A DNA stretch of 64,000 nucleotides, taken from Vigna angularis (lineage: Eukaryota; Streptophyta; Magnoliopsida; Fabales; Fabaceae). Made by a program: the position numbers and the translations under genes. The notes under the pieces were generated by a model. It saw nothing but the letters and a program-made list of their open reading frames with translations, did not search any database and was not told the origin of the DNA. Positions 1 to 64,000 of this stretch are shown here, piece after piece; positions within the stretch are counted from its first letter, which is position 1, and every line of letters begins with the position of its first letter. Location of the stretch: the NCBI RefSeq assembly GCF_016808095.1, contig NC_068978.1, positions 20,142,806 to 20,206,805 on the forward strand, written 5' to 3'.

Positions 1-431
1 TTAGGCATCTTCTGCACTCGACCTATAAACTCGACAACTCCCTCATTTTCATTCATCTCGATATGTTCAAACTCTCTTTTAAGAGCTTATACTCGGACCT
101 GCTTCACCCGGGTATCTCCTTTGTATGCCACCTTCAAAATTTCTCATGCTTCTTTTGCTGACTTTGCATTAGCTATTTTCTAGAATCCAGATTCATCCAC
201 TACATTATACAGAAAGTACATAGTCGATCTGTCTTTCACTCTTGTCTTTGTCAATGCAGCAATCTGGTCCATTGTCTGATGCTCATCATCCGCAGGTTCA
301 TTCTACTCGTCCTCCACTATGTCCCATACATCTTGGGATCCAAGAAGAACCTTCATCTGCAAAGACCAATTGTTGTAATTGGTATTTTTCGACAATTGTA
401 GCACACTTATCCCATTGACTACCTTTGTCAT
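1..431 (-). pseudogene. Ty1/copia gag N-terminal fragment, cut by window edge
   Basis: Read on the minus strand from the ATG at 431, the frame gives a copia gag start: a VNGISVLQL-like opening, then NYNNWSLQMKVLLGSQDVW, then a conserved stretch ending DQIAALTKTRTKDRS. This is the UBN2/gag type that forms the retrotransposon particle. At least three in-frame stops occur within the first 150 codons, so this copy is dead. About 85 bp upstream lie a tRNA-Met primer site and an LTR, so this is the 5' end of a minus-strand element that continues beyond the left window edge. The family call is firm; the extent is limited by the edge. Confidence 0.85.
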
Positions 432-517
432 CTCTCTCACAAAAAAATCAAGCACTCATTTTTTCTCTCTCGGTGTTTGACTCTCTCCTCTCTATCTCTC
501 GGTACTCAAAGCATAAA

Positions 518-529
518 GCTCTGATACCA
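518..529 (-). other. Primer-binding site of the copia element
   Basis: The minus strand reads TGGTATCAGAGC, the usual plant copia site complementary to the 3' end of initiator tRNA-Met. It sits one base from the inner end of the adjacent LTR, as expected for a 5' LTR followed by gag. Confidence 0.85.
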
Positions 530-530
530 C

Positions 531-730
531 TGATGGGTCTATCAAGGAGGTGGTTCCCTATGGGTTACACAAACACCAATAACATCTGAGCCAACTATAT
601 AAGGGATCGACACCACTCTTTACCCAAAACCTTAAGGCAATGGGTTAATGAGTCTTTCATCTTTATATACTACTCTACTTTCTAATTTTTATCCAATGTG
701 GTACATCGACTCACACTTGGATTCCCAACA
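531..730 (-). repeat. Copia 5' LTR, 200 bp
   Basis: On the minus strand the segment starts TGTTGGGAATCC, ends CCCATCA and is followed by the primer site. A TATATAAAG promoter-like box lies near 662-670 (seen on plus as ctttatata). Immediately outside its 5' end is a purine run, GGGAGAGAT, that resembles a polypurine tract. This suggests tandem or nested elements rather than a clean single insertion. Confidence 0.75.
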
Positions 731-927
731 ATCTCTCCCTCAAGGGCGAATCCCTTCCACATAGGTACATTCCCCCTCCAACGGAAACATTTCCAACCAA
801 CCACAACCACGAGTAACCCAACCATCGTATCTTAACGGAACTCGCTTACCTGAATACCTTTTGCTATGAAGACTTTTGGTATAGGGATCATTATACTTGT
901 CTGAGCCGGTCACCAAGACAAACCATC

Positions 928-940
928 GGCTCTGATACTA
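928..940 (-). other. Second, one-mismatch tRNA-Met primer-binding site
   Basis: The minus strand reads TAGTATCAGAGCC, one base off the usual copia site, directly after an LTR that ends TCTCAACA. It marks a second copia-type element, different in sequence from the LTR at 531-730. Confidence 0.65.
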
Positions 941-987
941 CTGTTGAGAAAATCTCACAATATACGTACTCTGATAGTTTTTTGAAA

Positions 988-1282
988 GGCTTAATACCTC
1001 TTTTTGTCCCTCTTTAGAAGGGAATTGTTCAATGTCGTCCTACCTTTTTCAAAAAGTTCAATATGGTCCCATGTTGTGAAAAAAGTGTCAAATTTAATCC
1101 TTTTTGGTCACGGCGTTAAATATTTAACGATCCTGCTGACAGCATGGACTAATGTGTGCAACGTGGCTTTTTACCTTGGTAACGTGGCAGTGACAGTTAC
1201 TGAGAACGTGGCAGTGGGCAGTGCAGTGATTAAAATTGTGAGCGTTAGGGTTTGGTTTGGGTAATTCCAAATCGCGATTTGG
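988..1282 (+). repeat. MULE1 left terminal inverted repeat
   Basis: This pairs with the reverse complement of 6733-7037, from GGCTTAATACC at the tip to AAATCGCGATTTG at the inner end. The transposase start codon lies about 295 bp further in, so its promoter probably lies in or next to this repeat. Confidence 0.9.
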
Positions 1283-1577
1283 GGATAAGCATTTTGGAGG
1301 ACCTTCAAATCCAAATTGGGTGATCTTGAAGGTGAAATTTGCAGAGGAAATCCAATTCCGCAAATCAAATCAGGTTAGAGGTTTTTCGAAAATGTTTTCA
1401 TTGTTGTCTTTTTTCAAAAAAATTTTCATTGTTGTCGCGTTTGAGGGGGGTTTAACTATGGGTGAAATTGTTTTCTGTGAAAAGTTGTCTTCTTTATATG
1501 CATGATAGTGGTCCCATAGGTCTTATTTTAACTGAAATTAGTGGTCCCCCGTTTGCATTTGTAGGGTTCGGGTAGGG

Positions 1578-4500
1578 ATGTCTGATGACATGTTTCGGGT
1601 AGTGGTCCACCATGGTGGGACCTTGATCAAAGAAGTCCCCTTTAATTATATAGGCGGAGAGATAGTTAATTGGGACGTAGACCCCGATAAATGGTGTTAT
1701 TTTGGAGTATTAGGTTCACTTAACCATATGGGATACATGCAAGTAGAAGAATTATATTACAGTGTCCAACATGTTCTACATAAGGTTGAGAATGATAAAG
1801 GAGCTATGAACATGATTAATGTGGCTAAGTATTTAGGGGAAGTGAACCTGTATGTTGTGCATGGGGTGGACGAAGCAACTATCTTAGAAAATGATGAGAA
1901 TGAGATTCATTTGCTATGTGAAGGGCATGCAGAGAGTGGTGAGGATAGTGGCGTAGGAGGAGAAGCACATGTTGAGGGTGGTGAAGAAGGAATGGAAGAC
2001 GTAGTGGAGGGTGCAGTGGAGGTTGAGAATGAGTATGCAGTGGATGTTGAGAATGAGGATGCACGGGATGTTGAGAATGTAAGTGAAGGATTGGAGGTTC
2101 CCAATAACGATTTATTGGATGTTGACAATGAGGATTGGTTGGATGTTGAGCATGACGATGCATTGGAGGTTGAGAAGGAGGATTCAGTGTATAATGAGGA
2201 TGTTCAGCATGAGGATGCAGAAGATGATGAGGTTGCAGTGGAGGTTGAGAATGAGGATTAAGTTGAGGATGTAAGTGAAAAAGCATTAGAAGTGGATACT
2301 GAGGCTGAAATTGAGGTCGAAAGTGAAGAAGAAGTGGAAGTGAACAGTGATGATGCAGCAGGAATGGATGATCTGAGTGGTGATGAATACGTGGATGATG
2401 AAGACAGTGAAAAAGAAACCCCACAATGTAGGGGTTTGTCAGATGATGATTGGGAGTCTGATAAGCTTTTAACTCCTGAAAATAGTGCAAGTGAGGAGGA
2501 TGACAATGATGATACAATAGATGTAGGTTCTTTCTCAAAGTATGCAAAGCAGAAGTCCATGGCAGATTACAAGTGGGAAGTGGGCACTATTTTTACTAAC
2601 AAGGAAGAGTTTAAGGATGCTATTAGAAGGTATGTTGTTCATGCTGGGAGGGATCTAAAATTTATCAAAAATGATAATCGTAGGGTGAGGGTGACATGCA
2701 TGGGTGGCCAAGGTAAGTGCCCATGGCTAGCTTATTGTGGTTATTTGCCGTCACGAAAAATTTGGCAATTGAGGAAGATAATTGATACTCATAGTTGTAG
2801 TAGACAACTTAATATTAAACTGATGAATGCTAAGTGGTTAAGTAAGGAAATAGATAGATCTATAGTTGAGAATCCTAGTTTAAAGGTCAATGATATTCGT
2901 TCTAAAGCATTAAGAAAATGGAATACAAATGTTTCAATATCCAAGGCAAGAAGGGCAAAGTTAATTGCCACAACACAGGTTGAAGGAGATTTCATAGAAC
3001 AATATAAAAGGGTGTACGACTATGGACATGAGCTGTTGAGGTGTAATCCAGGGTCAACAGTGCAAATTAAAGTTGACTCTCATAATGGTGACTCAATCTT
3101 TCAAAGAATGTATGTTTGTCTCAAAGCTTGTAAAGATAGTTTCATAAGTTGTAGGCCCATTATATGTTTAGACGGATGTTTTTTGAAAGGTGTTTACAAG
3201 GGGGAGCTGCTGACTGCTGTTGGTAGGGACCCAAACGACCAAATGGTACCCCTTGCCTATGCAGTAGTAGAAGTGGAGAACAAAGACAGCTGGACATGGT
3301 TTTTGCAATTATTAATTGAAGACCTCGGGGGCAGTCAAGTATGTGGAGGGTGCACATGGATGTCAGACCAGCAGAAGGTATAATGTGCAACTTATTTTCA
3401 TTTTTAGTTAATGATTTTGTATAGGATATGGTTTTATTACTAAATTTAATTGTGCAGGGGTTAGTCTTAGCTATCCAAGAGCTTTTGCCTCGGGCAGAAC
3501 AAAGATACTGTGTAAGGCACCTCTATGCAAACTTTAGGAAAAGGTTTGGTGGGCAGGTATTAAAAAATCTGATGTGGAGTGCTGCAACCACCACATATCC
3601 CCAGGCTTGGGAGAGAGAAATGCTGAAAATTAAAGAAGTCAATGTTGAAGCATATAAATACCTCATAGCCATTCCCCCAAGGTAACCCATTATATACACG
3701 TTACTGTCACAGATGCATTGTAACCCATTTGAGAATTATTTTTTTTCAACAGGTTTTGGTCAAGGTCTCGCTTCACAGCTCAACCAATGTGTGATACCCT
3801 TGATAACAACATGATAAGTGTGAAAAAGAGTAGTTTTTATACTTATTAATAAGCTCAATCTTGTAATTATTCATGTTGTTCCTCATTGAAAAGTTGTAAT
3901 AGGTAGTAGATTGTTATGTAAAATATTGTACAGGAAATGGTGTATTATTTAGACTCTGTCAGCCAATTTTCGCAAAGCGAAAGCCAAAATTCGCACTGCC
4001 TGCCAGAAGAAGAAAATTCGCATAGCGCACCGGTACCTGTGCGCTGAGCGAATAATATCAGTTAAAGTGCAGCAGTTAAGAAAATTCGCATAGCGCACCA
4101 GTACATGTGCGCTGAGCGAATTAATGAATTTAAGTGGCTTTAAAAGACGTGACAGAGCGACAAAAACATCTTCTTCTAAGAGAAGTTCCGGACAAAAGAA
4201 AGAAACGAAAACATCTCAGGAACTTCCGGAGACTACTTCCAAGGCATCAAGACACCATTTTTTGCAAGGGATTGCTTCAAATGTGTATGTTTAGATGACT
4301 AGGAGTAGTTTTTCTTTCGTTGGAATTGGATGTAATGAACTCACTGTGATGTACTTTTCCTGTTCAATATATCGTTGTTCGTTCATATACTCTTTCTTGA
4401 ATTTACTATCATTGTATGAAAATATAATGTTATTTGAATGTTTCTGATTACTGGAAAGTAACTTTGAACATGGACATAGATAGAGCACCTAAGTGATTTG

Positions 4501-5812
4501 GGATCTAGGGATAGACTCAATAACTTGGTCATTCTTAACATCGGACTTAATGCAAATTGTATGTTAAATTGATTAAGGGATTAGCATTTTGATATATTAA
4601 TTTAGAACTAGTTGCTAAGGGATTAGGACTAGTATGCCTTGATGTGAATGTTTGAATGAAATAATGATATATTGTACAGAGTTTTATCTTCATATGATTC
4701 ATGAAACTCAATTCCAACAAAGTTTCTTTTAAATATAAATTCCTTGCACACCAACTGTTTGATAAAATACCAAAAAGAGTTTCTTGTGTTATTTTTGTAC
4801 ACTTTGATGTCTAATTGAGTTATAAAAGGAAGAATTGTCATGTGTTGCACAAGTCCCTTGGGAGAACGATACTTTGAACTTACTCTATATTACTTGGAAC
4901 GATTTGGTATACTTGCCAAAAAGTTATCACAACATCACTGAAGCTTTCAACAGTGTCCTCATTCATGCAAGAGGAAAACCAATTATCACAATGATGGAGG
5001 ATATCAAAGTGTATCTCATGAAAAGGTGGGCCACAAACAGAAGCAAGGTGGCATCTATGGACTTCACAATATGCCCAAAGATAAAGAAGAGGCTTCAGAA
5101 AGAATGTAATTTGTCTAGATTTTGGCTGCCAAGGTAATCTTATCACCACAATTTATATACATTTTGTTATTTACGTTCATTGATGTGCTTTATTTCTTTC
5201 AGCTGGGTTGCACGAAAGATTTTTTAGGTTAGGCACACTTCATCTGTTGGGAACAAGTTCACAGTGGATCTGGACACTAAAGACTGTAGCTGCAGAAAGT
5301 GGATGATCAGTGGCGTCCCATGCTGTCATGCAATTGCAGCAATGAATTACTGTAATGTTCATCCAAAAAATTTTATACCCACTTGCTTCAGAAGATCCAC
5401 ATATGAAGAGGTGTATGCCTCCATAATTTTTCCACTCAATGGTCCCCAACTATGGCAAACCACAAATTTCAATGATGTTCTACCACCACTGATACGGAAG
5501 ATGCCTGGGAGGCCAAAGAAAAAACGCAAGTTGGAGGCATGGGAGTTAACTAAGGACGACACTCAAATGCGTGTTGGAGGGCATAGGAAAAAGTGTACCA
5601 TTTGTCGTCAGACAAAGCACAACAGGAATAAATGCCCTTTACGGCCCCAACCAGCAGAAGCAAACCACCCACCAGAAGCAACCCAGCCACTAGAACCAAC
5701 CCAGCCAACACAAACAACCCAGTCACCAGAAACAACACAACCAACCCAGCCACCTCCAACTTCCCAATCATCCCGTCCACCAAAATTCAGAGTCAGAAGA
5801 AAAGATAGATAG
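1578..5812 (+). pseudogene. MULE1 transposase gene, four exons, two stops and a solo LTR inserted
   Basis: Exons are approximately 1578-3377, 3458-3681, 3753-5133 (interrupted by a solo LTR) and 5203-5812, all with GT-AG borders. The N-terminus is a PB1-like domain (residues about 5-100), followed by a long acidic region of VENED-type repeats and a MuDR-type DNA-binding domain. The MULE DDE catalytic domain shows CLDGCFLKG, SDQQKGL and an EAFNS glutamate motif. A SWIM zinc finger (CSCRKWMISGVPCCHAIA) and a terminal CCHC knuckle (CTICRQTKHNRNKCP) with Pro/Thr-rich tail follow. TAA at 2259-2261 and TAG at 5225-5227 break the frame. With the LTR removed, the reading frame across its site is continuous. 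The enzyme would have cut and joined element ends in the nucleus. Confidence 0.93.
3812..4929. mobile_element. Solo LTR (1118 bp) inside the MULE1 transposase exon
   Basis: The segment starts TGATAAGTG, ends AGTTATCA, and is flanked by a 5-bp duplication CAACA (3807-3811 and 4930-4934). No internal coding region is present, so this is a recombined solo LTR, probably Ty3/gypsy type from its length. It contains two imperfect copies of a roughly 60-bp unit (about 4013-4125) with GCGCACCGGTAC and GCGCTGAGCGAA motifs. Insertion separated the DNN codons from the TEAFNS codons of the transposase. Confidence 0.9.
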
Positions 5813-6265
5813 ATAGGTGAATTGGTTTATTATGTACTGTACTGTCTTTATTTTGGTAACAGACATGTATTGTCTTTTTAGATGAATTGGAGGTTATATG
5901 TATTCAATATCATGTACTTTGGTGACAAACTTGTACTGCCTTTATTTAATGAACCAAAGTGCTTTCATCATGTTTTGGTCAAAGCTTGTATTTAGATTTG
6001 TAATATGTTCCATTAGTCCTCAGTCATATGCATTATTGGGTTGACCTGTTCCAACATTTTTAAACCAAATGGGGGACTGATTCGAACATTTTCTACATTG
6101 CATTGCATTGCATAACTGATATTACACCAACCAAAACACCTTCGCATTGTCAACGTACTTTTTTCAAGCATCCAAATACATAACAGGTATTAAGCCAACT
6201 TATAACAAACACCCAAATTCACGATCTAACTAAATCAACCTAACCACAACTTCAAAATTACAAGG

Positions 6266-6723
6266 TCAACCACAATACACACACAAAGCTACAACTAACA
6301 ACTTCATCATTTTCTGGATTTTCTGCAAATCCTTCACTGCATTTTCCAGCTCACTTATTCTCTTCAGAATTGTGCAATCTTTTTCATCCACGTTGTCTTC
6401 ACAACACCACTTGAAAAAGTTACAGTAGTTCCCAATTGAAGATCCACCCTGTTATTCACCATGTTAGGGAATGTATGAACAAATCCATCAAATCAACTAA
6501 ACAAAACATTAACTGAGAAGGGTATACTTCAAACCTTGTAATGAGGACAACCCCAAAAATTTCTCCCAGCATTCTTCGTAGTTTTGGCCACTTTCATTAC
6601 TGCAATATCACCACAGTAACAAGTAGGGATTAACCCACCTCCCCTACAAGCACCACCATGGGACGAACCAGAAGATCCTTTGGCCCAGCTTTTCGAAAAC
6701 GAAGAACACCCTTGGGAACCCAT
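6266..6723 (-). CDS. MULE1 GRF-type zinc-finger protein, two exons, 123 aa
   Basis: Coding segments are 6535-6723 and 6266-6448 on the minus strand, joined across a GT-AG intron in phase 0. The protein has a Ser/Gly-rich start, then a GRF zinc finger with cysteines in CYCG, FWGCPHYK and NYCNFFKWC, then a predicted coiled coil of about 30 residues, and a short hydrophobic end (KLLVVALCVYCG). GRF fingers in known proteins bind single-stranded DNA or other nucleic acid; the role here is unknown. The start codon lies about 10 bp inside the right TIR, so the TIR must supply promoter and leader. The C-terminus is shorter than in the MULE2 homologue, so the membrane segment may be truncated. Confidence 0.82.
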
Positions 6724-6732
6724 TCTAAATCC

Positions 6733-7037
6733 TCAAATCGCGATTTGGAATTACCCAAACCAAACCCTAACGCTCACAATTTTAATCACTGCACTGCCCA
6801 CTGCCATGTTCTCAGTTAATGACAAACACTGTCACTGCCACGTTACCAAGGTAAAAAGCCACGTTGCACACATCAGTCCACTCTGTCAGCAGGATCGTTA
6901 AATATTTAACGCCGTGACCAAAAAGGATTAAATTGGACACTTTTTTCACAACGTGGGACCATATTGAAATTTTTGAAAAAGGTAGGACGACATTGAACAA
7001 TTCCCTTCTAAAGAGGGACAAAAAAAGGTATTAAGTC
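6733..7037 (-). repeat. MULE1 right terminal inverted repeat
   Basis: This is the inverted copy of 988-1282. It carries a small extra stretch, TGTTTGTCATTA-like near 6817-6830, that the left copy lacks. It abuts the start codon of the GRF gene. Confidence 0.9.
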
Positions 7038-8459
7038 TTTTTTGAAATTGAGTCTTACTATTCATTGATAATTGAAGGCTTTAAATAGTCGTGATACTTA
7101 CAATATTACGGAAATAAAACTAAAATCTGAAAATAAAATATCAACTATCTTAAAAATAAAATATGCTTAATCTATCATAAAATAATATTGTACCTAGATA
7201 AACCGAAAATTATAACTATGTATCCATATTTTATCTCTATCAAATCAAACTAAATATTACTAGATCCAAAAAACAAATAAAATAATATCTAAACAAAATT
7301 ATTAATAAAACCCTAAAATTTAAGTTTATCCCAACAGAAATAATGCTAGCAAAATGAAGCAGTAAACCCACAAAATAAATAAATACAAATAAGAGAGGTT
7401 TAAAACATCTATAATATAATCACTAAATTGAAGAGATGTTAAAACCCTCTTCAAAAAAAACCCTTCACAATATAAATCAGATATCAGAAATCGTCTTAAA
7501 CCTCCACAAAAAGGATGTGACAAATATATTTTGGAGGTTTAAAAGACCCCGCAAATTAATTTGTAGAAGATAAAAACAGTATTACAAAAACAATGTACAA
7601 CGTCGAATATTTTGGGCTTTTAACGGTGAATTTGTGATCGACGTCATATCGGGAGACGTAACTTTGACGTTGAATACTATAACCCGACGTTACTTGTTTA
7701 TATACACGCCAAGTAGTAAAGAGAACGACATCTAATATGTGAATAAATATTTATATTTAAAGCAAGATTCAACATCCACTTTAAGGGAACGAGACGTAAA
7801 GTTGACGTCCAATAGAAAAAGGTTGGATGTAAAGTTGACGTCGAATTATGTAAAATGATGTTACTTGTTGTTTATAGACACGTCGAGTGATAAGTAGATC
7901 GACGTATAATATGTGAATAAATAGTTATATTTAAAGGAATATTTGGCGTCCTCTGTTTGGGGACTACATAAAATTGACGTCGAATTGTATGGGCGTCATC
8001 GTTTACCCTCGGTAAGCCAAAGAGAGCTCGTCCAGTGTTGCGTATGGTAATCCACTGTAGATGGTTTAACGTCGATCAATGTATAGGTTGACGTTAATAT
8101 ATGTATATTAACATCGAGCAGTGTATAGTTCGACGTCAACTCTAGTGTTCTTTTTTAAATATGGTTTGTTTTTGCTCATTTTACCAGACCTAAAATACAT
8201 AAACTAATTTTTCAATTTATATATTCACAAAATTCATCAATTCACACTTAAAACCATGCTATCATCAATTCATCAATTCCAATTTAAAAGTAAAACTAAA
8301 AGACTAAAGCAAATGCTATCATCAAAACAAAAAGAATATATTCACAGAATTCATCAATAAAAGTTTATTTAAATCATGTTATTATCAACTCATAAGTAAA
8401 ACTAAAAGCTAAACATATGCGATCATCAAAACAAAAAAGACCTAAAGCTAGAGATATTT

Positions 8460-8715
8460 AATGTTGATTCAAATATTATGCTCATTCCCCTCTTAACTTC
8501 CTTATTATGGCCTCTAGTAATGAATTGGAATTGTTGAACTGCTGCAAAATCAAGGAAACTTTACTATTAAATTCATTCAAATGTGAAAAGTTTATTGGTA
8601 TTTGTAAGATTTCAAATGTAAATTTTTACCTCAATCCAATATGTTATGATTCGTGCTCGGATGATTGTCTTCATTCATGACATGATGTAGTAGCCACATG
8701 CCCAGGAATTTGTCT
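8460..8715 (-). pseudogene. Ulp1/C48 peptidase-like C-terminal exons of the CACTA element
   Basis: Minus-strand codons near 8710-8620 read NSWACGYYIMS, a stop, then MKTII, which resembles the CGYY...M core of the Ulp1-like protease carried by many plant CACTA elements. A GT-AG intron follows (about 8542-8628), and the last exon ends IIRKLRGE and stop at about 8490. One TGA interrupts the first exon and the rest of the protease is absent. In intact relatives the domain may process SUMO-like proteins; here it is a remnant. Confidence 0.65.
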
Positions 8716-8939
8716 GCTTGTTACACTAAACATGTGAAAGAACTTAGTCAATGTAATGGTTTAAATTTGACTACGAAAATTAATAAGTTAAAGATCAACA
8801 AATTCCAACTTTAGGATATAAAATTTCAATTTGTTGTGCTCTTGGCTTAGCCACAACTCTAAACAAATTTGAAACATTAGAAATATAAGTTAATATATTA
8901 ATATCATAATGAATTTATATTAATGAATGTAATACTTAT

Positions 8940-9400
8940 GCTTGTAACAAGGACTTCAAATCTGATTTCATCTTCCTATGAAGAGAACAAAACCATACAA
9001 GTTGTGCCTTTTTTAGAATGATCACCATGCTCTAAATTGTTCTTAAGACTTTCGTATAAATGAGCTCTTCCATAATTTTCTTCGCCTACGTCACGTACCA
9101 TTTCGTCTAAATGATCACTCATCCATTCGTCGACATAATCCGAACCTCTTAACATTGTTGGCTTATATAATACTTCCTCATGTCAAGTCCAAACTTTATA
9201 ACTTCTCATTATTCCATAGATAAACAGATGATCACGGATGTTGTCCAAGTCTTCACAGACTTGATTGAGACAATGAACACAAGGGCAAAATATGCCTCAT
9301 TCATTGGTTTTGCGTGTTCTTTAACATATTCTATGAACTCAAAAATCCCTCGCTCATACTCTTTACTAATACGACTTTCATGAATCCAGCTTCGATCCAT
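8940..9400 (-). pseudogene. CACTA transposase-associated domain fragment
   Basis: The minus strand from 9400 begins MDRSWIHESRISKEYERGI, the signature opening of the plant transposase-associated domain that precedes TNP2. A second block (about 9160-8945) reads GSDYVDEWMSDHLDEMVRDV and continues with a frame slip near LEHGDHSKK before KSDLKSLLQA. An intron probably separates the blocks. No TNP2 catalytic domain follows, so the element is internally deleted. Confidence 0.75.
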
Positions 9401-10109
9401 ACTACTCTAAGTAATTTTAAAACAACAAAAGCAAAGAATCCACGTCAAAAAATAAAGCTAACTTACGTCAAGAACCAACAAACAATACCTATCATACGTT
9501 GAAGGAAAAAAAAACTATCATACGTACATGAATTACAAATATTTATCGTAATACGTTGAAGGAAAAAACAACTAACCTAGAAACGGTTCAGAATCCACAA
9601 ACACAAGATCAAACACGAACACATATATCATACGTAATACATTGAAGGGGAAAAAAAGCAACCTCGAAATGGTGTCGCTGGATAAGAAGATGAAGTTCAC
9701 TGAGTAAATGAGTATCAAACCAAATGAAAAACAAAGTAAATGAGTATCAAATGATTTTCGCAAGACATAAACCGCTAAAAACTAACCTTCTTTGTTGTTT
9801 GCACTCGTCCTCGAAGAAGAAAGTTCAAGTAGAAATTAAAGCGCGAAGAAACAGTGAGACTATTTTATGTTTTTTACATTCACTAAAACAGATTCAATAT
9901 CGAACACACAGTAAATTCGATGTTCTATTTAAATAAAACATCGAAGCCCCAGACAATTCGACGTTTTATGGTGGTATATATTTAAACCAGCGCGCTATTC
10001 TTTTTTTCTTTTAAACCACTAATAGTACGTCGAATTTGATAGGTATTCGACATATTATTGTCAGCCAGAAGCCAAAGAGTAACTCCCTTTTTATTTCTTT
10101 TTTTCTTTT

Positions 10110-10560
10110 TTCTTTAAAACCACCAGTAGTATGTCGAAGTGATATGGGGCTTCGACGTTTTATTTGTCCTCCAGAAGCCAAAGGTTCTCCCTTTTTTATT
10201 CTTTTTTTTTTCTTTCCTTTTTAATCTCCTATAGCACATCGAAGTCGTCGGGGGCTTGGACATGAAGGGCATTGGAGTGGTTGGGAGCATTAATTGTGTG
10301 TTGTTATCAGAGCATTAATAGTACATTGAAGTCCTATGGAGTTTCGACATTTTATTTTCCATCTAGAAGCCAAAGGTCGCTCCCTTTTTTTTATTCTTTT
10401 TTTTCTTTTTAACCTCTCATAGCACGTTGAAGTCGTTGGGGCTTCAACGTGAAGGGCATTGGAGTGGCTGGAAGCATTAATTGTGTGTTGTTACTAGAGC
10501 ATTAATAGTATGTCGAATTCTCTGGGGCTTCAACGTTTTCTTCTTCATCTAGAAGCAGTT
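10110..10560. repeat. About 220-bp tandem duplication in the CACTA subterminal region
   Basis: Two neighbouring units share the order: CGTCGAAGT-like motif, a GGGGCTTCAACG-like motif, GGGCATTGGAGTGG, GCATTAATTGTGTGTTG, CTAGAAGC, then a T-rich run. They are similar, not identical. Confidence 0.6.
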
Positions 10561-10976
10561 CATATTAGAATCTCAAGCTATCTATTTTTCAATTAATAAT
10601 GTTTGAACGTCGAATTTGGAAAGTCTTTGACGTTAACTGTGCATGGGAAAGCGTATTTGGTAACAAACGAAAAGCATAATAAATCTCTTTTTTTCTTTTT
10701 TCTTTTAAACCACCAGTAGTACGTCGAATTCGATTGGAATTCGACGTAATATTCCCTTTTGTTTTAAAACCAACGTCAAATTTTGGTAGAGTTCGACGTA
10801 AAACAACTTCAAGGATTTCTAAAAGAAATCCATTTTTACATAAAGTATGTTCATAAATGAAAACAAAAACAAAAAGAAATGCATAATAACACTAAACATA
10901 GGAAAAAAATGAAAATCTAACAACGAAAAGATCCACGGGATAGTTAAAATGTAGAAGGATTTTGGTGAATGTAGGT

Positions 10977-11400
10977 TGTAGCGTTTTGAAAGGGTGCAAA
11001 ATTCAAATCTCTCAACCTTTTTCTTTGGATTTCTATCACTCCTTCAAGCTTTTCACCATGCAGAAAGAATCAAACCACAAGGAAATGACTTGCTTTTGTA
11101 ACCTTGAAGAAGTTAATAGAAAAACAAAGAAAAAAGTTAACAGATTGCTATAAGAAATTTTATGAATGGAAGTTGTAGCGTTTTGAAAGGGTGCGAAATC
11201 CAAATGTATCAACCTTTATCTTTGTATTTCTATCATTCCTTCAAGCTTTTCAACATAACAAATAATCAAACCAAAAAGAAATTACTCGTTTTTGTGACCT
11301 TGAAGGAGCTAATAGAATCACAAAGAAAAAAGTTAACACAACGAAACCTTGAAGGAGTTGTTACGAGAAATTTTATAAATGGAGGAGTAGAGGTTATCCA
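10977..11400. repeat. About 195-bp tandem duplication in the CACTA element
   Basis: The stretches beginning TGTAGCGTTTTGAAAGGGTG near 10977 and 11173 repeat the same order of words (TTTCTATCA-TTCCTTCAAGCTTTTC, AAATGACTT/AAATTACTC, TTGTGACCTTGAA, AAAGTTAACA). They have diverged moderately and neither is an open coding region of note. Confidence 0.65.
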
Positions 11401-12031
11401 AGGCTCCGAAACTGCATTTATAAAAAAATAAAAATAATTGTTGGGAGCCAGAATTAATGTGCCCATCACGTCGAACCCCCCAATGAATTCAATGTTTTGT
11501 GGAGTGATCCTTTGACTTCATAAGCATGATAAAACGTCGAAGCTCCTAGTAATTGGATGCTTTATGGGTTTGTTTAAAAGAAAAAATAAAAAAGAATAAT
11601 TGTTGGCAATTAAAACGTCGAACCCCAAAGAGTTCGACATTTTGTGATTGGTTTAAAAGAAAAAAAGAAAAATATAATAAAAAAGGGATTGACCCTTTAG
11701 CTTCTGGTTGGTCGATAAAATGTTGAAGCCCCAAAAGAGTTTGATGTGTAATGGAGTGACCCTTGGCTTCATGCACATAATAAAACGTCGAAGCCCCTAG
11801 TAATTGGACGTTTTATTGGTTAGTTTAAAAGAAAAAATAAAAAGAATAACTATTGTAAAATAAAACGTCAAAGCTTCCATAAAAGAAAAAAGAAAAATAT
11901 AATAAAAAGGGATTGAATTTACGTCGAGCTGGTTATGTGAAGCTATTGAATTTGTTTACAACAATATCACCGGTCATTGTTAACGTTGGTTGTTCTGTTA
12001 TGAGACGTTATACGCGATTTTTGTACTAGTG

Positions 12032-12996
12032 AAACAATTGCAAATTAAAATAAAATCCTCCACATGATAGTTTTTTTTGGTGATTGTGGGTAACATGATA
12101 TCGAAAAATTAACATGAAATTGCCAGATTTCATTGTTATATGCATCCCTCCCCCGAAACAAAAAAAAACTTTGCTTATTTAGTATGTTGTTATACATGAA
12201 TTAAGCAACTACTGCCCATTAAGATCACCAAAGCCAAATAAAACTTGTTAAAAATATAGGAAAATCACAAACAAAATATAAAAGAAAAAAATTACTAATA
12301 TTTCTTCGTCCTCGTAATTGACACTAGGGTTTTACTTCTTTAATAACGTTTTACAAGGCAATGTAAAGCTTTAAAACAACTCACACAATAGTAAAAGTGT
12401 AAAGTAATACATAGAGACGAACTAAGCACACATTGAATGGTTAAAACTTATATAACTAGTTATAGATTTGTCTTTTCCAAAGAGAACCCATCATGAATAT
12501 AAGTTAAAAAGGTCGTTAGGGAAAATTGTGTTTACAAGTGGAAAATGTTACACCACAATGCTGAGCCGACATTTGCTTAGGAACAAATGTAACGGTGAGT
12601 ATCTAACTGTTGGACTTACAGAACACATTGGTTTTCATGTACATGTTCTGTCTAATAACTGATCACCAGTTCTCTGGTGTAGCATACTAGAACCACAGTT
12701 GTATGTACTATTTGACCATACTCTTGAAAAATCATAGGCCATCATTACATATATTTACAAGTAAAATCTTGCTTCTCTACTTCCTCTTTTCTCTTGTAAT
12801 CCAAATGACCTTTGCAATTTTTTCCCTTCTGTGTTCCACTCTTTTGAAGGTCAGCTGAAAGATATACATATCGTGCCATTTTTGGAGAAAATTCTAACAG
12901 ATAAATGACAATGATGATAGGTTGGGAAGAATAGGGTTTTCCCTATAAGGAACACTACTCTAGAAAGCATGTTTGTTTTTGAAACATCTGATTCTA
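12032..12996. other. Intergenic DNA and 3' flank of the ETO1-like gene
   Basis: No coding signal is supported here. The part nearest 12996 (about 12700-12996) is expected to hold the 3' untranslated region of the minus-strand ETO1-like gene. The rest is AT-rich. Confidence 0.6.
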
Positions 12997-15900
12997 CTAC
13001 TTTGGTTGTTCTCTAAGATGCTCTCGTGCTTTGTTACAAAGATCAAGAATTTCATTATTATTAGGATCAAGACAGAGGCCTGCTTCACAGTCCCGCACAG
13101 CTGAAGCATAATCACCCATTGATTCATAAAATGCCGCTCGAAGATGTAACAATTGTAGATCTGGCTTAAAATCAATGGCTCTTGAAAGCTCTGCTATTGC
13201 CTCAGCTTCCTTGTGATCATCCATCAAAACTGGCAGACAAAGTTTTAGTCAGAAGTTGATATGCTTCGTGCATGCAATAACATTGCACTAATTTGTTTCA
13301 AAGGTTTAACTATATTGTGCTCATATTGCTTTATCATGATGCTTGTTGAAAGCACACAATGTTATCTCAACATGAACCAAGACCATAAATCAGAAGAAAA
13401 GAGTAGAAAACTACAAGGACAAGCACAAACTCAAAAGATCCCACACTTCATTATTGATCAAGAGGAAACAAAGGATAATAGAATCACTTGTATGAGACTC
13501 ACCAGCTGCTCTATATCTGTAAGGATAAGTCCTGAGAGGGTCCAATTCTGATGCCATACTAAGATCACTCTTTGCCATGTCACGATCACAATATTCTGAA
13601 CGTTTCTCATATGCTGATGCATTGCTTCGAGCCTTTTCTATTAGCTTTGTCATCTCGTCATATGCTGCTTTGCGGTGGTTTTTAAGATGATATACTCGTG
13701 CCAACCCTTGATGTGCTCGTGTATGCTTGATGTTGAGTGCATTCAAGTAGCAGTCAGCAGCAAGGTCTAGTTTATCACAGTCTACAAAGACACTCCCTAG
13801 ATTATTCAGTGCCTACATATTCATAAGAACGAAAATATAATAAATACATTATTATATACTTCAACAGTGATATCAATCAACATAACATGTTTAATCCAAA
13901 AGCTTGACACCCACTTGCCCTTTCCGAAGACCATCTGAAGGGCACCTTAGAGCTTCCTCCAAGAGATGGATCACATACTTAGAAGACTCTGAGTCAAGAT
14001 TTGAGTCAGCTAATGCATATGCTTTGAGAAAGTAAGCTTCAAATGATCTTTGAATTGAAATAGATTCCTCAGCCTTTGCTAATGCTTCTTCACGATGACC
14101 AGTGTCATACAATATCCAACCTTCATACACAAGTCTTTCATGGTCAGAATTAGAATGGTTTCTAGCCATCCGCAAACTACGCATGGCAGCCTTTGGACAA
14201 TTTAACCTGCAAGATTGATGAACCATGTATAAAAGACAAATTAGCCATCTTAACTTGATAAAAATCAAGTATCGACACTACCTACTAAATAGTAAAACAA
14301 ACCAATTATGACAACTCATTCACATAGAATTCTTGTACATAGAAAAATATGAAGAGAAACTGGAATTTATGTCAGAAACGGCTAGTGCTAGAATAAGTTG
14401 AATCAGTTTAGGGATTTCACTCACCGTAGCAGAAGGAGAGATTGTCGAAAACGTAAAAGACTTTTCCCCGGATCATTTGCTAACATTTGGTGTACAACAG
14501 CCAATGAACCAATATCATCAACAGAGGACCACCGATCATACAACTGCATCCAACAATCAGCTTGGCACCACTGTTGAACAACAGGACTGAGAAGTTCTAT
14601 CAAGTGCTCACCATGCATATGGCCATAAAACATCATATAATTTGGATCCAACGTCAAAATTGCCCGAACATCTCTAAGGGCTCCTTCATAATCCTCCATG
14701 GCAATCAAGAACCAAGCTCTCAGTTCAAGGCAATCTGCAGAAACCTTGAAACCGATTACTTTATTGATTTCTGCAATGGCAGATTCAATCCTGTTCTCTT
14801 CCAAGAAAGAAACAGCTCGAAATTTATAAGGAAATGAAAGAGTTGGATCTAACTCAGTTGCTGATAGCAAGTCCATTTGTTTCTCCTTCCCCATACAATA
14901 CAAAGACCTTTCTTGATACATCCACCCAACTGGTTTATGTTCAGAAACAAGTGAGTTCATCAACTTATATGCTGAATACGTGTGGCCACGCTTGTATTTG
15001 GCCCTTGCAACTCCCACCGTAGAATAAACATGCCCTGCCTCCACTGCTGACTGAAACCAATGCTGTGCATCTTTGTATTCTTTTCTCTCAAGCATAACAA
15101 CGCCCATTTGGTGAAACGCAAGTTGCTTCTCCCAACCATCTTTTGCACACTCCACTAACCTCTCCAACAACATCACAGTTGTGTTAGATCTCATCTCTTC
15201 CTCCATCGCAACCTGACTCAAAAAGTAATACAACATAAATGACGCATGTCCCGCCATGGCTAGCCTATCCCTACCCTCTGGACTAGAAAGCATCCTCACA
15301 AAACTCGAACACTGCATGGAACATGGGAGCTCTCGGAGAAACACCTGCAAGCAAGCTGCAACAAGAAGGTATGCAGTTTCCTCCAATCCATACTCTATAA
15401 GCAACAACGCATCCTCCAGGTCACAAACTAGCAAAGCCAAATGTACGTCACATGCATGCTTCATCTCTTCACAACAAAAACGATTCGCAAAAGACAACAA
15501 CTCCAACACAGCCATAGGCTCCAAATGGGTCAACCTCTTACTTCTACTGAACTCCTTAGCAGCTTTCAGTGCCTCAACAGAAAAACCATTCTGTGAAAAA
15601 TTAATGTGCTCCCTTTTTGACTCTACGAATTCACCACACAACATTGTATTAAAGGGCCTTGAAAGTGAGGCTATGTTGAACCTATTGCACCTAACTTCAT
15701 CTTCACCGACAATGAACGACATGTCACCATCCTCTTCCTCGGACGTGGGGCGTTGCTCATCGTCGTCATCATCCTCTGCCACCATTGCACTATAACCAAC
15801 ATCACTATCAGCATCAGAATTCACTGCACGTGCACGCGTGCATGGGCAAGGATCAAACACAGACTCCGGGTCATAGCCTGGCTCCAAGGTTGCCCGGGGA

Positions 15901-16478
15901 CACTCAAGGTTCCTCCCTCTGCAGTCCATGGAAGACGACCCGATGAGCTCGTCCTCACGGCGCTCGTGGCGCAGCCAAGCGGCGAGCACGACCTTAGCAT
16001 GCACGCTAGTGGCGTGCTGCCGAGCGGCGCGAAGGCTGCGACGGAAGAGCTTGGGGTCTGCTAAGCTTCGAAAGATGGTGCATTGCTGGAGGAAGACCTC
16101 GGTGCGCTCGAACTGGGGGCAGTCCTCGGCACGACGATAAGCACCGGCGAGGGTTTCCACTAAATCGGGAGAGACGAGGGACGGTTCAATTTTGGGTTCA
16201 AGAAGTTCTGTCATGGGGAGGCCATAGGGGAGGAGGGTGCCCTCACAGAAAACAACCTCGGAAGGTGGGGTGGTGTTCGGAGAAATGAAGTTCCGATTGG
16301 ATTTGGTTCTAAGGGTTTGGGTCTTAATGTGATCGTGAAGTTGTTGGAGAAGCTTATCGCCAATACCACTGCAGGTGGCGGTGCCGGTGCCGGAGGGGTT
16401 GATAGTATACAATTGAGTTCCCTTGCAACCGTCAATGATGTTGAAGCTACGCATTATTGGGAAGATGTTGTATTGCAT
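12997..16478 (-). CDS. ETO1: ETO1-like BTB/TPR protein, four exons, 962 aa
   Basis: Minus-strand exons 14425-16478, 13915-14206, 13503-13812 and 12997-13229 join with GT-AG borders into 963 codons including the stop, close to the length of Arabidopsis ETO1. The start MQYNIFPIMRS resembles the known ETO1 start. A BTB domain lies at about residues 262-350, after a highly acidic stretch, and TPR units fill the C-terminal half (for example RAHQGLARVYHLKNHRKAA). ETO1/EOL proteins link CUL3 ubiquitin ligase to type-2 ACC synthases and so restrain ethylene production in the cytosol. All exons are open, so the gene looks functional. Whether it is the ETO1 or an EOL paralogue needs a tree; the N-terminus favours ETO1. 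Confidence 0.95.
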
Positions 16479-17821
16479 TGTTTTCCAGAGTTCAACAAAT
16501 TGTGAAACAACGAATCAACGAATGAATAATCTCTAAGGTGGTGACATTGGACATATGACACTGAAAGCACCGTTTGTTTGAGGGAAAGAGCAACGTTGGT
16601 AGAATTTTTGAGGATATTGTTTGTTCTTTTGTATGGTTTGAGCTGAATTTTCTTTTTCTTTTCCCCTTCCCTGATGTTTTGTTTGGGTTTCTTATTTTTT
16701 TATTTTGCTTTTGGGTTTCCAAGAAAATGGAGGAAAAGGAAGAAGCAGAAAATAGGAAAGGTATAGGGAGAATAGGAGCGATGGAGGAATGGCCAAGTAG
16801 GTGTGATGAGGTAGGGATAGAGGTGGCCGTTAAAGCAGTTATGTTTTTCCTCTCTCTCTTAGGGTTTTTTTCTCTTCCTCTCCCTTTTCTATGTGCTTTT
16901 GCTCATATTCTTTTTTTTCATTCTAAATATATGGATTGGCCCACTTTTTTCTCATTAGGGTTTACTATTTCTACTTCGCTTTGGATTTGCCTCTAATTTT
17001 ATTTTGTTCAAAATAGACAACATGAGAATGACAGAGAGAATAGGTACAAATATGTTAAGAATGAAATAAAATTTTGGACAATATCTCATGTCAACTATGT
17101 TTTCTTTAGGTCTTGTGACTGAGTGCCAACTTTTCATTTCACATTTGACTAAAAAAATTGAAGATGGAAAACGCCAACCATGTCACCACCACTGGCCACA
17201 TGCATAGCATATTGGTTTTTTAGTTTGAAATGGAGGGATTTCTTGTTGCATTCCCATAATTTTTCTTCTACATCTTATAAATATGATCATGTTTACTTTG
17301 CCTTTAACTTTTTTTCATTATATTGTATTACCTGAGTTATGTTTCCATTTTTAAATTATACTTTTGTTAAGAAAAGCTTCCAAATTATATGGATAAAAAG
17401 TTAATATAACCGTAAAATTCAGAAACTTTTTTATTTTTAGATTGTGTAATTTAAAAGTACCTTTTTACATGAAAAAAAAATTAAAATTGTATAATTCAAA
17501 ATTTATATTTTGATTAAAAGAATCTAAATTAAACAATTCACAAATTATATTTTTACTTCTAAATTGTATACTTTAGAAACACCTTTTAAATAACACAATT
17601 ATACAGTTTTTTTTCAAAAAGAATTATTTTTAAATTGCATAATCCAAAATACCTTTTTCTTACATCCATTCATGATACAACCCGTGGCAGCAAGAAGGCG
17701 GCAAGGCAGGAGGGGAGGGTCGTGGGGTCAAAATGGAGTAATTAATTTGTTCTTCTAATCATTCTGGGTTCAAATGGAAACTGTGGGGTGCAAAGAGAAA
17801 TATGCTATTGTATAACTATAA
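16479..17821. other. Upstream region of the ETO1-like gene, no gene seen
   Basis: The short open frames here lack family signals. The part just above 16478 must hold the leader and promoter of the ETO1-like gene. The remainder is AT-rich with TTTTTAAATTGTATAAT-like words repeated in both orientations. Confidence 0.5.
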
Positions 17822-17830
17822 TTTATAATT

Positions 17831-19242
17831 GAGTGTTTCATCCAACACATCCAAAGCCCCTTTCATCCTGCACCTCCAAACTTTGCTAAAATATCTATTT
17901 AGCCCCTAATTAAAATGTTTTAGGATGCCCTTAATTAAAATATGTTTTAGAATTTGTGTGTCGGATGTCATTTGCTGACTCTCTCTCAACCCCTCACGTA
18001 TGCTTTCCTTTCTCACGCACAGTACCACCATTTGCCCTCCTTTCTCTCGCACAGCACGATGGAAGTAAATAAGCCTGTGATTTAACTTTAGTCATAATGA
18101 AGATTGAAGTTCCTTTTTTTTATCTATACAAATTGAATATAAATTAAAGAAAAGTTTCAAACAGTTGGTGTGCGCCTGTAAAGGGTTGGCTTGGTCTTTG
18201 GCTATACAATTCTCTCTTCTCTTTTCTTATCTTTCTCACAAGCTCTGCTCAGCCATGAACCTAAAGTAGACTACCCCTACCCCACCTCCCAAATATGTTA
18301 CATTTTCACAATTTCTTCTCATTATCTTTTCTTCTTCTACCCTTCCAACATAAACAACACCCCCACATTCTTCACTCATATCACTACACTCCATTCCCTC
18401 CATCCATCTCTCACTGTCCCAAATTATCATTGCAACCTCACAACATATGTAATTCTCTATCAACTTTGGACCATTTTTACTAATCATTTCTTTAAAACAC
18501 ACTGCAAAAAAATACACAGAAATTGAAAACCGAAACAATACATAGCACCATCAGATCTGGAGGTGCGAAGTATAAATTTAAAAACATATGCATCGCATTT
18601 CCAAATGCGACAAAAAAAAAATTCCCATCGATTGTCGACAACCGAAAAACAATTTTTTCCCATCGACTGTCGACGTCCGACAAAGACTGCATCGGGTATC
18701 CAGATCCGAATCTCCTCTTTCGGATTTTCATATCCGAGGTATATATCTTCATACCTGTATTGTTTTTTCACCACCTCCAAACGCCAAGCCTGCCTCCCTC
18801 GAAGCACCACCTCCAATTCTCAACAACCTGTTTCTGTTTCTGTCTGTCTGCCCTTTTGTCTCTTCACTCCTTTATGCTCCGGTCCTTCCATCTTATATAA
18901 TCTACCTACTTTTATCTAACCTACTGAAATGCAAAATACACAAGAGAAGAAGATTTGACACCAAAATAGAAAAGTAAAAACGTAAAGACCCTCTCCTCAC
19001 TGTAAATTGGAATACACTTAATGAAAATAAAGGAAATGGAATGGGGTGAAAGGAAATGGGGTGTAGAGAAATGGGGTGCAGGGTGCATTTGCTGACAGGG
19101 GAAATGCGAGTGGAGGGTTTCAATGTTATATAGAATTTGTCAATAAACAAATAATTAATGGATAATTATCTCTTTAATTAGGGGTATTTTAAGAGATTGG
19201 AGGTGCAGGATGAGAATGTTGGAAGTGAAAGATGAAATACTC
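17831..19242. mobile_element. Non-autonomous MULE, 1412 bp
   Basis: The ends read GAGTGTTTCATCC on the left and, inverted, GAGTATTTCATC on the right. Inverted similarity continues inward for about 90 bp (TCATCCTGCACCTCCAA, CCCCTAATTAAA). The flanks are a perfect 9-bp duplication TTTATAATT (17822-17830 and 19243-19251). No transposase is present. The interior has a pyrimidine-rich, G-poor stretch (18190-18480) and a segment with inverted CGGAT/ATCCG words (18600-18740). No captured gene could be named. Confidence 0.8.
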
Positions 19243-19829
19243 TTTATAATTTAGAAGGGGGGCCACCATCGATTTCAAAATTCGAATGCAAATGGGCCCA
19301 AACCATCGTTATTGCCATAATAGAATCAAACATTCTCGGGCATTTCACTCTACACCTTCAAGGGTTTTACCCTACGTCCCAAATTTTCACAAATGCCCTC
19401 CTAATTAATGAGATGGTTGTGCATTAAAATTTTTTGATCGAAATCGTTGAGGAATTCAGTCCATTGATTGAAGCAGCATTGCATTGATTGAAACAGTGTT
19501 GAATATATACTTCAGTCTTCACGAAACTCTGCCTACACCCCCATATCATTTCTTTGTCTTGCTTGGTTCAGTGTGGTCCTTCAGAGTGATTGAGAGAGAT
19601 TTTTGTTGAGGTTGTTCGTGTTCGAGGTAGCTATAGGTGGTGGTTTGAGGGGTGGTGTTGTGTTGGTGGTTGGCATTGGAGCTGCTCACGTCAGAAAAAG
19701 TGCATGGATTTATAATAAAATTCGATTTTCCTTTATTGGATTTCGATATGCGATAGAGGGCACATCAGATGTCAACATTCGAAGAAAAGTAAAACCTTCA
19801 AAAACATGAATCTGATATTGAAATCTGAA

Positions 19830-20235
19830 AATCACAACATCAGATGTCAAAATTCGATAAAAGAATAATTGGATATTGATATTCGATGTTGTGATTTTCG
19901 GAATTCCATATCCGATTCATGTTTTAGAATATTTTTTTTAACCGTTTAATTATATTAGTTTTTTAATTATTATATTAGTTTTTCATTTTTTTAAAAAAAT
20001 TTGTATGAATTTATAAATGTTTAATTAGATATTTATAATGTCAGAATAATTTGCATGAATTTATTAAATTTAATAAAAAAATTAATTTATTTCAAATTGA
20101 TATGACAAATTTATGGAAAATTAAAAACTGATATGAAAACGTATGCATCGGATATGAAAATCCGAAAGGGAGAATTCGGATCTTGAAAATCGATTCTCCC
20201 TTTATCGGATCTCGAAATCCGATTCTATAACATCC
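19830..20235. repeat. AT-rich dispersed repeat with TCGGAT/ATCCGA words, copy 1
   Basis: Similar order and wording occur again at about 53790-54205: an AATCTGAAAATCAC-like start, TATATTAGTTTT, GTATGAATTTATAAATGTTTAATTAGAT, GAATTTATTAAAT, then ATATGAAAA and TTCTCCCTTTATC. No coding region or clear ends were found, so the class is open. Confidence 0.55.
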
Positions 20236-22960
20236 TATTTTCTGTGATATCATGTGTTATTAAAAAAATTGGTAAAATTCAGAATTTATCATAGCGCAAA
20301 AATGTACTTAAAGAAAACCTTATCCAATTACATTATTTCGAGTAATAAAATAATGAAGGAAATACTCCAATTATATTGTCTTAACTTGTAACACAAAATA
20401 GCTTTAAATGAATCTCAAGGTTATCCTCTCTCGAGTCAATCACGCCTCTGGAACATCTATAACATTGTTTGTTCACGTATAACACGTTATACGATCATCG
20501 TCTATAATTTATTCTCAAACACAATCTATGGGGTAAGCTACTAATAACCATAGTGGAAAAACTTTATCTCATTCCTCTACCCTACCTCACAGATTGTAGT
20601 TGTTCCTACAACCCACCTGTAGCCTCCCATATAGGACATTTCTAGCCTCCTTATTGATCATCTCCTTCCAATGCACATAAGGCAAAAGGAAGCACCTATC
20701 CACATATAGAACTAGGAGGTACAACAAGTAGACTTATCTTCCACTCTCATGCTCATCAATCACATACTCAAGTACATCTCAACACTTACTCATGCTCCAC
20801 TATCAACCACAAGTCAAACTGACCCTAAAGATAACCACTAACCTCAATCTCTGATTATCATCATGTTCCATAGCTCCTTAGGCTTGGTTCACGTCCATTC
20901 TTCATCAAATTCGCCATTTTTCACCAAAATGCATTGTGATAATCAATTATCACTTAAGATAATCGATTGTCTCAGTGAAATTTACCCGGAAACATGACGC
21001 GGGAAGGGTTAATCGATTATTATCCCAAATAATCGATTATTCCCGAAACCACACTCAAAATCAATGCATAGATAATCGATTATAACTAATGATAATCAAT
21101 TATTGTCGAATTGAAACACATCTTGGACATGATTCAAGCATTCAAACATACATACATCAACCCTAGATCATGTGGAAACATAGTTGACACATCATACATG
21201 CATTCAAGCATCACATACCCATGTAAACATACTCAAACACGTATAATACATTACTTGAATCATCAAGATCCAATCATTGACATGTTATACCCCCAATAAT
21301 AGGGTGCAAGAGAGTCTCCGATAAAAAACACCAAATAGGGTTTTCAATCAGCCAAACTAACTAAGGATACTGTTTACAGATGAGAACCAAGAAGATGAAA
21401 ATTCTTGAAAACAGAGCTACTGATGCGAGGTTGTTTTCTCCCAAACTAGACATTGGATTGACGATCCGAACGGTCAGAATGAATAACCATACGTCTGAAA
21501 CTCACTATCCAAAACCCAGCTAGATCCAACGGTGCACAACTTCACAACGACGAAAACACCAGTGCATGTTTTATGTTATACAGAGAATGACTCCTTCTCT
21601 TCCTTTCTCTCTCACTTGATTTTTTCCTCTCTTCAAATGACTCTAATGTGTCTTACTAATCTAACCCATCTCCACTAAAACAAATTGAGACATAATGGTC
21701 CACATTATTTGACCTATTCTCCACATAGGAAGGGAGGCCAATAACCCAATACTTACAACATATATTTGTATGGAAACCCTTAAGCATCATAATTTTGTTC
21801 TCCCTTAACATCAAACCCTTTGTTGGGATAACCCAACAAAATATACATAATACATTCATAGAGAAAATTCATCACAGATATTACATAAACCCTACTCACA
21901 TTCATACACAAACTCTTACCCAACAATAACCACAGATAATCATAATCATATACACATGTATCAAAACAAGGATTACCAATCAAGATAATCAACAACACAT
22001 ATAACATACAACCATAAACAAAGAAAGGTAAATTTTCTCATACCTTGACCAATTATAAGGTTTTCTCTATAACCCTAAAACATCATCAATCTTCCTTGAC
22101 ACTAAGAGTTTATCGTCGCTCTATCTCTTCTTCTCCCAAAATGTCAATCTCCTATCTTCCTCTGTTTTCTCTCTTTGATTTAGAGTTTATAGGGTTTCTA
22201 AACAACAAATCACCCCTTAATTAGTTTCTACACCAAGTAAATAAAGGTAAAAGACCCTTTTGTCCCTAGGCAAAAATATAAAAATAAAGAAATAACATAA
22301 AAAATTATGTTCTAACAAAATATACACTCAAGAACGCTAATTTCCGAACAAAAACCCAAAGTCTCAAAACTACTTTATTTTAAAATCATTATTTTCTGGA
22401 TCGCACAAATTCTCCCTTCTCACATTTCCAAATCTGATTTCTCAAAACAACACACAATTTTCTAATCCCTCTCCTTTCTCTCGTCCAAAACAGTTTCTAT
22501 ATACAAATCTTAATACATATCCAACTTATTTCTATATTTAGAATCATGTTCTAATGGAAAAAAAAATTAAACAAGGAAGGATTTACAATGCACCAACCTT
22601 CAAGAGCTTAATGAAGGAAAAAGTTGAACAAATTCACCACCCAATAAGCAGCAGAACGTGATATGTGGATCTTTCTGGAGTAAGATGGAGAGAGCGAAGA
22701 AGAAGGGAGAAAGATGAAGAAAGGCAGAGAGAGCTTCGAAGGTTGAAATCCAACAAACAAAAATGCGAGATATTTTAATGAAGGACGAGAATGTTGGGTC
22801 AAAGAATCTAGTCAAAAGATTCTTCTTGTTTTATTAAAATTAATCACGTTTTAAAGAGGAACATTACGGGTATGTCAGAAAATTTTGGAAGTGCTAAGTG
22901 AAACCCTTTGAGGTATAGGTTGAAATGCCCAACATCCTTTAGGATTCAAGTATAGTGAGA
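20236..22960. other. Gene-poor stretch with repeat debris
   Basis: No supported gene. It contains a cluster of ATAATCGATTAT words (20936-21110), sequence resembling LTR-retrotransposon untranslated regions (about 21290-22310, including TGTTGGGATAACCCAACA at 21821), and short unsupported open frames. No paired LTRs or target duplications could be shown. Confidence 0.5.
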
Positions 22961-22966
22961 CACTAA

Positions 22967-23035
22967 CTACTACTACTAATTATTATTATTACTATTATTA
23001 TTATTATTATTATAATAATAATTATTATTATTATG
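22967..23035. repeat. ATT/TAA trinucleotide microsatellite
   Basis: A run of about 70 bp built of TTA/ATT units, slightly imperfect. Confidence 0.85.
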
Positions 23036-23998
23036 GTGTAGATCACCTTCACAAAAATATTCATTATTGAAATGTTAATATTTATAATTTGCTCATTCAT
23101 ATTATTTAGCTTAAATGATTTTATTTGTTGTTTAATATTGTAGAAAATTTTTAAATGAGTTTGCTTATTTTTATTTGTCTCAGTTTAGTTTTTATTTTGA
23201 AAATTGTAATGTAATTAAATTGTTTTCGTTAGTACTACATAAATAAAAATGTATCGTATGTTAGTTCGTAATTTTTTTATTTTTCTAATAAAAAATATAT
23301 CAATTTGTATGAAAAAATTTGTAAAGATTTATATACAAATTAAATTTTGTTTGAATTTGGAAAGAAACAAAATTGTTTAGTTTTAAAAAAAATTAAAACT
23401 AAATTGAGCCAAATAAAAATACACGATCCAAATTGAGACAAAATAAACAAAATAAAAATATATGATCAAATTGAGGCAAATGTAATAACATATGATATTG
23501 TCAGTGTCATATTATACTACCATTGTCACGTTAATGTCAACTTGATAAGACAATTTTTTTTATTTTTCAAAATAAATATAAAAAAAGTAAAAAATAAAAA
23601 TAATTAAAAAATATTTAAAAAATTCAAAAAGAATCTGATACGTGACATCCTTCAAAAATATTTTATTATAACATTTTTATTATTTGACACATTTTTATTT
23701 TAATATTAATTAAAAAACACGTTAAATAAATTTAATAAGATAAATAAATTTAAGTATAATTAATAAAATAAATTAAAGTTTTGAAAAGAAACTCATTTCA
23801 ATTTTCATATTTTCCAAATCAAATCCCTATTTCACCGAATTGTGGAAAGCTAAACAGACAAAACACGCTTCATTGGAAATTAATAAATTTGTCAAAATAC
23901 ACGCTGGATAGCAAAACAATTACAGTGAAAATAAAATGAGAACAAGTTTAAACCTACATAAAGCAAATTGAAATTAAAGTAATAGTTTTCATAGATTA

Positions 23999-25384
<1,386 letters not shown>

Positions 25385-25684
25385 ATTTTAGAGATTTTGT
25401 TCTAAATGACGTGTCATCCTTACTTAAAAAGGGGGAAATCGTTATATCCATGTGAAAGAATATTAGCTGTAAAGAGTATAGAACACCTTCTCTTAAGCGA
25501 TGAAGCAATAAAAAGAATTATTACATGTTCTTTTCTAATATTCTTCTTCTCTGACATGTTTTCTTTCCAGATTATTACATTCTCTATTTTTGTTTCTTTT
25601 AAATTTGGTGCTCTCGTTGAATGTTACTCCCTCCATCCGTGGCCGACTCACTAAACCCATTCACCTCCATTTTCCAACACCCTC

Positions 25685-26160
25685 ATGCACATTGACAATT
25701 GTACATCCCACCTTGAGAACCAACTCTCACTCACCCTTAAACCTCTTAACACCCCTTACCGACCGATGACATTGGACCTTTCGTCCTTTGATGGAATTGA
25801 TCCCCTTGGCTGGATCTTCAAAGCCAATCAGTTCTTCACCTTCCACCAAACTCCCCTGGGCAACGCATTCAGCTCGCTTCCCTTTCTCTTGAAGGAAAAG
25901 CCCTTGCCTGGTTTCAGTGGATGCACAACAACGGGTTACTTACTTCATGGGACTCTTTCCTCCTAGCGCTCGAGCTCCAATTTGTTCTCTCAAAATTTGA
26001 CGATCCTATCTCAACCCTATGCAAGCTCTCACAAACTCACTCCTTGCAAGACTACCTCTATGAGTTTGAGAAACTCTCTAATAGGATCTCTAGTTACCCC
26101 ACCAATTTTTAGCTGAGCTGTTTTATTTTGGGCCTCAAACCCACCTTCATCGAGATGTCA
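25685..26160 (+). pseudogene. Gypsy gag remnant
   Basis: Frames at 25685 and 25921 together carry a retrotransposon gag pattern: LSSFDGIDPLGWIFKANQFF, then a tryptophan-containing stretch and LYEFEKLSNRI. A frame change near 25920-25960 and a stop at 26110-26112 break it. Confidence 0.8.
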
Positions 26161-26579
26161 AGGTCCTCCAACTGTCAAACCTGAACCAAGCTATAACGTT
26201 TGCCAAGCTCCATGAGGATAAACACTCTAGCAACCCCTCATTCAACCGCTTGTCTCGCTCATCTCCACCAACAAACACATAACCACTTGCCTCCTCAAAA
26301 CCACTGCCACCGCTCTTACTTACACCCCCCAATAAGCTACCCATCAAAAGATTAACAAAGACAGAAATGCAGGCAACGAGAGAGAAGAATTTATGCTACA
26401 ACTACGATGAACAGTATATGCGCGGGCATCATTTTAAGTCTAAATTTCTCCTTCTAGTCTCCACCGAACCAGATGATGACCCAGATACACCAACAGACCT
26501 GGATCCACGGGTAATAGATGACCATTCTCCCAAATCAGGCCCTCATTAGTCTACATGCACTTTTGGGTCAATGGACCCC

Positions 26580-28112
26580 TCACACCCTACATTTGACGAG
26601 ATTAACGGGTACAAAGTCCAAGTTTTAGTGGATAGTGGAGCTACACACAATTTCATACAAAGTTAGGTGAGTCATTTCCTTCCGCTCCAGAATGAGGCCA
26701 CTTAAACTCCTTTAAGACTAATGGTCGGTATCGGTGATTTTCTTCCATGCTATAATTTTTGTCCCAAGGCCCAACTTCATTTGGCCTCTTTAAAATTGTC
26801 CATTGATTTGTATCCATTAGAATTTTCTGGTACTGACATTGTATTAGGGGTTCATTGGTTGACTCAAGTAAGCTCATTTGTGATGGACTACAATGGCCCT
26901 TATATGAGATTCATGTGGGAAGGTAAAATGGTGGAATTAAAAGGAGAAACAAGCCCAACTCTGAACCCAATTTCTATTCACCAATTACAGAGACTGCAAC
27001 AAACAAATAGTGTTGAGGCTCTTTTCCAACTCACACTCGAGCCTACATGCTCACCATCCTTACACTCTCACTCTGCCACCACAACCACACCCCCTCCTTC
27101 CAACGCCACCACTATTACACATATTCTCACCTCTGATCACCTTCACCTTCAAGCCCTCCTCCACAAATACTCCTCTCTTTTTCAACCACCAACCACCTTA
27201 CCACCCTCAAGACCCACAGATCACCGTATTACACTACATCCAAATACTTCACCAATTTTAGTATGACCCTACTATTATCCCCACTTCCAAAAGCACGAAA
27301 TTGAACAACAAGTGCAACAGATGCTTGACTCGGCTTTATTAAGCCTAGTACAAGTCCCTTTTCTTCTCAAGTTCTCCTTGTCAAGAAGAAAGACGAGACT
27401 TAGCGTTTTTGCGTTGACTACGCGTCCTCAATGTCGTCACTATAAAGGAGAAATTTCCAATTCCAACCGTTGATGAGTTATTGGATGAACTGGGTAATGC
27501 CACTTGGTTTTCTAAGTTGGATTTATTTTTGGGTTTCCACCAAATCTTGATGCTTCCCACGATTGTGACAAAATTGTCTTCCGCGCACATAATGGTCATT
27601 TCAAATTCAAAGTCATGCCATTTGGGTTGTGCAATGCCCCTTCTACATTTTAGGCCACCATGAATGACCTCTTTCGCCCACGTCTTCGTCAATTCATCAT
27701 TGTATTTTTTATAACATCCTTGTCTATAGCCCAACATTGGATTTACACATTTCCCATCTGAACTTTTCAATTGCTAGTCCAGAATAGCTTTCACCAAGGA
27801 GAAATGTTCAATCAGAAGTGAGTCCAAACATTACTTGGGTCACATAGTCTCTAATAAAGGTGTGCGTCCATACCCTAGTAAGATCTAAGCTGTTCTTGAT
27901 TGGCCAACACCCACATCAATCAAGTCTCTTCGTGGCTTCTTGGGTTTGACTGAATTCTATTGTCGTTTTGTCAAAGGTTATGCCTCCATCGCCAATGCTC
28001 TCACTGACTTCCTTAAACGTGACAATTTCTTTTGGCAAGATAGTGCCTTACAAGCCTTCCAACATTTGAAAGAGGCATTAACGAATGCTCCTGTTTTGAA
28101 AGAGGCATTAAC
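26580..28112 (+). pseudogene. Gypsy protease and reverse transcriptase remnant
   Basis: The protease active-site motif DSGATHNF is at about 26633-26656. The RT segment shows [32 protein letters not shown] and SLRGFLGLTEFYCRFVK across several frames. At least six stops or shifts interrupt it. The domain order protease then RT fits Ty3/gypsy. Confidence 0.88.
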
Positions 28113-29029
28113 GAATGAGGGTTATTCTCTCTCAAATGTTGGGAGGATTTAACATCATACCATCACATAACATACTAACATAGTTATAATATCACAGTAT
28201 AGACTAACATATTCATAACATCACAACATGTCTCAGTCTTCCACTCATAACTCAGATCATCACCACCCAAACTATCATAGTCATAACATTACAATACATC
28301 ACAATATTAAACTCACAACTCAAATCATTTACACAAGCTTCTGTTGTTTCCTTGAATTTTGTCGTACCAAACCTGTTTCGCAAAACAGGACGATTCAAGT
28401 TGTCTTCTATCGCAACTTCAGACCTATCTCCTCCACTCGTCAAAGAATTACGAGTAAAAATTTCAGTTAGGCACACCCACCGAGCACTATACTCACACGA
28501 GCTGAAGTCATTGGGTGAGACATCCAACCCTCTCTAGTCCTCGCGCACGAGGATAGGGTGACACTTGAATCTCAATCTCCGCAGAAAACTCAACACATTA
28601 TCGTATCACAATACGAACACCATCGATTCGACAAAAATTCTAAGCAAATGATAGAACACATGCTCTCACAACTTCACCATCACAACCATACACAGATCAC
28701 CATCATATACAAAGTTAACCAAATTCCTTGACCAACAATTTAATTAAAAATTCATAAATTATTAAATAACTTAATTTAATTATTTTTTTACTTACGCACC
28801 CGTGAAATTATTAATTTCACAACTCTACCACTTGAACCAATATTTTCTAATGCACCTGCGCTTTTACTAAAATCACAACTCATATTAAAACTCACTTTTT
28901 AATGTACCCCTCTTTATTTTAATTACACTCCCTCTCTTAAATCTATTAATTAAAGTGGATCCTATTAAATTTTTTAACTTTAAAACAAAAACCATATTTT
29001 TCTCACACGTGGACCCCACTTGAATTACT
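28113..29029. other. Intergenic repeat-like DNA before the ALADIN gene
   Basis: The first part (28140-28700) has CATAACATCACA-type words and sequence like a retrotransposon untranslated region (GTCCTCGCGCACGAGGATAG). No gene was found. Confidence 0.5.
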
Positions 29030-29745
29030 CATTTCTCACTAAAAGTTCTCTTTCTCTTTTTTTTTTCCTACTTCTACGTGACCATTCTCTTCCTCCCTCT
29101 CTTTCTCGTTTGTTTTCAATTAAAACACAACTTTCACTCACTCATCATTTTTCCACAAAAGCCATGGACACCACACCTCTTTTCAAGATCACTTTCTCAC
29201 ATTTCATTTCTCAATTCCTTCTTCTCCCTTGCACCTATTTACGTAACTCACTTCACATACCTACACTACAATTTTCCATTTCACTCTTCTCTCTCTTCCT
29301 TTCAAAGCTCACGGCCTCACCACACTTACTCACTATTTTATTTCATTTCACCCTTCTCTCTCCTTCCTCCCCTTTTAACTTATCACACACTTACTTCCAC
29401 TCTTTCTTCCACTTTTGACTTTTCAAACACACATCTCTCACTTTTCACTTTTTCTTTCTCCTTCCTTTTCTCCTTTTACGTAACTAACACACACATGTCA
29501 CTTTATTTTCTCTTCACTCCTCACATTTACGTTGTATACTTTCATCCAATTGTTTTGTTTGACTTTTCAATTCCACTCACCCTCCACTCTCTTATTTACG
29601 TCAACCACAAGCACACCTTCTCTTCTATTTTTCTTTTCCCCTTCCTCACTCACGTCAACCTTCTACACGTACTCTCTTCTATAATATTTTTCTTTTCCTC
29701 CACTATATACGTAACTCTTCCATGTATCACCACCCTTTTCATTTC
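29030..29745. other. G-depleted, pyrimidine-rich tract with recurring TTACGT words
   Basis: Over about 700 bp the plus strand is almost entirely C, T and A; most of the few Gs sit in ACGT words such as TTTACGTAAC, TTTACGTC and CTCACGTC. The long open frames here follow from the skew (few stop codons) and show no family signal. Confidence 0.75.
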
Positions 29746-29746
29746 G

Positions 29747-29801
29747 TGACATCCTTCAACGGAGGTGACATCCTTCAACGGAGGTGACATCCTTCAACGT
29801 A
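29747..29801. repeat. 20-bp tandem repeat, three copies
   Basis: The unit GACATCCTTCAACGGAGGTG occurs three times head to tail, the last copy diverging at its end. It has no spacers, so it is not a CRISPR array. Confidence 0.9.
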
Positions 29802-29907
29802 TAGAAAGATGTCACCGACGTACCACCACCACCACAACACGAACACCCACGCCACCGCACCACCAACGGCTCTCCGACGACACCAAACAGATCTCACGAG
29901 AGTGTGA

Positions 29908-30006
29908 GAAGGATGCGGGAAGAGAGTGAGAGAAGGATGTGGGAAGAGAGTGAGAGAAGGATGTGGGAAGAGAGTGAGAGACGGATGTGGGAAGAGAGTG
30001 AGACAG
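29908..30006. repeat. 24-bp tandem repeat, about four copies
   Basis: The unit AGGATGTGGGAAGAGAGTGAGAGA repeats head to tail with single-base changes. It is purine-rich on the plus strand, the opposite skew to the tract just upstream. Confidence 0.9.
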
Positions 30007-30292
30007 AGTGGGGGGTGCGACTGAATGAGAGAATAATTATTTAGGGTTTTAAAGTTAAAGTAAAAAGTTAAAATTTTAAAGGTGATTTTGTCATTACAAA
30101 TTTTATGGGGAGGTGCAGGGAGTATCGGTGGTGGTGGAGAGAGCAACCTTCTAATAATAAAAATGAAGTTTTTAATACTTAATTGAAAATTAATACAATT
30201 ATTTATTGTATATGATACTAAGTGAAGAAGAAAGCGGGAAAACAAGGTGAATCAAAGCTATAACCCTACTTTCTCTCTAACGGGAACCAAAA

Positions 30293-33200
30293 ATGGCTTC
30301 CTTTCCTCCTCCGGGTTCACTCACTCTCTGCGAACTCAATCGTGACCTGAGTAACTCTCTCTCTCTCTCTCTCTCTAACTCTCACTCTCTCACTTCCTAT
30401 TGCTTCGCTTCTCTAACTGAAATTTTCTTCTGCAGTCACAGTGGAAGCTCTGTCCGATGATCAAGCCAACCAAACCTACGGAAAAATCCTGGTCGCTAAT
30501 CGCATCATACACGTTTCCCAATTCCTTCGATTTTCTTCTTCTCGATGTTGTTTCCGCATTTAATTCATTATCACCATTTCCTATTTCTATATTAGGGATC
30601 GGTGTTCAGTCCCGTTCCCTTTCACTCTCTGGAGAGCGAGGCTTCCGATCAGGAAGGAGCAACGACGACGGCGAACGCCGCTGGAGAAAACATTCAGAGG
30701 AAAGGTCCGGTGGCACTCTTGCAAGGGCTCGTGAACACCTATCTCGGACGCCTCTTTTACCCTAACGATGTATGCTGTGCTTGATTCGTCTCACTCTTTG
30801 CATTATGGTGTGATTTAACGTGGGTTCATAGTGTGGTGTTATTTGAATGTTAATTGTTGGGCCAGGTGCATTTGTTGCCGGAGGTTGATCTCCAAGGAGT
30901 AAGCTGGCACCCTAATAAGCATATAATTGCTTTCATTTCAGCCCCTACACAAGTTTTCGTTCGTGATTACCAAGAGTCTGGTACTTAACTTGTTATGATC
31001 ACGAGACGTGTTATTAGTAGCTTGTTTAGGTCTTTTTTGGATAAAATTATCAGTAGAAGAAAATAAGAAGATAAAACAAGCACAGGTTATTCCTACAAGT
31101 TAAAATTAGCTAATTCACAAATTAAAATAAGCTTTTTGATAATCTATACCGTGGATCTTCAGTAATTTGACATGTGGGAGAAGCTTATTTCATTTTATCT
31201 TTTTTTTTTCTTCTATTAGTGATTAATGGAAAAGTTTATCCAAACAAGATCTTAGTTATTGTTATTTTTGTTTAGTAACTGCTGATTGATATTCTGACAT
31301 TGTGAATAGAGGGGAAGGATCCGAGCATTTTGGCGAATGAGTCACAGAGACACGTTAGGGTGCTGGATTGGAGGCCCAATGGTGGGAAAATGCTTGCTGT
31401 GGGTTGCAAGTGAGGTTTTGTCTCTGTGTGGTTGTTATGGTGAATGCAACGTCAATTGTTCTGGAGTATGCTTTTCTTGTTTACTGGAATTGGGTTTACT
31501 GTTGCAGGGGTGGAATTTGCATCTGGGCTGCTTCTTATCCTGGAAATGCTCCATCTGTTAGATCTGGTGCTGCTTCCTTTTTAGGAAGTTTGTCTAGAAG
31601 CTCGGGAAATCGGTATATTCTGGTTGATTTTCTTCGTAGTCCATACGATGAGCATGTTAGTGCTCTCACTTGGAGCCCGGATGGAAGATATCCTTATAAA
31701 TTTTAAAAGTCCTTATTTTTGGGCTCTTTTATGTGTTTCCCAGTGCAAGACGATATGTATTCTTTTTTTTTTTAAATTGTATGTACTCAACCATACTTTT
31801 CTTAACCTATGTTTACATACTTAGCATCTGGTTCATATGAAAGCTCCTCATTCACAGTGTGGGATTTTGCTCAAGGTATGATGAAGATCTTTGCTTCCTT
31901 AAGTGTCTTGCACTTTACTTTTAAACATTATTGCCATTCACTGATGTTACTAATATGCCCAATACCTTTAAAAATCATTCTGGATTTTTCTTTTTTATTT
32001 TTCTGCCTGAGTTGTTCTCCCTCAATTTTGGAGGGGATACTAAAAGTACCCTAAATTGCATATGTTTACAACCTAGACTGATAAACTGAACAAACACAAT
32101 AACATACGGAAGATAGAATCTGATGGACCATAGACCAAGGTTGTTTAAATATGGAGGAATACACCCTTTTTAACTCTTAAATTTAATTTTCTAGCGTGAA
32201 CTAAACTTTTCAGTGGATGTAATTTGATCTTACCAATTGATCAATGTTGTCCATGAAGATAGGCTCAATTGGTAGGATAAAATTACATCAACTCTAAAGG
32301 TCCTTAGTCCCATTCTTACCATTGATTACTGGTAATTTGTTCACAAGGTCATATGAAAGTTTAAGTGGCACTGTAAGCCCTATTGAGGCTTGTGGTGTGA
32401 CTTGTCTTGGAATGGCCTCCCTTCCCAACTTTTTTGTGCTAAAGAAGAATCAATCAAAGTTCTGTGTCCCTACTTATGTATGCTATGTTGATTCTGAATT
32501 CTTAGATTGATAGTTTCGAGCATGGTGGGTGAGGACTGTGTTTATATCTAGATTGGCATTTTGTTGTTCATCAGCAACGGTGATGATGACTATCTTATCT
32601 CACTAGCTGAGGTCCATTCTTATGTCAAATGGTGTTGTTGGGCTCAGTTAGAAATCAAAGTCTAAGATATATTAGTTACCATTAAATCTCTTTTAACAAT
32701 TTCCTCTGTCATGAGTAATTTATGCCCAGGATATCAAAATGTTTTACGTTGGCTATCATAAAGGCATAAAACAACCCTTTACTTAAATTTTGGATTGGCT
32801 ATGAGACCACAACAATTTAGATTGTCATATAAAAAAATTTTAAGCTCTAGTGGTTGTCTCTAATATAGGTGTAGGGACACCCATTCGACGGGGATTGGGA
32901 GGCATATCAATGCTGAAGTGGTCACCTACTGGAGATTACTTCTTTGCCTCAAAATTGTAATGCAAAAATGTCAAAGATGATTATTTATTCAACATGCACT
33001 GTTTATGATTCACACCCTCATCATTATTTTTCTCGTTTAGTGATGGAACCTTTTATCTTTGGGAGACAAACACGTGGACATCAGAACAATGGTCATCAAC
33101 AAGTGGTTTTGTCAAGGTATATGAAATTTACATTCATATTTTGGTGCTCAAAGATGACTTTATAGCAAGTGGCATTTAGTCCTTAACAGTGCATTGATAT

Positions 33201-35630
33201 GTTTGACAATATGTTGATAGTATAAATAGAATTATCTTCAATAGTATTCAGTGTAAAAATTTAGTTATGCTTAAATGTAAGAGCTATAACATACCTTTTT
33301 ATTTTAGGGTGATGGGCAATGTTGCTTTCGTAATAAAAGATTAATTTATTATCAAGAAAGAATGTCCACGGTAGGATGATGGAATATCTTAGAAGAAACC
33401 ATAGAAGAGATCAAGGATTATTTACGTGTTTAAGGAGCTGAATTAATATAGAGGCAAAAAGGAAAATCTTTATTGCTAATTGCAATCTAGCCCTACTTTG
33501 GAGCAAAAAAGAATTGACATATTTTTCCCTGTTTTTGATAACTCCACAAATCAGAAATAACAGTGACTCCCTTCAATAAACCATCAGTAGAACACTGAAA
33601 AGAAGCGTAAACCTAATTTTATGCCAAAAGAAAGCTTAGGGCCATAGTCACACCCATAAAATTGGGAAAATTTGGCTCCAGCCAAACACTCTAAGACTAA
33701 ATAACCTGCACACTGCACCTCGATTTTGCCCTCTGTTCTACCAGAACCTTTATAATGAGCCATCAAAACAGCTCCTTAATTACAAGTGAGATGAACATAT
33801 AATAGACATGTTCCATCAGTCATATTCTTGTAGAAGAAAAGCTGTGTATTTTACTTAATACGTACTATAATTACTCATACTTTACCTTCTGTTGAGACTA
33901 GGAGTTATTAGTGTTCATATATCTTGAGGGCAACAATATCTATGAAAAAAAAGATTCGGTGGTAGAACTTAGCATTTATGTACAATTCAGTTTTATTCTT
34001 GTGATAGCTATCACATAATGCTCATTTATTTAGTTTCTACTTTCAATGACGTGTTATCAGGGAGCAACATGGGATCCAGATGGGCGCATGATACTTCTTG
34101 CATTTTCTGAATCGTCGACTTTGGGATCTGTTCACTTTGCATCAAAGCCTCCCTCATTAGGTATCTGACCATTTTTGTTTAAAGATATGTTAAGTTTATT
34201 GTTTTTGACTTTTTGTATCTTGGCTATATTAATACTGGACAAATGAAAGTGTGGCATTGAAATATAGGAACTAAATTGAAAAGGGAAAAGTCAGACAGGG
34301 AAACGGAATCTATTAAAGATATCTGGGATAAATGTGTTACAGTCTCTGACCTATAAAGTCTATTTATAGTGAGACACTGCCATAAAAAGGCTGACAACAA
34401 AGACCGTGACAAACAGTACCAATCTTTTCCCGTAATAAAATTTGTGAGTTGGATGGAAAAGGGAAAAGTGATTGATAGAAGCAATAGAAGCATGCAATCA
34501 AATTTTGAGCACTTACGACCCTGTGTTTTGAAGTCTTAGTCTTAACCTCAATTCATTTTTAATATTAATATTAATGTATGTGCTTGTTATAGCATTCCTG
34601 ATGTACAATTTTTCAAATTAATTTGGTATTTGTTTTTTCTTTATGAAATGTCATATATTGATAATTTCTTATCCGTGACTTTCCAGATGCTCATCTGTTA
34701 CCTGTTGATTTGCCGGAAATACTATCATTGACAGGAAGGTAAAGATGAATTTATGTTTTTGTGTTGAATAATTCCTTTATGTGTTCCTAAAGTCTCGTCA
34801 TTATATTAAATTCCTTCTGAACCAGCTCTTAAGACTGTCTGTCACCTGGATGTCATGGCTCAAATTGTAGTGACAGTCTTTGCTTATAAAAGCAGGGTGG
34901 CATACATCTACCCTGCCCAAACCATATTTTGATAGGATGTGAATTATGTCATGTCATGTTTGGTTATCATGTTTGGTTTGTGGCCTTTGGTTATCTTATA
35001 TCATTTCATTCAGTCAGGGAATTGAAAAGATAGCATGGGATAATTCGGGGGAGCGATTGGCTATTTCTTTTAAAGGTGGAGATGACATGTACAGGGGACT
35101 GATAGCCATATATGATACAAGAAGGACACCTCTTATATCTACATCTTTAATGTGAGTTCATGGTTGAATTGAAAATGGTTCAATTACTGATCTCTGTTAT
35201 TATTCATTAATTTAATGCTGGATTTTATGTCATTTGACATTGTTTTCCCTTCCAATTATGTGCTTTAGTGGATTTATAAGAGGGCCTGGAGACAGTCCGA
35301 AGCCAATCACGTTTTCATTTCACGGAAAATTTAAGCAGGGACCATTGCTTTCTGTGGTTAGTCTACGTTGAATTTAACTGTTGTTATTATTTCAATTTTC
35401 TTTTCAAGTATCTTTTCTATAGTAAGATAATCTGATATCATTATTTATTTTAGCCCTTAAAAATAGAAGAAAAAAATAAAGAAAATATGATCATTTGGAG
35501 TCTTCATATTGGGGTTTCAATGGGGTTTTACCGCACACATCTAAGTTCTGTGTTTGTTTTCCTACAGTGTTGGAGCAGTGGGTTTTGTTGCACTTACCCC
35601 CTCTTGTTTCGTTCCCATATGCTTCCATGA
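30293..35630 (+). CDS. ALADIN: ALADIN nucleoporin, WD40 protein, 14 exons, 448 aa
   Basis: Exons 30293-30350, 30436-30491, 30596-30769, 30866-30980, 31310-31409, 31508-31687, 31817-31875, 32869-32956, 33041-33116, 34061-34160, 34687-34738, 35014-35151, 35269-35356 and 35568-35630 sum to 1347 bp with phases that all agree. The protein opens MASFPPPGSLTLCELNRDL, carries WD-type repeats over about residues 110-400 (for example GGICIWAASYPGNAPSVRSG and TGDYFF), and ends FRSHMLP. ALADIN is a nuclear pore scaffold-associated protein, about 447 aa in Arabidopsis. Intron 6 is of the U12 AT-AC class; the rest are GT-AG. The gene looks intact and lies between two opposed halves of a gypsy element. Confidence 0.96.
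31688..31816 (+). other. U12-type AT-AC intron in ALADIN
   Basis: The intron begins ATATCCTT, the minor-spliceosome donor consensus, and ends AC. A branch-site match TTTTCTTAACC lies about 11 nt before the acceptor. Only this choice of borders restores the frame and the expected GRYLASG sequence; no GT-AG pair does so. Confidence 0.93.
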
Positions 35631-36204
35631 CGAGGATTTCTGTGAGATTTTGTTGTTTGTACACGATTTGGAGAAATTCGAAGTTAATGTCATTAATTCA
35701 ATTTTTTTTATTACTTGAGTTGTTTTACCTTCAAATTATAGGGATTGTAATTGGATTCTAACATCTATGAAAATTATCCATATTAGACGTGGTATTTGTT
35801 CTTCATATGGCTTTGGGTCTGAGTGTAGTTAATGTATCTCCAAATTTTGATAGATGATTATTACCATCCAACTCCATCTATATTTGCAAATATATTATCT
35901 TTCACGAATGGGAATTTGTCGTGATACTGTATGAAAATTATTTTTAATGAAATAAAAGATTTCTTTAAGCAGTTATTTTTACTTTAAATCGTTTCTCTTT
36001 CTTTATTCATCTTATACAACTAATATTTTTAAACACTATTCACGCAGTTCTTAGGTGAAAATGGTGTTGTGTACCTTTCTAATATTGTTAAAGAAGCTGC
36101 TGTTGGTGATGTATTATCAGATTAAGAACATTAAGCACTAAACACTTGTCACGAGCTTTTCTATTACTGCTTACATTCACTGCAAACACTCCAACACATC
36201 TTTA

Positions 36205-36425
36205 TCTCTTTAGTCCTATGTAAGAAAAAATAGAGAATGGAATAATCTAGAGCATAAGAATATAAGGAGAGAATACGTAATAATTATTTTTATTGTTTCA
36301 TTGCTTAACAAGATGTGTTTTGTACAAGCACTACTCTTTATAATTAATATTTCTTCACATGGGTATAACGTTTTCCTCCTTTTTAAGTAAGGGTGACATG
36401 TCACTTAGTAACAAAATCCCTAACA
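36205..36425 (-). repeat. 3' LTR piece of the back-half gypsy element
   Basis: The minus strand begins TGTTAGGGATTTTGTTACTAAG and shares its word order with 25385-25610 on the plus strand, with clear divergence (around a fifth of positions by eye). Confidence 0.75.
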
Positions 36426-37390
36426 TAAATTGACTGATGGATAACCCTTTTAGGACCATTAATAGAAGCATCTGGAGCATTACTTGGGTTGTATTTAACA
36501 TCTCGAATAATACATGTGCTTACCTTGTGCATAGTCAATAGGATTAGAGTACTGCAAAGGCCCCATGATTCTTTCATCTCCCTTCGGATGGAGAAGCACC
36601 TTGTCCTCAAGGTGGAATTGCTCTTCCATAACTCCCTATGGTTCCTACGTAGCATCTTCGTAGCATCTTCTGGTGGAAGACCCCTCTATTGCACCAAGAC
36701 TAAGTCAGAATCTGGCTTAGTTTTTAGAATAGCTATGGGTTCCAATATGGGTTAATTATCATTGAATTCTAAGGGAAGTTTTGAAGCTGTTGTCGGGGGA
36801 TTTCCCTTGTTTGGTCTGAGAAAGCTGACGTGAAAGACATTGTGGATTTTGGCAGTTGAAGGAAACTCTAATTTGTAAGCAACTTGCCCAATTCGTTCCA
36901 AGACCTGGAAGGGACCAAAAAATCGTTTCTATAACTTGCCCTGGTAATGAACAACAACTGAAACTTGACGGTGAGGGCAAAGACAAACATAAACCCAATC
37001 TCCAGGTTGGAATTGGAGATCGCGACGGTTGGTGTCTGCCCATCCCTTAATATTTGCTTATGCCTTTTGGAGGTTGTTGTTGAGTTTATGGATGGTGCCA
37101 ACTCTAGATTGCAATTCAAATTGAACAATAGCGTTTGAAGTGTTAGAAGAAAGACCTTGGGGAATAGATGGTGGGGGATGTCCATACACGACTTCAAATG
37201 AGGTCATCTTGATAGAAGTGTTAATAGTGATGTTTAAGCACTATTCGGCCTATGAAAGAAATTTGCCCCATAATGATGGCCTGTGATGAATGAAGCAGTG
37301 AAGATATTGTTGGACCTTGTTAACCACCTCAATTTGGCCATCGGACTGAGGATGGTAAGTTGTGGACATCCGCAACTTGGTACCACTTAA

Positions 37391-37750
37391 TCAGAAGAGC
37401 TCCCGCCAAAACTCGTTAAGAAACATAGGGTCCCGATAAAAAATTAAGCTCTTGGGAAGGTCGTGCAATTTGCAGATCGTGTGCACGAATAGGTCTACCA
37501 CTTTGGAGGCTAAGAAAGACCTAGGTAACATGCCAAAGTATGCAACCTTTGAGAACCTGTCGACAACAACCAATATTATAGAATTGCCTTGGTATGGAGG
37601 AAGGCCCACAATGAAATCTAGGGATAAATCCTCCCAACATATGGTAGGTGGAGGAATTGGTTGAGGTAGTCTTGCAGGTTTTTGAGCTGGGATCTTATTT
37701 TGTTGACAGATTTCACATTGGGTGACAAATGTGTGGATGTCTTGACACAT
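37391..37750 (-). pseudogene. Gypsy integrase core remnant
   Basis: A 119-codon open stretch shows the zinc-binding tail CEICQQNK and the start of the integrase catalytic core (WEDLSLDFIVGLP, VDRFSKVAYF, DPMFLNEFWRELF). It belongs to the degenerate element at 36205-38590 and is bounded by stops. Confidence 0.88.
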
Positions 37751-38725
37751 TTTGTCCTAAAAGAAGTTAGCTACTAACTTCCTAAAGGTGCGTGCTACGC
37801 TAGGGTGTCCTGCCAAAGGTGTAGAATGATACTCATGTAAGAGAGTGGGGATGAAAGGGCATGATGGAGGAATCCAGATGCGTTGTTTGAACATGATCAA
37901 CCCATTGTCAAAGAATATAGAGGAAAGTTAACAGGATTTGTTGTGATTCGCTGCTTCAGTGAAAGGAACTCGACATTGGTGGATAAATACTGCTTTAGAT
38001 CAAATATAAAATCCAATTGAGGAATGAATAAAATGAGAAGATAGTACTCCTGTTGTGACTAAAGCCTGGATAAAGCATATGTTGCTGAATTAGACTTCCC
38101 TGGGCGATATTGTATTTCAAAGTCGTAGCCCAACAACTTGTAGAGGTAATGTTGTTGATCTGGAGTAAGATCCGTTTAGGAAAGCAACTCTTTAATTGAT
38201 TTCTGATCTGTTTGGATAATGAATCTTCGGCCAAGTAAGTATTGTCGCCACTTTTGTACAACTGAGGTAACTGCACAGAGTTCCCTAAGATAAGTGGATG
38301 AGTTTTGTAGCTTCGGGCAAAACTGTTTACTGAAATATGCGATGGGATGTCCGTTTTGAGAGAGAACAACCCTCATGCCTGAACCGGAGGCATCAGTTTA
38401 AACTATGAACATGTGATCAAAATGAGGCAATGACAAAACAGGAGCATTCGTCAGTGCCTCTTTCAAATGTTGGAAGGCTTGTAAGGCATTATCTTGCCAA
38501 AAGAAATTGTCACTTTTAAGGAGGTCAGTGAGAGCACTGGCGATGGAGGCATAACCTTTGACAAAGCGACAATAGAATTCAGTCTATACTATGTTATGCT
38601 CTTAGTTACTCACCCTTCCTTTTGTGGTTGTGGTTCCACCTGCAATGATCGTACTTGTACGAGAGTAGATGGCGTTGCAGATAAGACAGGATAGGAGTAG
38701 TGCGGCGAGAAATATGGGATTAACT

Positions 38726-38952
38726 GTTGGGAATTTTATTATGTTTAAAGTATTTTTATATTTCTGAATAATGGATTTTAATAATTATAAGTTTTGAATT
38801 TTATATTGTAATACGTTCGGACATTTGATGTTTTGTTTGCTTCCGCGATTTTATATAAACGTTATAAGCGACGACATTTAAATGAAAGAAAAAAAATTTG
38901 GCGTAAATTTTGGATTTTATTATTTTCAAGTGGCACTCCGTTAAGGGTGTTA
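38726..38952 (+). repeat. LTR-like segment
   Basis: Starts TGTTGGGAATTTT and ends GGGTGTTACA, the edge style of plant gypsy LTRs, about 227 bp. No partner LTR, primer site or target duplication could be shown, so this is a candidate only. Confidence 0.4.
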
Positions 38953-39645
38953 CAACTTACGAGTTTAATTCACTCCTTTTAAGAGATTGTTCTTTTACAA
39001 ATTTTGAAAGGAAATGTTGTCTTCTTGATTGTCGATTGTTTAGCTAGGGTATGTCTTACTCATTCTTGTTCGTCTTGCACATGCAATGGTTGGAGGATGC
39101 AAAATGGTAGTGTGTGTTCTCATGGTGCCGGGATTGAGGAGGTTGAGTGTAAAATCCATTTGCTATTATGGGATGATGGTTGTGGTATGTGTCATTAATA
39201 TAAATGTAATATCAATTATGTTGACAACCCCATGATGTGTTGTAAATGTTGAAGTTGTTTATGTAATGTTTTTGAATCAATGAGATAATTTTAGTACTTG
39301 TTAAAACATTGTGTTTGGAATTTGTTAAAGGTAAAAGGAAATTGGTGTATATCCAGTAGATATACATATTGATCCACCAATTCAAATTTTACTGTCTACA
39401 AAAAAAATAGTGAACTCCAACAATTGTATTTAATAATTACATCAAAATAAAATTGCTAATATTGTTAGTTTTTTAGCTTCTACTTTTGGTTTTTGAGCTT
39501 CTTGTACTTTGGTACTTACCAGTATATTGTTCTCCTTTCGAAATAACGAACCACGCCAACTTCACACCAATAAATCGAGTTCCTTTTGAGTTGTCTACTC
39601 ACTCCACTAAGCTATCAAGGTTATCTAAATTATCTGGACTATCCA
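38953..39645. other. Intergenic, no gene seen
   Basis: No supported coding region. Sequence is AT-rich with short unsupported open frames. Confidence 0.5.
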
Positions 39646-40397
39646 CTAAGCTACTCGGGCTCTTAGTCGAGCTACCAACATACTAACCGAGCTATTTACA
39701 TGCTCTACCGAGCCATTTAAGCTCTTCACGTTCTTGCTCAATTCCTCTTTGACCTTCATCTTCCAATCCAAAAACCCGAGCATGTTTGCCACCGCGTTTC
39801 CAAATTGTTTGCTCAATGAGCTTACCTTAGGCTCTACCCATCTCTCTACATTCTCCTCTGATCTTTCTACACGCTCCTCCCAACTATGCAAGATGTCCAA
39901 GCACCTTATTGGGTTATCCAGTTGTCTAGTCAACCTATCCATGTTGCTCAATTTTTTGTCAATTTCACCTTATTACTCGGTTTTCTTGTCGAGTTCCCCG
40001 CATTTCTTGGCTATTTTGCCAAGTTCAACACTCTACTCGACTGTCTTGTAGAGTTCTTCATATGATCCACCTCGTTGTCTGCTCTATCTGCATGTCTTAC
40101 TAACCTCTTCAACCTGGTTGGTTGTCTAGCCAACTTCTCCTTACTACTCGACAAACTTTCTGAGTTCTCCTTGCTACCCCACAATCTTGTTGAGTACTCT
40201 TTGCTACTCGACAATCTTGTCGAGTTCTTGCTATTCAGAAAACTTGTCAAGTTTTTCTTGTTATTCGGCAAACTTGCTGACCTCCTCAACCTCTCCCTTG
40301 TCCTCACCACACCACTTCTACAAACTGGACTACTCTTTGTCTTCTTCTTGTTCATGGCTTCTTTCACTAGCTTCCAATAACGAAAATTAAATTCCAA
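39646..40397 (-). pseudogene. Unrecognised Ser/Lys-rich reading frames, possibly retroelement gag-like
   Basis: Two minus-strand frames, 40397-40011 (128 codons) and 39951-39646 (101 codons), lie close together in different frames. The first opens with a lysine-rich start and holds degenerate repeats of the SKNSTRLSSSKE type. The second is coiled-coil-like (WEERVERSEENVERW). On the DNA the repeats appear as CTCGACAATCTTGTCGAGTT words. No known domain could be named. The opposite strand is also open, which weakens the call. Confidence 0.3.
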
Positions 40398-41872
40398 GTC
40401 ATAAAAAAATTATAGTAAAGCTTGATAACCTCTCAGTGTTTATCTCTATCACTCTATCTTCTTTCTTCTTACAAAAGTAAGCATGTGTTCTGATGAAGCT
40501 TGAGAGTATTCCTTTTCTTGAGCTCTTCTCTCTTTTTTGTACTATTGTGTAAAGGGATTTAATTCTAATAGCTCAAAGATATTTCTTTGCTCAATTATGA
40601 TGATGTTATATCCTTATGTTCTTTTTCTTCTTCTTGATCATCTTCTTCTTTTGTTTGATCTTTTATTTATATACCTATGGTGATATATCTGTTTAGACGA
40701 TGCTTGTCTTGATAATATGACTGCTTGATGAAGCTTGTCTTGAGGTCTGATCTTCATGGCTATTTGATGTTGGTGTCTATCATAGATGAAGTCTTTTTGT
40801 CAAAGCATACATGATTTTCAAAACTTTATCAAAAGCATATTTAACTTCTCATTTGGCACAACTTTTGATGAATAAATTATTCTTCTTATATCTTTTTCTT
40901 TCTAACGTTCATTTTTACTATCATAAGTTAGGGTAGATGAAAGCTTGTAGTAGTTGTCCTACACAAGGTAGAGTAGATGTCTATACAAATGGTATGTCCT
41001 ATTTCCTATTTATCTTGACGTTTTTAACAAGTTGAGCATTTAATGTTATTCAAAGCTTGTTTAGAACAATCACGGTTTTTATGTTTTCTATTGTTTAACT
41101 AAGACTGTGTTTGGTATCGTTGAGCTTGTAAGAGGCTTTTTCTTAGTTAGTATTTTACTTGTTATTTTCAGTATTTGCTAGAAGTAGATTGTACTATTTT
41201 TCAGTCACAATTTCCAAAGAAGAGAACCTTCCATGAATGTCTTCTTCTTTACTAACATTTAGTTCTAATATATTTAAGATAAAGTAGGTGGATGCATGTA
41301 GTGTGTAACATATATGTTTTATCTCTTATTACTTTTGTTGTTTTTGAATGTTAAACATTTAATGCATTTAATGCTTGTTCAGAACAACAAAGTGTTTTTT
41401 ACATTTTCTATCATTGAGGTAACATTTAACATTTAAGCTTTTCCTTAAGATATCATTCGTTGAGTAAGAAGTTCATTGATGGATGAAGAAAATATTTTAG
41501 CTCATGGTACCATTTAGTGTCTTGTAAACACCTTTTAGGATATTGGCTTTATAGAGCAACATCGTTTAACAGGTTTTGTTTCCTACATGTTTTTGGATTT
41601 TTGTTTGAGACTTTTGAAGGGTTTAGCCAAAAACATTGTCTTGATACTTTTTCATTTTTCGAGAGTTCAACTGAATATCATTGGGTATAGTATAGTTTAC
41701 GCGTTTAACATAACTCTGTTATATGCGTTAACTTGTAAGTCGTTTAACGTAGCGTCTAGATGTTTTAACTTAGTTATTTTGTGTTTCCTATATAATCCTA
41801 AGTGTTTTTCTAAGGTTTTTCTATGTTGGGGATTTTGAGCCTAATTCTTATGTTTTTGTCTATCTTAATCTT
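40398..41872. other. Intergenic, no gene seen
   Basis: T-rich on the plus strand, with words such as GCTTGTCTTGA recurring between 40700 and 40760. No coding or RNA gene could be supported. Confidence 0.5.
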
Positions 41873-42666
41873 CACTAGTACAAAAACTGTGTATAACGTC
41901 AAGTGTTCAACGTCCAATCACTGAATAGCCAACATTAAAAATGAGTGGTGACATTTTTGGAAATAAATGCAATTATTAAACGTCGTTTAGAATTGTAATT
42001 CGACGTAAAAGAATATAGAACATTGAATGCCCTTTAAATTCGATATAAAAAGGTTAGTGATTTCAATAAAAATTTGAGCGGGAGATTGAAAATTCATTCA
42101 CTTTATCTTAGCATGCGATACCTTCTTCTTTTCTCAAATTTTTCTCGAATGAAGTTTGACGAGCATCATATGTAATCTTTCTTTCATTTGATACAAATGC
42201 ATGTTAATTAACTACTTTATGTATGATTTTTGTTTGTTTTAACCGATTATTTTCGTGCTCTTGTCCTTCATAAGCGCATTATGCTTTCTTTCTCATTGGT
42301 GACAAAACTTTATTCCGATGAACCCACCTTTTGAAGGTTAGTTTTCGTTTTCGTTTTGAAGAACTTATGTGTTGAACTTGTTTGTTGTTGATACTACACT
42401 ACACGTTTATAGTTCATGCTTTATAAAATACCAAAAACTGAAATTTGTTGTTTTTCTGCTTTTCAGGTTTCATAGAGTTGTAAAAAAAGGATCACAATTA
42501 ATAAAAAAAATTGATTAACGTCGTATATTGACAAAATTCGACTTTCATTTAACGTCGAATTTTTTAAATTCGACGTCAATTTAACGTCGACTAATATGAC
42601 GTCTTTCGCGATTTCACCGTTAAAAGCCCAAAATATTTGACGTTGTATGCGATTTTTGTAGTAGTG
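41873..42666. mobile_element. Small non-autonomous CACTA element, 794 bp
   Basis: The left tip reads CACTAGTACAAAAAC, the right tip TTTTTGTAGTAGTG, and both flanks are CTT (41870-41872 and 42667-42669). Subterminal CGTCGAA/TTCGACGT words occur on both sides. The right 60 bp, inverted, match the left end of the CACTA element at 7577, so they are one family. No coding region. Confidence 0.9.
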
Positions 42667-44629
42667 CTTCTAGATAAGTATCTTTAGTTTGTCATTTTAA
42701 TGTTGTATTTGAGTTTGACCTAACTGTGGTTTTCTATGGGTTAGAGTTTTATCTTGGGAAATCATCTATAGACGCTTCTTTCTAGTTTGTCATTAGTGAA
42801 TTAGATATGTTAGACTTGTTGTGTGTACACTTTTTATTTCAGACCTGGTGTTCCTAACTATCATCTAGTGTTTTAACTCTTTTCATTCTACGAGCATAAC
42901 CAAGACCACTTCGTTTAATGTTGTTTGTTTAAACTTCAAAACCACGATGTTATAAACGAGCTTGTCTTGTCTCTTCACAAATGGCTCTTGAGGGTAATCA
43001 AAGTTACATTCTAGATTCAAGGAGAATAGACCAAAACACACATATCATAAGCTTCAAACCCATACTTAAATCGAATGCAATTCTTACAAAATTACAACAA
43101 TGAGCATCATAGGATTTAAAGTAAATATCAAGGCACTACATCTTATCAACTAAACATGTATACAATAGGCGAACAACACCATCTTTTTCGAACCATGAAA
43201 CAAACAAAATATCACATATTAACCCAATATTAAAATAGCTTAAGTTAGCTCCCCATACCTTTCACGATGTCTCAACCATAGGCACTATAACCTTTCAAAC
43301 TCTCTGCTCCAACGTTCTTCCCTTTGACTTAAAACACCCCTTCTTGGACCACATTGCATTCATTCTCAGAGTACCACTCACTGACAATCGAACACAACCT
43401 TTAAAACCTCGCGAATGTTAGATTTATAGCTTCTACCCTACCTTCCTTTTTCTCCCTCGAATTGTGCCCTAAAAAATAACGCTCTTCCCCTCCCTTCTCT
43501 ATCCTTGCTCCCCCATGTTACAAACGAAAATTCAATGCTCATCATTCATGCCAAAATCCCTTAATGCCTTAAGGTTTGAGGTATTTAGAGTAAAGAAGGA
43601 AATAAAAAATTGCAACATTGAGGATGAACATGCATTTTGTTTTCAAAGGAAATGTTGGTGAGGAAAATAACCCTCATGGTTCTCCATTGGTCAAAAGCTT
43701 GGTTAAAAAAAATCAACCAAATAAAAATAAACCTTCTTTTGTTTCATTAGGGTTTGAAGCTAAAACACCTCAAATCCTTTATCTAATATGTATGTAAATG
43801 TTACTTTACGACTCCTAATACGGTTAAAACACACACTTACTTATACTACCATTAACTTCTAGTACTTAACCCACTTGATATTAGGATAACTATAACTTAT
43901 TTTATAATTCATATTATTTTCATAATTAACTTATAAATTGTTTATATTAAAATTGTGTAAATTCTCGAGTATTATACTCTAAATCAAACTCCCGAAATTA
44001 GGAGAATTTATGTTTTTATTTGACCTAATAAACATATTAAAGAGCAACTCAACCTATATTTATTTAGGACACATTCAAATATTACAACTAAATCTTGATA
44101 ATTTAATAAGTTGATTATTATTTATTATTATGTTACTATTATATTACTATTATATTTTCCAAATAAATACTATTATAATAATAATATAGACTCACCTCAT
44201 GTTGATCTTACAAATATAAATAACATCTTTTTTTAGAGAATACTCACCTCATAATTATTTTTATTCTCACTTATAGATAAATCTTACTCTATTTAATAAT
44301 ATTCGAAATTAGAGTTCAAGAACATAATTGAAAGAAAATAAACATGATAAGTATTTTAAACAATAATAAAAGTTTAACCATTAATCAAAATAATGTGAGA
44401 CTTTTTAATATTTAAAAAGTTATCTTTTAATAATTATATGTTAGCAATAGTTGAAGAATGAAGTAAACTCTAAGGAATATACGGTAATATTTTTAATTTT
44501 TCTTTGCAGAGTGAGTTTGTCTTTTCCCCTGAACATAGAACTTGTTCAACCCTGCCACCAAAGTGGTGAGGGAGTGGGAGAGTGCAGCGTTTGGGTATCC
44601 ATCGTTTCAGAGCGCAAACTGAAAAGAAA
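42667..44629. other. Intergenic and upstream region of the Mpv17-like gene
   Basis: No gene seen. 43800-44450 is strongly AT-rich. The last 100-200 bp should contain the promoter and leader of the Mpv17-like gene. Confidence 0.5.
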
Positions 44630-47600
44630 ATGGTGTATGGAGCATTGTGCGCCCACGCGCACAAATTCCCACTCGCTTACCGTGCCCTTAACCTCAACCT
44701 CTGTCGTCAACATGCCACGCGCCTTCACTTTCACAGTCGCTCTTTGCTCCTCTCTCACCCTTTCAACTTCAATCACACCGCCACCCCCTTCAAACCCTCC
44801 CTCCTCCGCATACGCAATTCCCGCCTCTTTTCCCTCTCCGACGGAGGCTCAGGCGGAAACGGCGCTCGTGGCAACGGTGGCTCCAACGGTCCGAATTCCG
44901 GTGGCTCTGGCGGTTCGAATTCCGGCGGCGGCGGCGGCGGAAATGGAGGACAGAAGTGGTCCTTGTTGTCATGGTAAACAAATATCAACATGCAACCTTA
45001 TGTAGCATGTGCCCTTTATTTTTGTCTAAGGTTACTGATGTCTTGTTTGGATAATAAGCACATGCAGAACAATAACATGATAATAATCATTTATTAAAAG
45101 AGTTTATTTCATTTTTTTTTCTTTTATACGTGTTTGCCAAGAAGATTCTAACTTGTTTGCTCTGTGTATGAGAGAAACACTTAACCTTTTGTCTGAATAA
45201 TATAGCTTTCTTTTGAGAATGTAACATGGTTTTACTACAGGTACTTGGCTCTACTTGAAAAATATCCTGTTGCGGTGAAAGCTCTAACTTCTGCACTTTT
45301 GAATCTAACTGGTGATTTGATTTGCCAGGTATTACACTGTTGTTCCCCTTTCTCTTTCAATTGTTTTGGTTATATTTCATTACTGTTTCAAAATGTATGA
45401 TATACATAGAGACACTTTTTGCATAGAATAGAGTAGTGTTTTTACTTTTGTGCTATCTAGATATGGTTTAAGTGCTCTGCTTTATGATAATTTGTCACCT
45501 TGTTGTCTGTGACAAACATGCAAGGTTTCCCCGAGAATTTAAAAAGTTAGGGGAGATGGAGTTATGCTCAAATTCGTGAAATCAAGAGTTGTTTTGAAAA
45601 AGGATGTGATGACATGAATGGAGATTACGGAACTGGCACATAAAGAAATCCAAGCAGCACCAAATTCGCGCAGTTTATTTATAACATTTATGATGAATTT
45701 ACCATAAACTCAAATTGGCAGTTAGAAAATATTTTGAACATTGAGTTTAGGCTACAATAAAAAAAAGTGATGTCTTGATGGCTGGGTTGGACTATTAAGT
45801 TATTAATCCATTGCTTTGGACTCCAAATGGAAAATGAAAACCGAGAAGATTATTAAGGGGTGAGATGGAAGAGATGTAGGCATAGAGAAATCTGAAGTCT
45901 AAGTAGTGCAATGTTACTGCTATTTACCTTCCAATTATAAGCAAACATGGTTAGACCGGGATGTCATTTGCTCAAGACTGGTATAAATTTATTAAAAGAC
46001 GTTACAGACTGCTACACTATTGTCACACAGACTGATAGAGTCCTTAAGATGATATACGCTTGCAAGTTGAAATATGTTATGCTCTGAAATCAACGAGAAC
46101 TGGTCTAGTGGTTGCCGTACTTTGTGCCTCTGTCTTAGAAGTAAATTGATTTTTTTCTTTTTAATTTTGTTTCTGAAATTTATCTCTTGCCTTTCGAGGC
46201 ATTTTTGGTCTATTCTCATTGCTAATGGTATCAAGCTTTATTTGTCATTACCTTTTATATGGATTCTAAAAGGATTACTTTTTTGGTCAATCCTTAATTT
46301 ACATTTTGTAGCATTGCTTGCCTATGCTTTCATTCATATATGTTAATTTTTTTAATTAATTTAATCTTATTTTCTACAGCTTGCAATAGATCAAGTGCAG
46401 TCACTGGACTTGAAGAGGACATTTGTCTTCACTTTTCTCGGTTTTACTTTAGTGGGTCCAACATTACATTTTTGGTAATTCCCTGGAATCTATGTTGGCA
46501 TGTCTGGAAAGTAGACTCTTTGTATAGCCTAATAAGTATGAATTTGTGACGTAATTTAAATAATATAATGACATCGCAACCCAACAACAGTAGTAATAAG
46601 TGCAATATGTTGTTAGGTCCTTGGTATAGGATTTTTTAATAATGTTGATAATATTTATTCATTACCCTAATGAATATTATTAGAAGAATCCATGGAGATT
46701 GATTTCTGATATTTGTGGTGTCTATCTTTAGGAAATTTTCCGCCATGGTCACATGAGTTTCGATGAAGGCTCATAAATTTGTCAAGTCTGTCTCATTCCA
46801 TTGCTCTTCCTGACATTTTTTTTTTAATTTATAGGTATTTGTATCTGAGTAAATTGGTTACACTTCCTGGAGCATCAGGTGCATTTTTGCGGCTTGTACT
46901 TGATCAGGTGAGATATTTCTAGTGGTCCTCCAATACACTCCCTACTCCACATTGTCAGTTATTAATTAATTTTGTGCTTTTGTGTGATGGTTTAATTTTG
47001 AATGTTACAAAATCTTTTCACAGTTCTTATTTTCTCCCATATTCATTGGAGTTTTCTTAGCTACATTGGTGACACTTGAGGGAAATCCATCACAAGCTGT
47101 ACCCAAGCTAAAACAGGTGTGTGTTTAACTTACTCGCTTTTGTTAAAATGTATTCAAAGAGTGGTTATCAATGTTGTCATGTTTATTATTGTATATTCAT
47201 CTACAAATTTCATTTTGTAGGAGTGGTTCTCTGCAGTTCAAGCTAACTGGAAACTATGGATACCTTTTCAATTTCTCAACTTCAGATTTGTTCCACAACA
47301 ATTTCAGGTTAGACTGGTAGACCCATGCACGCACACTGGGGATTTTACTTCAACATAAATCTGTTCACCACTATGATACATGTTGGCATTTTAATATTGA
47401 AGATCCATGTTTAATTTGACTTCACCAATGCTTAATTTTCTTTCTTGAAATTCATTTAAACGAATTGGGATTTTATTTAGTCGATTAGTCCTCGTGGAAA
47501 TTCATAGTTCTTGAAAAAAGAAATTTCTATTGATCTTTCAATAGATACTCTCTGTTAGGGATGGAGAGTTTACGAGAGAAGGAATAAAACATTAAATGCC

Positions 47601-50170
47601 TAACTGCCTTAACTGCCTTAGCAGTTAGGAAGAGCGGGGTTTATTGGTTGTATAAATAGCAAATAAACAATTGTAGTGGGGTGTCGATTGTTTTGATTGT
47701 AGTTCTAACAGGGTTTATCATCCTGAGGGGGGAGGTTAGGCTCTCTAGAGGGAGGTTATGCTCCCAAACCCAGTCCTTGTAAAGAGATTCTTTTACGGTG
47801 AATAATAGCAAAACTCATTCTTCCATTTCTGTTTCTATCTTTTGAGTGTGTTCTTGTTAGGTTCCAAACCCAGGAACCTAACAATTGGTCCGACCTGCCG
47901 TTTCGAAGTGGGGGTGAAGGATCAAGAAACTGTCGGATCCAAATTGGGCACGAAAACGATAATGGAGAGAAGTACGGAGGGACGATTGGAGGCAATTGAG
48001 ATCACTATGGAGGGGATGAAGGCAGAGTCTGCCGCTGTACGAAGGGACTTACAACAGATAATGAGGATACTGGGGCTGCAGGTTAATAACACAGAGGGGC
48101 AGTTAGACGATAGCTCCGTGAACGAGAATCCACGGCAACGAGAGGAGGATGATAGAGGCAGAGGGGTCGGCGATCGCCAGGAAGATCAGAGACCGTGGTG
48201 GAAACGGGTGGATTTACCCACATTCGAAGGGCTCGAACCCCTTAGTTGGATCAATAGGGCGAAGCGATTTTTCGATATACAGAAAGTGACGGGAGAAGAA
48301 GAAAAGGTGGAGCTCGCGTATGTTAGCATGGAGGGCAGTGCGGCTTACTGGTTTAAGTTTTGGAAAGAAAAGGCCAAGAACCGTTCTTGGGAAGGCCTTA
48401 AGGCAGCCATGGTCAATCGTTTTGGAGGCGGATTCCGGGGGACGGTGTTCAAACGATTGGCGACCCTGCGGCAGGAGGGTACCGTGGAAGAGTTCGTTCG
48501 CGATTTCAAAATACTGGTAGGGCAAACCAGGGGCGTATCGGAAGAACAGGTGTTGGGCTATTTGCTCGCCGGTTTGCGCGAGGACATCAAGGGGCAGGTG
48601 CGAATTCAGGACCCCCAGGAGTTGACGGTGGCGATGAGAATCGCGAGAGACGTGGAGGACGCGGCGCTCAGGACGAAAGGGGGAAGTTGGAATGCGACCA
48701 AGAATTCGCAATCTTGGGAACGAGCGATCGGGGCAGAAACAAGAAACGAGATCAATCGCCCAAATCCGAGTCGACCGAGCGGGGCAGAAAGCGTACGATC
48801 GGTGAGAAGAGAAGAAGTCACAACGAGTGCCAACACTAGACCGAACGGTAACGGGGGAAAACCGAACGGTATGGGCGGGAGTGACAACAGAGGTCGAATG
48901 TGAGGAACCTGCCCTATCCTGAGTTCCTGAAGAGAAAAGAAGAGGGGCGATGTTTTCGATGTGGAGGACCATTCGCGCCGGTCACCATTGTCTAGAAAGG
49001 AGCCTGCGGGTGGTACTCTTAGCAGAGGATGAGGAAGACGATGAAGAGGAGGATTTGCCACCACCCAAGCCTCCTGATCAAGCCGAACGGTAACGGGGGA
49101 CAACCGAACGGTATCAACAGGATAGACCGAGCGGTAGCGATAACAGACCGAGCGGCCGAATGGTATCAGCAGGAGAGACCGAGCGGACAAGTTTCCCGTT
49201 TCCAACCTTGAGGACAAGGTTGTTCGGCAGCGGGGTGTAATGTTAGTGATGGAGAGTTTACGAGAGAAAGAATAAAACATTAAATGCCTAACTGCCTTAA
49301 CTGCCTTAGCAGTTAGGAAGAGCGGGGTTATTGGTTGTATAAATAGCAAATAAACAATTGTAGTGGGGTGTCGATTGTTTTGATTGTAGTTCTAACAGGG
49401 TTTATCATCCTGAGGGGGGAGGTTAGGCTCTCTAGAGGGAGGTTATGCTCCCAAACCCAGTCCTTGTAAAGAGATTCTTTTACGGTGAATAATAGCAAAA
49501 CTCATTCTTCCATTTCTGTTTGTATCTTTTGAGTGTGTTCTTGTTAGGTTCCAAACCCAGGAACCTAACACTCTCATACTACTTTCTAATCCCTTTTTAG
49601 CTGAACAACGGAAAAATGAACATAATGAAGGAACTTTTTATTAACATTTCCATCTTCATCTCGCAACATATTTGGATCTCTGGGATGCATCTTTTTGGTC
49701 CCTTGTTTTCAAGTATTATATCATATGAAAATGGGATGCCATTTGGCTTTCTTAGTCGGTTGACAAGGCTTCCCAGTCGTTAGCAGTTCATTGTTCCATT
49801 TTTTTATGTAAAGCAAACATTTACATTCACACACATATACTCTTTACTCAAAGTTCTTTAATTACATTGAGAAGTTCTCAAATGTCTAAAATCAGTGGAA
49901 TGGAGCTATCTTTGGTTATGCTTGTTGACATTTCAGATGGATATATTTCGTCTTACCCTACCAGATTGTATTTGCTGTTGACAGTATTCCTTGGCAATAG
50001 AAACTAATGCTTTCTTCAATATTCTTATATTTGCTTCTCCATTTTATTAATGTTATTGTGGAGTTTAAAGTAAATGAACATAATTTCAGGTCCTTGCTGC
50101 TAATGTTATTGCTTTGGCTTGGAATGTCATTCTCTCATTTAAGGCACACAAAGAGGTTCTTCCAAAATAG
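44630..50170 (+). CDS. Mpv17/PMP22-family membrane protein, seven exons, 286 aa
   Basis: Exons 44630-44973, 45241-45328, 46380-46474, 46835-46907, 47024-47116, 47221-47307 and 50090-50170 give 861 bp with consistent phases. The first ATG in frame is at 44630. Residues 1-85 look like an organelle transit peptide, followed by a Gly/Ser-rich linker (about 75-110) and the Mpv17/PMP22 domain with its four hydrophobic segments and the signatures GPTLHFWYLYLSK, LDQFLFSP and WIPFQFLNFRFVP. Family members are inner-membrane proteins of mitochondria, peroxisomes or plastids; the Gly-rich N-terminus resembles plastid-predicted plant members. Intron 6 is 2.8 kb because of an LTR element, yet all exons are intact. 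Confidence 0.94.
47553..47883 (+). repeat. 5' LTR of the gag-only element
   Basis: Carries a TATAAATA box (about 47650) and the AACTGCCTTAACTGCCTTAGC short repeat. Nearly identical to 49241-49570. Confidence 0.93.
47962..48903 (+). CDS. Retrotransposon gag protein of the gag-only element
   Basis: A 313-codon frame from the ATG at 47962. It begins with a coiled-coil-like stretch (LEAIEITMEGMKAESAAV), then the gag core VDLPTFEGLEPLSWI, a YW-containing segment and LRQEGTVEEFVRDF, then a basic Asn/Gly-rich tail. It would form particles that package the element's RNA. The frame ends at 48903, but codons for NLPYPEFLKRKEEG and a CFRCGG zinc knuckle follow in another frame, with a second shift just after. 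So the C-terminus has decayed or shifted. An upstream extension to 47842 runs back into the LTR and is not used. Confidence 0.85.
   Translation: MERSTEGRLEAIEITMEGMKAESAAVRRDLQQIMRILGLQVNNTEGQLDDSSVNENPRQREEDDRGRGVGDRQEDQRPWWKRVDLPTFEGLEPLSWINRAKRFFDIQKVTGEEEKVELAYVSMEGSAAYWFKFWKEKAKNRSWEGLKAAMVNRFGGGFRGTVFKRLATLRQEGTVEEFVRDFKILVGQTRGVSEEQVLGYLLAGLREDIKGQVRIQDPQELTVAMRIARDVEDAALRTKGGSWNATKNSQSWERAIGAETRNEINRPNPSRPSGAESVRSVRREEVTTSANTRPNGNGGKPNGMGGSDNRGRM
49241..49570 (+). repeat. 3' LTR of the gag-only element
   Basis: Second copy of 47553-47883, one base shorter, with a few substitutions. Confidence 0.93.
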
Positions 50171-52265
50171 GTAAGCTTTATGTTCCTTGAATGCACAAGA
50201 CCTAATTTTTAGTAACTAGCCTTTTGACCTTAGGAATTGAAATATACACGAACTTGAGGCAAGGAGAAATTCCTAGGATCTTTCCTAAGAATAGCTTCAT
50301 CATTAAGTAGTTGCAAAGGTGGTGTTTCTGTAATTAAAAGTGAAAATACAATATTCTTCAAATGACCATTGGCAATTATAAAGTTACTCAGTACTATAAT
50401 ATCTAACAGTTCACTTTCAACGAAGAATAATTAGGACACTTAAAGGAAAAAAAAACAGAACAGTTATCCTGAGTGATTCAATATGTATTGCCTAACAAAA
50501 ACCATCTTGTAATCGGGTGATGTACAAGAAAATCCTATTTTTATGGATATATAATGCTGACTTTGTACTTTCAATCTTTATTTTACAGCTTGGTAGAGAT
50601 GCACAATGCTGCTGTAACTGCATAATAGTTGACAATATTAATCAGTTTATGTCCGTTGATAGACAGAGCTTGAAAGGATGCTGCATGAGCTATATGTTGG
50701 TTTTTAAATGTTTTGATAATTTACACAAACATGAAGACTTGTACATACTCGTGGAATTTTTGTTTGGTCATAACAGTTTCTTGTTGATTGGCTTGACTGT
50801 AATTTTTATAACTATGTTTTGGTCTATGCTAAATATCGATTGCTTATGTTTTTAAGCTTTTTCTATTTTTATATTTGACCATTCCATTATTTATTTTTAC
50901 CAAAAATATTCAAATTTTTAATCTTTTATGCAAATATTTGTAAGGTTTATGATGAATTTAGAATATAAAATCATTTAAAAGTTTGGAAGCATAACACTTA
51001 ATAGAAATTGTAATTTTTTGAAGTGTTTCATGGCGTTATATTTACGGTTCAAATAAGAAATATTATAGTTGGTTCTTTCTTCGTGCATGAAGATTATTGG
51101 GCTGTAACTTCATGTACCTCCATTTTTTTTCCTGCACTCCCATACAGCTGACACAATTAGTTTTCATTAAAATTATAATAAAAGATAAAAGTTACATTTA
51201 ATGTTCTAGTTTTTTAATATATTTTAGAATATATTTTAGGATGCAGAAATATTTTGGAATATATATTTTAAAATATATTAAAAAGTATATTTTGAATTGC
51301 ATAAGATAAGAAGAAGAAAATGAAATATGTACACCTCTCAAATTAGAGTTTTTAATACATTTTAATAAATGAGGGTGACGAAGAAAAAAAAGAGGTGCGA
51401 GAAGAAAATTTGATTACTAAATGCACCTTATACTGAAAAGATTACCCTTCATACTGGGTCACGAATGTTTGTCATAATTGCTGTCATTGCCATCCTTATT
51501 GCCTAGGCATTTTCATCTTTAACAATGGTTTTTAAGTAACTGATAAGAAAATTTTAGTTTCTATATTAGTGGAATTTACATCAATTGTATAATGTTAAAA
51601 ATAATTTATATAAATAAATCTCTTTCGTACTAGGTTATTTAAAAATAAAATAAAATTTTAGAATAATCAAACTATTAGTTGTAAGGATTATCTTGGGATA
51701 ATGGGGTTGACCTAGTGGTTCCAAGATCGATTTCTAAATTATTAAAATTAATATTAGACTGATGAAATCCACGTCCCAAACACAAACTAGTCTTTGATTA
51801 TTATTATTTACTTTGAAATATCGTGTGGACTATGTTTATGAAAAAAATTATAATCTTTTACGCCTAGTACGTTATTTTCATTAGTGACCATTTCTAAAAT
51901 AGTTAAAAAAAATATCACAATCTATATTATGAAACTATGTAAAGTAAATGCTATACAGAATTCTTGATAAATATTTCAGATAATTTTATTATTATAGATA
52001 TATTGTTAAAAAAGAATTGGACTAGATTAGAATGACCATACTCCTTTTCTCCCAAGTCATAGTCCCGTGTTTTATTCTTCACCTGCAACCTTTCATCCTC
52101 AATTTCTATAAATACCTTCTAATTAATAGAGCTGGTTATAAATTAAAAATGATTTAGTGAAAAATTTTGTTCAGACATTAAATGAAGCTTTCAAAACGTT
52201 GAATATATTATTTTCAAGACCTGTACCCCATTTCACCTCTTGAGTGTTTGCACCCCTCACCTTAT
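50171..52265. other. 3' flank of the Mpv17-like gene and intergenic DNA
   Basis: No second gene is supported. The 112-codon frame at 50517-50855 has no family signal. 51150-52000 is AT-rich; 52030-52130 contains the word CACCTGCAACCTTTCATCCTC, similar to the ends of the MULE at 17831. Confidence 0.5.
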
Positions 52266-52274
52266 TTCATTTAA

Positions 52275-53638
52275 GGTTTAATCATTCATTAAGTCCCTAT
52301 TTTCGCATGAAATCTCAATTTCGTCCCTTTCTTTCTGAAAATATCAATTGGGTCCCAATTTTATGAAAATTGCAACAAATGGATCCTTTCCGTTAAATAG
52401 TATCAAACGGCGTTAAGTGTTGTATGACCTGGTATGCTGACAGTGTTATTTTTAACACACGTGTCATTACGTGAATAAATTTTATTATTTTAAATTTTGA
52501 ATTAAAAATTAAATTAAAATAGGGAAAATTCAATTAGGGCAAAGTTGGCAATTCAATTACAGAATCCCATTCTCTCTGCAATGATAATATATTCCGGCGA
52601 CGTCTCCTCTTGGACCCCATATTTTCTGGCACCAGTCTACAGCCACTCCCCTCTCAACCCTTCCCATTTTCGCGGACTGACGACCCAACCCTAATTCCGC
52701 AAACCGCATAGCCTCCAAAAATCCTTGACAACCCTCTCCAAATTAAAAAAATTTATGTGCAGCCTTGCAATTGAAAAATCAAAATCAGATTGGGGAAAAA
52801 AAATTGGGACTCCGTATTAGGGTTCGTGGGAGAGAAAAAAAAAAGCTTTCTTTCTTGACAAATGCTTGAATCGAGCACGCGAAAGGCATGTTATCGTTAA
52901 ATTTGCAATTACTTATTTTGAGGAAGAGGTGCAAAATGGGGTTGAAGGGTTTACTTATTTGAAGACATTTCAAGAGCTCAAGGGTTTCAAGGAAGCTAGG
53001 GACCTTTCACTGAAGAGTTTTATTCCTTGTTTCAATCAATTTATGAAAAGCAAAGCGTCAATATTCGGGTGCTCATTGACCAATTGGAAATAAAGATTGA
53101 ATCTATGTTGCAGAGTGCTGATTTTGCTCTGAAAAATGAGGAAGGTGTTAGGTTTGCGATTGATGAGATTAAGAAGAATATAGACAATTTTGCAGAGAGA
53201 ACGGTTTTTTTTCTCTATCCCACGAACTCTCGAATCCAAGAAAGAACGATTTTTTTTCTCTCCCACAAACCCTGATTTGGAGTACCAATTTTTTTCCCCA
53301 TGATTTCTCAATTGCAGGGCTGCACTTAATTTTTTTAAGTTACCCAGTTTGCCCTTGAGTACATCTCAGTGTGCTTAATGGACACGGATATGCCGTGAGG
53401 GAGGTGACGGTGTGCACATCATTAATCCACGTCAATTAAAAAACTCGTGCCACGTCAGTTAAGAAACTGACTACAGCGTGCCACGTCAAACACACACTAA
53501 CGTCGTTGGAGACAATTTAACGGAAAGGATCCATTTGTTGCAATTTTCATAAAATTGGGACCCAATTGATATTTTCAGAAAGAAAGGGACGAAATTGAGA
53601 TTCCATGCGAAAATAGGGACTTAATGAATGATTAAACC
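52275..53638 (+). mobile_element. Pack-MULE, 1364 bp, carrying a UPF0496 gene fragment
   Basis: Ends are GGTTTAATCATTCATTAAG and its inverse, with inverted repeats of about 125 bp that are nearly identical. The flanking 9-bp duplication is TTCATTTAA (52266-52274 and 53639-53647). No transposase is present. The interior holds host-gene sequence from the UPF0496 (DUF677) family. The GGTTTAAT tip is shared with MULE2, so an enzyme of that kind could have mobilised it. Confidence 0.93.
52854..53205 (+). pseudogene. Captured UPF0496 (DUF677) gene fragment
   Basis: The frame from about 52857 reads LNRARERHVIVKFAITYFEE, then LKTFQELKGFKEARD. After a one-base shift near 53001 it continues EEFYSLFQSIYEKQS and then jumps directly to NIRVLIDQLEIKIES and FAIDEIKKN. 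In intact UPF0496 proteins these blocks are separated by a hydrophobic middle of about 100 residues, so the middle was lost in capture or later. Known members are plant proteins of poorly known function. The fragment cannot encode a working protein. Confidence 0.85.
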
Positions 53639-53689
53639 TTCATTTAATGTTCTCCTCTCATCTATTTCATGATTTTATATTTTAAGATT

Positions 53690-53690
<1 letters not shown>

Positions 53691-53749
<59 letters not shown>
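53691..53749. repeat. (AT)n microsatellite
   Basis: About 58 bp of nearly pure AT dinucleotide repeat just outside the Pack-MULE. Confidence 0.95.
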
Positions 53750-53751
<2 letters not shown>

Positions 53752-53789
53752 ACATTCAATGTATATATGAGAAAGAGTAATGCTTCGAA

Positions 53790-54205
53790 AAAATATGAAA
53801 ATTTGAAAATCACGATACAGGAAAAATAAATATAGACATCCGATTTAGAAAGAATGAGATGTTCATATCCAATTCTTGTTTTAAATGTTTCGTTATATTA
53901 GTTTTAAATTTATTGTATTAGTTTATATTTTATTTTTTAATTTTTGTACGAATTTATAAATATTTAATTAGATAATTTTTAATATTAAAAATAATTTGTA
54001 TGAATTTATTAAATATAATAAAAAAATTGAAAAAATAAAATTAATATGAAATGTATATATCATATATGAAAATTTTAAAAAAATATCAGATATATCCGAT
54101 TCTCTCTTTATCAAAATATTGAAAGCTAATAAAGAAAAATTGGATTTCCGATAAAGTAACATTCGGATATTTTATTTTTGTTAAATTCGAATTATGACAT
54201 TGTTA
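53790..54205. repeat. AT-rich dispersed repeat, copy 2
   Basis: Shares word order with 19830-20235 (TGAAAATCAC, TATATTAGTTTT, GTATGAATTTATTAAAT, TTCTCTCTTTATC, CATCCGAT). It ends just before MULE2. Confidence 0.55.
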
Positions 54206-54263
54206 GTCCAATTTTTTTTTGTATAATTTAGAAGTTTTATAATTTATTAGCTTTTAGATATTT

Positions 54264-54927
54264 GGTTTAATTGCTTCCTTTGTCCCCACTTTGGTTGAAT
54301 TGTGTCAAATTCATCCTCATTTTTAAAAAAGTTTCATTGTCATCCTCACGTGGTGTAAAAGTGTCAATTGAATCCAAACATTGGAAATATTTGTGTCAAT
54401 GTAGTCTTCTCCGTTAACTACACACTAACTGCGTTAAGTGGCTGATTATTTGGCACTAAAGAAGTAAAACGTGGCAAATGAGTCACAGTAGTGGTTGTGA
54501 CGTGTTTGGTGATTTGTATTTAGGGTATTTGTACACTAAAGAATTAAAATCAGAATTCATTTAGGGTATTTCCATTTGTGAACGAAGTGCGATTGGGGCT
54601 TTTGAAAGCAGAGCGCGTTTGGTGATTTGGAAGCGTTTGGTGCTTTGGAAGTGCGAAGTGGGTTCCATTCGAAGGTCCATTCGAAGGTACGTGTACATTG
54701 CTTTCGTTGGGTTTATGGTTGCTTTGGTGTGTGTGTTTGCTTCGTGTGTGTGTTTGCTTTTGTTGTGGTCCCCCATGAACTATTATCTCTGTTTGTTGTT
54801 GTCCCCCATTATGGGTGTTGTGTGTGGTCCCCCATTGTAGGTTAAAGTCAATCTTTATGCTGTGTTTAGGGTTCAGTACAAATTTGTTTTAATTGTTTAT
54901 GGTCTGTTTAAAGTGCTTTGTGGAAGT
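54264..54927 (+). repeat. MULE2 left terminal inverted repeat, 664 bp
   Basis: Inverted copy of 57553-58216. The transposase start is 122 bp inside its inner end. Open frames within it (54619-54840 and others) are mirrored in the right repeat and are not taken as genes. Confidence 0.96.
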
Positions 54928-55048
54928 GTTGTACCCTGATGGGTTGACAGTCGTATCCTGATATGTAAATGTAGTGTTATTTTGGTCAATTAAATGTAGT
55001 GTTATTTGGGTAAAGTTAGACTGACATGATTTTTTATATTAGTTTAGG

Positions 55049-56785
55049 ATGCCTAACTGTGATGTCGAAGTGGTCTTTCACCATGGGGGCAAATTTGTGA
55101 ATGATGGGTCATTTAAATATGAGTTTGGTCAAACATCTACTTTAAAAATTGACCCAGATAGATGGAGCTACTTTGAAATTATGTCCATTTTGAAGGAGAT
55201 GGGCTATATTAATGTTAAAGAGTTGTGGTATGCAGTGGGTGGTGGTACTGTGTTAGAAGGAAGGTTAGAACTATTATCTGATGACAAGGGTGCATGTCAT
55301 CTGGTCAACCTTGCCATTTTGAATGGTCAATCTCACCTGTATGTTGTACACATGGTGTCAGATCCTGAGTACGTTCATATGTTGGGGGAGGGTGACAGTG
55401 ATAATCGTGTAGAGGTAGAGTGTGAGGAAGAGTGTGAGAAGGCTGTTTTGGGGGAGGGTGTACAGGCTGACAATGATAATTGTGTGGAGGCAGAGGCTGA
55501 GGGAGACACTGATGGGGCTGTTTTGGGGGAGGGTGTACAGGCTGACAATGATAACATTGTGGAGGCAGAGGTTGTGGGAGAGGATGTTGGGGCTGGTTTG
55601 GGGGAGGGTGTAGAGGCTGTTAATGATAACTTTGTGGAGGCAGAGGCTGAGGGAGAGGTTGTTGGGGCTGTTTTGGGGGAGGGTGTAGAGGCTGACAGTG
55701 ATAACTTTGTGGATGCAGAGGCTGAGGGAGAGGATGTTGGGGCTGTTTTAGGAGAGGGTGTAGAGGCTGACAGTGATAATTTTGTGGAGGCAGAGGCTGA
55801 GAGAGAGGATGGGGGACATGATGACTACGATGTTAGAAGTTGGAATGGAGATGAAGAGGATGTGTTGAGTGAAGATGATTTTTGTAACCGTAGTGAGGAA
55901 GTTGAAGTGGGTGGACCAAGTGGGAAGTGTCCTCCATTACAGCATGTACATGACAGAGGTTTATCTGACAATTCTTGGGAATCTGAAAGTTTAGACAGCG
56001 TTGTATTAAGTGATTCATCAAATGATGATAGAGACCGTTATGGAAATTTTGGCATTTTTTCATTGCCCAAAAGTATGGAACACTATAACTGGGAAGTGGG
56101 GACATTCTTCAGTGAAAAAAAAGATTTCACAGAAGCAATAAGAAGCTACGGTGTAGACAATGGTAGGAAATTGAAGGTTTTTAAAAATGATAAAACAAGA
56201 GTTTCTGTTAAATGTTGTGGGGCAAAAGGGAAGTGCCCATGGTACGCATATTGTGCATATAAGGCTGCCCAAAATACATGGCAGTTAAGGAAGATTATAA
56301 ACAAGCATACCTGCAGTAGAGAATTTAATGTGCGTTTAGTGACATCAAAATGGTTAAGTGGGAGGTTAGAGAAGACCATAAAAGAAAATCCAAATATTAA
56401 TTTGACTAACCTCCAAAACAAAGTTTGTAAGAAATGGAATATTAATGTGTCTCGGTCAACAACCTTTAGGGCAAAGAAAATGGCACACAAGAAAATTGAA
56501 GGTGATTTTGAAGAACAATATAAAAGGGTATATGACTATGCCAATGAGCTGCTTAGGTCAAATCCTGGATCAACTGTCAAAGTTAGTGTAGAACCTAACG
56601 AGGGGAACCAAGTATTCAAGAGACTTTATGTTTGTTTGAAGGCATGTAAGGTGAGTTTCATATCATGTAGGCCCATTGTAGGTTTGGATGGGTGTTTCTT
56701 GAAAGGGAAATATGGGGGTGAATTGTTAACAGCAGTTGGAAGAGATGGTAATGACCAAATGTTACCTTTGTACAGTAGCCATTAA
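55049..56785 (+). CDS. MULE2 transposase, truncated in the catalytic domain, 578 aa
   Basis: The product starts MPNCDVEVVFHHGGKFV, a PB1-like domain (about residues 3-105). Five 25-residue acidic repeats follow (AVLGEGVEADSDNFVEAEAE type, residues about 132-256), then a MuDR-type DNA-binding domain with NWEVGTFFSEKKDFTEAI and CxC/H features, and the first catalytic block VGLDGCFLKGKYGGELL. After DGNDQMLPL the frame runs into unrelated sequence and stops at YSSH. The second and third catalytic blocks, SWIM finger and CCHC knuckle seen in MULE1 are absent. The protein could still bind DNA but should not cut it, so it might act as a repressor. It has no internal stop and no intron. Confidence 0.9.
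   Translation: MPNCDVEVVFHHGGKFVNDGSFKYEFGQTSTLKIDPDRWSYFEIMSILKEMGYINVKELWYAVGGGTVLEGRLELLSDDKGACHLVNLAILNGQSHLYVVHMVSDPEYVHMLGEGDSDNRVEVECEEECEKAVLGEGVQADNDNCVEAEAEGDTDGAVLGEGVQADNDNIVEAEVVGEDVGAGLGEGVEAVNDNFVEAEAEGEVVGAVLGEGVEADSDNFVDAEAEGEDVGAVLGEGVEADSDNFVEAEAEREDGGHDDYDVRSWNGDEEDVLSEDDFCNRSEEVEVGGPSGKCPPLQHVHDRGLSDNSWESESLDSVVLSDSSNDDRDRYGNFGIFSLPKSMEHYNWEVGTFFSEKKDFTEAIRSYGVDNGRKLKVFKNDKTRVSVKCCGAKGKCPWYAYCAYKAAQNTWQLRKIINKHTCSREFNVRLVTSKWLSGRLEKTIKENPNINLTNLQNKVCKKWNINVSRSTTFRAKKMAHKKIEGDFEEQYKRVYDYANELLRSNPGSTVKVSVEPNEGNQVFKRLYVCLKACKVSFISCRPIVGLDGCFLKGKYGGELLTAVGRDGNDQMLPLYSSH
55442..55816 (+). repeat. 75-bp tandem repeat in the MULE2 transposase, five copies
   Basis: Each unit encodes 25 residues beginning AVLGEGV and ending in a run of acidic residues. 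The copies are in frame and differ by a few substitutions, with the 3' copies most alike. MULE1 has a related acidic region built of shorter VENED-type units. Confidence 0.93.
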
Positions 56786-57044
56786 ATTGTTGCTGTCATC
56801 AAATTTGAATTTAGCTGTCATCAAATTTGAATTTATTTTATTGGCTGCATGTTATATTTGGAGAGTTTACTTAGCTGTCATCAAATTGTTCCTGTCTCAA
56901 CCATATCACTACAACTTAACTATTGAAAGAACATCCACCTTCTTCAACAATATCACTGCCAATTAGCTATTGAAAGCAGAAATTCAGATTTTTCATTCAT
57001 TTTCAACAACTGTCTAATACAACACATTGTCTAATACAAAATAG

Positions 57045-57533
57045 TCATGGAATTTTAAACAAGATACAAACAAGGATCACATTAATAAACCCCATAAAAC
57101 ATAGCATCCATGTTAATTGCTTCTCCCATTTCTGAGAAACCATAGCAGATTTCTCCAGACTAATAATTTTCCTCCTTTGCCTAGCAATAATAGTATCCCT
57201 TTCATCCAAATTAGCTTCATTGCACCATTTAAAATAATTGCATCCTTGAAGTTCTTCGTTTCGAGTCCGCTGTTCAAAACATCCAACCACAAACATTTCA
57301 TTACTCAAAAAATAAACTAATCACTAAAATGAAACTACAGCCATTGAACAAACCTTGTAATTAGGGCATCCCCAAAATTGTTTGCCTTCGTTCTTCACAG
57401 TTTTCGCCACTCTCAACACAGCAACTTCCCCACAATGACATATGTTAGTTTGAACCAATCCTCTGGATGAAACGGCACGACAGCTCCCCCATGAGCAAGA
57501 CGAACAACACTGATGAGTCAATGACATTGCCAC
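57045..57533 (-). CDS. MULE2 GRF-type zinc-finger membrane protein, two exons, 134 aa
   Basis: Minus-strand exons 57354-57533 and 57045-57269 join in phase 0 across an 84-bp GT-AG intron. The intron position matches that in MULE1. The protein has a Cys/Ser-rich start, a GRF finger with cysteines in ICHCGEVAV, FWGCPNYK, LQGCNYFKWC, a coiled-coil-like basic stretch (RQRRKIISLEKS), and a C-terminal hydrophobic helix WMLCFMGFINVILVCILF. The frame is fully open. The start codon is 20 bp from the inner edge of the right TIR, so TIR DNA must drive it. Related small GRF proteins are common in plant genomes as uncharacterised genes. Function is unknown; possible roles in transposition or silencing escape are inference. 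Confidence 0.88.
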
Positions 57534-57552
57534 TTCCTAAGCCAACGAAAAA

Positions 57553-58216
57553 ACTTCCACAAAGCACTTTAAACAGACCATAAACAATTAAAACAAATTT
57601 GTACTGAACCCTAAACACAGCATAAAGATTGACTTTAACCTACAATGGGGGACCACACACAACACCCATAATGGGGGACAACAACAAACAGAGATAATAG
57701 TTCATGGGGGACCACAACAAAAGCAAACACACACACGAAGCAAACACACACACCAAAGCAACCATAAAACCAACGAAAGCAATGTACACGTACCTTCGAA
57801 TGGACCTTCGAATGGAACCCACTTCACACTTCCAAAGCACCAAACGCTTCCAAATGACCAAACGCGCTCTGCTTTCAAAAGCCCCAATCGCACTTCGTTC
57901 ACAAATAGAAATACCCTAAATGAATTCTGATTTTAATTCTTTAGTGTACAAATACCCTAAATACAAATCACCAAACACGTCACAACCACTACTGTGACTC
58001 ATTTGCCACGTTTTACTTCTTTAGTGCCAAATAATCAGTCACTTAACGCAGTTAGTGTGTAGTTAACGGAGATGACTACATTGACACAAATATTTCCAAT
58101 GTTTGGATTCAATTGACACTTTTACACCACGTGAGGATGACAATGAAACTTTTTTAAAAATGAGGATGAATTTGACACAATTCAACCAAAGTGGGGACAA
58201 AGGAAGCAATTAAACC
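57553..58216 (-). repeat. MULE2 right terminal inverted repeat, 664 bp
   Basis: Inverted copy of 54264-54927. It holds the presumed promoter and leader of the GRF gene. Confidence 0.96.
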
Positions 58217-58225
58217 TAGATATTT

Positions 58226-59477
58226 CACAAAAACAATTTCACATGTTAACTCTTTTACATAAAAAAAATAATTTCATAAAAAAATAATTTCGTAAAATAG
58301 TAATTTTTTCACAAGCAATATTTTATACAAAAATTTTCACATGCAATTTTGAATAGTTTTTTATGACTTTGTTTAATTTCGTAAAAAAATTTTAATGTTT
58401 AAAATGCATATGAAAATATTGGTATTTAAAATACAAACTAAAAACTTTCATTAAAAAATTTAATTAATTCAAAATATTTAAATAATTATAAAATCCTAAT
58501 ATTTCATTTGAAAAGTAACAAAATATCTTAAAATTATAAAAAAAGTAAAAGAACTATAAAACAAATTAAACATCAAATAATTCAAAACAAAAATTTAATC
58601 AAATTAATTAATTAAATAATTTATTATTACAAATCAAATACTTTAAATTCTAAAAAATTTAAAATAAATAAATATTAAATAATTACAAACTAAATTTTTT
58701 AATTCAAAATAATTTAATTAATTAAAACATTTATATAATTATAAAATCTTAATATTTCATTAAAAAGAATAACTAAATATTTTTAAATTATAAAAAATTA
58801 AAAAACTATAAAACATTAATTAATTCAAATAAACAAAATTTAATCAAAATATAATAATTAATTAATTAATTAGAATAGACTGTGTGAGGGTTGTGCGAGA
58901 AAAAAATGAAAGAACCGGACATGGAGAAAACAAATAGGAAGTGAAAAGGGAGAGAGAAATGAGAAATGAGAAATGAGTATGCAGGGAAAAGAGAACTGTT
59001 TTAATATTCAGAAATAATCTTTGATCAAATTCCTTTTTATTTTTATAAATTTATTAACATTTTAATTGCATGATAAAATGAGAATTTTAAAAAATATTGA
59101 AGGTGGATGTTGAAGCTCTTGGAGGTGCAGGATGAAATGTCTCCATACTTTCTATGTGAACCCATACTTTCTAGGTAATTGGGCTTAGTACATTTGGGCC
59201 CACCGTTTTCGCATTAGGGTGTTATTCCCTCCACCACCACACACTGCTCCATGCACCTCCCCATTCCCTTTTTATCCTTGAGTAATATTTAAACGGATGT
59301 GAATATGTGTTACACTTTTAAACGGTGTGCACAGATATCAACATCCGTTGAAGGATAAACGGATGTTGATATCCGTTCACGGATGTTGACATCGTTTAAA
59401 GGGTCTTCTAATGTTTAAAGGATCTTCTAATGCGTAAACTAACCAAAACAAAATATATGCAAGAAAGACTTACATGT
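58226..59477. other. AT-rich intergenic DNA
   Basis: 58230-58880 is extremely AT-rich with AATTAATTAA words. 59095-59160 contains GGAGGTGCAGGATGAAATG, the same word as the end of the MULE at 17831-19242, so a further end of that family may lie here. 59330-59400 has inverted copies of AACGGATGTTGATATCCGTT. No gene. Confidence 0.55.
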
Positions 59478-59890
59478 GATTTGGCAAGTTCAGGCTCAAA
59501 AGCTGTGAAATTGGGACTGTTGTTGAACGTGTATGCCACCAACACATTGGCAAGGGTGACTTGCCCCAACTCCCTTACTTACAGGTTGTGGTGAAGGAAA
59601 CATTATGATTACACCCACCAACCACTCTTTCTATTCCAAGATTTGTTTAAAAAAGCTGAGATATTTGGTTACCACATTCCCAAAGGTGCAACTCTCATGG
59701 TGAATGTTTAGGCCATAGGACGTGACCCTAAGGAGTGGTCAGACCCATTGAAGTTCAAGCTCGAAAGGTTTCTCCTTAGTGGTGAGAAGGCTGGTGTTGA
59801 TGTTAGGGGCAACAACTTTGAGGTTATACCCTTCATCATAGAATATCTGCTGGTATAAGCTTAGGTCTGATGGAGGTTCAGCTGGTCCGT
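59478..59890 (+). pseudogene. Cytochrome P450 fragment, flavonoid 3'-hydroxylase-like (CYP75B)
   Basis: Pieces in several frames read SGSKAVKLGLLLNVYATNT, LPQLPYLQVVVKET, ATLMVNV, then [26 protein letters not shown] and [10 protein letters not shown]. These correspond to the mid region, K-helix, PERF region and the stretch around the heme loop of CYP75B enzymes, which hydroxylate flavonoids at the ER. Much sequence is deleted between the first two pieces, the heme-binding cysteine loop is damaged, and stops and shifts are frequent. It is a dead fragment. Confidence 0.8.
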
Positions 59891-61357
59891 TAAACATTCG
59901 TTAAATAATTTTTACTTCAAAGGTGATTGATATCAGTTGAAGAAAAGAAGTGGAGGTGTAGAATTTTTTAAAATATAAAAGATAGTTTTGGAGTTTTTAA
60001 AAAGTGTGGTGGTGTTAGAAGCAACGTGGGATGGTGTAGGGAGTAGACCTGTCAAATAAGCCCCCATGATAGGGCTTGGCCCTAGCCCACATGGGTTGGG
60101 GCCAAAAAAACCCACAGGGCCAAAAAAGCCCTTTATTTAAAAAGCCCACAGGGCTAAATACCTCCAAAGCCCTATGGGTCAGGGCTAGCCCATGGGCCTT
60201 CCTTTTTACAAAATTTTATATACAAAATTTTATGTAGAAAAAATGCTGGAATCAACAGGAATCTAGAAAGCACTGCAATGAGTAAAATAAGATTGCAAGT
60301 CTGTGCAGAATACACATCACGAAGAAGAAATAAATCAGCATTAGCATTAGAAAAATAGAAACACAAAGCAATTCTGCTAACCCATCATATCAATTCAAAT
60401 ACAGCAGATAATAACCACCTAGCTGTGACAAATGTTCTTGAATAGCCAAAGAAAAGTTTTAAATGCTGAATCATTAAGTTGCTGTAACTACAGGTTGAGT
60501 AAACGCAGTAAGAACTGAAAAATTACATAAAGAACTTCGCCAAAAACGTTCCTGATCCATTGCATTTTCAGAAACCAGAAAAATGCAGGTAAACTGGCAA
60601 CAGAGTTCAGAACATCACGATATTTTTCTTTAAAAGATCAGGAATACCATTTGTAGTTGACTGTAAAACAGCATCAGTGAACTCAAATTTCATACACAAA
60701 TATATCCAAAAATAAATAAAAAAGATCAAACATTTGATAAATAAAACGTCAAGCATTTGATAAGGGGAATATATCTGGATATTGAGCCGTGTGAAAACGC
60801 ATTTAGATTACCAAAAGATTGGGAATTAATACACGCTTACCATGTTCCTAGCTGGTGAGATCCAGTATTTTCATACAAAAATCCAGGGAAAATTGATAGT
60901 GTTAACACATATATTAGAAACAAATCAGCTGCGAGATCAATGTTCTATAGAAATAGTTGTTTATTGCTCAACCGGTCTTGATTTTTAGCAACAAATCCAA
61001 CCTGCAATAGTTTCAAGTCTTTTAGCTTACTGTAATATACTTCCTGGAGCTTAGTTTATTAATTTCTTTAACAGCTATTTATAAATGTTACATTACTGTA
61101 ATATTTTACTATGGACAACTTAGGGATGTAAAATGCGTATAGAATTATGCAGAAAAACTAAAAAACGGTAGAGATTGCAAAAAATAGCAATGCAAAATGA
61201 GGAAATAATCAATCTTGTGTCAAAGAACAACAATCTTAAGAGTTAATGGATGACAACCAAATCTACAATGCTGTATAAAATTGCCATAATGCAAAAACAA
61301 GTGAGTAAAACTGATATGTGGCAATGTCCATTAGTGAATAAGAGTAACATACTAGTC

Positions 61358-61458
61358 CCTTTCCGAAGACCATTCTTTGAATTCTCAAAACCCACTTTGG
61401 TGACAAGTCTCAAACCAGAAGCTAGAGCTCCTGAGGCAGCCAAACCAGCAAAGAAAGA
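61358..61458 (-). pseudogene. Captured ENT nucleoside transporter exon
   Basis: The minus strand after an AG acceptor at 61459-61460 reads FFAGLAASGALASGLRLVTK and FENSKNGLRKG, a conserved part of equilibrative nucleoside transporters of the ENT1 type. The surrounding exons are missing, and the frame runs out into unrelated sequence past 61358. Confidence 0.75.
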
Positions 61459-61629
61459 CTGTAAAGCATTCAATTGTAGAATTAGTCTAACTAGTAAAAA
61501 CAAGACTACTATTTTAGAAGACAGGGGCCATAAGCTCAAAAATTACACAGTAAAAGCAAATTAAAGAAAGAAAAAAACAAGATGATCAGATAAATTCATA
61601 TATGTTAGTGTCAACAAAGGAAAGCTTAC

Positions 61630-61758
61630 CAGGACTGAGGCAGAGGAAGAGATAGTATGTCACCACGACATGCTTACGACCAAGCCATGTACTCTCGCTT
61701 GCTTCCAATCTATTAATAACATCCCGAAGGAGCTCAGGTAGCCACAGCTTACTACAGC
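61630..61758 (-). pseudogene. Captured exon of unidentified gene
   Basis: An open stretch between a good AG acceptor and GTAAGC donor reads SKLWLPELLRDVINRLEASE then STWLGRKHVVVTYYLFLCLS. It looks like a real exon, but I could not name the family. Confidence 0.5.
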
Positions 61759-62371
61759 CTGTGAAGAAAGAATACAAATTGAGACTAAACACACCTGTCT
61801 ATTGCTGAATGCTCAATTACCCATAAAATCATAATTACCACAGTGCGATAAAATAGAAATCTCAGCTAAACAACATCAAAGCTCATTTATATGGGGTATG
61901 TTTGGTTTAGTGTAGTGTTTCCTTCTGTATATATAAGTTTATCCAAAAACACAGTTATATAACTACAGCGCCCCAAGTGACATGATGCACAAACACATAA
62001 AGAGAGCTTAATCAAAACCCAATTGAAAAATCCATCCATGGAGCATACACAGTCATGAAAGTATACAACTTTAAACATTCAATTTATTAGGGTATTAGAA
62101 ATGACCCAGATGGTTAATTGATGCTGGTAGAAAACCAGAAGCACTAACGGCATTTCCAACATTGAGTTCAATTGAAATCGAACATAGCAGAGACATTGAG
62201 CATAGATCGTGAAATGGGGGAGATACAAGATGAAAAAACAATGGAGACACATTGGAATTCGTTGCAATGAATCGAAGAAAGCAGGAATGTAAAATTGGTA
62301 CCGGTTAGAGAGTAGATCTAGGAGGGGATGGAGCCACGAGATTAGATTGCGTTAAAGATGAACCCACGAGA

Positions 62372-62880
62372 TTAGATTGCGTTAGAGATTGAGTTGGAAA
62401 TCGTCGGGGAAATTGAGGTTGTTGGTGGGGGTGTTGGGGTTGGTGGCGGTGGTGGTGTCGGTGTGGGGTTTGTTGGGGCCTTTTTCCATGGAATCCATGG
62501 ATTTGAAGTGAACCCAGGAGGAGGGTGAGGCGGTGGTGGAGTTGTTGATGAGGCGAGGGAGAGGGAGGGAGCGGAGGCATTGGATTTCGGTGCGGTACCG
62601 TTTGCGGAGTTTTTCCATTTTGTGGCGGCACTGGACGGCGGTTTTGGCAGTGGCGGAAGCGTTGGGGCACTGGGCAGTGACGGCATCGGCGACCTCTTGC
62701 CAGTGGGTGGCTTTGAGGTTTGTGCGGCCGAGGGAGTACCACTTGTCACGGAAGGCGTCGATGAGGGCAGAGGTTTCCTCCGGGGTCCAGTATGACGGGG
62801 TGAGACGGTGGGAGAAGGTGGAGGGAGGGGTGGCGAGAGTGAGGGAGAGACCGTTAAGTGCTCAGAAGTGGTTGTTCAAA
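62372..62880 (-). pseudogene. Captured trihelix (SANT/MYB-like) transcription factor fragment
   Basis: The minus-strand frame reads LTPSYWTPEETSALIDAF, KWYSLGRTNLKATHWQEVAD, then CRHKMEKLRKRYRTEIQ, the trihelix DNA-binding domain of the ASIL/ENAP group. A Pro/Thr-rich segment follows and the frame ends NFPDDFQLNL stop. There is no ATG; upstream the frame meets a stop at about 62873. So the piece lacks its start and its C-terminal half. GC content is clearly higher than the flanking element. A 28-bp direct repeat (about 62336-62390) follows the stop. Confidence 0.82.
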
Positions 62881-63055
62881 AGAAATTGGGGCTAGGGGGC
62901 TAACCCGGCCCTACTTCATTTACAACCCATCTGATGGGGGCTTTGGGGGCCAGAGGCTTTAAAAAAGCCCCTAAGGTGTGGGTCAACAAAAACAGGGCTA
63001 AATATAAATTGGGCCAGGATTAGCCTTGGGGCTTTGAAAAAAATTGACAGCTCTA

Positions 63056-63633
63056 GTAGGGAGTAACCCCCTTCGCATTATTACCTTGTCATCGCCACTT
63101 CCTTGCTATTATTGTCTCTTCTCTTGTTATTATCCTAATTTGTATATGAATTAAGAAAAATATATATTTTGTATTGAACAATTTAAAAGTTACTTTTTCA
63201 TAAAAAAGTTTAGATGGTACAATTTAGAAGAAAAATTTCAATTATATGACTCAAATTAAAAAAAATGACTTTTGAATTTGGAAGATACTTCTTGAAAGCT
63301 TTTTCCATATAAAAATAATTTTTAAATTGAATAATTTAAAAGTTAAAAAGAATTTTTAAATTGTATAATTTATTTATTTTTCATAAAAAATAACTTCCAA
63401 ATTTTATGATCCAAAAATAGAAAGAAAAACTTTTTCACTCTGTAAATTTTCAATTCACATAATTTAAAAGTAAACTTTTGAGATATTTTCATATTCATAG
63501 ATTCATAAATGTACATACTCGACCCAATAAAGATCGTAGTCTAACAAGACCCATTCAACAATAAAGATCGTAGTCTAACAAGACCCATTCAACAATTATC
63601 ATAAGACCCAAGAAAAATATTTACATGAAATAA
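63056..63633. other. Intergenic, no gene seen
   Basis: AT-rich with TTTAAATTGTATAATTTA words. Contains the direct repeat noted at 63520-63588. Confidence 0.5.
63520..63588. repeat. Direct repeat of about 34 bp, two copies
   Basis: The unit ATAAAGATCGTAGTCTAACA plus AGACCCATTCAACA occurs twice in tandem without change. Confidence 0.9.
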
Positions 63634-64000
63634 AATAGATAAGATTTAATACCACTGTTGGTTCCTATTTACGTAAACATTGTTCGATGTGAGACTCATT
63701 TTTTTTTCGAATGTTCAATGTAATTTCTAATTTCGTAATTTATGTTAAATTTGGTCCTTTTTACTAACAACATTTAAATCGTTAACGACAAAATTTCCAC
63801 AACACCAATCAGTGAATTACATGACAGTTATTGGCTAACTTCGCTAGGACCAGAGTTGACTAAGGATGGTCGCGCCAATGAGGGCTTGGCATGTGGCAAC
63901 CCCTTTCTTCACCCAAAAATTTGGGTTTCAGATTTGCATTGCAGATTGGGGAAAAACTTTCTCCTTCATGTACAAGAAATAATGGAATTAGATAGGAACA
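63634..64000 (+). mobile_element. Possible MULE terminus running off the window
   Basis: The order GATTTAATACCACTGTTGGTTCC, GTTCAATGTAATTTC, AAATTTGGTCCTTTTT, TTAAATCGTTAACG, then a GGCATGTGGCAAC segment and GGGTTTCAGATTTG mirrors the left end of MULE1. The partner end would lie beyond 64000. Confidence 0.4.

Follow-up and report, generated by a model that had tools for sequence, protein, structure and literature searches.

The 64,000-nucleotide stretch of Vigna angularis DNA analysed here (the window) contains two MULEs in each of which a GRF zinc-finger gene faces the transposase, raising the question of whether this second gene contributes to the transposon or is merely carried by it. The initial annotation had described two elements of one design (988-7037 and 54264-58216), and the TIRs, TSDs and facing transposase and GRF genes of both were confirmed. 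The features of the shorter, Element B, are as follows.

54264..58216, no strand: Element B, an internally deleted two-gene MULE with TIRs and a 9-bp TSD
54255..54263, no strand: left copy of the TSD TAGATATTT
54264..54927, forward strand: left TIR (BLAST self-alignment)
55043..56785, forward strand: 5' part of the transposase gene, DBD_Tnp_Mut and the start of the MULE domain (ORF, Pfam)
57045..57269, reverse strand: GRF gene exon 2 with the stop codon, encoding the last Cys, the long helix and the hydrophobic C-terminal tail
57270..57353, reverse strand: intron of the GRF gene, 84 nt, GT..AG, phase 0
57354..57527, reverse strand: GRF gene exon 1, encoding the GRF ribbon with its first three Cys (PF06839 match)
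57553..58216, reverse strand: right TIR (BLAST self-alignment)
58217..58225, no strand: right copy of the TSD TAGATATTT

The TIRs of Element B are approximately 665 nt long and 98.8% identical (the BLAST alignment, of 671 nt, extends a few bases into the TSD), and TAGATATTT forms a perfect 9-bp repeat at either flank. The transposase ORF matches PF03108 (E 1e-8), DBD_Tnp_Mut being the sole transposase domain above cut-off in the Pfam search; comparison with L037, a 99%-identical copy, places a 2.6-kb internal deletion near 56770 that cuts the transposase, so that no more than the beginning of the MULE domain is left. Because of this truncation Element B is, as judged from its sequence, non-autonomous. 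The GRF gene nevertheless stays open, with exon 1 matching PF06839 (E 1.4e-7) and exon 2 matching only the end of the model, under cut-off (0.0063). Element A, corresponding to locus L017, is the second MULE and comprises the following features.

988..7037, no strand: Element A, with the design of Element B (TIRs and TSD TTTTTTGAAA)
988..1286, forward strand: left TIR
1542..3383, forward strand: 5' part of the transposase, with DBD_Tnp_Mut and MULE domains and one in-frame stop
5228..5812, forward strand: 3' part of the transposase, with a SWIM zinc finger
6266..6448, reverse strand: GRF gene exon 2, with its reading frame disrupted within the hydrophobic tail
6535..6723, reverse strand: GRF gene exon 1 (PF06839 match)
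6729..7037, reverse strand: right TIR

Here the TIRs are approximately 310 nt long, with 93.6% identity over 312 nt, and the TSD, TTTTTTGAAA, is of 10 bp. The in-frame stop separates ORFs 1542-2261 and 2262-3383, and the transposase pieces give Pfam matches to PF10551, PF03108 and SWIM. Exon 1 of the GRF gene matches PF06839 (E 5e-8); exon 2 by itself gave no GRF match in the Pfam search, and the joined protein of P0010, the nearest annotated relative, matches PF06839 with E 2.7e-11. A frameshift hits the tail of the GRF gene, so that both copies in the window are damaged.

Both elements thus share a MuDR-type transposase convergent with a two-exon GRF gene, in which the introns (84 nt in B, 86 nt in A; both GT..AG) occupy, as the initial annotation had noted, a common position, in phase 0 directly 3' of the Tyr-Lys codons in CP(N/H)YK; this site is kept among the relatives compared. 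The long TIRs and TSDs of 9 bp (B) and 10 bp (A) fall within the pattern of the MULE / MuDR superfamily (TSD 8-11 bp), and of the 20 A-type loci (L017-L036, counting A itself) 18 yielded TIRs and 14 a TSD of 8-10 bp whose copies differ by no more than one mismatch, in a search that tolerated slack at the ends and in which single short T-rich TSDs (L033) may be chance. The superfamily domains (DBD_Tnp_Mut, MULE DDE, SWIM) are present in the pieces of A and in L037, the longer relative of B; the second gene begins at the opposite TIR and converges on the transposase, as in the MuDR-type two-gene arrangement; and PF06839 scores above the Pfam cut-off in exon 1 of A, B and relatives. The description of the transposases as PB1-like was not confirmed, the N-termini of A and B giving no Pfam match at E up to 5.

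The pairing is common in the adzuki bean (V. angularis) genome, where a GRF gene accompanies at least 73 of the 172 transposase loci listed. The initial annotation had made its reading depend on carriage of GRF by related MULEs, and the 19 closest relatives of A do all carry it: amongst the best 20 transposase matches (A and these 19) GRF exon 1 was present in 20, eight of them without a listed GRF match. A listed GRF match lay within 10 kb of 59 of the 172 merged transposase loci listed, downstream and convergent in all 59 (median gap 2.2 kb, one at 9.9 kb); random placement gave a mean of 1.17 pairs and a maximum of 7 in 500 trials, and chance pairing was therefore rejected. When six of the 104 loci without a listed GRF match were drawn at random, four proved to contain the gene, whilst the remaining two gave no GRF match over the 1.7 kb that was searched. 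Conversely, for 91 of the 150 GRF matches listed, the transposase list shows no locus close by, and a short copy, L026, keeps exon 1 of the GRF gene with no exon 2 seen. GRF is present in every one of the six divergent lineages that were read (A, B, L038, L039, L040 and L041), four of these (L038-L041, whose transposases share only about 43-61% identity with the query, A or B) having been chosen because GRF was listed there.

Two checks suggested at the outset, i.e. comparison of GRF and transposase trees and estimation of dN/dS, both came out in favour of a retained gene. Trees of GRF and transposase from 13 elements agree in their deep clades (Mantel r 0.955, p 0.0002), and with seven representatives the correlation persists (r 0.82, exact p 0.0008), indicating co-inheritance. 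GRF dN/dS in informative pairs ranges from 0.24 to 0.59, with purifying selection clearest for L037-L038 (0.24), B-L038 (0.28) and L024-L035 (0.30; Fisher p 8e-7 to 5e-4), whilst the transposase values are 0.26 for L037-L038 and 0.25 for L024-L035. Constraint on GRF is weaker in L017-L035 and L017-L036 (0.51, p 0.06) and in L030-L036 (0.59, p 0.14); in L039-L041 GRF gives 0.51 (p 0.001) against 0.13 for the transposase, and several close GRF pairs have dN/dS near or above 1. Sequence comparison thus shows the GRF gene to be kept by purifying selection and co-inherited with the transposase through six lineages, and carriage, dN/dS and trees together support, within this genome, the proposal of a lasting second gene, maintained by selection, in the slot of mudrB. 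The argument for function rather than chance capture accordingly stands on dN/dS and trees and not on recurrence: its appeal to two separate subfamilies as independent evidence falls away, since the deep branches of the two trees agree, two independent acquisitions are rejected, and the pairing looks like one old design under selection that arose in a single ancestral event and was vertically inherited.

With regard to the protein itself, four Cys are invariant in 21 of 21 aligned GRF proteins, a PDB profile search with the family retrieved the GRF domains of NEIL3 (E 4e-4) and APE2 (E 8e-3), and the best PDB matches to the predicted fold are again APE2 and NEIL3 GRF, with borderline Foldseek E values of 0.06-0.12. 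In the modelled protein a GRF ribbon of the NEIL3/APE2 type is joined to a long helix. Profile and fold matches equate this zinc ribbon with that of NEIL3 and APE2; whereas those repair enzymes carry the ribbon as a domain, the transposon encodes it as a protein of its own, together with the long helix and in most cases a hydrophobic tail. This tail is present in 14 of 21 homologues; in the other seven annotated homologues the hydrophobic peak is missing, weak or away from the end, and these exceptions may be gene-model errors or real losses. Named relatives in protein searches, which overlook relatives without shared short words, come mainly from Vigna, plus Flemingia and Cajanus, with weak matches in Acacia, Shorea and Glycine soja.

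We consider it likely, on the sequence evidence, that the elements represent a two-gene MuDR-type MULE lineage whose GRF protein assists transposition as an accessory factor, the gene probably being a helper for jumping and not a stray passenger. The GRF start codon is 6 bp (A) or 26 bp (B) from the inner edge of the right TIR, and each long TIR would accordingly be the promoter of one gene, as in the TIR-promoter layout of MuDR. The zinc ribbon, by relation to NEIL3 and APE2, may hold single-stranded or forked DNA exposed in excision or integration, the long helix could dimerise the protein or dock it onto the transposase, and the hydrophobic C-terminal tail may be a membrane anchor, e.g. in the nuclear envelope. 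The net effect would resemble that of MURB, which is reported to promote insertion rather than excision. The NEIL3 GRF is described as binding single-stranded and forked DNA (PMC9266487). A membrane tail is an odd feature for a nuclear transposition factor and counts against this explanation. A more specific version, which we regard as unlikely, is that the lineage encodes its own membrane-anchored single-stranded DNA-binding protein (ribbon, helix and C-terminal tail) that would tether intermediates or transposase at the nuclear envelope and steer reinsertion; we know of no described counterpart as a transposon function.

The GRF protein might instead shield the TIRs from host methylation with no part in DNA cutting or joining, in the manner of VANC of Arabidopsis VANDAL elements, an established anti-silencing accessory of MULEs. 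Retention of an open GRF gene by the non-autonomous Element B would fit such a role, but GRF is not, to our knowledge, known as a demethylation domain, its fold binds single-stranded DNA in known relatives and a hydrophobic tail is unexpected in a chromatin factor, making this reading unlikely. (Extra ORFs vanB and vanC are mentioned in PMC6446971.) We think it quite unlikely that the protein is a self-regulator, restraining the transposase or competing for its DNA and so limiting copy damage. NEIL3 is reported to be inhibited in its catalytic activity by its own GRF fingers (PMC9266487), and the deletion derivative B retains the whole gene (the short copy L026 only exon 1), but a repressor might be lost in selfish lineages, yet GRF is present in all six read, including the four picked for a listed GRF.

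Comparison with known systems bears on whether the gene is a genuine but rapidly evolving mudrB homologue and not a new accessory. MuDR is described with long TIRs, a 9-bp TSD, a MuDR-type transposase and two genes on opposite strands (PMC2725143, PMC9168764), as here; it differs, in a comparison of layout and description, in that its second gene is mudrB whilst ours encodes a GRF-ribbon, long-helix protein. PMC2725143 describes mudrB as restricted to Zea and the function of MURB as undetermined. The initial annotation's view of this slot as special to maize relatives was overstated, for antisense accessory genes are described in several plant MULE clades: an extra antisense ORF, PMD, a different domain from GRF, in most elements of clades such as MUDR and often in MUDRAVI2 (Dupeyron et al. 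2019, PMC6446971), and the ORFR of Abermu, between transposase and 3' TIR in type II elements (Gao et al. 2022, PMC9168764). ORFR, with Ka/Ks 0.39-0.56, is described from grasses with no named domain and as not conserved in sequence between distant species (PMC9168764), whereas GRF can be recognised as a single family in the lineages read. Such a second gene need not be essential, ORFR being described as missing from polymorphic rice elements (PMC9168764). Neither main text (PMC6446971, PMC9168764) mentions GRF, and literature searches, which returned antisense second genes in MULEs (mudrB, PMD, ORFR), found no GRF one. Position, orientation and relation to the TIR all agree with mudrB, and accessory genes of MULEs can evolve fast, as the loss of ORFR similarity between distant species illustrates (Gao 2022, PMC9168764); the literature search found no paper treating mudrB together with GRF, and we judge homology very unlikely.

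Least credible by far is a single Pack-MULE-like capture of a host gene that has since been a functionless passenger: MULEs do capture host genes, GRF proteins occur outside transposons too and several GRF pairs have dN/dS of 0.5-0.6 (p 0.06-0.14), but the transposase lies in the same elements, several pairs put GRF dN/dS significantly under 1 (lowest Fisher p 8e-7), the gene accompanies transposases with only about 43-61% identity to the query, A or B, and is co-inherited with them, and we reject a functionless passenger on the evidence of purifying selection.

A GRF second gene, with its recognisable fold, many copies and dN/dS signal, offers a testable handle on the function of MULE accessory proteins, and its membrane-type tail, if real, would be surprising for a cut-and-paste transposon. 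Because P0031 and P0010 match GRF genes within the elements read, at least some genes annotated in Vigna as 'GRF-type' or uncharacterised are transposon genes.

Two MULEs in the window, elements A and B, each contain a transposase gene facing a GRF zinc-finger gene, arranged as follows:

54264-58216, element B, with terminal inverted repeats (TIRs) of approximately 665 nt (98.8% identity) and a perfect 9-bp target site duplication (TSD)
55043-56785, + strand, B transposase ORF, matching PF03108
57354-57527, strand opposite to the transposase, exon 1 of the B GRF gene
57045-57269, strand opposite to the transposase, exon 2 of the B GRF gene, PF06839 being divided between the exons
988-7037, element A, laid out as in B, with TSD TTTTTTGAAA

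Exon 2 of the B GRF gene by itself scores under the PF06839 cut-off. Pieces of the A transposase match PF03108, PF10551 and SWIM, and A GRF exon 1 matches PF06839. Measured from the inner edge of the right TIR, the GRF start codon comes 26 bp further into the element in B and 6 bp in A, the equivalent gap in L038, a divergent element, being 164 bp. The B transposase ORF also contains tandem repeats of approximately 75 nt (55389-55811) coding for acidic repeats, with looser repeats present in A (2007-2263).

Both A and B are damaged copies. L037, located on a different chromosome and approximately 99% identical to B, contains some 2.6 kb that is absent from B, a stretch taking in almost the whole DDE region and SWIM, while B carries approximately 120 bp near 56905-57020 that are absent from L037; these lie approximately 135 bp from the internal-deletion point, with short repeats close by, and could represent filler DNA left by break repair. 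Neither stops nor frameshifts interrupt the B GRF gene. In A, the transposase is broken by an in-frame stop and the GRF tail by a frameshift. Each element has relatives free of stops, as judged over the searched transposase stretch only.

A PF06839 profile search of the genome gave 150 scored matches out of 784 candidates, and transposase matches obtained with the A query (110 of 1396) and the B query (95 rows, from 75 candidates scored out of 1575) were merged, yielding 172 transposase loci among the matches listed. Among the matches listed, at least 59 of these 172 loci have a GRF match no more than 10 kb away, in every case (59/59) downstream and on the opposite strand, and random placement averaged 1.17 pairings, with at most 7 in any of 500 trials; since members of one family do not count as separate events, this figure shows that the design is fixed within these families but does not give the number of times it originated. 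B itself falls among the 113 loci with no GRF among the matches listed. Direct reading of the 20 best transposase matches (A and 19 relatives) identified GRF exon 1 in all 20, eight of which had no listed GRF match, together with exon 2 in 19 (missing in L026), TIRs in 18 and a TSD in 14. Among six loci drawn at random from 104 without a listed GRF, four carry the gene in the expected location and orientation (its exons contain stops in L045), and no GRF was found in the 1.7 kb read at the other two. Known GRF carriers hence number at least 73 of the 172 transposase loci. The gene is also present in five divergent elements (L037-L041), of which L038-L041 were chosen because a GRF was listed and so do not test prevalence. 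No transposase occurs nearby, among the matches listed, for 91 of the 150 listed GRF matches. Five GRF matches on one contig (G000:C8:2556946-2651289) share one orientation at a spacing of approximately 23-24 kb, as if a larger GRF-bearing unit had been tandemly duplicated.

Selection was assessed by pairwise NG86 dN/dS, with pairs that have branches in common and cannot be treated as independent. Values for GRF and transposase, respectively, were 0.24 and 0.26 for L037-L038 and 0.30 and 0.25 for the A-type pair L024-L035; B-L038 gave 0.28 for GRF, and Fisher p ranged from 8e-7 to 5e-4 across these three GRF pairs. GRF constraint was weaker between A (L017) and its relatives L035 and L036 (both 0.51, p 0.06; transposase 0.28 and 0.31), and L030-L036 gave 0.59 (p 0.14; transposase 0.48). 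For the divergent elements, GRF values were 0.51 for L039-L041 (p 0.001; transposase 0.13), 0.39 for L039-L040 (p 6e-5) and 0.25 for L040-L041 (dS 2.6). Synonymous sites were saturated in the two pairs linking A to the B side, and close A-group GRF pairs ranged from 0.25 to 1.59 with few changes each, a wide scatter that fits decaying copies, as expected.

Trees of 13 elements, using the DDE core and SWIM for the transposase and an incomplete GRF protein for L037 (the stretch used runs only into exon 1), have their deep groups in common: L037 pairs with L038, L040 joins L039 plus L041, and L035/L036 fall next to the A group. The Mantel correlation was 0.955 (p 0.0002) for the 13 elements, a value raised by the eight drawn from the A group and the neighbouring L035/L036, and 0.82 (exact p 0.0008) for seven representatives. 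Shallow A-group branches are poorly supported and disagree between the trees. The facing GRF gene, assigned by the initial annotation to the mudrB position, is real in both elements, and its prevalence, selection and co-inheritance within this genome are stronger than was then known.

A GT..AG intron of 81-86 nt lies immediately 3' of Tyr-Lys codons in 17 of 20 A-type loci and in B; the L033 and L035 matches end before the junction and L026 is without exon 2. Its position is identical in L039-L041. The argument for function rather than chance capture had treated the elements as two separate subfamilies; we favour one ancestral pairing. The intron is precisely absent from all eight of L001-L008, a GRF subfamily with which L038:4610-5002 is grouped. 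These eight are the highest-scoring PF06839 matches, and their near-identity indicates that they probably reflect one loss event. Conversion by spliced cDNA inside a DNA transposon is suggested as the simplest cause, and such a loss would imply that the gene was transcribed and spliced.

Four ribbon cysteines are invariant across 21 aligned homologues, and the predicted structure comprises a ribbon of three strands plus a single helix at 80-129, with block means of 78-97 for pLDDT, within a model of mean pLDDT 73.9 and pTM 0.34. PDB profile matches were to the GRF domains of NEIL3 (E 4e-4) and APE2 (E 8e-3), and those of APE2 and NEIL3 were also top-ranked in a fold search (E 0.06). Of the 21 homologues, 14 have a hydrophobic tail, defined as a 19-residue hydropathy peak of at least 1.6 no more than 30 residues from the C-terminus, among them the A-group database proteins P0010 and P0016; six have no peak, and in one it lies 57 residues from the end. 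The peak reaches 2.5-3.0 in B and L038-L041, and on composition alone the tail is predicted to span a membrane. GRF-family sequence also occurs within annotated proteins with host names (SMC5-like in Cajanus, P0035; ATPase 4 in Vigna, P0034) and adjoining PF05691 in Flemingia (P0073), representing either annotation fusions or exaptation.

In the open-licence PMC literature (subscription papers and Repbase lay outside its scope), no pairing of a GRF zinc finger with a MULE, mudrB or a plant transposon was found: zf-GRF and MULE terms met only in NEIL1/NEIL3 work, GRF and Mutator-like terms only in an Arabidopsis embryogenesis paper, two papers sharing GRF-type zinc-finger and plant transposable-element terms bore titles on other subjects, and the best 8 of 22 papers matching Vigna and MULE terms contained nothing relevant by title. 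We infer that the GRF protein would bind single-stranded DNA, may be tethered at a membrane via its tail, and could aid insertion in a MURB-like manner. The GRF-bearing elements vary the two-gene plan already known from MULEs, in a form without a match in the open-licence literature covered.
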